The notes below the pieces were generated by a model that did not search any database, had not been told where the DNA came from, and saw only the letters and a list, made by a program, of their open reading frames with translations. The position numbers were made by a program, and so were the translations under genes. A stretch of 49,901 bases of DNA from an uncultured Bacteroidaceae bacterium (GTDB lineage: Bacteria; Bacteroidota; Bacteroidia; Bacteroidales; Bacteroidaceae): assembly GCA_905235305.1 (NCBI GenBank), contig CAJOLC010000002.1:1-49901 (forward strand), given 5' to 3'. Below, piece after piece: positions 1 to 49,901 of this stretch. The first letter of the stretch is position 1; each line of letters opens with the position of its first letter.

Positions 1-76
1 TGTTGATGGGCGATTCGCCCAACTTGTTAAAGTAGTTCGCTCTCAGATAGAACGAGATTTTCAATTTTGCCTTCAT
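1..76 (-). CDS. Tyrosine-type integrase, N-terminal fragment (cut by window edge)
   Basis: Reading the minus strand from the ATG at 76-74 gives 25 residues beginning MKAKLKISFYLRANYF and then leaving the window. This matches the typical start of Bacteroidota phage/conjugative-element tyrosine recombinases, whose first strand (pattern FYLR.NY.NK.G..PI) begins the arm-type DNA-binding domain. The catalytic domain is outside the window. The gene points away from the tRNA-Ser at 508-593 and is separated from it by AT-rich non-coding DNA with repeated words, which is the usual order of an element that integrates in a tRNA 3' end. The call rests on a short N-terminus, so the family is likely but the subfamily is unknown. 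Confidence 0.6.
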   Translation of the reverse strand, partial: MKAKLKISFYLRANYFNKLGESPIN

Positions 77-120
77 ACGATAAATCTTTTAATGCAGTTT
101 TTCGTGCCTTTATGGATGCT

Positions 121-300
121 TTGTGTTACAGGAAACACTCAGAATCAACCCACATTCGTTAGCTTGAAACAATCTGCAAAGTTAAACATAAATATCTTAT
201 GCTCAAAGATTTAGCAAAGTCAATATCGTAGTCATTTTGTAGTCTTGTGTTACATTTTTCTGTAGCACAAAAAGTGTAACACTCAGTGTAACACAAGACT
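121..300. repeat. Repeated TGTGTTACA / TGTAACAC words next to the integrase
   Basis: The word TGTGTTACA or its complement occurs at about 121-129, 246-254, 274-282 (GTGTAACAC) and 287-295. The copies at 241-254 and 287-300 form a perfect 14-bp inverted repeat (AGTCTTGTGTTACA and its complement). The cluster lies just upstream of the integrase start. Likely roles are arm-type integrase/excisionase sites or an operator for the integrase gene; this is inferred from position and repetition only. Confidence 0.55.
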
Positions 301-395
301 GACCAACAGATGACTATTTGACCACGTGTCAGGTAGTCAGACGATGGTCACTCCATCATCTAAGAGTAGAGAAGAATACTTTTAGTGCAAAATAG

Positions 396-438
396 AAGCG
401 TTGTAAATCAAAGACTTACAACGCTTTTCTGTTTTTTG
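396..438 (+). terminator. Hairpin followed by a T-rich tract
   Basis: AAGCGTTGTAA (396-406) pairs perfectly with TTACAACGCTT (416-426) across a 9-nt loop, followed by TTCTGTTTTTT. This resembles an intrinsic terminator reading rightward, towards the tRNA gene. No gene is visible directly before it on the plus strand, so it may insulate the element boundary. The remaining sequence between 77 and 507 shows no credible ORF. Confidence 0.5.
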
Positions 439-507
439 GCAACTTAATGACCTATTCGGGTTGAACTTTGATTGACTACCTTAAAAGTCATCAATTTTGC
501 TTTCAGC

Positions 508-530
508 GGAGAGACTGGGATTCGAACCCA
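508..530. other. Candidate attachment site in the tRNA-Ser 3' end
   Basis: The 3' acceptor strand and T arm of tRNA-Ser lie on the side facing the integrase fragment. Elements with tyrosine integrases commonly use exactly this part of a tRNA as attB and restore it on insertion. The extent given is nominal; the true crossover segment would be the direct repeat shared with the other element end, which is outside the window. Confidence 0.35.
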
Positions 531-593
531 GGGTACCCGTAAGAGTACGCCGCATTTCGAGTGCGGTCCATTCGACCACTCTGGCATCTCTCC
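508..593 (-). tRNA. tRNA-Ser (anticodon CGA)
   Basis: On the minus strand the 86-nt sequence starts GGAGAGATGCCAGAG and ends with the paired acceptor strand TCTCTCC. The anticodon stem CCGCA/TGCGG encloses loop CTCGAAA, giving anticodon CGA (plus-strand 557-559), which reads UCG. A long variable arm follows, typical of class II tRNAs, and the T arm contains TTCGAAT between CTGGG and CCCAG. The 3' CCA is not encoded. A TACCTTTG promoter element lies just upstream. Confidence 0.95.
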
Positions 594-610
594 TTGTCTT
601 ATTGCGATTG

Positions 611-618
611 CAAAGGTA
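611..618 (-). promoter_or_regulatory. -7 element of the tRNA-Ser promoter
   Basis: The minus strand reads TACCTTTG, matching the Bacteroidota -7 consensus TAnnTTTG, 18 bp before the tRNA 5' end. No clear TTG -33 element is seen at the usual 19-21 bp spacing. Confidence 0.6.
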
Positions 619-683
619 CGAAAAAAAGAGGAATTAAGAGCGAAGATTAGGAATTATTTTGCGAAAAATGCATGTTTGTCAGA

Positions 684-1607
684 CTAAATGAAGAAAAGCG
701 ATGCTCCTGTCACTGCTATTATGGCGCCTATGAGCTCTTGCATGCTGACTTTCGTGCCGAACATCAGTCGCGAGGGCCACAATATGAGAACGGGTGTGAG
801 CGCCATTAGGGTTTGAGCCACACCGGTATTCGTCATTCCTATTGCCATTAGGCTGAGACTGACACCAAAGAATGGCCCGAGCAGGATAGCTCCCATTGCT
901 GCGGCGGCTCCGCGTAGGTCTGTGAAGATGCGCTGCATGTTGGCGCTTTTCCCGAGGTATAGTAGTGTCGCTCCGAAGCCAATCAGGCCCATTATGGCTC
1001 GTATTTGTGTGCCTGCGAAGGGCATCATGGCTGCCACGTCGGTTGCTTCCTGTGGGATTTGAGAGGCATAGTGCAGCAGTCCTTGCTTACTGAGTACGAG
1101 GCCAATGCCTTGTCCCATGCCGGCGCCTATGCCGAGGAGGATTCCTCTCCTGGGGAGTTTCAGGTGACGAGTGCCGTCGTCGTCTTTTCCCATGATAGAG
1201 ATGCTGATTCCGCTAAGAGTCACTATCATGCCGAGCATTGCCAGCGTGCTCATTGTTTCGCCCATCATCAGCCAGGCTGCCATGGCTGCGAAGGGGCTGG
1301 CGAGCGTCATGAAGAGCTGCCCGAAACGGCTGCCCATGACGACATATGCATTGAAGAGGCAGTAGTCGCCGAAGACGAAGCCCATGAAGCCGCTTGCCAG
1401 GAACCATTTCCAGACTTCGGCATTTGCGTACTGCGGCCAGGGCTTTCCACATGTCCACCAAAGCACGATGCCGAGCAGGAGGATGGTAATGAGCATTCGC
1501 CAGACATTCAGCACGAGCGTTCCCATCCGCTTGCTTGCCACCTCGGCAAAGAGTGCCGTGAAGGTCCACATCACGGCAACGAGAAGTGAAAGAAGTTCGC
1601 CGCTCAT
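684..1607 (-). CDS. EamA/DMT-family inner-membrane transporter
   Basis: The 307-residue protein is almost entirely hydrophobic, with about ten predicted transmembrane segments in two similar halves. That is the EamA drug/metabolite-transporter architecture, and its length is normal. The first half carries a GFVFGDYCLFNAY segment and the second a LLGPFFGVSLSLMAIGMT segment, typical of the repeated unit. Substrates of this superfamily range from amino acids to nucleotide sugars and cannot be deduced here. The ATG lies immediately after the stop of the zinc-ribbon ORF at 1608-1748, so the two genes are probably co-transcribed and translationally coupled. Family assignment is firm; function is open. 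Confidence 0.88.
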   Translation of the reverse strand: MSGELLSLLVAVMWTFTALFAEVASKRMGTLVLNVWRMLITILLLGIVLWWTCGKPWPQYANAEVWKWFLASGFMGFVFGDYCLFNAYVVMGSRFGQLFMTLASPFAAMAAWLMMGETMSTLAMLGMIVTLSGISISIMGKDDDGTRHLKLPRRGILLGIGAGMGQGIGLVLSKQGLLHYASQIPQEATDVAAMMPFAGTQIRAIMGLIGFGATLLYLGKSANMQRIFTDLRGAAAAMGAILLGPFFGVSLSLMAIGMTNTGVAQTLMALTPVLILWPSRLMFGTKVSMQELIGAIIAVTGASLFFI

Positions 1608-1748
1608 TTATTCGAAATCGTATCTGTCGAGCAGTTTCCCGCACTTCGAGCAGAAGACGTCGTGCCTGTAGATGATGTTCCCGCAGTCGTTGCAATGATA
1701 GGTCTGCTCCTGCTTTTGCTCTTTGTTCCCGTTATCCTTCGTGTTCAT
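1608..1748 (-). CDS. Small zinc-ribbon protein (46 aa)
   Basis: The 46-codon ORF has a charged, Gln/Lys-rich N-terminus and then two knuckles, HCNDCG and FCSKCG, separated by about ten residues. This is a rubredoxin-type zinc ribbon likely to bind one Zn ion. There are no other domains. Its TAA stop directly abuts the ATG of the EamA transporter, and a TATCTTTG promoter element lies 21 bp upstream. Such ribbons occur in regulators and adaptor proteins, but no specific role can be given. Confidence 0.75.
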   Translation of the reverse strand: MNTKDNGNKEQKQEQTYHCNDCGNIIYRHDVFCSKCGKLLDRYDFE

Positions 1749-1768
1749 GGAGTATGCGATTTATGTCG

Positions 1769-1776
1769 CAAAGATA
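1769..1776 (-). promoter_or_regulatory. -7 element upstream of zinc-ribbon/EamA operon
   Basis: The minus strand reads TATCTTTG, a perfect match to TAnnTTTG, 20 bp before the ATG at 1748. No TTG at -33 was found. Confidence 0.6.
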
Positions 1777-1887
1777 TGAAGAAAAAATGAAAGTACGATG
1801 ATATAGGACAGAAATTATCCTGAATTGGTCATCAGACGTGCCTTCATCACCCGTTTCTTGCTTCTCGTTTCTTGCCCCCTTCACTAT

Positions 1888-1967
1888 GGGTTGCTTGAAC
1901 ATACATGTATATTCAATTGCAGGTTCATGAATATTCAATTGCACATACATGTATGTTCAAACAACCC
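1888..1967. repeat. Modular 22-nt-period palindromic element, copy A
   Basis: The structure is GGGTTGCTTG, module AACATACATGTATATT (1898-1913), CAATTG, module CAGGTTCATGAATATT (1920-1935), CAATTG, module CACATACATGTATGTT (1942-1957), CAAACAACCC. Each 16-nt module has CATG at its centre. The outer arms 1888-1919 and 1936-1967 are complementary at 29 of 32 positions, so the RNA could form a long hairpin. It sits downstream of mutS2 and upstream of the zinc-ribbon promoter. It is nearly identical to copy B and shares its central block with copies C and D. The rest of 1777-2128 shows nothing else that I can support. Confidence 0.85.
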
Positions 1968-2128
1968 ACTATGCCAGCATGAGCGAATGATGGGTTAAAA
2001 GGAATGGAAGATGAAGGGGGATAAAGGCGGAAGTGCTTAAGGCCGACAGGGAATATGGCCCTGCCCGTCAGCTTGTGGGAAATGGCCTGATGCCTTGTGG
2101 GGTGATGAAACCTCCTCTGTGGCTGGAT

Positions 2129-4669
2129 TCATTCGTCCTTCTGACTTCGCCTGAACTCTACTACCGTTATGCCTGCTCCTCCGAATTGGACGTGCTCATC
2201 ATGGAAGGAGACGACTCCCGAGACGGTATTCAGGTACTGACGGATGACCATGCGAAGCGCTCCTGTACCCGTGCCGTGCAGGATGCGGACGCGCGATGCG
2301 TTGACCAGCAAGGCATCGTCGATGAAATAGGTGACTGCCTGCAGGGCTTCGTCGGCTCGCATGCCACGTACGTCTATTTCCTGCTGGAAGTCGAGATGCT
2401 TCTGGCGGATGCTGTCCTGCGTCTGGCGACTGATCACCACCGTTTGCTTTTCCTCAGAGCTGCCGTTAGCGCCAGATGGGGCAGGGGCAGCCTCCAGCCT
2501 CTTTAGATCGACCAATGTACGCATCACGCCGAAGGTGACTGTGGCTCGTCCGGCTTCAATCGCCGTGATGGTGCCTATGGAAGTCTGGCCCTTGATGCGG
2601 ACGCTGTCTCCTACGGCAAGAGGGTTGGAGGGCAGAGGCTCGGAAGCCTGAGCTTTCTTGCTACCCGACTCATTGCTTTTCTGACTCTCGGCTTTCTTGG
2701 CAGCCTGCCTTTCTGCATGTCGTTTCCTGCGTTCCTCAATCTGTCGCCGCTTCTTCTCTACATAGGCATCAAGCTCTTCCTGACTCATCTGGCCTACTTC
2801 CTCGCGGAAGGTCTGCAACTGCTGGCGTGCAGAACGCGTCCGTTCCTTGTCGGCCTGGGCTTCCTTGATTTCGCGGATGGTGTTCTCTATCTGAGCATTG
2901 GCAGCGGCAATGATCTTGTCGGCCTCAGCTTTGGCTTCGCGGATAATCTCCTTGCGCTTGCCTCGCAGCTCCTCAATCTCCTTCTCGTATTGCTCAATGG
3001 TCTTCACCATCTGCTTCTCCTGGGAGTGAATAGTCTGCCGTTTGCCTTCCCAGTATCGCTTGTCGCGCGTGATGTCGAGCAAGTACTTGTCTGCATTGAC
3101 GTATTCACGGCCAACAAGCTCTGTGGCATCAGCAATAACCTCCTCGGGGATGCCGATTTTGCGGGCAATCTCTACGGCAAAGCTGCTGCCCGGGTTGCCT
3201 ATCTGCAACTGGAACAGTGCTGCCATCTTCTGCCGGTCATATAGCATGGCGCCGTTCACGACCCCTGGCGTGTCCTCGGCAAAGTGCTTGAGGTTCTGGT
3301 AGTGCGTCGTGATGACTGCAAAGGTCTTCTTGCTTACGAAACGCTTCAAGACAGCTTCAGCAATGGCACCCCCGATTGTTGGCTCTGTCCCTCCGCCGAA
3401 TTCATCTATTAATAATAATGTGTCTGCCCCGCAACCTGCCATCATACGCTTCATGTTGAGCAGGTGGCTGCTGTAGGTGCTAAGGTCATCGTCGATGCTT
3501 TGCTCGTCGCCGATGTCGATGAAGATCTGTTCGAAGATGCCTGCCCTTGACCCGTCGGCCAGAGGTATCGGCAGTCCGCATTGCAACATGTATTGCAGCA
3601 AGCCGACAGTCTTAAGGCAGACACTCTTCCCGCCGGCATTAGGTCCGCTGATGATGAGAATGTGTCTCTTTCGGTTGAGCATGATACTGAGCGGCACGAC
3701 CTTCGAGCCTTGCTTCTTGAGCTTAGCCTCCAGGAGAGGGTGACGGGCATCGTACCAATCGATGAGCGGAGTAGAATATATCTCCGGAGAAATGCCGACG
3801 ATGGCTTTTGCCAGCTGATGCTTGGCAAGCAGGAATTCGATGTCTGCAAGGAACTCAAGGCCCCGCACCAGCTCCTTTATGTTGGGGCGCAGTTGCTCGG
3901 TAAACTCTCGAAGGATGCGGATCACTTCCCGCTTCTCTTCGCCCTCCAGTTCACGGATGCGGTTGTTTGCCTCCACGACCTCGGCGGGCTCGATGAAGAC
4001 CGTCTTGCCAGTAGCACTCTCATCGTGAATGATGCCTTTGATGCGTCGCTTCAGGGCTGGAGCCACAGGGATAACCAATCGGCCATCACGCATGGCTGGC
4101 GCTATGTCCTTGTCGACCAGTCCTTCTGCCTGAGCCGACTTCAAGATACTTGTCAAGGTCCTGCTTACGCTTCCCTCGGCATGCTTCAGCTCCATGCGGA
4201 TGGAGGCAAGCTCGCTGCTGGCATTGTCTTTTATATGCCCATACTTGTCGAGCATCTGTTCGAGGCGACGGGTAATGGTGTGGAACGTGAAGACACCCTC
4301 GGCAAGCTTCTCGAGGGCAGGGAACGAAGTCCCTTCGCCAGAGGAGGGTTGCCTTACGATTCCTACCCATGAATGAAGGGTATGCAGGACCCTGAGCAGT
4401 TCCCACGCAGTCTGTTCCTCGAGGTAAGTCCCTTCGATGCGTATGCGATATATATCTTCCCTTATGTCAAAGAAATCCTCTTCCGGCAACTCTGTCGCCG
4501 TCTGTAGGATGGATTCGAGCTCGGCAAGTTGCAGATGAAGAGTGGTAACTATCTCGTGGTCGGAAGAGAATTGCATGGCATCCACCTTCTCATGTCCTAA
4601 AGGACTGAGGCAATAGCCGTACAGCAACGTCCGTATTTCTGTGAATCCTATCTTATCTTCCAGTCTCAT
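2129..4669 (-). CDS. mutS2: Endonuclease MutS2 / ribosome-rescue Smr ATPase
   Basis: This 846-residue protein has the full MutS2 layout: helical lever and clamp regions, a MutS-type ATPase with Walker A GPNAGGKS near residue 340 and Walker B LLLIDEFGGGTEP, a long charged coiled coil, and a C-terminal Smr domain (EIDVRGMRADEA and HGTGTGALR). It lacks the mismatch-recognition domain of MutS. Family members restrain recombination and, in some bacteria, split collided ribosomes. I chose the ATG at 4669 (MRLEDKIGF) because an earlier in-frame ATG at 4744 lies inside the upstream peptidase gene and adds 25 unrelated residues. The start is 2 bp after that gene's stop, so it is the third gene of the relA-S9-mutS2 operon. 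Confidence 0.95.
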   Translation of the reverse strand: MRLEDKIGFTEIRTLLYGYCLSPLGHEKVDAMQFSSDHEIVTTLHLQLAELESILQTATELPEEDFFDIREDIYRIRIEGTYLEEQTAWELLRVLHTLHSWVGIVRQPSSGEGTSFPALEKLAEGVFTFHTITRRLEQMLDKYGHIKDNASSELASIRMELKHAEGSVSRTLTSILKSAQAEGLVDKDIAPAMRDGRLVIPVAPALKRRIKGIIHDESATGKTVFIEPAEVVEANNRIRELEGEEKREVIRILREFTEQLRPNIKELVRGLEFLADIEFLLAKHQLAKAIVGISPEIYSTPLIDWYDARHPLLEAKLKKQGSKVVPLSIMLNRKRHILIISGPNAGGKSVCLKTVGLLQYMLQCGLPIPLADGSRAGIFEQIFIDIGDEQSIDDDLSTYSSHLLNMKRMMAGCGADTLLLIDEFGGGTEPTIGGAIAEAVLKRFVSKKTFAVITTHYQNLKHFAEDTPGVVNGAMLYDRQKMAALFQLQIGNPGSSFAVEIARKIGIPEEVIADATELVGREYVNADKYLLDITRDKRYWEGKRQTIHSQEKQMVKTIEQYEKEIEELRGKRKEIIREAKAEADKIIAAANAQIENTIREIKEAQADKERTRSARQQLQTFREEVGQMSQEELDAYVEKKRRQIEERRKRHAERQAAKKAESQKSNESGSKKAQASEPLPSNPLAVGDSVRIKGQTSIGTITAIEAGRATVTFGVMRTLVDLKRLEAAPAPSGANGSSEEKQTVVISRQTQDSIRQKHLDFQQEIDVRGMRADEALQAVTYFIDDALLVNASRVRILHGTGTGALRMVIRQYLNTVSGVVSFHDEHVQFGGAGITVVEFRRSQKDE

Positions 4670-4671
4670 GT

Positions 4672-7119
4672 CTACTTCAGATTCTTCTCCGGGTACATCG
4701 TGTTCCACCAAGTTGGGTCGTCTTGCAGCCAACGGGCAAACCAAGCCATGATGCTGTCATGCCAACGGATACGTTTGTCGTAGTTCAGGATGTGGTGGTT
4801 CTCGCCCTCGACTGTGATGAAGGCACATTCTCTACCCAATAACTTGAGGGCAGTGAACATCTGGATGCTCTCGTTTATGGGGACATTCGTATCTGCCCCG
4901 CCATGCATGAAGAGGATAGGCGTGTGGACCTTATCGGCATTGAAGAGTGGAGCGTGTCCGCTATAGAGTTCCATGTTGTTCCATGGGTAAGAATGAGCAG
5001 CAGAAGTCGTGCTGTAGGAATACCCCCAATAGCCATAGCCCCAATAGCTTGCCGGATTGCTGATGCCTGCATGGCTCATGGCGGCAGCAAAGATGTCGGT
5101 CACGGTTTGCAGGTACATTGTCATGAAGCCTCCATAACTTGCTCCCAGACAACCGACCTTGTCGGCCTTTACGAAAGGATGTTCCTTGCAGAACTGCTTG
5201 GTGCCCTGAATAATGTCGTCGGCTGTATAGTCGCCATAGGCATTCACATGACGGGAAGCGAACTCCTGGCCGAAGCCACTGCAACCAGACGGTTGGATAA
5301 GGTAAACCACATAGCCCATCGCTGCCCATTCCTGGAAGTTGTAGTAGCAGTCGAGCAGACGTCCTACAGGAGAACAACCACCATAGTAATAGACAAGCAT
5401 CGGATATTGTTTCGCCTCGTCGAAGAATGGCGGCAGGTAATAGCAGCCATAAATGGTGTCACCTCTTTCTGCCTTGAAGTTCCAGTCGCGACATTCGCCA
5501 AGCTGGATGTCTTTAAGTCGAGTCGGGTTGAGGTCCGAGAGCACACGTTCCTTACCAGTCTTTAGGTCTCGAAGCCAACAACGGTCTGTACTCATGCTGC
5601 TTTCCCCAATGTATGCAAGGAAAGGCTTCTCTTCTGAAAGACTGAAGCTACCATATATGTATGGTTCGGAGAGGGGAAGCATTTCGGCCTTTCCGTCCTT
5701 TGGATTGATGCGGTAGAGACTCTTCAAGTCGCGGTTCTCGCAAAGGGCATATATCATTCCATCTTGTTCCGACCATTGATACGAAGAGACGGATGGGTCG
5801 AAGTCGCGTGTCAGGCAACGAACTTCCTTTGTCTCGAGGTTCATGAGGAACAGTTCGTACTCATAGCTGCTGGGTATCTTGTCTTTAGGAAGGGTGTTCC
5901 CTAAACCATCGAAAGCTTCAGGACTTCCCATGATAGCCAAGTATTTCTCGTCAGGAGAGAAGGAGTAAGAACTGATGAATCCATCGTGACGAACCAGCGT
6001 ATCTGCCTTTCCTGTCTTCATGTCGAGCAGAAGCAGGTCTGTGAAATCGAAGGGACGCTCCGTCAGTATTTCCGAACGGATAGAGACGAGGAATAGGCTT
6101 GCATCTTTATTAGGAATGACGTACACATTGCGGGCGCCTTTTGTGATGGGTGTCGTAATACCAGTCTCGATGTCGTAGAGCGAGTAGTTGCGGCGATTTC
6201 GATAGCCTGGCTGACGGTCGTCTGGTTCAAGGATTTGATGGACGTCCTTGTTCTTCTCCTCAGGCACCTTCTCATCGATGGTCACGAGGAAGTGCTTCAG
6301 GTCTTCCGTCGGGTAAGCATATCCCTTGCCTGTGTATTTGCCGATGAATGTCTTTTCGCCCGTCTTTGGATTGACCGTCTCGTAGCATCTGGTGCCATCT
6401 GTCTCGCGATAGCATCGCAGATATAGGTCGTCTTTTGGGAGCCAATGCTGGAAGCCATCCAGATTGAATTCTCTGCCTGTCGAGAGGTCGAGGAAGATGT
6501 CTTTGCCTTCCGTTTCGCCACCTTTATAGATAGTGGTCTTGTGGATGCGGACGTACTTGCCCGAGCTGGACAGTTCCACGCCATTGATGCGTTCGCCGTG
6601 CATCATGTCGGCATTTGTCCAGTAGCGCTTGCCTTCAGGATTGATTTCGAGCGTCTGCTCGCTTTCAACAGAAACTCGAAGCGTGTCAGGCGTGTCGCCT
6701 TTGTGCAGGATCTTGATGCTTACTTCGTGCCGTCCTGGGACAAGTTCAAAGTCGCCACCCAGCTCGTTTCCATTGATGTAGAGTTTGTGCTTGCTCTCGC
6801 ATTTCACGTTGACCTTGCCTTTCGCAAAGCCTGTGTTCTGAATGGAAAAGCCAGCAAAATAGAAACCCTCATCATCGATAGGGAATGGAAGAGTTGTTTC
6901 CTTCCCCTTGGTGGAGGTTGGAGTTGGACTTTCCATAAAGACCTCGTCGAGGTCAATCTTTTTGCCTTCTGAATCAAGGCTGTCGGTCATGAATGGCTTG
7001 GTGATAGAGTAGGGGCCAGCCAGACGGATGTCCGTAATGTCCTTTGTCTCGGCTGAGACCATTATAGGTAATGAAAAGAGGGCGATTGCTGCCCACAAGG
7101 TTTTAGCTTCTTGATACAT
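4672..7119 (-). CDS. Secreted S9-family prolyl oligopeptidase-like serine peptidase
   Basis: The 815-residue protein starts with a cleavable signal peptide ending near VSAETK, followed by a long beta-propeller-like region and a C-terminal alpha/beta-hydrolase domain. The catalytic triad is visible: Ser in GASYGG (about residue 661), Asp in HGGADTNVP (about 743) and His in GENHH (about 775). These features place it in the S9 (DPP-IV/acylaminoacyl peptidase) group, which trims peptides in the Bacteroidota periplasm. An extra N-terminal region carries beta-rich segments. It overlaps the end of the relA-like gene by 17 bp and is followed after 2 bp by mutS2. Family confidence is high; the cleavage specificity is not known. 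Confidence 0.92.
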   Translation of the reverse strand: MYQEAKTLWAAIALFSLPIMVSAETKDITDIRLAGPYSITKPFMTDSLDSEGKKIDLDEVFMESPTPTSTKGKETTLPFPIDDEGFYFAGFSIQNTGFAKGKVNVKCESKHKLYINGNELGGDFELVPGRHEVSIKILHKGDTPDTLRVSVESEQTLEINPEGKRYWTNADMMHGERINGVELSSSGKYVRIHKTTIYKGGETEGKDIFLDLSTGREFNLDGFQHWLPKDDLYLRCYRETDGTRCYETVNPKTGEKTFIGKYTGKGYAYPTEDLKHFLVTIDEKVPEEKNKDVHQILEPDDRQPGYRNRRNYSLYDIETGITTPITKGARNVYVIPNKDASLFLVSIRSEILTERPFDFTDLLLLDMKTGKADTLVRHDGFISSYSFSPDEKYLAIMGSPEAFDGLGNTLPKDKIPSSYEYELFLMNLETKEVRCLTRDFDPSVSSYQWSEQDGMIYALCENRDLKSLYRINPKDGKAEMLPLSEPYIYGSFSLSEEKPFLAYIGESSMSTDRCWLRDLKTGKERVLSDLNPTRLKDIQLGECRDWNFKAERGDTIYGCYYLPPFFDEAKQYPMLVYYYGGCSPVGRLLDCYYNFQEWAAMGYVVYLIQPSGCSGFGQEFASRHVNAYGDYTADDIIQGTKQFCKEHPFVKADKVGCLGASYGGFMTMYLQTVTDIFAAAMSHAGISNPASYWGYGYWGYSYSTTSAAHSYPWNNMELYSGHAPLFNADKVHTPILFMHGGADTNVPINESIQMFTALKLLGRECAFITVEGENHHILNYDKRIRWHDSIMAWFARWLQDDPTWWNTMYPEKNLK

Positions 7120-9331
7120 TCTTTACACCTTTAACGGTTTTGAGTTTCTTGATGAGTTGCTGCAAGCGGCTTGTATCGTCGAGCATGACGGTCAGCGAGC
7201 CGTTGAAGAGACCGTCGCCTGTGTCGATGCTTATGCTGCGTAGCATAATCCTTTCTTCCTTACTTATTATGTTAGTGATGTTGTTGACGATGCCAATGTC
7301 ATCGTTGCCGATGACGCGAAGGGTTATGGGATATTGGCTGCCGCGCTTGCCTGCCCATTTGGCTCGGACGATTCTATAACCGAAGCGTTGGCGAAGTTGT
7401 GGGGCATTCGGACAGTCTTCCCGATGAATCTTGATGCCGCCGCCGTTTGTGACGAAGCCAAATACTTCATCGCCATAGATGGGTTGACAGCATCGGGCCA
7501 TTTGGAAGTCGATGCCTTTCAGGTTATGGTCGATGACGAGTACATCGCCGTCGTTAGTCTGATGCTTTGCCTTGTCGTCTTCGGACATGACGTATTGGTC
7601 TGCGCTCTGTATTGGCACAGTCTTTTCGGCTTCCCCGTGGTCGAAGCGCCATTGTTGGACATAGGCATCGAGGAGGATATTCATGTCGAGCTTCCCATCG
7701 GCCAGAGCTGCGTAGAACTCAGTGACGATTTTGTACCCGAGCTTTGTCATGGTGTGCATCAGAACAGATTCCTCGTAGTCGAGTTTTTTGTTCTTCATCT
7801 TGCGCTCCAACTCTTCTTTTGCCAGGAGTGCCTGCTTGCTCTCCATCTCCTTGATGCTTTGCCGCACCTTGGCTCTTGCCCGTGTGGTGGTGAGGATGTT
7901 GAGCCAGTCTTGTTTAGGAGTCTGGTTGCTGTTGGTCAGGATTTCTACTTGGTCACCGCTTTGCAGCTTCTGGCGGATGGTGACGTTCTTGCCTCCGATG
8001 CGAGCGCCTACACAGTGGTCGCCGACCTTCGAATGTATGTGGTAGGCGAAGTCGAGTACTGTGGCACCCATGGGAAGCTTGAAGATGTCGCCCTTAGGCG
8101 TGAATACGAACACTTCATCTTCCTTGAGGTCGAGGCGGAACTGGTCCATGAGCCGTGTGTCGTCGTTCGTTTCCAGAACGCTTCGGACGCTGGCAAGCCA
8201 TTCCTCGATGCCGCTTTCTCCGGAGTGTATTCCCTTGTAGCGCCAGTGTGCCGCCAGTCCGTGCTCGGCGATGTCGTCCATTCGTTCCGTGCGAATTTGC
8301 ACCTCCACCCATTTCTGTTCAGGTCCGAGCACGGTGATGTGGAGGCTTTCGTAGCCGTTGCTTTTGGGCACGGAGAGCCAGTCGCGCATGCGTTTAGGGT
8401 TGCTCTGATACATGTCGGTGATGATGCTGAACACTTGCCAGCACTCCATCTTCTCGCGTTCCGGGGGCGACTGGAGGATGATGCGGATGGCGAAGAGGTC
8501 ATAGACGCCGTCGACGTCGACGTGCTGCTTCTGCATCTTCTGCCAGATGGAATGGATGCTCTTCGTGCGGCCTTTCATGTGATAATGCAGTCCGGCGGCC
8601 TGGAGCTTCTCGTCGAGGGGCTTCAGGAAACGTTCTATGTAGGCATCCCGACTGCGTTTCGTCTCGTTGAGCTTCTCCTTGATGTGGTAGTAGGCATCGT
8701 GTTCCAGGTACTTCAGACTAAGGTCTTCCAGCTCGCTCTTCAGCTTGTAGAGGCCGAGCTTGTGTGCCAGGGGAGCATACAGATAGGCGGCTTCCATCGA
8801 GACCTTCCTTTGGGCTTCCACGTTCTTTGCGTCTTTGATTTGACGCATGACGCACATGCGGTTGGCAATCATGATGAAGATGACGCGCATATCCTCGGCA
8901 AAGGTGACGAGCAGACTACGGAAGTTCTCGGTGCCTATGGCAGGACTTTTCGTGTAGAGCTCGCGTATGCGCATCAGTCCATGCAGGATGTGGGCCACCT
9001 CATCGCCGAAGTCCTTCCGGACGGAGTCAAGGGAGATGGCGCCACTTTCGACCATCGACCACAGCATGACGCTTAAGACACTGGCCCTCGACAACCCTAT
9101 CTCTTCGGCCACGATAAGGGCTGTCTCGGCATCCTTTACAATTGGGTTTATGCCGAAGACGTCTCTTTGAAGCAGGCTTTGCTCTGTGGCTTGTCTCAGG
9201 TATCCGGCGAGTTTGTCTTCGTCGTCTGGTTGAATCACATCTGCAGCCAGTGTGAGTATGCGTCTTCGTATATTGTTGAAGTGGGTGATTTCCTCTTCGG
9301 TAAAGAACTTTGTATTTCCCATTTGACTCAT
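7103..9331 (-). CDS. relA: RelA-type (p)ppGpp synthetase with degenerate hydrolase domain
   Basis: The 742-residue protein has the long RSH layout: N-terminal HD-like domain, synthetase domain (RMRDWLSVPKSNGYESLH and EVQIRTERM), TGS domain (VFVFTPKGDIFKLP), zinc-finger/helical region and C-terminal ACT domain. The hydrolase ligands are lost: the usual HP motif is NP (GINPIV), the LLHDVVED motif is MLWSMVES, and the LADR motif is IANR. It should therefore synthesise but not degrade (p)ppGpp. The ATG at 9331 was chosen because the promoter -7 element lies at 9364-9371, downstream of the more distant in-frame ATG at 9388; 9322 is also possible. It heads the operon with the S9 peptidase and mutS2. 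Confidence 0.92.
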   Translation of the reverse strand: MSQMGNTKFFTEEEITHFNNIRRRILTLAADVIQPDDEDKLAGYLRQATEQSLLQRDVFGINPIVKDAETALIVAEEIGLSRASVLSVMLWSMVESGAISLDSVRKDFGDEVAHILHGLMRIRELYTKSPAIGTENFRSLLVTFAEDMRVIFIMIANRMCVMRQIKDAKNVEAQRKVSMEAAYLYAPLAHKLGLYKLKSELEDLSLKYLEHDAYYHIKEKLNETKRSRDAYIERFLKPLDEKLQAAGLHYHMKGRTKSIHSIWQKMQKQHVDVDGVYDLFAIRIILQSPPEREKMECWQVFSIITDMYQSNPKRMRDWLSVPKSNGYESLHITVLGPEQKWVEVQIRTERMDDIAEHGLAAHWRYKGIHSGESGIEEWLASVRSVLETNDDTRLMDQFRLDLKEDEVFVFTPKGDIFKLPMGATVLDFAYHIHSKVGDHCVGARIGGKNVTIRQKLQSGDQVEILTNSNQTPKQDWLNILTTTRARAKVRQSIKEMESKQALLAKEELERKMKNKKLDYEESVLMHTMTKLGYKIVTEFYAALADGKLDMNILLDAYVQQWRFDHGEAEKTVPIQSADQYVMSEDDKAKHQTNDGDVLVIDHNLKGIDFQMARCCQPIYGDEVFGFVTNGGGIKIHREDCPNAPQLRQRFGYRIVRAKWAGKRGSQYPITLRVIGNDDIGIVNNITNIISKEERIMLRSISIDTGDGLFNGSLTVMLDDTSRLQQLIKKLKTVKGVKNVSRS

Positions 9332-9363
9332 TATTATATTATCGCGCACGTGCGAGACAAGTG

Positions 9364-9371
9364 CAAAGATA
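9364..9371 (-). promoter_or_regulatory. -7 element of the relA-S9-mutS2 operon
   Basis: The minus strand reads TATCTTTG, a perfect TAnnTTTG match, 32 bp before the ATG at 9331. It rules out the in-frame ATG at 9388 as the main start, because that codon would lie upstream of the transcript. Confidence 0.7.
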
Positions 9372-9434
9372 CAACTTTTTTGGCTCATCAGCTAAAAAAA
9401 CAGCCAAGAATTATGAATTATGAATTATTTGTCG

Positions 9435-9442
9435 TAAATTTG
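9435..9442 (+). promoter_or_regulatory. Possible -7 element for the PepSY-like pair
   Basis: TAAATTTG fits TAnnTTTG and lies 38 bp before the ATG at 9481. There is no good -33 TTG. The relA promoter points the other way from the same intergenic space, so the region is divergent. Confidence 0.45.
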
Positions 9443-9480
9443 CCCTGCAAAATCTAACAGATATAAAGCGCAATATTACT

Positions 9481-9750
9481 ATGACGAAGATTAAGAGTTT
9501 ACTGCTAATGGCATCTTGCCTGCTCATGCTGGCTGGCTGCGAGCTTGAACGCCATAAGATGCTCACCGTCGAGCAGCTCCCCGAAGCGGCGCAGACATAT
9601 ATCAAGGAGAACATGGGCGACGCTAAGGTGCTTTATGTGAAGAAGGAACGGAAGAATCTCAGAACCTGGTACGAGGTCAGGTTTGACAACCAGTTGGAAC
9701 TCGAGTTCAACGATAAAGGAGAGGTATACGACATAGACGTCGACGATTAA
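9481..9750 (+). CDS. PepSY-like lipoprotein (89 aa)
   Basis: The N-terminus is a lipoprotein signal with lipobox LAGC, so the mature protein probably begins at Cys20. The rest is one PepSY-like (putative beta-lactamase-inhibitor-like) unit with the pattern EQLPEAAQTYI...AKVLYV...YEVRFDN.LELEFND.G. These small periplasmic modules are common in Bacteroidota, and their binding partner is unknown. The same module occurs twice in the next gene, 22 bp downstream, so the two genes are probably one unit that arose by duplication. No enzymatic residues are evident. Confidence 0.8.
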   Translation: MTKIKSLLLMASCLLMLAGCELERHKMLTVEQLPEAAQTYIKENMGDAKVLYVKKERKNLRTWYEVRFDNQLELEFNDKGEVYDIDVDD

Positions 9751-9772
9751 CTAACTATTAACCGATACAATT

Positions 9773-10198
9773 ATGAGAAAGATGAAGTATTTGATGATGG
9801 CCGTGATGTGCCTCGTATCGTCCAACCTCATGGCAGATGATACGCCAATTCCAGTGGAACAGCTCCCCGAAGCTGCCAAGACATTCGTGCAGGCCAACTT
9901 CAAGGGGCAGAAGATTTTGTACGCCGAGAAGGATTGGAACACATTCGAATGCCGCCTCGCCGACGGCACAAAGATTGAGTTCAACAAGAAGGGTGCTTGG
10001 AAGAAGATCGACAGAAAGAACCAGGCATTGCCTGCAGGTATTGTGCCCGAGACCATCCAGGAGTATGTGAAGGCCAACTTCGAAGGCTGCGTCATCACAA
10101 AGATCGACAAGGAGCGCTATGGCTACGACATTGAACTGTCCAACGACATTGACTTGAAGTTCAACTATCAAGGCGTGCTCATTGGGATGGACGACTGA
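9773..10198 (+). CDS. Two-repeat PepSY-like periplasmic protein (141 aa)
   Basis: A signal peptide (MRKMKYLMMAVMCLVSSNLM, cleavage near ADD) precedes two PepSY-like repeats. The first starts EQLPEAAKTFVQANF and the second PETIQEYVKANF, and each ends in a strand pattern such as DGTKIEFNKKG or DIDLKFNYQG. The first repeat closely matches the single repeat of the preceding lipoprotein. Both probably act in the periplasm or at the outer-membrane inner face. A strong terminator follows, closing the two-gene unit. The function of this family is not established. Confidence 0.82.
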   Translation: MRKMKYLMMAVMCLVSSNLMADDTPIPVEQLPEAAKTFVQANFKGQKILYAEKDWNTFECRLADGTKIEFNKKGAWKKIDRKNQALPAGIVPETIQEYVKANFEGCVITKIDKERYGYDIELSNDIDLKFNYQGVLIGMDD

Positions 10199-10221
10199 AA
10201 CATTGTGCCATCATAAAGGTC

Positions 10222-10259
10222 AAGAGCTCGGCTGAACAGCAGTCGGGCTCTTTTTTTTT
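10222..10259 (+). terminator. Intrinsic terminator of the PepSY-like pair
   Basis: AAGAGC (10222-10227) pairs with GCTCTT (10247-10252) with further imperfect pairing inside, followed by an unbroken run of nine T (10251-10259). Confidence 0.8.
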
Positions 10260-10777
10260 ATGCCTGCTGACCTCCTTCCTTTACGCCGAATCCGCGCATA
10301 GACCTCCATGGTCGGCTTCCTGAACAAGTGTGAAACCGTGAAAAAAATACGACAACATTTTGAATCCACCGTGCCGGAAAAGGAGGCTCAGAGTAGTTCG
10401 TCGGGGCATTCAGTATAGTGTGTTTTGAAATGCATAGTATTGGAATGGCTATTCCAATACTATGCATTGGTAAGTCCGGCAGTATGCATCGACCATGGAA
10501 ACAGGCGTTTTTCTTGTCCTAAAACACGCTTTATTGTTCTATATCACCTGTTTCAAGCATCGACGCATTCTGCTATGTTATTGATAGACAGCTTGATGAA
10601 AAAATCGCGAAAAACAGTGTCAGGGCAGCCTTCGCGTAGGAAAGATGCCGTTTTTTTACGATGAAGAACTGGATTTTGCGAAATTTCTTTACAAAATCGG
10701 CTCGTTTCTGCGACCGACGCCTTCTTCGGCGTGTGATGCTTTTTAGCGTCATTTTACACATTATTATATATAGAGAC
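10260..10777. other. Long intergenic region without a credible gene
   Basis: Between the terminator and the DUF4301 promoter there is no ORF with coding character; the few 60-95-codon ORFs lack recognisable domains and overlap in opposite directions. It contains the perfect 18-bp hairpin at 10429-10468 and a small hairpin ACGCC-TTCTTC-GGCGT near 10718-10733. It is otherwise AT-rich. Confidence 0.5.
10429..10468. repeat. Perfect 18-bp inverted repeat with 4-nt loop
   Basis: AATGCATAGTATTGGAAT (10429-10446) and its exact complement (10451-10468) flank the loop GGCT. There is no T-run, so it is not an intrinsic terminator. The left flank CAGTATAGTG (10411-10420) is also found just left of the modular element copy D (36725-36734), which hints at a relationship, although the 22-nt module structure is absent here. 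Confidence 0.8.
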
Positions 10778-10808
10778 TTGCATCCAATGAGTTTTTTTCG
10801 TATATTCG
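10778..10808 (+). promoter_or_regulatory. Promoter of the DUF4301 gene
   Basis: A TTG at 10778-10780 and TATATTCG at 10801-10808 are separated by 20 bp, the spacing of the Bacteroidota primary promoter. The -7 element has one departure from TAnnTTTG. The leader before the ATG at 10899 is about 80 nt. Confidence 0.6.
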
Positions 10809-10898
10809 CACCGCAAAAGGTATGAACTGTACGGTGCCGACCAGGTTCAGGAGGCATTCAGACATCAAAGGTAAACAGATATAAAAATCCATACAACT

Positions 10899-12419
10899 AT
10901 GTTCAGCAAGGAAGATCTTCTGCAGATAGAGCAGAAAGGAATGAGTGAAGCGCAGGTCGAGGCGCAGTTAGAATGTTTCCGCAGAGGCTTTGATTTCCTC
11001 CGCTTAAAAGGTGCTGCGGCAGCCGGAGAAGGCATCGTCGTTCCGTCAAAAGACGAGACGGAAGCCTACATCAATGCATGGGACAGCTACAAGAACGAGG
11101 GGCACGTCATCACCAAATTCGTGCCGGCAAGCGGCGCGGCGAGTCGTATGTTCAAGAATATGTTCGAGTTCCTGAGCGCAGATTATGAGGTGCCCACCAC
11201 GGATTTCGAGAAAGCGTTCTTCGCCCACATACACAGCTTCGCATTCTTCGACGCCCTGAATGACGCCTGCTTCCTGAATGAAGGCAAAGGCGTGGATGCC
11301 CTCGTCGAAGAAGGCAACTATAAGGCCGTGGTCGCCAATATGCTCGAGGAAGATGGTTTAAACTACGGCCAGCTCCCAAAGGGTCTGCTGCAGTTCCACA
11401 GCTACGAGGATTGCGCAAAGACTCCAGTAGAGGAACATCTCACGGAAGCCGCCCTGTACGCAAGCAGCAAGGGTGAGGCTGAAGTCCATTTCACGGTCAG
11501 CAGTGAGCATCGCAAGCTTTTCGAAGAGCTCATCGGACGTGTTCTTCCTGAGGCTCAGGCACAGTACAAGATTACCTACAATGTAAGCCTCAGCGAGCAG
11601 AAACCCAGTACGGATACGATTGCCGTCAACATGGACAACACACCCTTCCGCACCGCTGAAGGCAAGCTCCTGTTTCGTCCCGGCGGTCATGGCGCACTCA
11701 TCGAGAACCTCAACGACCTGCAGAGCGACATCGTCTTCATTAAGAACATCGACAACGTAGTGCCCGACCGCCTGAAACCCGAGACGGTCCTCTGGAAGCA
11801 GGTCATTGCAGGAGTGCTTGTTGGCGTTCAGAAGCAGGTATTCGGTTACCTTCGTTTGCTCGACAGCCATAAGTATTCGCACGCAGACCTGGAGGACATC
11901 ATCCGCTTCGTCCGCCATACCCTGAATTGCGACGTGCCTGGCTTGAAGGACATGGAGGATACCGAGCTGCATCTCTTCCTGAAGAAGAAGCTGGACCGGC
12001 CTATTCGCGTCTGTGGCGTAGTAAAGAACGTCGGCGAGCCCGGCGGCGGCCCTTTCCTCGCCTATAATCCCGATGGCACCATCTCATTGCAAATCCTCGA
12101 GAGCAGCCAAATAGACCAGAACAATCCGGAGTACGTCAAGATGTTCACCCAAGGCACCCACTTCAACCCCGTCGACCTCGTCTGCGCCATCCGCAACTAC
12201 AAAGGCGAGAAGTTCAACCTGCCCGACTTCGTCGACCCCTCTACTGGATTCATCTCCTACAAGAGTAAAGATGGAAAGGAACTGAAGGCTTTGGAGCTTC
12301 CTGGTCTATGGAACGGCGCCATGAGCAACTGGAATACCATCATGGTGGAAGTGCCCCTCGCCACCTTCAACCCTGTAAAGACCGTCAACGACTTACTGCG
12401 TCCCCAGCACCAGAACTAA
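10899..12419 (+). CDS. DUF4301 family protein
   Basis: The 506-residue protein matches the Bacteroidota DUF4301 family by overall length and by segments such as TKFVPASGAASRMFKNMF near residue 75, DNTPFR..., LLFRPGGHGALIENLNDL and CGVVKNVGEPGGGPFLA. The glycine-rich SGAASRM segment and the GGHGALIENL segment are reminiscent of nucleotidyltransferase-like folds, but that is inference. There is no signal peptide, so it should be cytoplasmic. It stands alone between a long intergenic region and rpsA. The biochemical role of the family is unknown to me. Confidence 0.85.
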   Translation: MFSKEDLLQIEQKGMSEAQVEAQLECFRRGFDFLRLKGAAAAGEGIVVPSKDETEAYINAWDSYKNEGHVITKFVPASGAASRMFKNMFEFLSADYEVPTTDFEKAFFAHIHSFAFFDALNDACFLNEGKGVDALVEEGNYKAVVANMLEEDGLNYGQLPKGLLQFHSYEDCAKTPVEEHLTEAALYASSKGEAEVHFTVSSEHRKLFEELIGRVLPEAQAQYKITYNVSLSEQKPSTDTIAVNMDNTPFRTAEGKLLFRPGGHGALIENLNDLQSDIVFIKNIDNVVPDRLKPETVLWKQVIAGVLVGVQKQVFGYLRLLDSHKYSHADLEDIIRFVRHTLNCDVPGLKDMEDTELHLFLKKKLDRPIRVCGVVKNVGEPGGGPFLAYNPDGTISLQILESSQIDQNNPEYVKMFTQGTHFNPVDLVCAIRNYKGEKFNLPDFVDPSTGFISYKSKDGKELKALELPGLWNGAMSNWNTIMVEVPLATFNPVKTVNDLLRPQHQN

Positions 12420-12604
12420 GGCGACATCGACCTCTTCACCGTTGCTCATCACACAACCCACCTTGACGGGGCGGCAAAACAGGCATGTCAAGCCGAGTGG
12501 CGAATTATGCCATAAGCCGGCACATACAATGCCTCGTTCTGTTAAATAACCTTAAAAGATGGTCCGTATATTATATATATAATGTGTAGTTGAGATAATT
12601 GTTG

Positions 12605-12612
12605 TATCTTTG
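12605..12612 (+). promoter_or_regulatory. -7 element of the rpsA promoter
   Basis: TATCTTTG matches TAnnTTTG and lies 70 bp before the rpsA ATG, downstream of a very AT-rich tract (TATATTATATATATAATG). No TTG occurs at the usual spacing. Confidence 0.6.
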
Positions 12613-12682
12613 TCGCGCTCTTGTGAATAAAGCGAGGGCAGAGAGACAATTAACCTAATTATAAATTCTTTAATTAATCTGT

Positions 12683-14569
12683 ATGGCAGATTTGAAAAAT
12701 GTTGCTCCTTTGGAAGACTTCGATTGGGAGGCATACGAACAGGGCGACAGCAATGCAAACGTGAGCCGCGAGGCTCAGACAGAGGCTTATGAAGGGTCTC
12801 TGAACAAGGTAAGTGACCATGACGTGGTCGACGGCACTATTATCTCTATCAACAAACGCGAGGTGGTGGTGAACATCGGCTTCAAGAGCGATGGTATCAT
12901 ACCTACAAGCGAATTCCGCTACAATCCCGACCTCAAGGTGGGCGACACTGTTGAGGTTTACATCGAGAACCAGGAAGACAAGAAGGGACAGCTTATCCTG
13001 TCTCACAAGAAGGCACGTGCATCCCGTTCTTGGGACCGCGTGAACGAGGCTCTCAACAACGAAGAAATCATCAAGGGTTACGTGAAGTGCCGCACGAAAG
13101 GCGGTATGATCGTGGACGTCTTTGGCATTGAGGCATTCCTGCCTGGCAGTCAGATCGACGTGAAACCCATTCGCGATTACGATATCTTCGTAGGCAAGAC
13201 GATGGAGTTCAAGGTTGTCAAGATCAATCAAGACTACCGCAATGTCGTTGTCAGCCATAAGGCTCTCATCGAGGCAGAGCTTGAGGCACAGAAGAAAGAA
13301 ATCATCAGTAAGCTCGAGAAGGGTCAAGTGTTGGAAGGTATCGTCAAGAACATTACCAACTACGGCGTGTTTATCGACCTTGGTGGCGTGGATGGTCTCA
13401 TTCACATCACAGACCTCAGCTGGGGACGCGTCAGCGATCCGAAGGAGATTGTCGAGCTTGACCAGAAGATCAATGTCGTAATCCTTGATTTCGACGACGA
13501 GAAGAAGCGCATCGCTCTTGGCTTGAAGCAGCTCACTCCTCATCCATGGGATGCTCTGGACGCCGACCTCAAGGTGGGCGACCACGTGAAGGGCAAGGTT
13601 GTCGTAATGGCCGACTACGGTGCATTCATCGAGATTGCTCCCGGCGTGGAAGGTCTTATCCACGTTAGCGAAATGTCCTGGAGCCAGCACCTCCGCAGTG
13701 CTCAGGACTTCATGAAGGTGGGTGATGACGTAGAAGCAGTTATCCTTACTCTCGACCGCGAGGAGCGTAAGATGTCCCTCGGAATCAAGCAGCTTAAGGA
13801 CGATCCATGGGAGAACATCGAGGAGAAATATCCTGTAGGAAGCAAGCATACAGCCAAAGTTCGTAACTTCACCAACTTCGGTATCTTCGTTGAGATTGAA
13901 GAAGGCGTAGACGGACTGATTCACATCAGCGACCTCAGCTGGACAAAGAAGATCAAGCACCCCAGTGAGTTCACTCAGATTGGTGCAGAGATTGAGGTAT
14001 GTGTCCTCGAGATTGACAAGGCCAACCGGCGTCTGTCTCTCGGTCACAAGCAGCTCGAGGAGAATCCTTGGGATGTATTCGAGACCGTATTCACGCAGGA
14101 CAGCATCCACGAAGGCACAATCATCGAGATGCTCGACAAGGGTGCAGTCATTCAGCTCGAGTATGGCGTGGAAGGCTTCGCTACTCCAAAGCACCTCGTC
14201 AAGGAGGATGGCTCTCAGGCTCAAAAGGGCGAGAAGCTGCAGTTCAAGGTGATTGAGTTCAACAAGGACAGCAAGCGCATCATCCTTTCCCACAGCCGCA
14301 TCTTCGAAGATGTGCAGCGTGCAGAAGCCCGCGAGGCTCGTGAGGCCAAGAAGGCTACCCGCAAGGCTGCTCCGAAGGAAGAGGCTCCAGCAGTTCAGAA
14401 CCAGGCTGCCGGCACAACGCTGGGCGACCTGGATGCCCTGGCAGAACTGAAGGCTAAGTTGACCGAGGAGAAGTCCGAGGCCAAGCCAAAGGCAAAGAAG
14501 GCTGTCAATGAGGCAGATGCAGAGCCTAAGGCTAAGGAGCCTGCAGCAGAGCCCGAAGCTGAAGCTTAA
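12683..14569 (+). CDS. rpsA: 30S ribosomal protein S1
   Basis: The 628-residue protein carries a series of six S1 RNA-binding repeats. Characteristic segments recur: GVFIDLGGVDGLIHITDLSW, GAFIEIAPGVEGLIHVSEMS and GIFVEIEEGVDGLIHISDLS. S1 brings mRNA to the 30S subunit, which matters in this phylum because Shine-Dalgarno sequences are weak. The C-terminal about 90 residues are an Ala/Glu/Lys-rich tail of low complexity, common in Bacteroidota S1. A predicted terminator follows at 14613-14667. The start MADLKNVAPLEDFDWE is standard for the phylum. Confidence 0.97.
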   Translation: MADLKNVAPLEDFDWEAYEQGDSNANVSREAQTEAYEGSLNKVSDHDVVDGTIISINKREVVVNIGFKSDGIIPTSEFRYNPDLKVGDTVEVYIENQEDKKGQLILSHKKARASRSWDRVNEALNNEEIIKGYVKCRTKGGMIVDVFGIEAFLPGSQIDVKPIRDYDIFVGKTMEFKVVKINQDYRNVVVSHKALIEAELEAQKKEIISKLEKGQVLEGIVKNITNYGVFIDLGGVDGLIHITDLSWGRVSDPKEIVELDQKINVVILDFDDEKKRIALGLKQLTPHPWDALDADLKVGDHVKGKVVVMADYGAFIEIAPGVEGLIHVSEMSWSQHLRSAQDFMKVGDDVEAVILTLDREERKMSLGIKQLKDDPWENIEEKYPVGSKHTAKVRNFTNFGIFVEIEEGVDGLIHISDLSWTKKIKHPSEFTQIGAEIEVCVLEIDKANRRLSLGHKQLEENPWDVFETVFTQDSIHEGTIIEMLDKGAVIQLEYGVEGFATPKHLVKEDGSQAQKGEKLQFKVIEFNKDSKRIILSHSRIFEDVQRAEAREAREAKKATRKAAPKEEAPAVQNQAAGTTLGDLDALAELKAKLTEEKSEAKPKAKKAVNEADAEPKAKEPAAEPEAEA

Positions 14570-14612
14570 GCATAGAAAGAAAAGTAATTTCTAATCATCA
14601 TAGTCAACGATT

Positions 14613-14667
14613 CACAATTCATAATTCTGGGGCGTGATGCTTCGGGATTATGGGTTGTGGATTTTTT
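14613..14667 (+). terminator. Probable rpsA terminator
   Basis: CACAATTCATAATTC (14613-14627) can pair with GGATTATGGGTTGTG (14645-14659) using several G-U pairs, followed by ATTTTTT. The structure covers the first in-frame ATG (14650) of the following ORF, which supports the later start at 14692 for RNase Z. Confidence 0.55.
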
Positions 14668-14691
14668 GATTGTACTTGTCAATTAGGATAT

Positions 14692-15603
14692 ATGAACTTT
14701 GAATTGAACATACTTGGTTGTGGCTCTGCAAAGCCTACTACTCGCCATCAGCCTACCTCGCAGATACTGAATGTGAGGGGCAAGTTCTTCATGATTGATT
14801 GTGGCGAGGGCGTGCAGGCACAGATGCAGAGGATGGGGCTCTCGATGATGAGCGTCGGGCACATCTTCATTAGCCATAACCATGGAGACCATGTCTTCGG
14901 GCTGCCCGGACTGATTGGTACGATGGATTTGCTCGGGCGGACTGCCGAGCTACACATCCACGGGCCGCAGCAAGTGGGCGAGCTGCTGGAGTTCCTTGCG
15001 CATACTTATTACTCCGACATCCAGTTCAAGGTTCTCTTTCATCCGGTCGACACGCGCAAGCACGCGCTTGTTTACGAGGACCGCAGCATTACGGTCCACA
15101 GCATTCCCCTGCAACACAGGCTTCCCACTTGTGGATATCTTTTCCGCGAGAAGCCTAATCTGCCGCACATCCGAAGGGAGATGATTGATGCCTTTGGCAT
15201 TCCTGTCAGCCAGATAAATAACATCAAGGCCGGTGCTTCATGGACGGCTGAGGACGGGACTGTTATTCCGCACGAGCGCTTGACTACGCCTGCCACACCC
15301 TCCCGTTCCTATGCTTATTGCTCCGATACGGTGTATCTGCCTGAGCTGAAGGATATTGTCGGGGGCGTCGACTTGCTTTACCATGAGGCAACTTACTTCC
15401 ATGAGCGTGTACTCAGGGCTGGTCAGACTATGCACACGACGGCTGTCCAGGCAGCTACCTTAGCAAGGGATGCGGGGGTGAAAAAGCTTTGCATCGGTCA
15501 TTTCAGCGCATCCATCAAGGACGAAAACTCCCTCCTCGGCGAGGCGCAAAGCATTTTCCCAAACACTGTCCTTGCCAACGAAGGTCTTGTCATCAGCATT
15601 TGA
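14692..15603 (+). CDS. rnz: Ribonuclease Z
   Basis: The 303-residue metallo-beta-lactamase-fold protein begins MNFELNILGCGSAKPT and has the zinc motif SHNHGDHVFGLPGL (HxHxDH). Downstream ligands follow, including the Asp in YCSDT and the His in LCIGHFSAS. It cleaves tRNA precursors at the 3' discriminator to allow CCA addition, which fits a genome whose tRNA-Ser here does not encode CCA. Length is normal. I chose the ATG at 14692 because the upstream in-frame ATG (14650) lies in the rpsA terminator and adds non-homologous residues. Confidence 0.93.
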   Translation: MNFELNILGCGSAKPTTRHQPTSQILNVRGKFFMIDCGEGVQAQMQRMGLSMMSVGHIFISHNHGDHVFGLPGLIGTMDLLGRTAELHIHGPQQVGELLEFLAHTYYSDIQFKVLFHPVDTRKHALVYEDRSITVHSIPLQHRLPTCGYLFREKPNLPHIRREMIDAFGIPVSQINNIKAGASWTAEDGTVIPHERLTTPATPSRSYAYCSDTVYLPELKDIVGGVDLLYHEATYFHERVLRAGQTMHTTAVQAATLARDAGVKKLCIGHFSASIKDENSLLGEAQSIFPNTVLANEGLVISI

Positions 15604-15624
15604 CACTGCATGCATCACAGTGCA

Positions 15625-15698
15625 TTGCTTGCACATACATGTATATTCAATTGCAGGTTCATGAATATTCAATTGCACATACATGTATGTTCAAACAA
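15625..15698. repeat. Modular 22-nt-period palindromic element, copy B
   Basis: The structure is TTGCTTG, module CACATACATGTATATT (15632-15647), CAATTG, module CAGGTTCATGAATATT (15654-15669), CAATTG, module CACATACATGTATGTT (15676-15691), CAAACAA. It differs from copy A by one base in the shared part. Arms 15625-15653 and 15670-15698 form a long imperfect hairpin. It lies 22 bp after the RNase Z stop. The rest of the 357-bp gap holds the promoter of the next operon and nothing else recognisable. Confidence 0.85.
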
Positions 15699-15907
15699 GG
15701 AGGTACATTGGACCTCTTCATTCTTCGCTTTTTTACCTTTCCTTTAAAGTAGGATGTCGGCTGAGGCATGCAGATTGTGTCTCTGACACACCATCGTGCC
15801 GTGCCTGATGCCCTGTTCGGGTCAAACTTATCCGTTACTGAAAGCGGATTCATGATGTATGGCGGTTTGTATTTGGCACGCTTATTCCAAAAATAACAAA
15901 GAAAACT

Positions 15908-15937
15908 TTGCCAAGTGATGAGAAATGCGTACTTTTG
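15908..15937 (+). promoter_or_regulatory. Promoter of the six-gene operon
   Basis: A TTG at 15908-15910 and TACTTTTG at 15930-15937 are 19 bp apart, a good Bacteroidota primary promoter. The -7 element ends 23 bp before the ATG at 15961. Confidence 0.72.
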
Positions 15938-15960
15938 TACTCAGATAAACGTAATTAGAC

Positions 15961-17142
15961 ATGAAAACAGTTGTCAAGGCTATATTCGCATGCCTGTTGT
16001 TGCAGGTTGTGTTCGCTGCTTCAGCTTCGGCTCAAGCGCTTTATACGAATCCAGATACCATTCAGAAGTACCTGAAGGACCGTATCGTCGAGGTGAAAGA
16101 ACAGCTGAAAGAGACGAGGGCTCAGCTTAAGGCTGAAGAGAAAACACTCCGTACGCTCAATCGTGACCTAGAGAAATCGCGCACTCAGGCTCAGCGAGAC
16201 AAGGTGAAACTCAAGGAAGCAAAGCGCAGCGGTAAGTATTATCAGGCCAAGCCTTATATTCCGGAAGAGCTTCAGGGAGATGTCGAGGCCAAGATTAAAG
16301 CAGCAAAGGATGCAAAGGCAGCTAAGGAACGGGAAATCAAGCAGAAAGAAGCAGAGAAGAAAGCTGAAGAGAAAGCAGCTATAGCCGAAAGGAAGCAGCA
16401 AGCCAAGGACGCTAAGAAGCAGGAAAAAGAACAGCTGAAGGCGTCGGCAAAAAGTCAGGCAAAGCGTGCTCAGGAGAAGAAAGCCGAACAGAAAGCTCAG
16501 GAAAAGGCTCTGGAAGAAGTTGCCAAGCAAGAGGAACAAGAACTGAAGGAAGATGCAGCCGCAGCAGAAAAGGCAACCGAGAAGACAGAGAAGGCAGAAA
16601 AGCCTGCAAGGCCAGCCGCAGCTCCTAAATCCTCGAATACATCAAAACCAACTATTGATTCTTCCGGCAAGCCCGCTGCTCCTGTCAACATCAAAGGCGA
16701 GGAAAAGGGTTCAATGACTGCTCCCAAGAGTGCAACGGCAGGCAAGTCTGCTGCCAGCCCCAAAGCTGCTCCACAAAAGGGAAAGACAGCAAGCGAGAAG
16801 TCTGACAAGCAATTAGAGAAGGAAGCCGAAGCACAGGAGAAGGCTGCCGAGAAAGAGGAAAAGGAGAAAGAGAAGGCCGTGAAGGCTGCCCTGAAGGAAG
16901 CCGACAGGAAAGCTAAGGAGGCTGAACAGCGTGCGAAGGACTCTGAAGCTAAAGCCAAAGCAATGGAAAAGGAAGCAGATGCTCAGGAGGAAACTCCCGA
17001 AGAGACAGATGCAGAAGTGGAAGAAGCAACTCCCAAGCGCAGGTATTCCGTTCGTTCTCAACGCCAGAAGGCAGCCAAGAAAGCTAAGGAGAACAAGGAA
17101 GAAGCAGAAGGCGAAGACAACAAAGAAGGCCAGGAAGACTGA
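15961..17142 (+). CDS. Exported Lys/Ala/Glu-rich coiled-coil protein
   Basis: The 393-residue protein starts with a signal peptide (cleavage near SASAQ). A short ordered part follows (DTIQKYLKDRIVEVKEQL..., about residues 30-100), then a very long charged region of Lys, Ala, Glu and Gln that should form a coiled coil or extended rod. A Pro/Ser/Thr/Ala linker lies near residues 220-280. It shows no enzyme motif. It heads a tight operon with a CBM9-like protein, a CDP-alcohol phosphatidyltransferase and a cytidylyltransferase, so an envelope role is plausible. Low complexity makes homology calls unreliable; I do not recognise a named family. Confidence 0.75.
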   Translation: MKTVVKAIFACLLLQVVFAASASAQALYTNPDTIQKYLKDRIVEVKEQLKETRAQLKAEEKTLRTLNRDLEKSRTQAQRDKVKLKEAKRSGKYYQAKPYIPEELQGDVEAKIKAAKDAKAAKEREIKQKEAEKKAEEKAAIAERKQQAKDAKKQEKEQLKASAKSQAKRAQEKKAEQKAQEKALEEVAKQEEQELKEDAAAAEKATEKTEKAEKPARPAAAPKSSNTSKPTIDSSGKPAAPVNIKGEEKGSMTAPKSATAGKSAASPKAAPQKGKTASEKSDKQLEKEAEAQEKAAEKEEKEKEKAVKAALKEADRKAKEAEQRAKDSEAKAKAMEKEADAQEETPEETDAEVEEATPKRRYSVRSQRQKAAKKAKENKEEAEGEDNKEGQED

Positions 17143-17146
17143 TAAG

Positions 17147-17800
17147 ATGCAGAGACTCACTATACCGAAGCTTCGTCAAGCAGTCGCAAAAGCTGCTGAT
17201 ATTCCTGCCGCATTGCAAGCGGCAGGCATCGGCTATGTGCCCGTCGCCAATGTCAATTGGCCGGCAAGCTATCCCTACAAGCCCACGATGGCGTTTGCTG
17301 CTGCCCATGTCGGCGAAGCCCTCTTGTTGCATTATCGTATCGAGGAGCAAAGCGTCAGGGCAGTGGCTCACGAGGATCACGAACACATCTGGGAGGATTC
17401 TTGTGCCGAGTTCTTCATCATGCCGGCAGCAGATGGCATCTATTATAATATAGAATGTAATTGCACAGGCAAGCTCCTGATAGCTGCCGGCAATGGCCGT
17501 AATGGACGCAGGCCTGCTCCGATGGAAGTGATGCAAGGCGTAAAGCGTTGGGCTTCACTTGGCACTGAGCCATTCGACGTGCGCAATGAGTCCACGAAAT
17601 GGGAACTGGCTCTTCGCATCCCCATCAGTGTTTTCTTCCTGCACAAACTCAATAGCTTCGACGGCCTGCAGGCAAAGGGCAATGCCTATAAGTGCGGCGA
17701 CAAACTGCCCGTACCTCATTTCATCAGTTGGAACCCCATTAAGACCGAAGCTCCCGATTTCCATCGTCCGGAGTACTTTGGAGAATTTGCATTTGAATGA
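17147..17800 (+). CDS. Carbohydrate-binding family 9-like protein
   Basis: The 217-residue product resembles the CBM9-like proteins of Bacteroidota. It has beta strands with LLLHYRIEEQSVRA, a WEDSCAEFF segment, an internal YYNIECN strand, WELALRIPISVFF, and a C-terminal HFISWNPI..PDFHRPEYFGEFAF. No signal peptide is visible, so it may act in the cytoplasm. The ATG at 17147 was chosen: it lies 4 bp after the coiled-coil gene's stop, whereas the longer in-frame ORF to 16931 overlaps that gene extensively. Its stop overlaps the next start (ATGA). The ligand is unknown. Confidence 0.8.
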   Translation: MQRLTIPKLRQAVAKAADIPAALQAAGIGYVPVANVNWPASYPYKPTMAFAAAHVGEALLLHYRIEEQSVRAVAHEDHEHIWEDSCAEFFIMPAADGIYYNIECNCTGKLLIAAGNGRNGRRPAPMEVMQGVKRWASLGTEPFDVRNESTKWELALRIPISVFFLHKLNSFDGLQAKGNAYKCGDKLPVPHFISWNPIKTEAPDFHRPEYFGEFAFE

Positions 17801-18699
17801 ACCTGAAGCAACGTGTCCTTTCAACGATGAAGTCTCGTGACATAGAAGGTGATTTCGAACTCTACGTCACGCGTACCCCAGGCTATCTGTGGGCAATCTT
17901 CTTCCGATGGATGCATGTCCATCCCATTGCCGTCACGCTTATGAGTATCCTCATAGGCTGTTCCTCGGCCTATTTCTTTGCCTCCAACGACCTACGCAGC
18001 AACCTTATCGGCATGTTTATGCTTATTTGGGCAAACTGGTATGATTGCGCCGACGGACAGCTTGCCAGGATGACAGGACAGACGACGCTTGTAGGTCGTG
18101 TCCTTGATGGCTTTGGCGGTGAGCTCTGGTTCATATGTATCTATATCGGCATTGCCATCAGACTATATCCCGTATGGGGCATGTGGATCTTCCTCATCAT
18201 ATTTTGGGCAGGCTTCTATTGCCATTCTCGTCAATGTGGAGTGGCCGATTATTATCGCAACATTCACCTTTGGGTGACGCTTGGCACGGAGGGGAGCGAG
18301 CTCGATAAAAGTAATGAGTTACAGCAAAGGATGGACCGCCTTCACTGGAACAGGCAGGAATGGTTCGAGAAGTTCTATCTCTTCTTCTATGTCAGATATA
18401 TGCGCATCCAGGAGCGACAGACTCCGGAGTTTCAGTTGCTATGTCCTTTGATTGAGAGAATGCCGATGGACGATCCTGTCCGTCAGCAGTTTCGCAAGGA
18501 AAGCCTCCCACTTATGCCGCTTTGCAACATACTGACTTTCGACACGCGCGTCATTGTGCTGTTCCTTTCTCTGCTTATTGGGCATCCCTGGGTATACTTC
18601 GTCTTTGAGATGACTGTGCTTGAGGCACTACGCTTTTATACCATTCATCGTCACGAATCCTTTAGCCATAAGTTACACCAAAAGCTGTGTGCAATATGA
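17797..18699 (+). CDS. CDP-alcohol phosphatidyltransferase family membrane protein
   Basis: The 300-residue membrane protein has several hydrophobic segments and the family signature in DCADGQLAR, eight residues, then GRVLDGFGGE. In the canonical motif D(x)2DG(x)2AR(x)8G(x)3D(x)3D the last Asp is catalytic; here that position is Gly, followed by Glu. Members transfer a phospho-alcohol from a CDP-activated donor, usually to make phospholipids or decorate glycans. A cytoplasmic region after the motif (about residues 165-230) is charged. It overlaps the CBM9-like gene before it and the cytidylyltransferase after it by 4 bp each, suggesting a shared pathway. The substrate is unknown. Confidence 0.85.
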   Translation: MNLKQRVLSTMKSRDIEGDFELYVTRTPGYLWAIFFRWMHVHPIAVTLMSILIGCSSAYFFASNDLRSNLIGMFMLIWANWYDCADGQLARMTGQTTLVGRVLDGFGGELWFICIYIGIAIRLYPVWGMWIFLIIFWAGFYCHSRQCGVADYYRNIHLWVTLGTEGSELDKSNELQQRMDRLHWNRQEWFEKFYLFFYVRYMRIQERQTPEFQLLCPLIERMPMDDPVRQQFRKESLPLMPLCNILTFDTRVIVLFLSLLIGHPWVYFVFEMTVLEALRFYTIHRHESFSHKLHQKLCAI

Positions 18700-19409
18700 A
18701 GCAGAGCCATAACATAGCACTTATCCTGGCAGGTGGAACTGGCGAACGGATGCATGCAGTCGTGCCCAAGCAGTTCTTGGAGATTGATGGTGAAACTGTG
18801 TTGCTGCACACGATGAATGCTTTCCATCGTCATCCTCTCATTCATGAGATATATCTTGTATGTATGCCTGAATGGGAATCATTCGTCAGAGATGAAGCCA
18901 GAAAAGGCGGCATCGATAAGCTTTGTGGTATCATTCCGGCAGGCGATAGCTGCTATGCGTCTGCCTGCAACGGCATAGAGCACCTTGTGAAGACGATAAA
19001 GGAGCCGGATGCCATTGTCCTTGTACATGATGCTGTGCGGCCACTCATCACAGGGGACATCATTAGTCGCAATATCGCAGTCTGCCTTACGCATGGGAAT
19101 GCCATAACTGCTCTGCCAAGTCACGAGGCTTATCTTGTGACGGAAGACGGTAATACGTCCAATGCCTTTATGCCTCGTGAAGGCTTGATGCGTGCCCAGA
19201 CGCCTCATACATTCCCGCTCCAGACACTGCGCCAAATGATGGAACTTGCCGAGAAACACGGGATAAAGGAGACGCAGAGTATATTTACCCTGGCAGGCGA
19301 ACTCGGTATAGCTCCTCTGCATATAGCCCAGGGCGACCTGCGTAACTTTAAGATAACCGAGCAATCGGACATCCTCATCTATCGTGCCTTGAAGGCTTTG
19401 GAAGAATGA
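18696..19409 (+). CDS. IspD/TarI-family cytidylyltransferase
   Basis: The 237-residue protein has the nucleotide-binding start LAGGTGERMHAVVPKQFLEI, the VLVHDAVRPLI segment, RAQTPHTF and the C-terminal FKITEQSDILI. IspD makes CDP-methylerythritol for isoprenoids; TarI and its relatives make CDP-ribitol or similar CDP-polyols. LAGGTGERM is nearer the TarI style, while overall the protein sits between the two. The position, overlapping a CDP-alcohol phosphatidyltransferase by ATGA, fits a role in supplying a CDP-alcohol, but if this is the only copy in the genome it must be IspD. The start at 18696 was chosen over 18687 for that overlap. Confidence 0.82.
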   Translation: MKQSHNIALILAGGTGERMHAVVPKQFLEIDGETVLLHTMNAFHRHPLIHEIYLVCMPEWESFVRDEARKGGIDKLCGIIPAGDSCYASACNGIEHLVKTIKEPDAIVLVHDAVRPLITGDIISRNIAVCLTHGNAITALPSHEAYLVTEDGNTSNAFMPREGLMRAQTPHTFPLQTLRQMMELAEKHGIKETQSIFTLAGELGIAPLHIAQGDLRNFKITEQSDILIYRALKALEE

Positions 19410-20140
19410 TTTACTATTTCTCTGGTACTGGCAACAGCCTTTATGTGGCAAGGCATCTGGCCGATGCTCTTGGCGAGAAGCTTTGCCCGATGACTTTGCC
19501 TGCTATGACCGACGACGAGGTCGTGGGGCTTGTGTTCCCTGTCTATGGCTGGGGCATCCCGAGTGTTGTTGAAAAGTTTGTCCGCCAATATAGTCTAAGC
19601 GGAAGTTATCTGTATGCCGTGATGACTTGCGGCGATGATATGGGATATACGGACAGGGTCTTGGAGGAGGCTCTTGGCAGGAAGCTCGATGCAGCCTTCT
19701 CTGTCCTCATGCCCGATGTCTATGTTTGCCTCCCTGGTTTCGATGTGGACAGCAAGGAAGAGTGCCGCGAGAAGTTCGCGATGGAAAAGGATGCCATAAG
19801 GGATATCGTTGCCTGCGTCGGGGAACGGAGGCAGGTCCGTCGCCTGAAGCGAGGGCCTTTCCCGTGGACGAAAACGTACGTCATCAGGCCGCTCTTCAAT
19901 CGTTTCCTGGTGACGGACAAGTATTTCCATGTTGATGCTTCGAGATGTGTTTCTTGCGGAAAGTGCCGGAAGAGCTGTCCCGTCGGTAATATCCTGATTG
20001 TCGACGGCGTGCCCGAGTGGCAGCGCGACTGCGTGGGATGCCTGGCTTGCTACCATGCTTGTCCGCACCATGCCATCAATTTCGGAAGGATGACGCAGAA
20101 GAAAGGCCAGTACAATATCAATAATGAGATAAAGGAATAA
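19406..20140 (+). CDS. EFR1-family flavodoxin/ferredoxin fusion
   Basis: The 244-residue protein begins with a flavodoxin-like domain (YYFSGTGNSLYVARHLA, GLVFPVYGWGIP). It ends with a bacterial-type 2[4Fe-4S] ferredoxin domain with CVSCGKCRKSCPVG and CVGCLACYHACPH. This is the EFR1 layout found in anaerobes. It should carry electrons between FMN and two Fe-S clusters in the cytoplasm. It overlaps the cytidylyltransferase by ATGA and is 6 bp before the nuclease gene, so it is part of the operon. The electron partner is not evident from the neighbours. Confidence 0.9.
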   Translation: MIYYFSGTGNSLYVARHLADALGEKLCPMTLPAMTDDEVVGLVFPVYGWGIPSVVEKFVRQYSLSGSYLYAVMTCGDDMGYTDRVLEEALGRKLDAAFSVLMPDVYVCLPGFDVDSKEECREKFAMEKDAIRDIVACVGERRQVRRLKRGPFPWTKTYVIRPLFNRFLVTDKYFHVDASRCVSCGKCRKSCPVGNILIVDGVPEWQRDCVGCLACYHACPHHAINFGRMTQKKGQYNINNEIKE

Positions 20141-20146
20141 TGAAGG

Positions 20147-21016
20147 ATGAAGAATGAAACAATAAACGAAAAGGGCAAGGGGCAAGGAGCTGGAGGCAAG
20201 AAGGCTGCCTTGTCTGCTTGCTTTCTCCTGCTTCTTGCCTCTTGCTACTTGCTTTTTGCCCCTTCTTCTACAGAGGACGAAACCAAATCTCCCGTGGCAG
20301 ACATCGCGGAGACTCCGTCTGATCTGTCTCTCCCCGTTGTGGTCGTCTCTCCCCGCAGCACGGATATTCTCATCGAGCACGAGGGTTTCTCCCTGCTTTA
20401 TGACACGAAGGCGCTGTGTCCCCGCTGGGTGGCTTGGGAGCTGACGGCAGAAGAGACGCGCGGAAAAGTGTCTCGCGAAGGTGTTGACTTCAGGGAGGAT
20501 GAGGCTGTCCCGGAGCAGTATCAGGTCGCTTCTTGGGATTATAGCGGCGGAAGATATGGGCGGGGCCACATGTGCCCGGCAGGTGATATGAAGTGGAGTC
20601 AGCAGGCCATGCAGGATTGTCACTACATGACCAACATCTGTCCGCAGGATGCTGAGCTGAACAAAATCTGGTGGGAGCACCTGGAGCGTGCTTGTCGTCA
20701 GTGGGCAAGAATGGATGGAAGCGTCCAGATAGTATGCGGCCCTGTCTTCCCAGACAACCCGAAACGCTTCGGAAAGAAGCATAGAATGGCTGTCCCAAAG
20801 GGATTCTTCAAGGTAGTCCTCTCGTTGAAAGAGGGTAGGGAGAAGGCAATAGGCTTCTATTATACCAACGACAATGCCATCCAACCTATGGAGGATGCCG
20901 TGCGGAGCGTCGATGACATTGAGCTTCTGACGGGTTTCGATTTCTTCTCCAGCCTGCCGGATGAGCAGGAGGACCGCCTTGAGGCAATGGCTGACCTCAG
21001 GGCCTGGGAGAAATGA
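20147..21016 (+). CDS. Exported DNA/RNA non-specific endonuclease
   Basis: The 289-residue protein has a hydrophobic N-terminal segment with LLASCYLL (signal or lipoprotein-type anchor) and a beta-beta-alpha-metal nuclease domain. The catalytic motif, usually DRGH, reads GRGH in YGRGHMCPAGDM near residue 140. The metal-binding Asn segment is MTNICPQDAELNKIWWEHLE, as in the family. The general-base His is kept but the first Asp is Gly, so activity may be altered. Such enzymes degrade nucleic acid outside the cytoplasm. It is the last gene of the operon. The first 25 residues come from a repetitive stretch, so the start is uncertain. Confidence 0.85.
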   Translation: MKNETINEKGKGQGAGGKKAALSACFLLLLASCYLLFAPSSTEDETKSPVADIAETPSDLSLPVVVVSPRSTDILIEHEGFSLLYDTKALCPRWVAWELTAEETRGKVSREGVDFREDEAVPEQYQVASWDYSGGRYGRGHMCPAGDMKWSQQAMQDCHYMTNICPQDAELNKIWWEHLERACRQWARMDGSVQIVCGPVFPDNPKRFGKKHRMAVPKGFFKVVLSLKEGREKAIGFYYTNDNAIQPMEDAVRSVDDIELLTGFDFFSSLPDEQEDRLEAMADLRAWEK

Positions 21017-21114
21017 CCTGCCTTGCGGTCGGGATTCCTGCTGTGGTTTAGGGAGCAGTCTTTATGTTTCTTTACCCGACGTACTACGCCGGGTTCGTCA
21101 ATGCATCAGTATTC

Positions 21115-21190
21115 GTTCGTTGCAGCATCATGAACCTGCAATTGAATATTCATGAACCTGCAATTGCAGCATCATGAACCTGCAACGAAC
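21115..21190. repeat. Modular 22-nt-period element, copy C
   Basis: The structure is GTTCGTTG, module CAGCATCATGAACCTG (21123-21138), CAATTG, module AATATTCATGAACCTG (21145-21160), CAATTG, module CAGCATCATGAACCTG (21167-21182), CAACGAAC. The two outer modules are identical and in the same direction, so this copy is more a tandem array than a hairpin. The central module is the exact reverse complement of the one in copies A and B. It lies between convergent genes and may also stop transcription, but there is no T-run. Confidence 0.85.
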
Positions 21191-21269
21191 CCACTATGCT
21201 ATGTTCGTTGTTCCACACGCCTTGCACCTGTTCCCCCGCACCTTGCGTCTTGCTCCACAGATGCCTGCG

Positions 21270-21923
21270 TTATATGAACGCTTGCAGGAGGGTCCTCAGA
21301 TGCCCCTCTCTGCCTACGTCCAGCCATGCCCCTTGCAGACCTTCCTTTATGGCGGCCTCGACGTTCAGGAGGGTGTCGTCGATGAAGAGGCATTGCTCTG
21401 CACGACGTCCGATCTGCTGAACTGCGAGACGATAGATGGCAGGGGAAGGCTTTGCCAGATGCATTTCGTGCGAGACAAAGACACACTCGAAGAGGTCCTC
21501 GAGGGTGTATCCCTCTGCCATGAAAAAGCGCCGCTTTATCTCCTCCCAATGCAAGTCGTTGGTGTTGGACAGCAGGTGTGTGTGGTAACCTTTACGCCGC
21601 AGTTCCTTAATCAGGTCGAGGCGCCATCGGGGAATCTGTCCGATGCAGGCGTTCCATGCCTTAATCACGTCCTCGCGCATGATGCCATTGCTGCAATGGC
21701 TCAGTACAAGTGAGAGGAATTCATCACTCGTCATGTTGCCAACCTGGTAGGCTGTGATGGCTTTGCTTGCTGAGATGCCTTGGCAGACAGTAGAGGTGTT
21801 GTCTTCGTCAATCTTCACGAAAAACAGTTCCGGATTGATGCCGAGGCGTTTACAGGCTTCTCCGATACCCTCCATATTGAGGTCGAGCAGCACACCTCCA
21901 AGGTCAAAGATGATGTCGGTCAT
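21270..21923 (-). CDS. HAD-family phosphatase (subfamily IA), last gene of the thiamine operon
   Basis: The 217-residue protein has HAD motif I as FDLGGVLLDL near the N-terminus (the nucleophile Asp, with Gly where the usual acid Asp would be two residues on, as in YihX-like proteins). Motif II is in HLLSNT, the Lys of motif III in HLAKPSPAIY, and motif IV in CLFIDDTLLNVEAA. It should dephosphorylate a small metabolite. Its ATG overlaps the stop of the ThiE-like gene by 4 bp, tying it to the thiamine operon. A role in removing phosphate from a thiamine intermediate is possible but not shown. Confidence 0.85.
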   Translation of the reverse strand: MTDIIFDLGGVLLDLNMEGIGEACKRLGINPELFFVKIDEDNTSTVCQGISASKAITAYQVGNMTSDEFLSLVLSHCSNGIMREDVIKAWNACIGQIPRWRLDLIKELRRKGYHTHLLSNTNDLHWEEIKRRFFMAEGYTLEDLFECVFVSHEMHLAKPSPAIYRLAVQQIGRRAEQCLFIDDTLLNVEAAIKEGLQGAWLDVGREGHLRTLLQAFI

Positions 21924-22495
21924 GTATCTAAATCTCTTAATATCATATTTCTCTTATTCTCGCTCAACCAGAACCCGCCCATCATTGCAGCTCCCTTGAA
22001 GCCAAGCTCACGGACTTTCGCCAGGTTGTCGAAGGTTATGCCGCCAAGCGCATAGACGTTCGCGGAAAGGATGTCGCTGGCTGCTCGCAGTTCTTCTTCA
22101 GTGAAGGCAGCCCGATAGCCTTGCTTCGAGATGCTGTCGAATATGGGGCTCAGGAAGACATAATCGTAGTCCGTCGCCACATCCCTGACCTCTTCTAACG
22201 AGTGGCAGGAGCGTGAGACGGACAACTCGCCCGCATCAATCCGCATGTTATTCCTTCTGTTTAGGTGAATGCCTGCAAGTCCGTATATGAGAGCAAGTTC
22301 GTGATGGTCGTGAAGCACAATGCGAGAGCGATACTGAGGCTCTATTTCCTCTATCCATGTTGCAGTCTGGAGACGTGTCGCCTCAGGCTTTCGCAAATGC
22401 AACCGCCAGAGTCCGTCGGCAAACAAACGGTTGCAGATGGCCGTCTCCCCATCAAAGAAATCGGGCAGGGTTATGAGGATCAGTTCGCTGTTCAT
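21920..22495 (-). CDS. ThiE/TenI-like protein (second thiamine-phosphate-synthase homologue)
   Basis: The 191-residue protein follows the ThiE/TenI barrel: LRKPEAT near residue 35, the segment IVLHDHHELALIYGLAGIHL, SVSRSCHS, VFLSPIFDSISKQGY and ALGGITFDNL. ThiE normally joins HMP-PP to the thiazole phosphate; TenI aromatises the thiazole. A complete ThiE is encoded upstream in the same operon, so this shorter paralogue may serve as TenI or as a diverged synthase. It lies 36 bp after thiH and overlaps the HAD gene. I leave the symbol empty because the two functions cannot be told apart by eye. Confidence 0.85.
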   Translation of the reverse strand: MNSELILITLPDFFDGETAICNRLFADGLWRLHLRKPEATRLQTATWIEEIEPQYRSRIVLHDHHELALIYGLAGIHLNRRNNMRIDAGELSVSRSCHSLEEVRDVATDYDYVFLSPIFDSISKQGYRAAFTEEELRAASDILSANVYALGGITFDNLAKVRELGFKGAAMMGGFWLSENKRNMILRDLDT

Positions 22496-22531
22496 TATAA
22501 TTATTGAGTAGGTCTCGACGTAAGCATTACC

Positions 22532-23668
22532 TCATCCTTTATATTGTATTGCCTTGTCGAACGATGCGTCCCAGTCCTTCCAGACCGGTTCACGCCCGAG
22601 TTGCTTGAGGCTTTGGCCAATCTCCTTTGCCGTTCGTTCGTCGGAAACGGTGAACTGCTCCAGTGCCTGCGGGTAGGTGAAGTAACCACCAGGATTGACT
22701 TTCGACTCAGCTGACATCGTCGTGACACCGAGCCGGCACATGCCGTCGCGTATGTAGGCAGGCTCGCGGGTAGAGTATGAAATATCGACGTCGTGGTCGA
22801 AGATGCGCATCGCAAAGGTAGCTTGCGCCAGTTCTCGGTCGGACATGAAGCAGTTGGGATGAAACCCTTCGTTCTGTGCCGGACGCATCCGAGGGAAGTT
22901 GATGCTGTACTTCGTGCGCCAATAGTGCTTCTGGAGGTATCGTAGATGGTAGGCCATCATCGTAACATCCGTGCGCCATTCCTTTTCCAGGCCAATGAGA
23001 ACACCCATACCTATGCTATGCACACCTGCCTCACCCATGCGGTCGAAGCCGTCGCATCGCCATTCGAAACGCGACTTCATACCTCGCGGATGGTAAAGCT
23101 GGTAGTGATTGCGGTTGTATGTCTCTTGGAAACAGATGACGCCATTCAGCCCGTGCAACGTCAGCTCCCGGTACTCCTCAGCCTTCAGCGGCATCACTTC
23201 TATCTTGATGTTCGAGAAGTAACGCTTGGCAATGTCGATGGCTTTAGCCAGATACGGCACACCGGCCTTGGCGGGATGCTCGCCTGTGACGAGAAGGATG
23301 TTCTCGAAGGGCGCCAACTGTTTGATGGCCCGGCACTCGTCTTCTATCTGCTCGGGAGTAAGGATGGTGCGCGCCATCGGATTCTCACGGTGGAAGCCAC
23401 AATAGACGCATGAGTTGGTGCAGGCATTCGTGATGTAGAGCGGGATGAACATTGACATGGTCCGACCGAAACGTTCCTCTGTGTAATGGCGTGAAAGTTG
23501 TGCCATCGTCTCCAGGTATGGCTCGGCAGCCGGCGAAAGCATTGCCATGAAGTCTGTAACGTCCGGGTGGCTCTTGGCAAGGGCTCGCCGCACATCCGCA
23601 TCCGTCATCGATTTGATGCGCTCCGTCGTTTCATCCCAACTGATATTATTAAGCTCGTCTGAAAACAT
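22532..23668 (-). CDS. thiH: 2-iminoacetate (dehydroglycine) synthase ThiH
   Basis: The 378-residue radical-SAM enzyme has the CxxxCxxC cluster in NACTNSCVYCGFHREN near residue 85. Other family segments are ILLVTGEHPAK, CFQETYNRNHYQLYHP and INFPRMRPAQ. It cleaves tyrosine to give dehydroglycine for the thiazole ring and is oxygen-sensitive, which points to an anaerobic cell; aerobes often use ThiO instead. It works with ThiG, ThiS and ThiF from the same operon. It follows thiF after 44 bp. Length and motifs are normal. Confidence 0.95.
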   Translation of the reverse strand: MFSDELNNISWDETTERIKSMTDADVRRALAKSHPDVTDFMAMLSPAAEPYLETMAQLSRHYTEERFGRTMSMFIPLYITNACTNSCVYCGFHRENPMARTILTPEQIEDECRAIKQLAPFENILLVTGEHPAKAGVPYLAKAIDIAKRYFSNIKIEVMPLKAEEYRELTLHGLNGVICFQETYNRNHYQLYHPRGMKSRFEWRCDGFDRMGEAGVHSIGMGVLIGLEKEWRTDVTMMAYHLRYLQKHYWRTKYSINFPRMRPAQNEGFHPNCFMSDRELAQATFAMRIFDHDVDISYSTREPAYIRDGMCRLGVTTMSAESKVNPGGYFTYPQALEQFTVSDERTAKEIGQSLKQLGREPVWKDWDASFDKAIQYKG

Positions 23669-23712
23669 ATTTTCTTCAGTTCCCTTTCTTATTATCTTAT
23701 TATCTGATTTTC

Positions 23713-26141
<2,429 letters not shown>

Positions 26142-26172
26142 TTAAGGGAAGAAGAACTGGCGATGGCAGTTC

Positions 26173-26955
26173 CTATTGCCCACCTTCGAGGAATGCTGTC
26201 AAGGGAGAACTTGCTTCGGCAGCATCGCTCACAGCACCGAGTCCTGCTTCGTACGCTTGTCTGCCGGCTATGACAGCCATTCGGAAAGCGTCGGCCATCT
26301 GTATCGGATTGCCGGCAACCGCGATAGCTGTGTTGACGAGACAGCAGTCGGCACCCATTTCCATTGCTTCTGCGGCATGACTTGGCGCGCCTATTCCGGC
26401 ATCGACTACTACGGGGACAGTGGCCTGCTCGATAATGATTTGCAGGAAGTCCTTCATGCGCAGCCCTTTGTTTGTGCCGATGGGAGCTGCCAAGGGCATT
26501 ACCGTGGCTGCTCCCGCCTCTTCAAGATGCTTGCAAAGCGTAGGGTCGGCCTGGCAATAGGGCAGTACGATGAAGCCGAGCTTGACGAGTTGTTCGGTGG
26601 CTTTCAGTGTCTCGACGGAGTCCGGCAAGAGATAACGAGGGTCGGGATGTATCTCTAATTTCAACCAATTTGTGCCGAAAGCTTCTCGCGCCATCTGTGC
26701 TGCGAAGACGGCTTCCTCGGCATTACGCACGCCGCTGGTGTTGGGAAGAAGTTGAATCTTGTGGTTTTCGGTGATGTGAGTCAGCAGATCGTCGTTCGCG
26801 TCATCAAGTTCGACACGTTTCATCGCCACTGTCACCATCTCCGTACCCGAGGCTTCTATGGCTTTGGCCATCAAGTCGTTGTTGTTGAACTTTCCTGTTC
26901 CCAGGAACAGACGCGAGTCGAATTCACGTCCGGCTATGATAAGTTTGTTGTTCAT
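26173..26955 (-). CDS. thiG: Thiazole synthase ThiG
   Basis: The 260-residue TIM-barrel protein begins [20 protein letters not shown] and includes the catalytic Lys in [23 protein letters not shown], and the phosphate-binding [19 protein letters not shown] with VNTAIA. It builds the thiazole phosphate from DXP, dehydroglycine and ThiS thiocarboxylate. The ATG at 26955 is used because the ORF extends a further 43 residues into thiE without homology. The start overlaps the end of thiE by 32 bp, an unusually long overlap for this operon. Confidence 0.95.
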
Positions 26956-27559
26956 ATCTGATAAATCTTTGTGTTTCTTCTGTAGGATTCTCTGCCCGGA
27001 GGATGGCTCCGGAGATGGCGACACCGGCGATGCCAGTCTGCATGAGTGCAGGAATGTCCTGACAAGTGATGCCTCCGATGGCAACGATGGGTATGTCGAT
27101 ACCTCTCTGCCTTGCTCTCTGCATGATTTCTGTGTAGCCCTTCAGCCCAAGGGTAGGGGAGAGCTTTTGCTTCGTCTTAGTAAAACGGAACGGCCCAAGG
27201 CCGATGTAATTGGCAGAAGCACGAGAGTGCGCCTCTATGTCCTCGAAGGTATTTGCCGTTCCACCAATGATAACTTCGCCTCCCAGTATGCTTCTTGCTT
27301 CGCTGATGGGCATATCTTCCTTTCCGAGATGCACGCCGTCTGCACCAAGTTCACGCACGAGTTCCACATGGTCGTCGATGATGAACGTCGCTTTATAGCT
27401 GTCGCAAAGCCTTCTCACTTCTTTGCCGACACGCAGAAACTCGTCGGTCGTTGCCTCTTTCATGCGCAGTTGCACCCATGTGACACCTGCATCGAGGACA
27501 AGACGAATGCCGTCGAGATAGCTGTAACGCTCTGTGAAGTGTGAAATGAACTGTATCAT
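26924..27559 (-). CDS. thiE: Thiamine-phosphate synthase ThiE
   Basis: The 211-residue TIM-barrel enzyme joins HMP-PP and the thiazole phosphate. Visible motifs are [30 protein letters not shown], the Thr-rich phosphate loop GPFRFTKTK, and [25 protein letters not shown]. The ATG at 27559 overlaps the TGA of thiS (ATGA), which decides it over the slightly earlier ATG. It is followed by thiG with a 32-bp overlap. This is the full-length ThiE of the operon, in contrast to the shorter homologue at 21920-22495. Confidence 0.93.
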
Positions 27560-27753
27560 CCTCCGCAAGCAGCCTTAATGATGACGACCGACATCTCTTC
27601 ACTCAACGCTGTTTCTGACCATTGAAGTCTTGGCACCATCTTGCTTCCGATGGCTACTGCCACACCTTTTTCGGGCAAGGAAAGCTCTTCTGCCAGCCCG
27701 CTGAGACTTGTGGCTTGGGTTTCGATGGGCTTGTTGTTGACGTATATCTTCAT
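27556..27753 (-). CDS. thiS: Sulfur carrier protein ThiS
   Basis: The 65-residue ubiquitin-like protein begins MKIYVNNKPIET and ends in the required Gly-Gly (AACGG). ThiF adenylates the terminal Gly, and the resulting thiocarboxylate is the sulfur donor for ThiG. The stop overlaps the thiE start. Length is normal and nothing is unusual. Confidence 0.93.
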   Translation of the reverse strand: MKIYVNNKPIETQATSLSGLAEELSLPEKGVAVAIGSKMVPRLQWSETALSEEMSVVIIKAACGG

Positions 27754-27811
27754 AAATATGGGGATTAGAAATACTAATTCTTATTGTCTGAGTCTCTATA
27801 TCTCTAAATTT

Positions 27812-28618
27812 CTAATTCTTGAAAATCAGTTTCACGGGGCCATGACCATGGCCTATCTCGTAGTCTGCACCGGCAATGATAGCTTTCGAGATGAAGTCTT
27901 TCGCGCTTCTTGCCGCCTGCTGCAAGCTTTCGCCTTTGGCAAGGGATGCTGCCAGTGCCGACGACATCGTGCAGCCTGTGCCGTGGGTGTTCCTCGTCTC
28001 TACTCTCTGCGATGGCAGAGTGAGCAGTTCCTTCTTCTCGTTGTCGAAGAAAAAGTCTGTCAGAACATTGCCGGAGAGATGACCTGCCTTGAGCAAGACG
28101 GAAACGTCGTACAGCCTTGCGAGCTTCATCGTCGCTTCTTCCAGGGCCTTTTCCGTCTGGATTTCTCCCTCGCCAAGCAGCAATTCAGCCTCCGGGATGT
28201 TGGGCGTGATGACGCGTGCAAGCGGAATGAGTTCCGATTGAAGCGTGGCGACGGCACTCTCTTCTATGAGCCTGTGACCACTCGTTGAGACCATCACGGG
28301 GTCGAGGACAACGTTTCGGATGCTGTATCTGCGCAGCGTTTCTGCCGTAGCTACGACTGTCTCTGCCGACTGAAGCATCCCTATCTTCACAGCATCTGCA
28401 CCGATGTCGCCCAGAACTGCGTCAATCTGTCCCTTCACAATCTCTGGAGGAACGGCATGGACGGCACTGACGCCGACCGTGTTCTGCACCGTCACGGCAG
28501 TGATGGCAGTGGCTGCGTAGCATCCCATCAGCGAGATGGTCTTGATGTCGGCCTGTATGCCTGCACCTCCACCGCTGTCGCTGCCTGCTATGGATAGTAC
28601 TCTTGTATAGTGTTTCAT
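27812..28618 (-). CDS. thiD: Hydroxymethylpyrimidine/phosphomethylpyrimidine kinase ThiD
   Basis: The 268-residue ribokinase-fold enzyme begins with VLSIAGSDSGGGAGIQADIK and has the anion-hole motif THGTGCTMSSALAA near the C-terminus, plus LDPVMVSTSGHRL and ITPNIPEAELLLG. It phosphorylates HMP and HMP-P to HMP-PP, one of ThiE's substrates. It is the first gene of the operon, 58 nt downstream of the TPP riboswitch. It precedes thiS by 58 bp. Confidence 0.95.
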   Translation of the reverse strand: MKHYTRVLSIAGSDSGGGAGIQADIKTISLMGCYAATAITAVTVQNTVGVSAVHAVPPEIVKGQIDAVLGDIGADAVKIGMLQSAETVVATAETLRRYSIRNVVLDPVMVSTSGHRLIEESAVATLQSELIPLARVITPNIPEAELLLGEGEIQTEKALEEATMKLARLYDVSVLLKAGHLSGNVLTDFFFDNEKKELLTLPSQRVETRNTHGTGCTMSSALAASLAKGESLQQAARSAKDFISKAIIAGADYEIGHGHGPVKLIFKN

Positions 28619-28676
28619 ACGTTAAAAGGCCATGATGCGACACATCACGACCTTCTCCTTTCTTGTAGTTTTGCTC

Positions 28677-28757
28677 GACTCAATTCCTACGGCAGTACTG
28701 ACTGCATCAGGTTCGAAGGTATAATCTCAGCCTCTTCATTGAGGCACCCTTTTGATG
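28677..28757 (-). promoter_or_regulatory. TPP riboswitch (THI element)
   Basis: On the minus strand the leader holds the conserved core: GGGTGCC, CTGAGATTATACC, GAACCTGATGCAG and TACTGCCGTAGGAA. This is the pyrimidine- and pyrophosphate-sensing fold of the thi-box. It lies between the TACCTTTG promoter and thiD and should repress the whole nine-gene thiamine operon when TPP is abundant, by masking translation or by termination. No obvious T-run terminator lies before thiD, so translation control is more likely. Confidence 0.95.
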
Positions 28758-28767
28758 TTCGACGTTG

Positions 28768-28775
28768 CAAAGGTA
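28768..28775 (-). promoter_or_regulatory. -7 element of the thiamine operon
   Basis: The minus strand reads TACCTTTG (TAnnTTTG) about 10 bp before the riboswitch core, the position expected for its transcription start. The -33 side has only a weak TGTTTTC. Confidence 0.68.
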
Positions 28776-28976
28776 CGACTTTTTAGTGAAAACAGGAAGA
28801 TAATAGTGAAAAAATATCATTGGCGTCCGGTAAATAAGTTTCATCCCCGTTTATAACCCGTGAGTTTATAGGCGTCATTAAAAGTGAAAAGTCGAGAATG
28901 AGAAATGGGTCTGCGCCTTGATGAGGGCTGACATCCTGTCGCCCCCAGAAGGACGCTTCCAGAGGTGTTTGCAGAA

Positions 28977-29063
28977 GCGACGCGTCCCTATTGACCGAGC
29001 GACGCGTCCCTCTCGTCAGTGCGACGCGTCCCTTTGGTCAGTGCGACGCGTCCCTATAATTTT
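28977..29063. repeat. Four tandem 22-nt units in an intergenic region
   Basis: Units start at 28977, 28999, 29021 and 29043, each beginning GCGACGCGTCCCT (13 nt identical in all four) followed by nine variable bases such as ATTGACCGA, CTCGTCAGT and TTGGTCAGT. GACGCGTC is itself palindromic. The array lies between the divergent thiamine operon and the UpxY promoter. It is too short-spaced and has no cas genes, so it is not CRISPR. The surrounding 28776-29184 shows no gene. Confidence 0.85.
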
Positions 29064-29184
29064 GACGATGGCAGCGCGGCTGCTATTGGTCTGGTGATTG
29101 CGGATAATTATTTGAGTTATGCCAAAATCTGTTAAATCTCATGTGATTTTAGTTCACTGGTGTCGGAAATCTGAAGGAAATATG

Positions 29185-29192
29185 TAATTTTG
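29185..29192 (+). promoter_or_regulatory. -7 element before the 41-codon ORF and UpxY gene
   Basis: TAATTTTG matches TAnnTTTG and lies 21 bp before the ATG of the small ORF at 29214. No TTG at the usual -33 spacing. Confidence 0.55.
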
Positions 29193-29213
29193 CAACTGAT
29201 AAACTGAAATTTC

Positions 29214-29339
29214 ATGATTTCAACATATCCGGATAAACGTCCCAGGCGTCCGGTGAAGATATACGACGGAGGAATCTATGACTCCTGTGGAGGGAAGGTG
29301 CAAGGCAAGCCTGCATCCGGGCCAGACGGGAACATTTGA
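29214..29339 (+). CDS. Hypothetical 41-aa ORF upstream of the UpxY gene
   Basis: The ORF begins MISTYPDKRPRRPVKIYDGG and ends in PDGNI, with its TGA 5 bp before the UpxY ATG. It starts 21 bp after a -7 element and fills the leader between promoter and UpxY, so it would be the first thing translated. It is basic, Gly/Pro-rich and has one Cys, with no known motif. It could be a short partner protein or a leader peptide that couples translation to the regulator. I recognise no homologue. Confidence 0.5.
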   Translation: MISTYPDKRPRRPVKIYDGGIYDSCGGKVQGKPASGPDGNI

Positions 29340-29344
29340 AAATT

Positions 29345-29950
29345 ATGTCAGAATTGCGAGAATGCACCAGCGAAGGCACAATGGAAAAGTCCATGGGTGC
29401 CGAGGTCGTGAAGGAGACGCCCTGGTACGTGCTGTGGGTCAAGTCAAGGGCGGAGAAGTCGGTACGTGATTTCCTTGCCAAGATGGGCTATGAGACTTTC
29501 GTGGCTTCCAGGCAGGAAGTCCATACATGGCGCAGAGGCGAGCGCAGGAAGGTCGAGAGGGTGCTCATCCCGTCTGTCGTCTTTATCAAGATGACCATGA
29601 ATGACCGCAGGACAGTTGAAGGCTGTCCGAACGTCAGTGCTATCATGCGCGACCCTGCGAAGAAGCGAGAACCGGGTAAGGTTGGCAGTGAATATGCCTG
29701 CATTTCAGACGAGGAGATGCACTTCTTCCGCCAAATGCTCGGTCAGGAGGACGTGGAGGTGAACTTTGCCACTCAGAACTTCTCCGTGGGCGACTATGTT
29801 TACATCAGGGAATTTGGCGAGATTAACGGCAAGGCACAAGTGGTGCGCATCTATGGCGACAACAAAACATACGTCGGTGTCTGCGTCAGTCTCCTGGGCT
29901 GTGCATACATGCGGGTGCCTGTCGGCAAGATAGAAAAGCTGAAGAAGTAA
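29345..29950 (+). CDS. UpxY-family NusG-like transcription antiterminator
   Basis: The 201-residue protein has an NGN domain (WYVLWVKSRAEKSVRDFLAK near residue 28, RKVERVLIPSVVFIKM) and a C-terminal KOW-like part (FSVGDYVYIREFGEINGKAQVV). UpxY proteins are specialised NusG paralogues that let RNA polymerase read through capsule operons in Bacteroidota. Here no polysaccharide genes follow: the next gene is a convergent M48 peptidase. The target must be elsewhere, or the locus is a remnant. The ATG at 29345 was chosen over a TTG at 29336; it lies 5 bp after the small ORF's stop. Confidence 0.85.
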   Translation: MSELRECTSEGTMEKSMGAEVVKETPWYVLWVKSRAEKSVRDFLAKMGYETFVASRQEVHTWRRGERRKVERVLIPSVVFIKMTMNDRRTVEGCPNVSAIMRDPAKKREPGKVGSEYACISDEEMHFFRQMLGQEDVEVNFATQNFSVGDYVYIREFGEINGKAQVVRIYGDNKTYVGVCVSLLGCAYMRVPVGKIEKLKK

Positions 29951-30044
29951 CTGCGTGAAGCCCGGCGGGATGCGCACAAAGGAATCCGGATTTCTGCTCA
30001 GCGCTTGAAAGGTGTGCTGTCTTCCCTTCAAGATTCTAACGAAA

Positions 30045-30073
30045 AGAAGGAAGCATTGAGCTTCCTTCTTCGC
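30045..30073. terminator. Hairpin between convergent genes
   Basis: AGAAGGAAGC (30045-30054) pairs perfectly with GCTTCCTTCT (30060-30069) across a 5-nt loop. AAAA precedes it, giving TTTTCG after the stem for transcripts on the minus strand (M48 gene). It probably ends transcription from both sides. Confidence 0.6.
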
Positions 30074-30100
30074 GATATTGTCCTGACGGCAGATTAGGGA

Positions 30101-30973
30101 TTATTTCTTCTTAGTTGTGCTTTTTGCTTTTGTCGTTGCAGTGGCCTGCGTAGCCGGCGTGTAGTATTTGAGCGCTTCCGGCATCCGCTTTTGCAATTCA
30201 GCAATTCGCTTCTCGTCAGAAGGGTGGTCGCTGAAGATTTCGCTCTTGGTGCTGCCACCGCTCTGCTGAGCCATGCGCTGCCAGAAGGGAATAGCCAGCT
30301 GCGGGTCGTAACCAGCCATTGCAGCAAAGATGAGGCCAAGGCGGTCTGCTTCCGTCTCGTTGTCGCGCGAGTATTTCAGGTTGGCGAAATTAAAGCCGAT
30401 CTGCGATGCCATGGTAATGATGGAAGCGGCATTGCCCATTCCTTTAGTCTGTGCCACCTGTGAAAGTACGTTGCCCCCTATCTGTGTGGCGTATTGTTGA
30501 CGCGTCTGCTTCGAGAGTTGCTCTGCAGAATGTTTGGCAACCGCATGGGCAATCTCGTGTCCGAGAACAATGGCAAGGCTTGCCTCGTCCTGTGTGACGG
30601 GCAGAAGTCCCTCGTAAACCACAATCTTTCCACCAGGCATGCAGAAGGCGTTCACCTCATTGCTGTTCACGAGATTGAACTCCCATTGGAAGTTTTGTAG
30701 TTCCTGGGCATAGCCGTTGTTCCTTAGGAAGTTCTCGACTGCTGTGGAGAGACGCTCTCCGACGCGCTTCACCAATGCCGTATTTGTAGCGTTGGTGGAG
30801 AGCTTTGCACCCTTCATGTAATCCTGGTACTGTTGAGTGCTGAGGCTGAGAATCTGCGCATCATCAACGAGCAGATGCGTCTTGCGACCTGTGATAGGCA
30901 CAGTGTTGGTGGTTCCACACGCCGTGGCAAGCAGTGCCATAGCGCAGATGATGAGGTTTTTGAAATGTTTCAT
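30101..30973 (-). CDS. M48-family metallopeptidase, lipoprotein
   Basis: The protein has a lipoprotein signal (MKHFKNLIICAMALLATAC, Cys at about 20), then a peptidase M48 domain with zinc motif HEIAH in IVLGHEIAHAVAKHS and the third ligand Glu in NETEADRLG. NAFCMPGGKIVVYEGLL is also typical of the BepA/LoiP/YfgC group, which act in periplasmic quality control. The C-terminus is a short Thr/Ala/Lys-rich tail. I chose the ATG at 30973 for the clean signal peptide; 30988 is also possible. A TAACTTTG promoter lies upstream. Confidence 0.9.
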   Translation of the reverse strand: MKHFKNLIICAMALLATACGTTNTVPITGRKTHLLVDDAQILSLSTQQYQDYMKGAKLSTNATNTALVKRVGERLSTAVENFLRNNGYAQELQNFQWEFNLVNSNEVNAFCMPGGKIVVYEGLLPVTQDEASLAIVLGHEIAHAVAKHSAEQLSKQTRQQYATQIGGNVLSQVAQTKGMGNAASIITMASQIGFNFANLKYSRDNETEADRLGLIFAAMAGYDPQLAIPFWQRMAQQSGGSTKSEIFSDHPSDEKRIAELQKRMPEALKYYTPATQATATTKAKSTTKKK

Positions 30974-31008
30974 GTGTGTATTATACATTATTAATATGTC
31001 TTTGGCTG

Positions 31009-31016
31009 CAAAGTTA
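31009..31016 (-). promoter_or_regulatory. -7 element of the M48 peptidase gene
   Basis: The minus strand reads TAACTTTG, a perfect TAnnTTTG match 35 bp before the ATG at 30973. Confidence 0.62.
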
Positions 31017-31067
31017 CGACTTATTTTCTTTAAATGGCGGCCTTGCCGTTATTTTTTTTATTCGGAA

Positions 31068-31098
31068 TTGTGTGTTTAGATGAAAATGACTATCTTTG
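31068..31098 (+). promoter_or_regulatory. Rubredoxin promoter
   Basis: TTG at 31068-31070 and TATCTTTG at 31091-31098 with exactly 20 bp between them: the best complete primary promoter in the window. The leader to the ATG at 31163 is about 58 nt. Confidence 0.78.
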
Positions 31099-31162
31099 TA
31101 TGCAAAAGATAATTTGAGAAAAGAAAAGAAGTGAGTTATTAACCATCAAAAAGTTTATTGTT

Positions 31163-31321
31163 ATGGCAAAGTACGTATGTGAAGTGTGCGGCTGGGAGTA
31201 TGACCCTGAAGTCGGAGTGCCCGAAAAAGGCATAGCCCCCGGAACACCTTGGGAGGAAGTGCCCGAGGACTTTGAATGCCCACTCTGTGGCGTCGGTAAA
31301 GACCAGTTCGCAAGTGAGTAA
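31163..31321 (+). CDS. Rubredoxin
   Basis: The 52-residue protein has the two iron-binding knuckles [10 protein letters not shown] and [11 protein letters not shown], with the usual acidic and aromatic residues between them ([12 protein letters not shown]). It holds one Fe with four Cys and carries single electrons, often to oxygen- or peroxide-detoxifying enzymes in anaerobes. It starts with MAKYVCEVC and overlaps the start of the AlkZ-related gene by 8 bp if that gene uses the GTG. It was found below the size of the larger ORFs but is unambiguous. Confidence 0.95.
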
Positions 31322-31985
31322 ATGGAAAGGCATCAGTTCTGCTGCAGAACTGATGCACCTTATTGAAGAGATTGGCTTCCTTCCTTTGCTTGACAGTGGC
31401 ATTCCTGGCTTCTCGGCGGAAGAGATAGTAGACGAAGACTGTCGCTACGTCGTCTTCCCGGATGGTGGTTGGGACTGGCCACTATGGAAGTGGAAAGGTC
31501 AGATCGTGACAGACATGTCATGTTACTACGGAAAATTCTTCAACAAGAAGGCAGGTTTCATCAGTAAAGAGTGGTGGCCACACTTCTGCAACTACCGGAG
31601 GAGCAAACATCCCTGTCCTTCCCTCGACTCTATCGAAGGAACCATTCTCGACACATTGAGAATGTCCGGCAGTCTTATCACCAGAGAACTCAGGTCGGCT
31701 TGCGGCTTCAACGGTAAAGGAATGCGGTCGAAGTTCGACAGTTATGTTGCCAGACTACAGATGGCTACATACATTGTCACCGAAGATTTCGTATATCCTC
31801 ACGACAGGCGAGGCCAGGAATATGGTTGGGGATGGGCATTGCTGACCACTCCCGAATCGTTGTATGGCAAGGAAACCTGCAAGAGTGAATGCTCCGCGGA
31901 AGCTTCCTTCAAGCAACTCGTCGGCCAGTTCGAGAAGATTCTGCCCGACGCCACAGAGCGGCAGATACTCAGGCTGATAGGATAG
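31314..31985 (+). CDS. AlkZ-related protein
   Basis: The product (223 residues from GTG 31314) resembles the short AlkZ-related proteins of Bacteroidota. Segments are [48 protein letters not shown] and the winged-helix-like [20 protein letters not shown]. True AlkZ is a DNA glycosylase that unhooks interstrand crosslinks through a QxQ motif; I do not see that motif, so the catalytic role is uncertain. The start is a choice: GTG at 31314 keeps the family's usual N-terminus and overlaps the rubredoxin stop, while the first internal ATG is at 31353. Confidence 0.72.
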
Positions 31986-32025
31986 AAAGCCGAACATCTT
32001 GTAACCAGATACATTATATAATACA

Positions 32026-32033
32026 TACCTTTG
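32026..32033 (+). promoter_or_regulatory. Possible -7 element of the TonB receptor gene
   Basis: TACCTTTG matches TAnnTTTG. The nearest TTG (31999-32001) is 24 bp upstream, longer than usual. It would give a leader of about 155 nt before the ATG at 32197. Confidence 0.5.
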
Positions 32034-32110
32034 TCCTTTTGATACCAGTAAGAAAGAGACATATTGCTTCGCGGGCATTATCGGAACCAAAACAGTCAAT
32101 GCCCTTCCTC

Positions 32111-32153
32111 TCGTCCCTCCATGTTCGTAATGCAAAGAAATATGGCGGGACGA
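32111..32153 (+). promoter_or_regulatory. Leader hairpin before the TonB receptor gene
   Basis: TCGTCCCTCCAT (32111-32122) pairs with ATGGCGGGACGA (32142-32153), 12 pairs including one U-G, with a 19-nt loop. It ends 43 nt before the start codon. No known riboswitch core (B12, TPP, FMN) is recognisable in it. Confidence 0.4.
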
Positions 32154-32196
32154 TGTGTGCTGGGTTCGTCAGGCATCAATGTCATAAACACACGAC

Positions 32197-34299
32197 ATGA
32201 GACACATTATAGTATATATAGGAGTCTGTCTTTTGGCAGTCTCTCGACCTCTCTTTGCCCAACACATCCATCAGCACAGCGATTGTCTGGTGGACAGCAT
32301 CGACCCGATGAAGGAAGCCATCCTGAGCGAAGTGACTGTGCAAGGCATTGCAGGCGTGGGGCGGCTTAAGGATGCAGCATCGCCTTTCCTTGTTGTCTCG
32401 CCAAAACAACTCCATAATTCTATCAACACAAACCTCATCAGCGCGCTCGGACATCTGCCCGGCCTGTCGCAGGTAAGCACAGGTGCAGGCATCTCAAAGC
32501 CCGTCATTCGTGGCCTTGGCTACAATAGAGTAGTCGTCATTGACCAAGGGATACGACAGGAAAGCCAACAATGGGGCGATGAACATGGGCTTGAAGTGGA
32601 CGAAGAAGGCATCCACTCCGTAGAAGTACTGAAGGGGCCTGCATCGTTGATGTACGGAAGTGATGCCATTGCCGGCGTGATGATTCTTCATCCAGAACAT
32701 CCCCTGGAGAAAGGAACGATGCAGGTAAAGGTCGGAAGCCAATACCAAACTAACAACGGACTTTATGACTATCGTGTCGCTTTCTCAGGCAACCTGAACG
32801 GTTACTTGTGGAGTTGGCACTTCCTCGATAAGGCGACACATTGCTACAAGAATAAGGTCAACGGCTACGTCCCAGGTTCACTCTTCAAGGAGCGTGATGT
32901 TCAGGGTATGCTTGGCATCAGCAGAAGCTGGGGACACAGCTGGCTTCGCTTCTCCAGAGTCAACTTCACACCAGGCATTACAGAAGGCGACCTCATAGGA
33001 AGCAACATAGATGGGAAGAGCTACGACATTGTTTCTCCTTTCCAAAAGGTACTTCACACTAAAGCCATCAGCGATAATGCCTGGTATTTTGGCAACGGGA
33101 CGTTAAAAACCATAATAGGTTATCAGCAGAACTATCGCCGTGAGTTTGAAGAAGACGATGCGCCCGAACTGGCAATGAGACTGCATACTGTCAACTACGA
33201 CATCAAGTACCTTCATTCACTTCCCTACAATCTGAGGATTTCGACAGGCATTGGTGGCATGTGGCAAAGGAACATCAATCAAGGCGAGGAGTACTTGATA
33301 CCGAATCATCATCTCTTTGATGTCGGCGTCTTTGCTACGGCGGAATGGCAATACAGGAAGTATCATTTCTCTGGCGGGGCTCGTTTTGACAACCGACATC
33401 TCAAGACATCTTCATTGATGGAAGACGGTGCGCTGCGCTTTGAAGCCTTGAGCAAGAACTTTACTGGCATTACTGGGAGCATGGGCGTCGTATGGAATGT
33501 GAGCGACCGCCTTAACCTTCGCCTGAATGCGGCTCGAGGTTTCCGAGCTCCTACAGTAAGCGAGCTCTCCTCGAATGGCGTTCATGAAGGCAGCATCCAA
33601 TACGAGTTAGGCAACGCTGAACTAAGGCCCGAGAAGAGTACACAGCTTGATTTGGGACTCGACTACACGTCTCATTACATCAGCCTGCAAGCGTCTCTTT
33701 TCTCGAACTGGATTGATGATTACATTTTCCTGACTCGTTTGCCTTACGAGACAGATGGCTTCCGGACCTATCAATATCACGAGGGCGATGCCAGGCTGAT
33801 GGGGGGCGAGGTCTCTCTCGATGTCCATCCCATCAATCCCTTGCACCTTGAGAATGCTTTTAGCTATGTTCGAGGCATCCAACTGAACCAGACAGATGAT
33901 GCAAGGAACTTGCCTATGATGCCGGCTCCGAAATGGAACTGCGACATTCGCTACGAGTTCCCAAACTTCGCCAAGAATCGTTGCCAGCGCACTTTCCTTG
34001 CCTTCGGAATGGAATATAACTTCCGGCAGAACAAGTTCTATGCAGTCGACGAAACGGAAACGCCCACTTGCAGCTATGCCCTCTTCAACCTCTCTGCCGG
34101 CATGGACCTGCACATCTTCGGCCATAACTGCATCGAGCTTACCTTTTCCTGCCAGAATCTTCTTGACAAGGCCTACCAACCTCACCTCTCCAGACTGAAG
34201 TATGTCGATACGGGTTCCGTGTCGGGCAGGCAAGGCATCTCGGCTATGGGCAGGAACTTCTGCTTCAAGGTGAGCATTCCTGTTGACATTCATTTATGA
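32197..34299 (+). CDS. TonB-dependent outer-membrane receptor
   Basis: The 700-residue protein has a signal peptide (MRHIIVYIGVCLLAVSRPLF, cleavage after AQ), a His-containing mature start (HIHQHSDC) and a TonB-box-like segment SEVTVQG. A plug domain follows (PVIRGLGYNRVVVIDQGIRQ, SVEVLKGPASLMYGSDAIAG) and then a beta-barrel ending in aromatic-rich strands. It imports a ligand across the outer membrane with TonB energy. The His-rich start and the WGDEHGLEVDEEG segment would suit a metal or metal-complex ligand, as in ZnuD-like receptors, but this is inference. No SusD partner is adjacent, which argues against a glycan-uptake pair. Confidence 0.92.
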   Translation: MRHIIVYIGVCLLAVSRPLFAQHIHQHSDCLVDSIDPMKEAILSEVTVQGIAGVGRLKDAASPFLVVSPKQLHNSINTNLISALGHLPGLSQVSTGAGISKPVIRGLGYNRVVVIDQGIRQESQQWGDEHGLEVDEEGIHSVEVLKGPASLMYGSDAIAGVMILHPEHPLEKGTMQVKVGSQYQTNNGLYDYRVAFSGNLNGYLWSWHFLDKATHCYKNKVNGYVPGSLFKERDVQGMLGISRSWGHSWLRFSRVNFTPGITEGDLIGSNIDGKSYDIVSPFQKVLHTKAISDNAWYFGNGTLKTIIGYQQNYRREFEEDDAPELAMRLHTVNYDIKYLHSLPYNLRISTGIGGMWQRNINQGEEYLIPNHHLFDVGVFATAEWQYRKYHFSGGARFDNRHLKTSSLMEDGALRFEALSKNFTGITGSMGVVWNVSDRLNLRLNAARGFRAPTVSELSSNGVHEGSIQYELGNAELRPEKSTQLDLGLDYTSHYISLQASLFSNWIDDYIFLTRLPYETDGFRTYQYHEGDARLMGGEVSLDVHPINPLHLENAFSYVRGIQLNQTDDARNLPMMPAPKWNCDIRYEFPNFAKNRCQRTFLAFGMEYNFRQNKFYAVDETETPTCSYALFNLSAGMDLHIFGHNCIELTFSCQNLLDKAYQPHLSRLKYVDTGSVSGRQGISAMGRNFCFKVSIPVDIHL

Positions 34300-34320
34300 A
34301 TACGAAAGATTGAAAGTCGG

Positions 34321-35748
34321 ATGGTGGAGAGCAGCAGTCGCACATATATTGCAATTGACCTCAAATCGTTCTATGCCAGCGTAGAATGTGTGGAGCGGGG
34401 GCTCGACCCACTCAAAGCAAGGCTTGTGGTGGCGGACGAGAGTAGGACGGACAAGACAATCTGCCTCGCTGTCTCTCCGGCCTTGAAGGCGTTGGGGATT
34501 CCGGGCAGGGCTCGGTTGTTCGAGGTGTATCAGAAAGCTCAAGGAATCGACTTCATCATCGCAAAGCCCCGCATGGCCAAGTATATCGAAGTGAGTTGCC
34601 GGATTTACGACATCTATTTGAAGTATGTCGCCCCTGAGGATATACATGTCTACAGCATTGATGAAGTCTTCATGGATGTCACGGACTATCTGTCAACATA
34701 CAGAACGACGGCCCACGAGTTGACCATTACGATGATTCGCGATGTGCTGTCTCAGACAGGAATCACTGCTACTGCCGGCATAGGCACAAACATGTACCTG
34801 GCCAAGGTTGCCATGGATATCGTGGCGAAGAAGATGCCTGCCGACAAAGACGGAGTCCGCATTGCCGAGCTGGACGAGATGTCGTATCGGCAAACGCTCT
34901 GGAATCATTTCCCCCTCACAGACTTCTGGCGAGTGGGACGAGGCATAGCCGAGAGGCTCGCTCGCTATGGTATCGACACGATGGGAAAGGTGGCGAGGCA
35001 GTCGGTCGAAGACGAGGAACTGCTTTACCGGCTCTTTGGCGTGAATGCCGAACTGCTGATTGACCATGCCTGGGGCTGGGAGCCTTGCACGATAGACATG
35101 GTCAAGGCATACAGGCCGGAGACGAATTCGATGAGCAGCGGGCAGGTCCTGACGGAGCCTTATACCTTTGCGAAAGCCCGGAACGTCGTGATGGAGATGG
35201 CTGATGCCATAAGCCTCGAACTCGTGGAAAAGCGTCTGGTCACCAACCAACTTGTCCTGACCGTCAGTTACGACAGGGAATGCCTGACGAGGCCCGAGAT
35301 TGCATCGAAGTATTTTGGCGAAATCGTGATGGACCATTACGGCAGACCTGTGCCGAAGCATGCGCATGGAACGGCCAACCTGGCCAGTCACAGCAGCTCA
35401 AGTCGCGAGATTATCGATGCGGTCATGCGCTTGTATGACAGGATAGTAAACAGCGACCTCCTCATTCGCCGCCTGAATATCTCTACGAATCATGTCATCA
35501 GGGAGACCGACCGACCGCATCAGGCGGAGTCTGTTCCCCAGCAGCTCGACCTCTTTACGGACTATGCGGCAGCAGAAAAAGCACAGAGCGACAAGCAGAA
35601 AGCGCTGGAGAAGGAGCGCAGGATGCAGGAAGCGGTCATCAAGATAAAGCAGCGGTTCGGCAAGAATGCCATCCTGAAGGGCACGAGCTATGCTGAGGGG
35701 GCAACGGCCAAAGAACGCAACAAGCAGATCGGCGGCCATAATGCCTGA
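34321..35748 (+). CDS. Y-family DNA polymerase (UmuC/UvrX-like)
   Basis: The 475-residue protein has the first catalytic motif DLKSFYASVE near residue 13 and the second, SIDEVFMDV, near 112. A thumb/HhH region (FWRVGRGIAERLARYGI) and a little-finger domain follow, and QQLDLFTDY is a candidate sliding-clamp-binding motif (about residue 408). It copies damaged DNA with low fidelity. The form resembles the UvrX/YqjW type that is paired with a YolD-like protein, and such a gene follows 38 bp downstream. It starts 21 bp after the TonB receptor's stop. The C-terminal tail is Lys/Glu-rich. Confidence 0.92.
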   Translation: MVESSSRTYIAIDLKSFYASVECVERGLDPLKARLVVADESRTDKTICLAVSPALKALGIPGRARLFEVYQKAQGIDFIIAKPRMAKYIEVSCRIYDIYLKYVAPEDIHVYSIDEVFMDVTDYLSTYRTTAHELTITMIRDVLSQTGITATAGIGTNMYLAKVAMDIVAKKMPADKDGVRIAELDEMSYRQTLWNHFPLTDFWRVGRGIAERLARYGIDTMGKVARQSVEDEELLYRLFGVNAELLIDHAWGWEPCTIDMVKAYRPETNSMSSGQVLTEPYTFAKARNVVMEMADAISLELVEKRLVTNQLVLTVSYDRECLTRPEIASKYFGEIVMDHYGRPVPKHAHGTANLASHSSSSREIIDAVMRLYDRIVNSDLLIRRLNISTNHVIRETDRPHQAESVPQQLDLFTDYAAAEKAQSDKQKALEKERRMQEAVIKIKQRFGKNAILKGTSYAEGATAKERNKQIGGHNA

Positions 35749-35786
35749 ACCATTAATGACTTAAAGATTTATCATTCAATACTTAT

Positions 35787-35951
35787 ATGACTGGACCTTA
35801 CGACGATATCATCAACCTTCCACACCATGTTTCCCAGAAACATCCGCAGATGTCTATGTATCAGCGGGCAGCACAGTTTGCTCCTTTCGCTGCCTTGTCC
35901 GGGCACGACCGAGCCATCGAGGAAACGGCGAAACGGCATGAATCGGAATAA
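35787..35951 (+). CDS. YolD-like small protein (54 aa)
   Basis: The 54-residue ORF reads MTGPYDDIINLP near the start and contains the YolD-like core YQRAAQFAPFAALSGHD. YolD-like proteins are encoded next to UmuC/UvrX-type polymerases in Firmicutes and Bacteroidota and are thought to be accessory partners of translesion synthesis. The gene is 38 bp downstream of the polymerase and ends right at a bidirectional terminator, so the two genes form one unit. The fit to the family is strong despite the small size. Confidence 0.85.
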   Translation: MTGPYDDIINLPHHVSQKHPQMSMYQRAAQFAPFAALSGHDRAIEETAKRHESE

Positions 35952-35953
35952 AA

Positions 35954-35987
35954 AAAAGCATCAAACCTGGAATGGCTCGATGCTTTT
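35954..35987. terminator. Bidirectional terminator between YolD-like gene and rplS
   Basis: AAAAGCATC (35954-35962) pairs with GATGCTTTT (35979-35987). A-rich sequence on the left and T-rich on the right let it end transcripts from both the polymerase/YolD unit and rplS. Confidence 0.78.
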
Positions 35988-36009
35988 ATTCGTAAGAAAG
36001 GGCAGGGGT

Positions 36010-36378
36010 TTAATCCTCTTTCGCAACAGAAACGCGCTTTTCAGCGATGCGTGCCTTCTTACCAGTAAGGTTGCGCAGGTAATAGAGCTTAGCTCTGCGA
36101 ACCTTACCAATCTTGTTCACCTGGATGCTGTCGATATTGGGACTGCTGATGGGGAAGATTCGTTCTACGCCTACAGTACCCGACATCTTGCGAACAGTGA
36201 AGCGTTTGTTGTCCCCGTGACCGCTTATCTTGATGCAGACACCACGGTAGAGCTGGATACGCTCCTTGTTACCTTCGACAATTTTGTATGCAACGGTAAT
36301 GGTGTCGCCAGCCTTGAAGGTGGGATGACTCTTGCCTGTTGCAAATGCTTCTTCAGCAATTTTGATTAAATCAGCCAT
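36010..36378 (-). CDS. rplS: 50S ribosomal protein L19
   Basis: The 122-residue protein has the L19 pattern [31 protein letters not shown] and [18 protein letters not shown], then [18 protein letters not shown]. It sits at the 30S-50S interface. The gene stands alone, with its own TATCTTTG promoter about 90 bp upstream and a shared terminator. Length is typical for the phylum. Confidence 0.97.
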
Positions 36379-36470
36379 AATGCTTTTTTGTTATAAAATT
36401 GTTTTGTCGATCACGCGTAGGCATAACAGGTCTCTCTTTTTCCTGCCAGCGACCTACGGGAAAGCGGGTG

Positions 36471-36478
36471 CAAAGATA
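36471..36478 (-). promoter_or_regulatory. -7 element of the rplS promoter
   Basis: The minus strand reads TATCTTTG. The 5' leader to the ATG at 36378 is about 85 nt and contains a C/G-rich stretch that could be a site for autoregulation, but no structure was confirmed. Confidence 0.65.
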
Positions 36479-36584
36479 CAAAGAAATTAGTAAATAGAGA
36501 AATGAATTGTGGAAAATCTTTCGTTCCGCCCATGTTTTTGCCCTTTTTCCCCGTGCCGCAATCCCCATTCTCTAATCTTTTTCG

Positions 36585-36592
36585 TAATTTTG
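36585..36592 (+). promoter_or_regulatory. Possible -7 element for the 5'-nucleotidase pair
   Basis: TAATTTTG fits TAnnTTTG. If used, the transcript would have a leader of about 300 nt that includes the modular element copy D. No -33 TTG at the right distance. Confidence 0.4.
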
Positions 36593-36737
36593 TAATCAGA
36601 ATGCATGGTTACGACAATCAGTAATCATGATTGAAACGGCTGATTCCGGCCAGTCATTCATGCTTCCACGCCGCTCGCCGCAGCATGCCGCGTCGGACGA
36701 CTTCGCAGCATGTGTCTCGAAACGCAGTATAGTGGAT

Positions 36738-36809
36738 CCTTTGCAGCATCATGAACCTGCAATTGAATATTCATGAACCTGCAATTGAATATTCATGATG
36801 CTGCAAAGG
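36738..36809. repeat. Modular 22-nt-period palindromic element, copy D
   Basis: The structure is CCTTTG, module CAGCATCATGAACCTG (36744-36759), CAATTG, module AATATTCATGAACCTG (36766-36781), CAATTG, module AATATTCATGATGCTG (36788-36803), CAAAGG. The outer arms are complementary at the ends and for 12 of 16 bases in the modules. It lies in a divergent gap, about 85 bp before the 5'-nucleotidase gene and after a possible promoter. Outside it, 36479-36737 shows no credible gene. Confidence 0.85.
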
Positions 36810-36894
36810 ACATACTACGATGAGTTGAGCGACTTGGGCAGGTGAGAGTGGGAACCTGACAGCATGAAGCCGTTGATTCGAAGGAGAACAAACG

Positions 36895-37647
36895 ATGATA
36901 CATTATATGAGAAGATTAGTTTTACTGCTGCTTGCCTTGCCACTTACGTGCCTGCAGGCACAGGACCATAAGGTGAGGTCGTTCTGCTGGGAACGCCTGG
37001 AGGTGACGTCGGAACTGGACGAGACGCCTTCGGCAGAAGCGTTGGCCTTCCTTGCCCCTTATAAGGAAAAGGTGGACAGCATCATGACTCCGCCACTCGG
37101 ACTGAGCCGCGTGGCGATGAAACCCGGCAGGCCGGAGAGCCTCCTCGGCAATTGGGCGGCAGACGTAATGGTGGAAGGCAGCACGGCAACTGGCCTGGAA
37201 CCTGCCGACATGGGGCTTTTCAACGTCGGCGGCCTGCGGAACAACATGCCGGAAGGCATTGTCCGCAGGGGCGACATCATACTCATCTCGCCCTTCATAA
37301 ACTACGTCGTCGTGCTCGAAATGCAGGGAAAAGACTTGCTCGAACTGATGCGGGACATTGCTTCCACGGGAGGCGAAGGCGTGAGCAGCAGCGTGCGGAT
37401 GGAAATCACGCGTGAAGGAAAACTCCACTCATGCACCGTCGGCGGCAAGAAGATTGACCCGAAACGCACCTACACCGTCGCTACCATCGACTATCTGGCC
37501 GAAGGCAACGACAAGATGACTGCCCTGAAGAAAGCCACGAAGCGACATGACACGGGCCTGCTTGCACGCGACGTCATGATGGAATACGTGCTGAAGCACC
37601 GTGTGATAGACAGCAAGATGGAGGGGAGAATAACGTTCAGGGAATAA
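36895..37647 (+). CDS. Exported 5'-nucleotidase C-terminal domain protein
   Basis: The 250-residue protein has a signal peptide (cleavage near LQAQ) and the substrate-binding half of UshA-type 5'-nucleotidases. Visible segments are LLGNWAADVM, DMGLFNVGGLRNNMP, GDIILISPF, VVVLEMQGKDLLELM and YTVATIDYLAEGNDKM. It lacks the metallophosphatase half, which is encoded by the next gene, 16 bp downstream. The start at 36895 is favoured by AAGGAG seven to ten bases upstream, an unusually good Shine-Dalgarno for this genome; 36907 is an alternative. Confidence 0.9.
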   Translation: MIHYMRRLVLLLLALPLTCLQAQDHKVRSFCWERLEVTSELDETPSAEALAFLAPYKEKVDSIMTPPLGLSRVAMKPGRPESLLGNWAADVMVEGSTATGLEPADMGLFNVGGLRNNMPEGIVRRGDIILISPFINYVVVLEMQGKDLLELMRDIASTGGEGVSSSVRMEITREGKLHSCTVGGKKIDPKRTYTVATIDYLAEGNDKMTALKKATKRHDTGLLARDVMMEYVLKHRVIDSKMEGRITFRE

Positions 37648-37663
37648 GATAATAGATTAAGGA

Positions 37664-38536
37664 ATGAAGAATATAGTTATGAGACGAATTATACTTCTGG
37701 CCGTTTTTTGCCTTTCGCTGTCCGGCTTTCACCTTGCCATCGCTCAGGAGCGTTCGCTCTTCCTCGTTCACACGAGCGACACACACTCCTGCATCGAGCC
37801 AATCTCGCCTAACTCCAGCGACGCGGAGCAGGCTGACAAGGGCGGCTATCTGCGTCGCGTCGTGCTCTTCGAGAAGATACGCAGCGAACATCCCGACAAT
37901 GCCTTGTTCCTGGACTGCGGCGACTTCAGCCAAGGCTCTGTATATTACAACCTCTACAAAGGCGAGGTGGAGGTCAAACTCATGAACCTGATGAAGTACG
38001 ATGCCTGTACTATAGGCAACCATGAATTCGACTTCGGGCTCGAAAACCTTGCCCGGCTGATACGCATGGCCGACTTTCCGTTCGTCTGCTGCAACTACGA
38101 CTTCACCGGCACACCCTGCGAAGGACTGGTCAAACCCTATATTATAATAGAACGCGCAGGCGTGCGCGTAGGCATTTTCGGCGTATGTCCGCAACCCGCG
38201 GGACTCATCACGGCAAGGAACTACGAAGGCATGCGCTACACACATCCTCATGTGGCTGCCCAGCCCATCATTAACCATCTGAGGCACAAAGAGCATTGCG
38301 ACCTCGTCGTATGCCTCAGCCATCTTGGCTTCAAGGACGACCCTGACATGGACAAGGACTTCGTAAGCCACACCACTGGCATCGATGTCCTTCTCGGCGG
38401 GCACACGCACACCTATTTCGATAGGCCGCACTTCCTCTACGACAAGAAAGGCCATGAAGTCATTGTAGACCACGAAGGCAAGAACGCCCGCTTTGTAGGA
38501 ACAATCGAGGTGACCATGGGTTTCAGCAAAGAATAA
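37664..38536 (+). CDS. Exported metallophosphatase (5'-nucleotidase N-terminal domain)
   Basis: The 290-residue protein has a signal peptide (cleavage near AIAQ) and the dimetal motifs of UshA-type enzymes: VHTSDTHSCIEP, FLDCGDFSQGS, IGNHEFDFG, and the C-terminal LLGGHTHTYF. It should hydrolyse nucleotides or sugar nucleotides in the periplasm, together with the substrate-binding half encoded just upstream. In most bacteria the two halves are one protein in the opposite order. The ATG at 37664 is nominal; 37679 gives an equally good signal peptide. A strong bidirectional terminator follows. Confidence 0.92.
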   Translation: MKNIVMRRIILLAVFCLSLSGFHLAIAQERSLFLVHTSDTHSCIEPISPNSSDAEQADKGGYLRRVVLFEKIRSEHPDNALFLDCGDFSQGSVYYNLYKGEVEVKLMNLMKYDACTIGNHEFDFGLENLARLIRMADFPFVCCNYDFTGTPCEGLVKPYIIIERAGVRVGIFGVCPQPAGLITARNYEGMRYTHPHVAAQPIINHLRHKEHCDLVVCLSHLGFKDDPDMDKDFVSHTTGIDVLLGGHTHTYFDRPHFLYDKKGHEVIVDHEGKNARFVGTIEVTMGFSKE

Positions 38537-38581
38537 AAAGAAAGTGCTCCCAGTCGCAAGGACAAGGAGCACTTTCTTTTT
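38535..38581. terminator. Strong bidirectional terminator
   Basis: AAAAAGAAAGTGCTCC (38535-38550) pairs perfectly over 16 bp with its complement (38566-38581). It separates the 5'-nucleotidase pair from the convergent ferredoxin gene and should work in both directions. Confidence 0.85.
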
Positions 38582-38597
38582 CGTCGTATGTTCTCTA

Positions 38598-38762
38598 TCA
38601 GAGAGAGATGGCACCGCTGGGGCATGCATCGGCGCAAGTGCCGCATTCTGTGCACTGTTCGGGATCAATTGAATACTTTTCGCCTTCGGAGATTGCTCCT
38701 ACGGGACATTCGTCGATACATGTGCCGCAAGCAACACAATCATCACTAATTACGTAAGCCAT
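38598..38762 (-). CDS. 2[4Fe-4S] bacterial-type ferredoxin (54 aa)
   Basis: The 54-residue protein begins MAYVISDDCVACGTCIDECP and has a second CTECGTCADACPSGAISL, giving two CxxCxxCxxxCP cluster sites with the usual pseudo-twofold repeat. It carries low-potential electrons in anaerobic metabolism, for example to pyruvate:ferredoxin oxidoreductase partners, though none is nearby. It has its own TATCTTTG promoter about 47 bp upstream. Length and motifs are textbook for clostridial-type ferredoxins. Confidence 0.95.
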   Translation of the reverse strand: MAYVISDDCVACGTCIDECPVGAISEGEKYSIDPEQCTECGTCADACPSGAISL

Positions 38763-38808
38763 AGTCTTTATTTACTTTTTAGTTAGTTGTTTTATTCGTT
38801 TCCGGATG

Positions 38809-38816
38809 CAAAGATA
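38809..38816 (-). promoter_or_regulatory. -7 element of the ferredoxin promoter
   Basis: The minus strand reads TATCTTTG, 46 bp before the ATG at 38762. Confidence 0.65.
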
Positions 38817-38923
38817 ACAAAATTTAGTGATAGTGACATAGGAATCACGGACTTTTTTTTCTCTTAATCATCAAAAACAATGATATAAGCAATAAAACAT
38901 GCCCTTGTTACGTTATTATATTG

Positions 38924-39640
38924 ATGCGAAGTAACATTCAGAAGAGCATTCTGTCGCTCGCCTTCTTTGCACTTGCTGTTGGCCTGCTTGCACAGGAACG
39001 TAAGGTGCAGAACCGCCCGTATATCGACCAGCGGAGGTTGCATTATGGCTTCCTCTTAGGCCTTCACATGCAGGACCTGGAGATAGAGAACAATGGCTTC
39101 ATCGATCCGGAGACGGGCGAGCAGTGGTATGCCGAGATAGATAACCATGGCCTTGGCTTTACGGTCGGTGTCTTTGGCGAACTCAAGCTGAACAATCACT
39201 TCTCACTTCGACTGGCGCCTACTATTCATTTCGGCCAGAAACATGCGGTCTATCATGAGCAGAAGAGTGGGGCAGACAGCACTCAGGTCTTCAAGAGCAC
39301 TTATATCTCGGTTCCTCTTGATGTAAAGTTTGCAGCGCCTCGCTACAACAATTTCCGTCCCTATCTCATTGCTGGCGTCAATCCGATGGTTGACCTTACG
39401 GCTCGTAAGCATGATGCATTGCGACTGAAGCCTTTCGACCTTTATCTTGAGGTCGGCATGGGATGCGACATCTATCTGCCCTTCTTTAAGCTCAACCCTG
39501 AGCTCAAATTCTGCTTCGGCTTGCTCGACATCATCCAGAAAGACCGCAGCGACCTTATTGACGGCACTTTATTGAAGTACACAAAGGGTGTCAACAATGG
39601 TCACAGCAATATGATTGTCCTGACATTCAACTTCGAATAA
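38924..39640 (+). CDS. PorT-family outer-membrane beta-barrel protein
   Basis: The 238-residue protein has a signal peptide (cleavage near LLAQ). A repeated aromatic beta-strand pattern follows, such as RLHYGFLLGLHMQDLEI, GLGFTVGVFGELKLNNHFSL, YISVPLDVKFAAPRYNNFRP and a terminal MIVLTFNFE, as expected for an eight-stranded barrel. It resembles PorT, a component of the type IX secretion system in Bacteroidota, but no other por/spr/gld genes are in the window, so only the family can be claimed. The ATG at 38924 was preferred to an in-frame TTG at 38921. Confidence 0.82.
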   Translation: MRSNIQKSILSLAFFALAVGLLAQERKVQNRPYIDQRRLHYGFLLGLHMQDLEIENNGFIDPETGEQWYAEIDNHGLGFTVGVFGELKLNNHFSLRLAPTIHFGQKHAVYHEQKSGADSTQVFKSTYISVPLDVKFAAPRYNNFRPYLIAGVNPMVDLTARKHDALRLKPFDLYLEVGMGCDIYLPFFKLNPELKFCFGLLDIIQKDRSDLIDGTLLKYTKGVNNGHSNMIVLTFNFE

Positions 39641-39789
39641 CTATAAGTCGCTGACCTGCAGCCTTAATGTTGTCTATTGTCTCTTGTTTGTTGCCTGTTG
39701 TCTTGCAACAAAGCAGACGAGGACTTGAATAGCATTGGCCCTCTGGATGGCACGCTATAGAGCTCTGAGAAACGGGCGCTTACAAAGAT

Positions 39790-39855
39790 GACACGCCGAG
39801 TTTGCTGATTCGACGTGCCGAGTTTGCTGATTCGACGTGCCATCTTTATGAAGAT
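39790..39855. repeat. Direct repeat with exact 22-nt period
   Basis: GACACGCCGAGTTTGCTGAT (39790-39809) repeats as GACGTGCCGAGTTTGCTGAT from 39812, and a third unit begins GACGTGCC at 39834 before diverging. The period is exactly 22 nt. AAAGATGACACG on the left (39784-39795) and CGTGCCATCTTT on the right are near-complementary, so the array can also fold back. It lies between the convergent PorT-like and galK genes. The rest of 39641-39922 holds only the galK terminator. Confidence 0.8.
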
Positions 39856-39863
39856 AACGTATC

Positions 39864-39898
39864 AAAAAAGCCTTCCTCCCGGAATAGGGAAGAAGGCT
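39864..39898 (-). terminator. Terminator of the galM-transporter-galK operon
   Basis: On the minus strand AGCCTTC (39898-39892) pairs with GAAGGCT (39875-39869), followed by TTTTTT, 25 bp after galK's stop. Confidence 0.8.
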
Positions 39899-39922
39899 CA
39901 TTTCTTGCATTTGAAGTTCTGC

Positions 39923-41083
39923 TTAGCAAAGCTTGCGGGCGCCGTCGCCAATGACTACGTCGATGACGATGGGCTTCTTGCCGTACTTCTCTTCGAACTT
40001 CTTCACGACAACCTTCTTGAAGTTAGGGGCGAGTTCGTCTGCGACAAGGTTGATGGTGCAACCGCCGAAGCCGCCGCCCATGATGCGAGAGCCGGTCACG
40101 CCCTCTTCCTTGGCAATTTCGTTGAGGAAGTCAAGCTCCTCGCAGCTTACCTCGTACTCCTTCGAGAGGCCGTAGTGTGTGTCGTACATCATCTGGCCTA
40201 CCTTCTCGTAGTCGTCGGCTTCGAGGGCCTTACATACTGCAAGCACGCGCACAACTTCGCCGATGACGTAGCGGGCACGCTTGTACTCTGCGCCTGTGAT
40301 TTCGTCCTTTACTTCGTCGAGCATCTCCAGTGTTGCGTCGCGAAGACTCTTTACGTCAGGATGTTTCTTGCTGATGATTTCTGCAACGTGCTCGCATTGC
40401 AGGCGACGCTCGTTGTAGGGAGAGCCTTTCAGTTCGTGCTTGACCTGGCTGTTGACGAGTATGAGCTGGTAGCCTTTCGGGTGCCAGGGGAAGTAGGCTA
40501 TCTCGCCGCTGCGGCAGTCCATGCGCATGAGGTGGCCTGCTTTGCCCAGACAGCTGATGGCTTGGTCCATGATGCCGCAGTTCACGCCAATGTACTTGTG
40601 CTCTGTGCGCTGGCCGACCTTTGCAAGTTCCATGCGTTCAATCTTGTTGTCGCCCCAGAGGTCGTTGATGGCGAAGGCGTAGGTGCTTTCCAAGGCTGCT
40701 GATGAACTCATGCCTGCGCCAAGGGGTACGTCGCCAGCGAAGGCAGTGTTGAAGCCTTCTACGGGAACGCCGAGAGCCATCATCTCGCGGCAAACGCCGT
40801 AGATGTAGCGTGCCCATGTGGCAGAGGGGCCTTTCTCGTCGTCGATGGAGAACTGCACGCGGTCCTTGAGGTCGATGCTGTAGGCGTCGACGGTGCGTGT
40901 GCCGTTGGGCTTGATTTCGGCAATCATTCCCTGCTCAACTGCGCCAGGGAACACGTAGCCATTGTTGTAGTCTGTATGTTCGCCAATAAGGTTAATGCGA
41001 CCGGGGGCGGCATAGATGGAGCCGGTCGTGCCGTCGAAGTGCTTGATGAAACGACTTCTGACGTCGTCGATAGTTAATCTCAT
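39923..41083 (-). CDS. galK: Galactokinase
   Basis: The 386-residue GHMP kinase has the galactokinase signature GRINLIGEHTDYNNGYVFPG, the ATP-binding PLGAGMSSSAALE and the C-terminal SRIMGGGFGGCTINLV. It phosphorylates galactose at C1. It is the last gene of a three-gene operon with a transporter and aldose 1-epimerase, which together bring in galactose, convert the beta anomer to alpha, and phosphorylate it. GalT and GalE are not in the window. A terminator follows directly. Confidence 0.97.
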   Translation of the reverse strand: MRLTIDDVRSRFIKHFDGTTGSIYAAPGRINLIGEHTDYNNGYVFPGAVEQGMIAEIKPNGTRTVDAYSIDLKDRVQFSIDDEKGPSATWARYIYGVCREMMALGVPVEGFNTAFAGDVPLGAGMSSSAALESTYAFAINDLWGDNKIERMELAKVGQRTEHKYIGVNCGIMDQAISCLGKAGHLMRMDCRSGEIAYFPWHPKGYQLILVNSQVKHELKGSPYNERRLQCEHVAEIISKKHPDVKSLRDATLEMLDEVKDEITGAEYKRARYVIGEVVRVLAVCKALEADDYEKVGQMMYDTHYGLSKEYEVSCEELDFLNEIAKEEGVTGSRIMGGGFGGCTINLVADELAPNFKKVVVKKFEEKYGKKPIVIDVVIGDGARKLC

Positions 41084-41128
41084 AGTTTTTACTCGTTAAT
41101 TGTGATTCGTTGTTACTTTAGTCGCTGT

Positions 41129-42421
41129 TTATTCTTCTGCACGCTTGGTTACTTTGGATCCGATGAGGGCAAAGTAGAGTATGAAGGCGAGCATGGCTAC
41201 AATAATCCAGTAGCTTGGAATGTATCCGATGGATTTGCCGAGACGTTCCTGTATGAATGGCATGATGCCGCCACCCACTACCATAGTCATGAACAGACCA
41301 GATGCAGAGGGAGTGTACTTGCCGAGTCCTTCTGTGGCGAGGTTAAAGATGCCGCCCCACATGATAGAAGTGCAGAGTCCGCAAAGAACGATGAAGAGAC
41401 AGTTCAGAGGTATAGTGCCACCTGTGAATTTGAAGATGACAAGGTCGAGTGGTGCTTCTTCTGAGCCAGGCAGTGCAATGGTCTTTGTCTCAGGCAGGAA
41501 AATGGCGATGATTGTAAAAATGATAGCGACGAAGGAGACAGTGACGAGCTGTGTCCTGGTGGATATCTTTCCACTGATAAAGGAGCTGGAGAGTCGTCCG
41601 ATAAGCATGAGGAACCAATAGATGCCAGCTACAGTGCCTGCTATGGCAACATTGCCAAGTACGCCGTTGGTATCGGAGAGGTAGAACATCATTTCGTAAG
41701 GTATGCCTACTTCGATGCCTACATAGAAGAAAATAGCAATGATGCCGAGTACGAGATGGCGGAAGCCAAGTGCAGCCTTGATACCACTCATGACATCAGT
41801 CTTTTCCACCTTAGGCTCTGCCATTTGCGTAAAGATGATAATAATGAAAGAGATGGCAAAGATGGCGAGTGCTATCATGAGGAGCGGACGGACGGCCACC
41901 ATAGATGTCTGCTTGGTGATAGTGCCAATCATGGCGCCTGCGAGTATGGGAGTGAGGGTGGCGGCAAGAGAATTGAGCGAGCCACCTATCTGGATAAGCT
42001 GATTGCCTTTGTTGCCTCCACCTCCAAGAAGGTTAAGCATAGGGTTGACCACCGTGTTGAGGATGCAGACGCAGAAGCCACAGATGAAAGCACCGAGGAG
42101 ATAGATGGCGTAAGTACTGGTGGCGTTGACATCTTGCGTGCTGGAGATGTACTGTACGCCTATGCCGATAAAGCCAAGGGCGAGGGCTATGAGGGCTGTC
42201 TTCTTATAGCCATACTTCGTGATGAGCATACCTGCAGGAATGCCCATGAATAGGTAGGCGGCGAAGTTCATAAGATTGCCTACCATGCCTGCCCATTCGT
42301 AGTGCTCCTTCCAAATGTTGCCGAAGGGTGCTGCCATGTTCGTGACAAATGAAATCATTGCAAAGAGAAAAATCATTGCGATGATGGCGGCTAAAGCGCC
42401 GCTTTTCTTTTCTGTACTCAT
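41129..42421 (-). CDS. MFS sugar transporter (galactose/glucose type)
   Basis: The 430-residue protein has about twelve transmembrane segments and resembles the FucP/GluP branch of the major facilitator superfamily. The first helix, AAIIAMIFLFAMISFVTNMA, and MGIPAGMLITKYGYKKTALI in the loop between helices 2 and 3 are typical. Position between galM and galK makes galactose the probable substrate, moved with protons or sodium. It is 45 bp after galM and 45 bp before galK. Confidence 0.88.
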   Translation of the reverse strand: MSTEKKSGALAAIIAMIFLFAMISFVTNMAAPFGNIWKEHYEWAGMVGNLMNFAAYLFMGIPAGMLITKYGYKKTALIALALGFIGIGVQYISSTQDVNATSTYAIYLLGAFICGFCVCILNTVVNPMLNLLGGGGNKGNQLIQIGGSLNSLAATLTPILAGAMIGTITKQTSMVAVRPLLMIALAIFAISFIIIIFTQMAEPKVEKTDVMSGIKAALGFRHLVLGIIAIFFYVGIEVGIPYEMMFYLSDTNGVLGNVAIAGTVAGIYWFLMLIGRLSSSFISGKISTRTQLVTVSFVAIIFTIIAIFLPETKTIALPGSEEAPLDLVIFKFTGGTIPLNCLFIVLCGLCTSIMWGGIFNLATEGLGKYTPSASGLFMTMVVGGGIMPFIQERLGKSIGYIPSYWIIVAMLAFILYFALIGSKVTKRAEE

Positions 42422-42466
42422 GTTGTTTGATGTTTTAATTGATTATTGGAATTGTGTTTTTTGTCT

Positions 42467-43549
42467 TCAGATTTCGATACCAAACTTATATATAGTCTTC
42501 TGTCTGTAAATTTCTCCAGCTTTCAGTATGGTGCTGGGGAAGTAGGGATGGTTGGGCGAGTCGGGGAAATGTTGCGCCTCGAAGCAGAGAGCACTGTACT
42601 TGGGATAGGTAGCTCCGCCGTTGCCTGTGAAGCCACTGTGCCAGTTCGAACTGTAGAACTGTATGCCAGGTTCAGTCGTCCACACTTCCATCTTTCGGCC
42701 ACTGTTAGGCTCAACACACTTCACTGCATACGACAATTCGCCTGGCTCCTTCTTGTTGAGCACATAGCAATGGTCGTAACCAGTGCCGTTGACTATCTGC
42801 TGATTGCTTGTGTCACCGATGCGCTCGCCGACGGCATGGGGTGTACGGAAGTCGAAAGGTGTGCCTTCCACCTTCAATATCTCGCCGGTTGGAATGCTCG
42901 TCTCGTCAATGGGAATGAAGAAGTCGGCATTGATGGTGAGGATGTTGTTCAAGGCTTCCGGAGTGGGATTGGCAATGCCGGCAAGCGAGAAGAAACCGTG
43001 ACTGGTCATGTTGACGATGGTCTTCTTGTTGGTCGTGCCGCGGTAATCGATGACGAGTTCGTCGTCTTCCGTGAGGCTGTACTTTACATTCATGTGAAGT
43101 TCGCCGGGGAAACCTTCTTCATAATAGGCACTGATGTAGCGTAGCACCAGTTCCTGGTCGTTGATCTGTTCAGCGTCCCAGACACGTGCATGGAAGCCCG
43201 TAGGCCCTCCGTGCAGATGATTCGGCCCGTTGTTTACAGCCAGGCTGTAGTCCTTGCCGTTCATCGTGAAGTGTCCCTTTGCTATGCGATTGCCATAGCG
43301 ACCGACAAGTGTGCTGAGGAAAGGCTCAGGACTATTCACCATGTTCTGTATGGAGTCATGTCCTTGAATAACATTGGCCATCTTGCCTTCCTTGTCGGGA
43401 GCCATGATGGCCATTATAGCACCTCCGTAATTGGTGATGCAGACTTCCATGCCGTTCTTGTTGGTGAGGACGAAGAGGTCTGTCTCTTTGCCTCCGATAA
43501 CCGTCTGGAAGTTCTCTCTTTTAAGTCCGGAAATAAGTACTTTGTCCAT
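42467..43549 (-). CDS. galM: Aldose 1-epimerase
   Basis: The 360-residue protein has the catalytic His and surrounding residues in LAVNNGPNHLHGGPTGFHAR and NMTSHGFFSLAGIA, plus VYNKxx-like YGGAIMAIMAPD near the N-terminus. It interconverts alpha and beta galactose, feeding GalK. It is the first gene of the operon, 36 bp after the -7 element of a complete promoter (TTG, 19 bp, TATATTTG). The conserved Glu near the C-terminus lies in LCFEAQHFPDSPN. No signal peptide is evident, so it is cytoplasmic. Confidence 0.95.
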   Translation of the reverse strand: MDKVLISGLKRENFQTVIGGKETDLFVLTNKNGMEVCITNYGGAIMAIMAPDKEGKMANVIQGHDSIQNMVNSPEPFLSTLVGRYGNRIAKGHFTMNGKDYSLAVNNGPNHLHGGPTGFHARVWDAEQINDQELVLRYISAYYEEGFPGELHMNVKYSLTEDDELVIDYRGTTNKKTIVNMTSHGFFSLAGIANPTPEALNNILTINADFFIPIDETSIPTGEILKVEGTPFDFRTPHAVGERIGDTSNQQIVNGTGYDHCYVLNKKEPGELSYAVKCVEPNSGRKMEVWTTEPGIQFYSSNWHSGFTGNGGATYPKYSALCFEAQHFPDSPNHPYFPSTILKAGEIYRQKTIYKFGIEI

Positions 43550-43584
43550 AGGCGTTAAGTATCATTAAATTGATAATTCCCTTG

Positions 43585-43614
43585 CAAATATAGCAAAAAA
43601 AGTGATTGCTTCAA
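43585..43614 (-). promoter_or_regulatory. Promoter of the galactose operon
   Basis: On the minus strand a TTG (43614-43612) and TATATTTG (43592-43585) are separated by 19 bp, a complete Bacteroidota promoter. No operator was recognised. Confidence 0.75.
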
Positions 43615-43680
43615 AGGAAAACGCCGAAAACTTGCTTCCGAACTTGCTAAAAGATGTTAAGATATCAAAATAATTTAGTG

Positions 43681-44940
43681 CTAAGTGTGCAGCAGGCTTA
43701 ACAAGTCTGCCACTACGAAGGTGCTGCCGCCGATGTAGATGATGTCCTCAGTAGAAGCATTGGCTCTGGCTGATGAATAAGCAGAGCCTACATTATTATA
43801 TATATATATTGCACCTTTCAAATCATGGGTTCTTGCTTTGCTTGCCAGTTCGTCTGCTGGCATCGCACGCTTCACAGAGGCTTGCGTGAAGTAGCAAATC
43901 GCGTCTTTGGGTATCATGTCAAGCACAGCATCGACATCTTTGTCGCTTACCATTCCGAAGACGAGGTGAAGGTGTCGATGGGGTAGAGATGTGAGGTGAC
44001 GGAAGATGTACTCTAAACCTCCTTTGTTGTGAGCAGTGTCGCAAATGGTAAGAGGCATCTTGTTGAGTATCTGCCAACGTCCCATAAGACCAGTCAATGT
44101 CACAACTTCCTCGAAGCCTTTCCTCACAGCGTCGTCACTGATCTTAACACCTGCCTCGCGTAGTATGCTGACGGATGCGAGGATGGTGCGACGATTCTTC
44201 TCCTGGCACAGGCCGCGCAGTTGGTAATTTAGCGTTTCGGGAACCGTGAAGTCCTCATCTTCCGCAAAGGTTATTGGCGCCCCAACTTCCTTGGCCTTGT
44301 TCTGGAAAACTGCTTTCACCTCATCGTTGACGTTCTCGCCAATGCAGACAGGAATGCCCGGCTTGATGATGCCGGCTTTCTCCGACGCAATCTTCGGCAA
44401 CGTGTCTCCAAGGAACTGAACATGGTCGAAACTGATGTTTGTGACGACAGAAAGCAGCGGCGTGATGATGTTTGTGCAGTCGAGCCTGCCTCCCAAACCT
44501 ACTTCTATCACTGCGAAGTCGACCTTCTGCTCCTCGAAATACTTGAAGGCAAGGGCTGTGGCGAGTTCGAAGAAGGAGAAGGACATGCCTGTCGCTTGCC
44601 ATTTACTATTGGCAATCGTTTCGACGAACTCGATGACGCGCTTCTTGCTTATCATCTTTCCGTTCACTTTTATCCTTTCGCGGAAGTCGATGAGATGTGG
44701 AGATGTATAAAGTCCGACACGATAGCCTTCGGCCTGAAGCATGGCGGCAAGCGTGTGACTGACAGAACCCTTGCCGTTTGTCCCGCCAACATGGATAGTG
44801 CGGTAGTTGCGATGCGGATGACCGAAGTATGCGTCGAGGAACAACGTGCCTTCGAGGCCCTCCTTGTATGCTGCTGCCCCAATGTTCTGGAACAAAGGGG
44901 CAGAGTCGAACAAGTATTGAACTGCTTGGGTGTAATTCAA
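43681..44940 (-). CDS. folC: Bifunctional folylpolyglutamate/dihydrofolate synthase
   Basis: The 419-residue Mur-ligase-like enzyme has the P-loop VGGTNGKGSVSHTLAAML, LYTSPHLIDFRERI, VEVGLGGRLDCTNIITPLLS and the CDTAHNKGGLEY segment that binds the substrate acid. It adds glutamate to dihydropteroate and extends folate tails. It is 18 bp downstream of dnaJ, at the end of the chaperone gene run. All motifs are intact. Confidence 0.94.
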   Translation of the reverse strand: MNYTQAVQYLFDSAPLFQNIGAAAYKEGLEGTLFLDAYFGHPHRNYRTIHVGGTNGKGSVSHTLAAMLQAEGYRVGLYTSPHLIDFRERIKVNGKMISKKRVIEFVETIANSKWQATGMSFSFFELATALAFKYFEEQKVDFAVIEVGLGGRLDCTNIITPLLSVVTNISFDHVQFLGDTLPKIASEKAGIIKPGIPVCIGENVNDEVKAVFQNKAKEVGAPITFAEDEDFTVPETLNYQLRGLCQEKNRRTILASVSILREAGVKISDDAVRKGFEEVVTLTGLMGRWQILNKMPLTICDTAHNKGGLEYIFRHLTSLPHRHLHLVFGMVSDKDVDAVLDMIPKDAICYFTQASVKRAMPADELASKARTHDLKGAIYIYNNVGSAYSSARANASTEDIIYIGGSTFVVADLLSLLHT

Positions 44941-44958
44941 GATGAGTGATTCAGATTG

Positions 44959-46128
44959 TTATTCGAATATCTTTTTGAACCTGTTGAAGAAATTACTCTT
45001 TGCCGTAGCACCAGGTTTCATATTCTCACTTGTGCGAAGCTTTTCGAACGTGTCCTTTTCGTCGCGTGACAAGTTTTCGGGGATATAGACGCCTATCTGC
45101 ACGATGAGATCGCCTGTGCCGTAGCCGTAGCCTTGCACAACGGGTAGTCCCTTTCCCCTCAGACGCATGGTCTTGCCGGGCTGAGTGCCTGGGTCAATCT
45201 TTATCTTCACCTTGCCGTCGATGGTGGGAATCTCGGCCGAGCCGCCAAGGATGGCCGTGGGAACATCAAGCAAGAGATGGTATTGCAGGTTTTGTCCGTC
45301 GCGAAGGAGTTCCGGATGAACTTCTTCCTCGATATAGACGTGGATGTCGCCTGGCACACCATTCCAGCGTGCAGCATTGCCTTTGCCCTTTTCGTTGACA
45401 ACCATGCCTTCCTGGACACCGGCAGGTATCTTGATTTCAACTATCTCTTCGCCTTTGACGATGCCTTGTCCGCCGCACTGTTTACACTTGTTACGAATGA
45501 CACTTCCTGTTCCCCCGCAAGCATCGCATTGTGTCTGCGTCTGCATGTGGCCGAACATAGTATTCACGTTTCGATACGTTACGCCGGCCCCTTTGCATTT
45601 CGAGCAAGTTTCTTTCTTCCCATCTTCACTGCCACTGCCTTGGCAGTGTGGGCAGGTGACATATTTGTTTATCTTGAACTTCTTGGTGACTCCCGAAGCG
45701 ACTTCTTTCAGGTTGACACGGACTTTCAGACGAAGGTCGGCACCTTTCTCCACGTGTTTACCACCACCTCCGCCAAAGCCGCCGAAGCCGCTGAAGCCAC
45801 CAAAACCTCCGCCAAAGCTGCCGCCGCCGAAGATGTCGCCAAACATGCTGAAGATGTCGTCCATTGACATACCTGCGCCACCTCCGAAGCCGCCCTGACC
45901 ATTCATGCCGGCGAAGCCGAACTGGTCGTAACGTTGACGTTTCTCGGGGTCACGAAGAACATCATAGGCTTCTGCAGCCTCCTTGAACTTCTCCTCTGCT
46001 TCTTTGTTGCCGGGATTGCGGTCGGGATGGTATTTGATAGCCATCTTCTTGTATGCTGCCTTTATCTCGGCATCGGTGGCATTTTTGCTTACGCCAAGGA
46101 CTTCGTAATAATCTCTTTTCTCTGCCAT
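44959..46128 (-). CDS. dnaJ: Chaperone DnaJ
   Basis: The 389-residue Hsp40 has a J domain with HPD ([17 protein letters not shown]), a Gly/Phe-rich linker, and four zinc-binding repeats [24 protein letters not shown] and CKQCGGQG, then two substrate-binding barrels. It delivers clients to DnaK. I chose the ATG at 46128 ([12 protein letters not shown]) rather than one nine residues upstream. It lies 27 bp after grpE. DnaK itself is not in the window. Confidence 0.96.
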
Positions 46129-46155
46129 AACGATAAGTACATGACTATGAATCAA

Positions 46156-46725
46156 TCAGACGCCCACCACGACTTGTGCATGGCGGATGACCTTCTCGTT
46201 GAGCTTGTAGCCGGTCAGGGTGCAGTCCATCACCTTGCCCTTAAGTTCTGGTGTCGGAGCTGGCAGTTGTGCCACGGCTTCATGTATGTCGACGTCGAAG
46301 TCGGCCTCTTTAGTCTCTATGACACTGACGCCCTGCTTGGCAAGTATATCTATGAATTTCTTGTAGATAAGCTCAACACCCTCAAGGATGGCATTAACAT
46401 CATCGGAACTTTCTCTGTTCTTTAGGGCACGTTCCATGTCATCGATGACGGGCAGGATGCTGACAATTGCCTTCTCTCCACCGTTGAGGATGAGGTCTGT
46501 CTTCTCTTTGATGGTGCGCTTGCGATAGTTGTCGAATTCTGCTATCTTACGCAGCAACTGGTCTTTCAGGCTGACAATCTCGGCGTTGGCTGCTTCGAGC
46601 TGTTCCTCGACGGTCAGTACTTTTTCTTCTTTTTCCTGAACGTCTGGTTCGGTTTCTGAAGTGGTCTCGCCGGCCGTGACCTGCTGTGTTTCTTTCAATT
46701 CTTCGTCTTTCTTTTCCTCTTCCAT
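46156..46725 (-). CDS. grpE: Nucleotide exchange factor GrpE
   Basis: The 189-residue protein has an acidic disordered start, a long helix (QLEAANAEIVSLKDQLLRKI) and the GrpE core FDNYRKRTIKEK, then the C-terminal beta domain with the family signature around VDIHEAVAQLPAP and VIRHAQVVVGV. It releases ADP from DnaK. It precedes dnaJ, the usual order. No CIRCE (HrcA) operator is seen in the 61 bp upstream, so regulation is not by HrcA at this site. Confidence 0.94.
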   Translation of the reverse strand: MEEEKKDEELKETQQVTAGETTSETEPDVQEKEEKVLTVEEQLEAANAEIVSLKDQLLRKIAEFDNYRKRTIKEKTDLILNGGEKAIVSILPVIDDMERALKNRESSDDVNAILEGVELIYKKFIDILAKQGVSVIETKEADFDVDIHEAVAQLPAPTPELKGKVMDCTLTGYKLNEKVIRHAQVVVGV

Positions 46726-46786
46726 TATGATAAGGTTTAGTTTTACTGCTTAAAAAGCTACAAGAAACGTGCCAATCGACGTTCTG

Positions 46787-49370
<2,584 letters not shown>

Positions 49371-49383
49371 AACGAAGCGGGCG

Positions 49384-49391
49384 CAAAATTA
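49384..49391 (-). promoter_or_regulatory. -7 element of the glucosaminidase gene
   Basis: The minus strand reads TAATTTTG, 13 bp before the ATG at 49370, giving a very short leader. Confidence 0.58.
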
Positions 49392-49475
49392 CAGAAAAAA
49401 AGCCACTTTACGAAATAAAACACTGACTTTCTGGTGAAAATATACATTATTTAACGTGAGTTCGACGAAAATTAT

Positions 49476-49901
49476 TCAGAAGAGAGTAAGTTGATTATCA
49501 AATACTTTGACGACCTTTATTGATGGTTTCTTGGGAAAGTAGCAGTAAGCTGCAACTGCTCTGGGCAGGTTGGCAGCGAAGTTGCAGACAGACCTGTGCC
49601 TTGAGTGTTCAATCTGTGCGATGTTCTTCGATTCGCTCAGGCGCAGGCGGAAGCTTTAGCTCGACGAAGTCAACCTGCACACACGCAGAGGCGTGGAGTC
49701 AACAAAACTGATGCCGGTGCATTTTCCCAGAAGTACCTTCTTGATAAAGATGGTGAGCGGTATGACCGCCTCCTTCTTCGGCAAAGCCTCAGGCGCAGGC
49801 GGTTCTCCAGTTCCACGAAGCGGTTGTAGGAGACGACCTGCGGAAACAGATGGCGAAGGTTCACGCAGACCTCATTCAAATAGAAATGCTTCAGGCAACG
49901 G
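49476..49901 (-). pseudogene. Decayed IS982-type transposase with internal deletion and frameshift (runs off the edge)
   Basis: The minus strand encodes three disconnected IS982-like pieces. From the right edge: an N-terminal part with NLRHLFPQVVSYNRFVELE; after a frame change, PLTIFIKKVLLGKCTGISF with VDSTPLRVCR (holding the first DDE Asp); and then, after a jump, the normal C-terminus [15 protein letters not shown] through FPKKPSI to QLTLF and stop at 49476. The middle of the DDE domain, roughly 150 residues, is missing. Two short related repeats sharing TCAGGCGCAGGCGG (49636-49649 and 49789-49802) sit at the frame change and at the deletion junction. No terminal inverted repeat was located. 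Confidence 0.75.

Follow-up and report, generated by a model that had tools for sequence, protein, structure and literature searches.

Genomic Context of the Four Elements

The window, by which the whole analysed stretch of 49,901 nucleotides is meant, belongs to the draft genome of an uncultured Bacteroidaceae bacterium, here designated G000, with other G numbers denoting relatives. Its genes include mutS2, ribosomal protein S1, RNase Z and a gene for a RelA/SpoT protein. A first-pass annotation, made from the letters alone, had described four intergenic elements in this stretch, and all of them are present at the positions listed in Table 1, where the motif CAATTG-N6-CATG-N6-CAATTG matches at 1914, 15648, 21139 and 36760; across 200 mononucleotide shuffles of the window the motif occurred a mean of 0.0 times. 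The 28-nt centre is the same in all four elements, just as had been claimed, with two elements in each orientation. Scanned against Rfam 15 at the gathering cut-off, the window yields only a TPP riboswitch and one tRNA, and the elements themselves remain unmatched. CCTTGCT-like heptameric repeats were seen by eye at 1851-1880 and beside one side of several arrays.

Table 1. Positions of the elements and accompanying features in the window
Feature	Position	Core or structure	Neighbourhood
Element 1	1888..1967	66-bp core 1895-1960 = 3 x 22 bp, plus 7-bp inverted arms	168 bp past mutS2 ORF
Element 2	15625..15698	core 15629-15694	25 bp past RNase Z stop codon
Element 3	21115..21190	core 21120-21185	flanked by convergent genes: ORF ending 21016, HAD-like hydrolase 21270-21923
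Element 4	36738..36809	core 36741-36806	ORF starting 36895 begins 88 bp downstream
TPP riboswitch (Rfam)	28667-28761, minus strand		upstream of ORF 27812-28618
22-bp array of another family, GCGACGCGTCCC...	28977..29064	about four units	
22-bp array of another family, CGACGTGCCGAGTTTGCTGATT	39789..39854	about three units	

Unit Architecture and Copy Number

Each element consists of three head-to-tail 22-bp units of the form TTG-N6-CATG-N6-CAA, or, seen more finely, of six 11-bp half-sites, TTG-N6-CA, in alternating orientation. The natural unit is this 22-bp one, not the 16-nt module of the earlier layout. The period of 22 nt stands; its equation with two turns of B-DNA needs correcting, as B-DNA has 10.5 bp per turn and 22 bp lies closer to 2.1 turns than to 2.0.

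The draft of G000 comprises 2,481,587 bases in 89 contigs and is 88% complete. A genome-wide scan with the motif returned 117 matches, against 0 for the reversed control, so the four elements of the window are far from being the only copies. Units were counted in 421,577 bases of this genome, mostly stretches picked for holding a copy: of the 39 arrays, 38 consist of exactly three 22-bp units and one of four; a 40th match with an exact unit is a single unit and looks like chance. Across five species, 122 of 135 core-family arrays are built of exactly three units, a figure in which two-unit arrays are under-counted because the search motif covers one unit plus half of each neighbour. Some copies in G000 lie fewer than 300 bases from contig ends (C12:278, C13:260, C34:252, C45:234, C59:2, C70:181), as do copies in G020 (C42, C43, C44); assemblies may break at such copies, and true copy numbers may therefore be higher. 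Among the open-access PMC papers listed by searches aimed at the element, none describes it in its title or the opening of its abstract.

The core pattern in G000 is that of inverted caps enclosing a direct 22-bp repeat. The half-words at the two ends match one another (0.917 vs 0.604 in shuffles), and those two steps apart match as well (h3=h5 0.886, h2=h4 0.825); the inner hairpin pairs show no match above shuffles (0.618 vs 0.626 and 0.566 vs 0.630). Two centre types occur within one array in 6 of 39 cases, and inner units, judged by eye, are often more similar than outer ones. The word-swapping noted in the first-pass annotation is real, but its scope was drawn too narrowly, since relatives use other words and other centres. 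Around the core, the copies have a common arm (GGGTTGT, CA-NNN-TG) and a 22-bp pattern phased with the core, with a column-profile correlation at lag 22 of 0.67 within 110 bp and of 0.39-0.40 from 110 to 330 bp. Two recurring arm types, one of them heptameric, can be told apart by eye; short inverted arms are present, conservation fades outward without a sharp edge, and no complementarity of left and right flanks past the core was found over shuffles.

Distribution Across Genomes

Among 61 scanned genomes (G000 itself, 36 of its genus and 24 of its order), 12 have matches, every one within the genus, so that the motif occurs in 12 of 37 genus genomes with G000 included. The copies per matching genome are 124 (G020), 117 (G000), 42, 23 (G005), 21 (G035), 13, 4, 3, 2, 1, 1 and 1. 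In a class-wide sample of 395 genomes, G000 was joined by three others with one match apiece (3/394). Among 41 genomes sampled in the genus, 3 reach at least 90% completeness with at most 5% contamination. Phage cargo was considered as an identity and rejected, the 12 IMG/VR contigs that match the motif being about what chance would give, as estimated from the size of the collection.

Conserved Frame, Variable Words and Broken Palindromes

At frame positions that the search does not force, mismatches number 0/560 in G000, 7/630 in G020, 6/294 in G005, 1/336 in G027, 4/168 in G035 and 16/112 in G013. The middle letters of the words, 3 and 4, have heterozygosities of 0.41-0.66 in five relatives. 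Perfectly palindromic 22-bp units are scarce. Five species together have 8 among 416 units, where free re-pairing of halves would give about 104; by species the counts are 3/129, 1/62, 1/71, 2/34 and 1/120, with 39.1, 9.7, 16.3, 5.0 and 34.2 expected in the same order, contrasts that are inflated because copies in a genome share ancestry and their counts are non-independent. The deficit in G035 (2 vs 5.0, P 0.09) is not significant, and G013, which stands outside the five-species count, has 4 perfect palindromes among 15 units and breaks the frame rule as well as the palindrome rule.

Letter by letter, the two halves of a unit match below shuffles at letters 3 and 4 in G005 (0.14 and 0.17 vs 0.33 and 0.36) and in G027 (0.15 and 0.15 vs 0.36 and 0.31), and junction halves also fall below shuffles at some letters in G000 and G027. 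Within units, matches above shuffles occur at letter 2 in G020, G027 and G035, at letter 6 in G000 and G027, and at letter 3 in G035. In 100 units of an unrelated family, centred on GGTTAACC, identical five-letter words make up 2% vs 10.6%, and the letter beside GG matches at 0.31 vs 0.48. A site bound by a dimer and purged of hairpins would be expected to keep a palindromic frame while its halves mismatch, and this pattern suits a functional hairpin less well; an ancestral asymmetric unit that was copied often would also resemble palindrome avoidance.

Hairpin RNA, Terminator and Other Possible Identities

One alternative holds that the element is a structured RNA, a terminator or an extruded hairpin, whose long fold would be processed, would end transcription or would be recognised as DNA. 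The predicted fold is indeed strong (mean z -6.9 over 76 folds of 38 elements), and the matching end half-words of G000 fit a hairpin. Agreement between the variable letters 3 and 4 of opposing half-words points the same way in part, with the end pair 1-6 matching in G000 (0.89 vs 0.51), in G020 (0.82 vs 0.70) and weakly in G035 (P 0.024), and pair 2-5 matching in G005 (0.60 vs 0.36, P 0.003); against it, no hairpin pair matches at these letters in G027 or G013, and the three pairs jointly exceed shuffles in 0 of 6 species (G035 P 0.06, G027 below shuffles). Covariation of modules across the hairpin, which the first-pass annotation had proposed as a check, is accordingly patchy, being found for single pairs in some species and for the three pairs jointly in none. 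The rarity of perfect units also counts against this alternative, as do the absence of an Rfam match at the cut-off, sub-threshold matches being nearly all to microRNA families, and the near absence of a T-run, which follows the element within 22 bp in 1 of 78 sides. Separate terminator-like hairpins lie between the stop codon and the array for 13 of 35 cores and for 4 of 23 other arrays, whereas 3' ends lacking an array have one in 2 of 44 cases; no such hairpin turned up in the terminator scan around element 1.

The hairpin evidence is mixed, and we consider a hairpin function in any of these forms improbable. A terminator in particular is unlikely: the view that the element is not one agrees with the missing T-tail, and an intrinsic terminator was rejected as an identity, separate terminator-like hairpins lying upstream in part of the cases. 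A CRISPR array was rejected likewise, the units being contiguous and without spacers. Of the two readings offered at first, a protein-site array or a processed hairpin RNA, the second is weakened by the patchy pair matching together with the T-run and Rfam results, and the first is favoured by the conserved frame, the variable words and the rarity of perfect dyads in five of six species.

A Wider Class of Arrays at 22-bp Pitch

The CAATTG family is one of many families with a 22-bp pitch. Other arrays are centred on GGTTAACC, CTGCAG, CACGTG, GCGCGC, GACGCGCGTC and others, with unrelated letters. In intergenic DNA more than 300 bp from cores, identity at lag 22 is 0.299, compared with an all-lag mean of 0.262 (sd 0.010) and with 0.248 in ORF-masked coding DNA. 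In stretches chosen for holding copies, lag 22 accounts for 57 of 74 tandem arrays in G000, 25/44 in G027, 9/12 in G035, 6/9 in G005, 4/10 in G020, 2/3 in G013, 2/2 in G012 and 1/7 in G018. Lags 8 and 14 are the next most frequent in G000. In contiguous stretches, scanned at lags 15-30 with only non-coding hits retained, lag 22 makes up 29/29 hits in G012 (436 kb), 27/27 in G024 (244 kb), 22/26 in G000 (168 kb), 8/11 in G017 (200 kb), 3/6 in G013, 2/3 in G008 and 1/2 in two other genera (80 kb). All of these counts depend on lag-identity thresholds chosen by the authors, and hits at different lags may share one locus. A stricter scan found two arrays at lag 22 in five congeners (132 kb); the two arrays that it detected in nine genomes outside the genus (220 kb) both had lags other than 22.

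The other families share a weak lattice, as 34 of their non-redundant 22-mers reach an information of 11.06 vs 8.58 (sd 0.20) in 20 shuffles given as many restarts as the data. Their unit number of about three is bounded from below by the detection window, which sets a minimum of 2.8 units; 42 of 56 arrays of G012 and G024 stay within that floor. Dyads are modestly enriched in them: z is 1.04 in 65 such arrays and 2.78 in 82 core arrays, with some loci overlapping, and dyads at P<=0.05 occur in 18% of the 65 other-family arrays and in 5% of 77 arrays at other lags. By genome, dyad z is 1.74 in G012, 1.43 in G024 and 2.37 in G017, and, from few arrays, 0.52 in G013 (3 arrays) and 1.29 in G008 (2 arrays).

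Orthologous gaps can carry different letters at the same pitch. Downstream of RNase Z, where G000 has a CAATTG array, 22-bp arrays with other letters were found in G035, G008, G013 and G025; the lag test gave hits in G035, G008 and G025, and lag 21 in G013. This comparison rests on 11 usable loci among 12 inspected, of 30 collected, with the mislocated locus of G005 left out, and by eye no array was seen in this gap in G012, G024, G004, G014, G033 and G021. The convergent gap at 21.0-21.3 kb of the window holds a GGTTAACC array in both G012 and G024, and past mutS2 a CACGTG array is present in G035 and none in G024. Between relatives this distant the gaps show no alignment by eye, and some coincidence of arrays in the same gap is to be expected because arrays fill a large share of large gaps.

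Genomic Location and Spacing

With a gene caller scored on coding hexamers, none of 39 cores and none of 23 other arrays in G000 lies inside a gene, while a cruder ORF list overlaps 6 of the 39 cores; in the contiguous sets of G012, G024, G017 and G000, absence from genes holds by construction because only non-coding hits were kept. The median distances in G000 are 108 bp to 3' ends and 213 bp to 5' ends for cores, and 101 bp and 242 bp for other arrays. Between tandem gene pairs in G000, 26 of 32 arrays are closer to the upstream stop; in the contiguous sets, the corresponding counts are 9/16 in G012, 11/15 in G024, 2/5 in G017 and 8/11 in G000, so that the preference for 3' ends is weak in G012 and G017.

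Arrays also keep apart at short range. On 13 contigs all core copies are at least 3.8 kb apart (of 34 spacings, 8.3 would be expected to be shorter), and 15 core spacings in G020 span 4.8-11.3 kb, both cut-offs having been picked post hoc. Spacings under 2.5 kb, a cut-off that itself followed earlier looks, number 1 of 78 in four genomes, against 11.0 under a gap null and 15.1 under a uniform null, with 0 of 1000 simulations equally low under either; both nulls exclude spacings under 300 bp. Different families are included in this avoidance, with 1 of 23 other-family arrays lying less than 2.5 kb from a core, compared with 8.7 expected under uniform placement (P 0.0005) and 4.2 in core-free gaps (P 0.018). 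Core spacing is even in G020 (CV 0.25 vs 0.80, from 15 spacings with the extents of three contigs interpolated), as is the spacing of all arrays in G000 (CV 0.50 vs 0.87). Long-range evenness is absent from G012 and G024 (P of the CV 0.18 and 0.51 under the uniform null, 0.26 and 0.88 under the gap null), where undetected arrays may also blur it; even spacing over long range was therefore set aside, and only short-range avoidance is claimed.

Placement near 3' ends raises the question of DNA gyrase, which might load on or wrap around these arrays as it does at BIME-2 of Escherichia coli, absorbing positive supercoils past transcription units. BIME-2 is described as binding gyrase (PMC2817692), and the accessible part of PMC6379681 describes an E. 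coli gyrase motif that is symmetric, about 130 bp long and marked by a GC period of 10.75 bp, with cleavage enriched downstream of highly transcribed operons. The arrays resemble this motif in being symmetric and helically phased, their flanks carrying the 22-bp pattern in phase with the core, and in lying where gyrase is found, past transcription units. The motif differs, as far as that source describes it, in having degenerate GC phasing without repeated sequence units; the flanks of the arrays have peaks of GC power at 12.0 and 11.75 bp and lower power at 10.75, and their AT-rich 66-bp core (GC 0.30-0.34) exceeds the 36-bp centre of the gyrase motif (PMC6379681). The same source states that enrichment past transcribed units is not hard-wired in sequence. 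A gyrase site is accordingly considered a slim prospect.

Proposed Interpretation

We tentatively interpret each array as a DNA site for typically three protein dimers bound side by side at 22-bp pitch, a reading to which we give slightly less than an even chance. Dimeric protein binding is the simplest mechanism that would keep pitch, unit number and frame as the letters turn over and would also disfavour self-complementary units. The putative protein would contact a short mirror-image frame in each unit (TTG......CA / TG......CAA), and the letters between contacts, being little read, would drift and be swapped. The two halves of a unit would tend to stay different, which would make perfect hairpins rare. 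Triplets may have been copied whole between intergenic regions and units duplicated within triplets, and between species the letters would turn over while pitch, unit number and dyads persist. Placement near gene 3' ends, seldom close together, suggests that the sites help to organise or insulate the chromosome, perhaps as a topological barrier. What the data establish is the family, its pitch, the unit number in the core family, the conserved frame, the scarcity of perfect dyads, the location and the avoidance at short range; the protein, its binding as a dimer, the cause of the broken dyads and the function are inferred. Diffusible supercoils are said to travel within 10-kb domains, according to the accessible part of PMC3420936, and a role as supercoil barrier or loading site is plausible.

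The main rival explanation is a selfish or neutral minisatellite of the BrickBuilt or MITE kind, spread by duplication, gene conversion or an unknown transposase and tolerated in untranscribed gaps with no host function. Such a repeat would readily explain why a few half-words are common to many copies in one genome and are replaced in the next species, why inner units are often more alike than outer ones (by eye), as in tandem arrays, and why G012 and G024 have a short gap at the site of a G000 array, and BrickBuilt itself offers a precedent (PMC4596501, in its accessible part). Neutral decay, in contrast, would not be expected to hold the number of units at three in most core arrays, to conserve the frame at unforced positions, to make arrays of the same and of different families avoid each other or to keep the pitch while the letters change. 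In these drafts, moreover, the presence of a Y1 transposase does not track copy number. We regard the selfish repeat as a substantial possibility, though on balance a doubtful one.

A broader extension of the dimer-site interpretation would define a class of sites by geometry, with about three 22-bp dyads, a mirror frame and non-complementary halves, read either by fast-evolving proteins or by one tolerant protein. Such sites would act as architectural or topological boundaries that mark where transcription units end, and selection would hold them apart. This generalisation is speculative, and we think it rather unlikely as a whole.

Interspersed repeats of bacteria are as a rule identified from their sequence. 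Here it is pitch and dyads that survive the replacement of letters, joined in the core family by unit number and frame, and this holds even in orthologous gaps within one genus. Should a protein read these sites, each genome would offer many natural variants for learning its binding code, and the arrays would show how binding sites spread over a whole chromosome can turn over; should they be selfish, they would form a minisatellite that follows unusually strict rules. In both cases, a repeat finder that relies on sequence would catch only pieces of the class.

Comparison with Known Systems

REP and BIME elements of gammaproteobacteria are described, in the accessible part of PMC2817692, as intergenic imperfect palindromes in more than 100 copies, with alternating orientation and a modular mosaic structure, for which protein-binding and chromosome roles have been suggested. 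The present elements are like them in their more than 100 intergenic copies, their imperfect palindromes, their alternating orientation and their modular mosaics, and differ in their fixed 22-bp pitch and AT-rich core. A GT(A/G)G head within 16 bp was found in 18 of 78 arms, against 15.5 in shuffled arms. The best matches to a Y1 transposase came from G022, G027, G000, G013 and G032, of which G022 and G032 are without core copies, and Y1 was unmatched in G020, G005 and G035, incomplete drafts that hold 124, 23 and 21 copies; none of the four Y1 loci collected contains a core unit. A RAYT/REP identity was rejected on these grounds, the head being absent and Y1 presence not tracking copy number as far as the drafts allow. 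Three of the four Y1 loci (L127, L129, L130) do have a 22-bp array from one of the other families, at a distance of about 1 kb or less from the Y1 gene.

MetJ boxes are tandem 8-bp operators at few promoters, where one dimer binds each box cooperatively. They are similar to the arrays in having dyads both in the middle of a box and between boxes; the elements described here differ in their 22-bp pitch, in their position mostly near 3' ends and in their many sequences.

The nearest precedent found comes from Porphyromonas gingivalis, which we take to belong to the same order as the genus of the window. The accessible part of PMC4596501 describes BrickBuilt as an intergenic, dispersed minisatellite-MITE built on a spacer-less tandem repeat of about two helical turns, with a 23-nt unit, 1 to 22.8 repeats and 19 copies in ATCC 33277, together with a leader of up to 285 nt and a tail of up to 318 nt. 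Direct repeats of 23 nt were sought in the present genomes, and no array at lag 23 was found in G012, G024 or G000, with one each in G008 and G017. Compared by description, BrickBuilt and the arrays reported here are alike in being intergenic and dispersed, in lacking spacers and in having flanks partly common to their copies, but the present elements have a pitch of 22 bp, mostly three units, more than 100 copies and many unrelated families.
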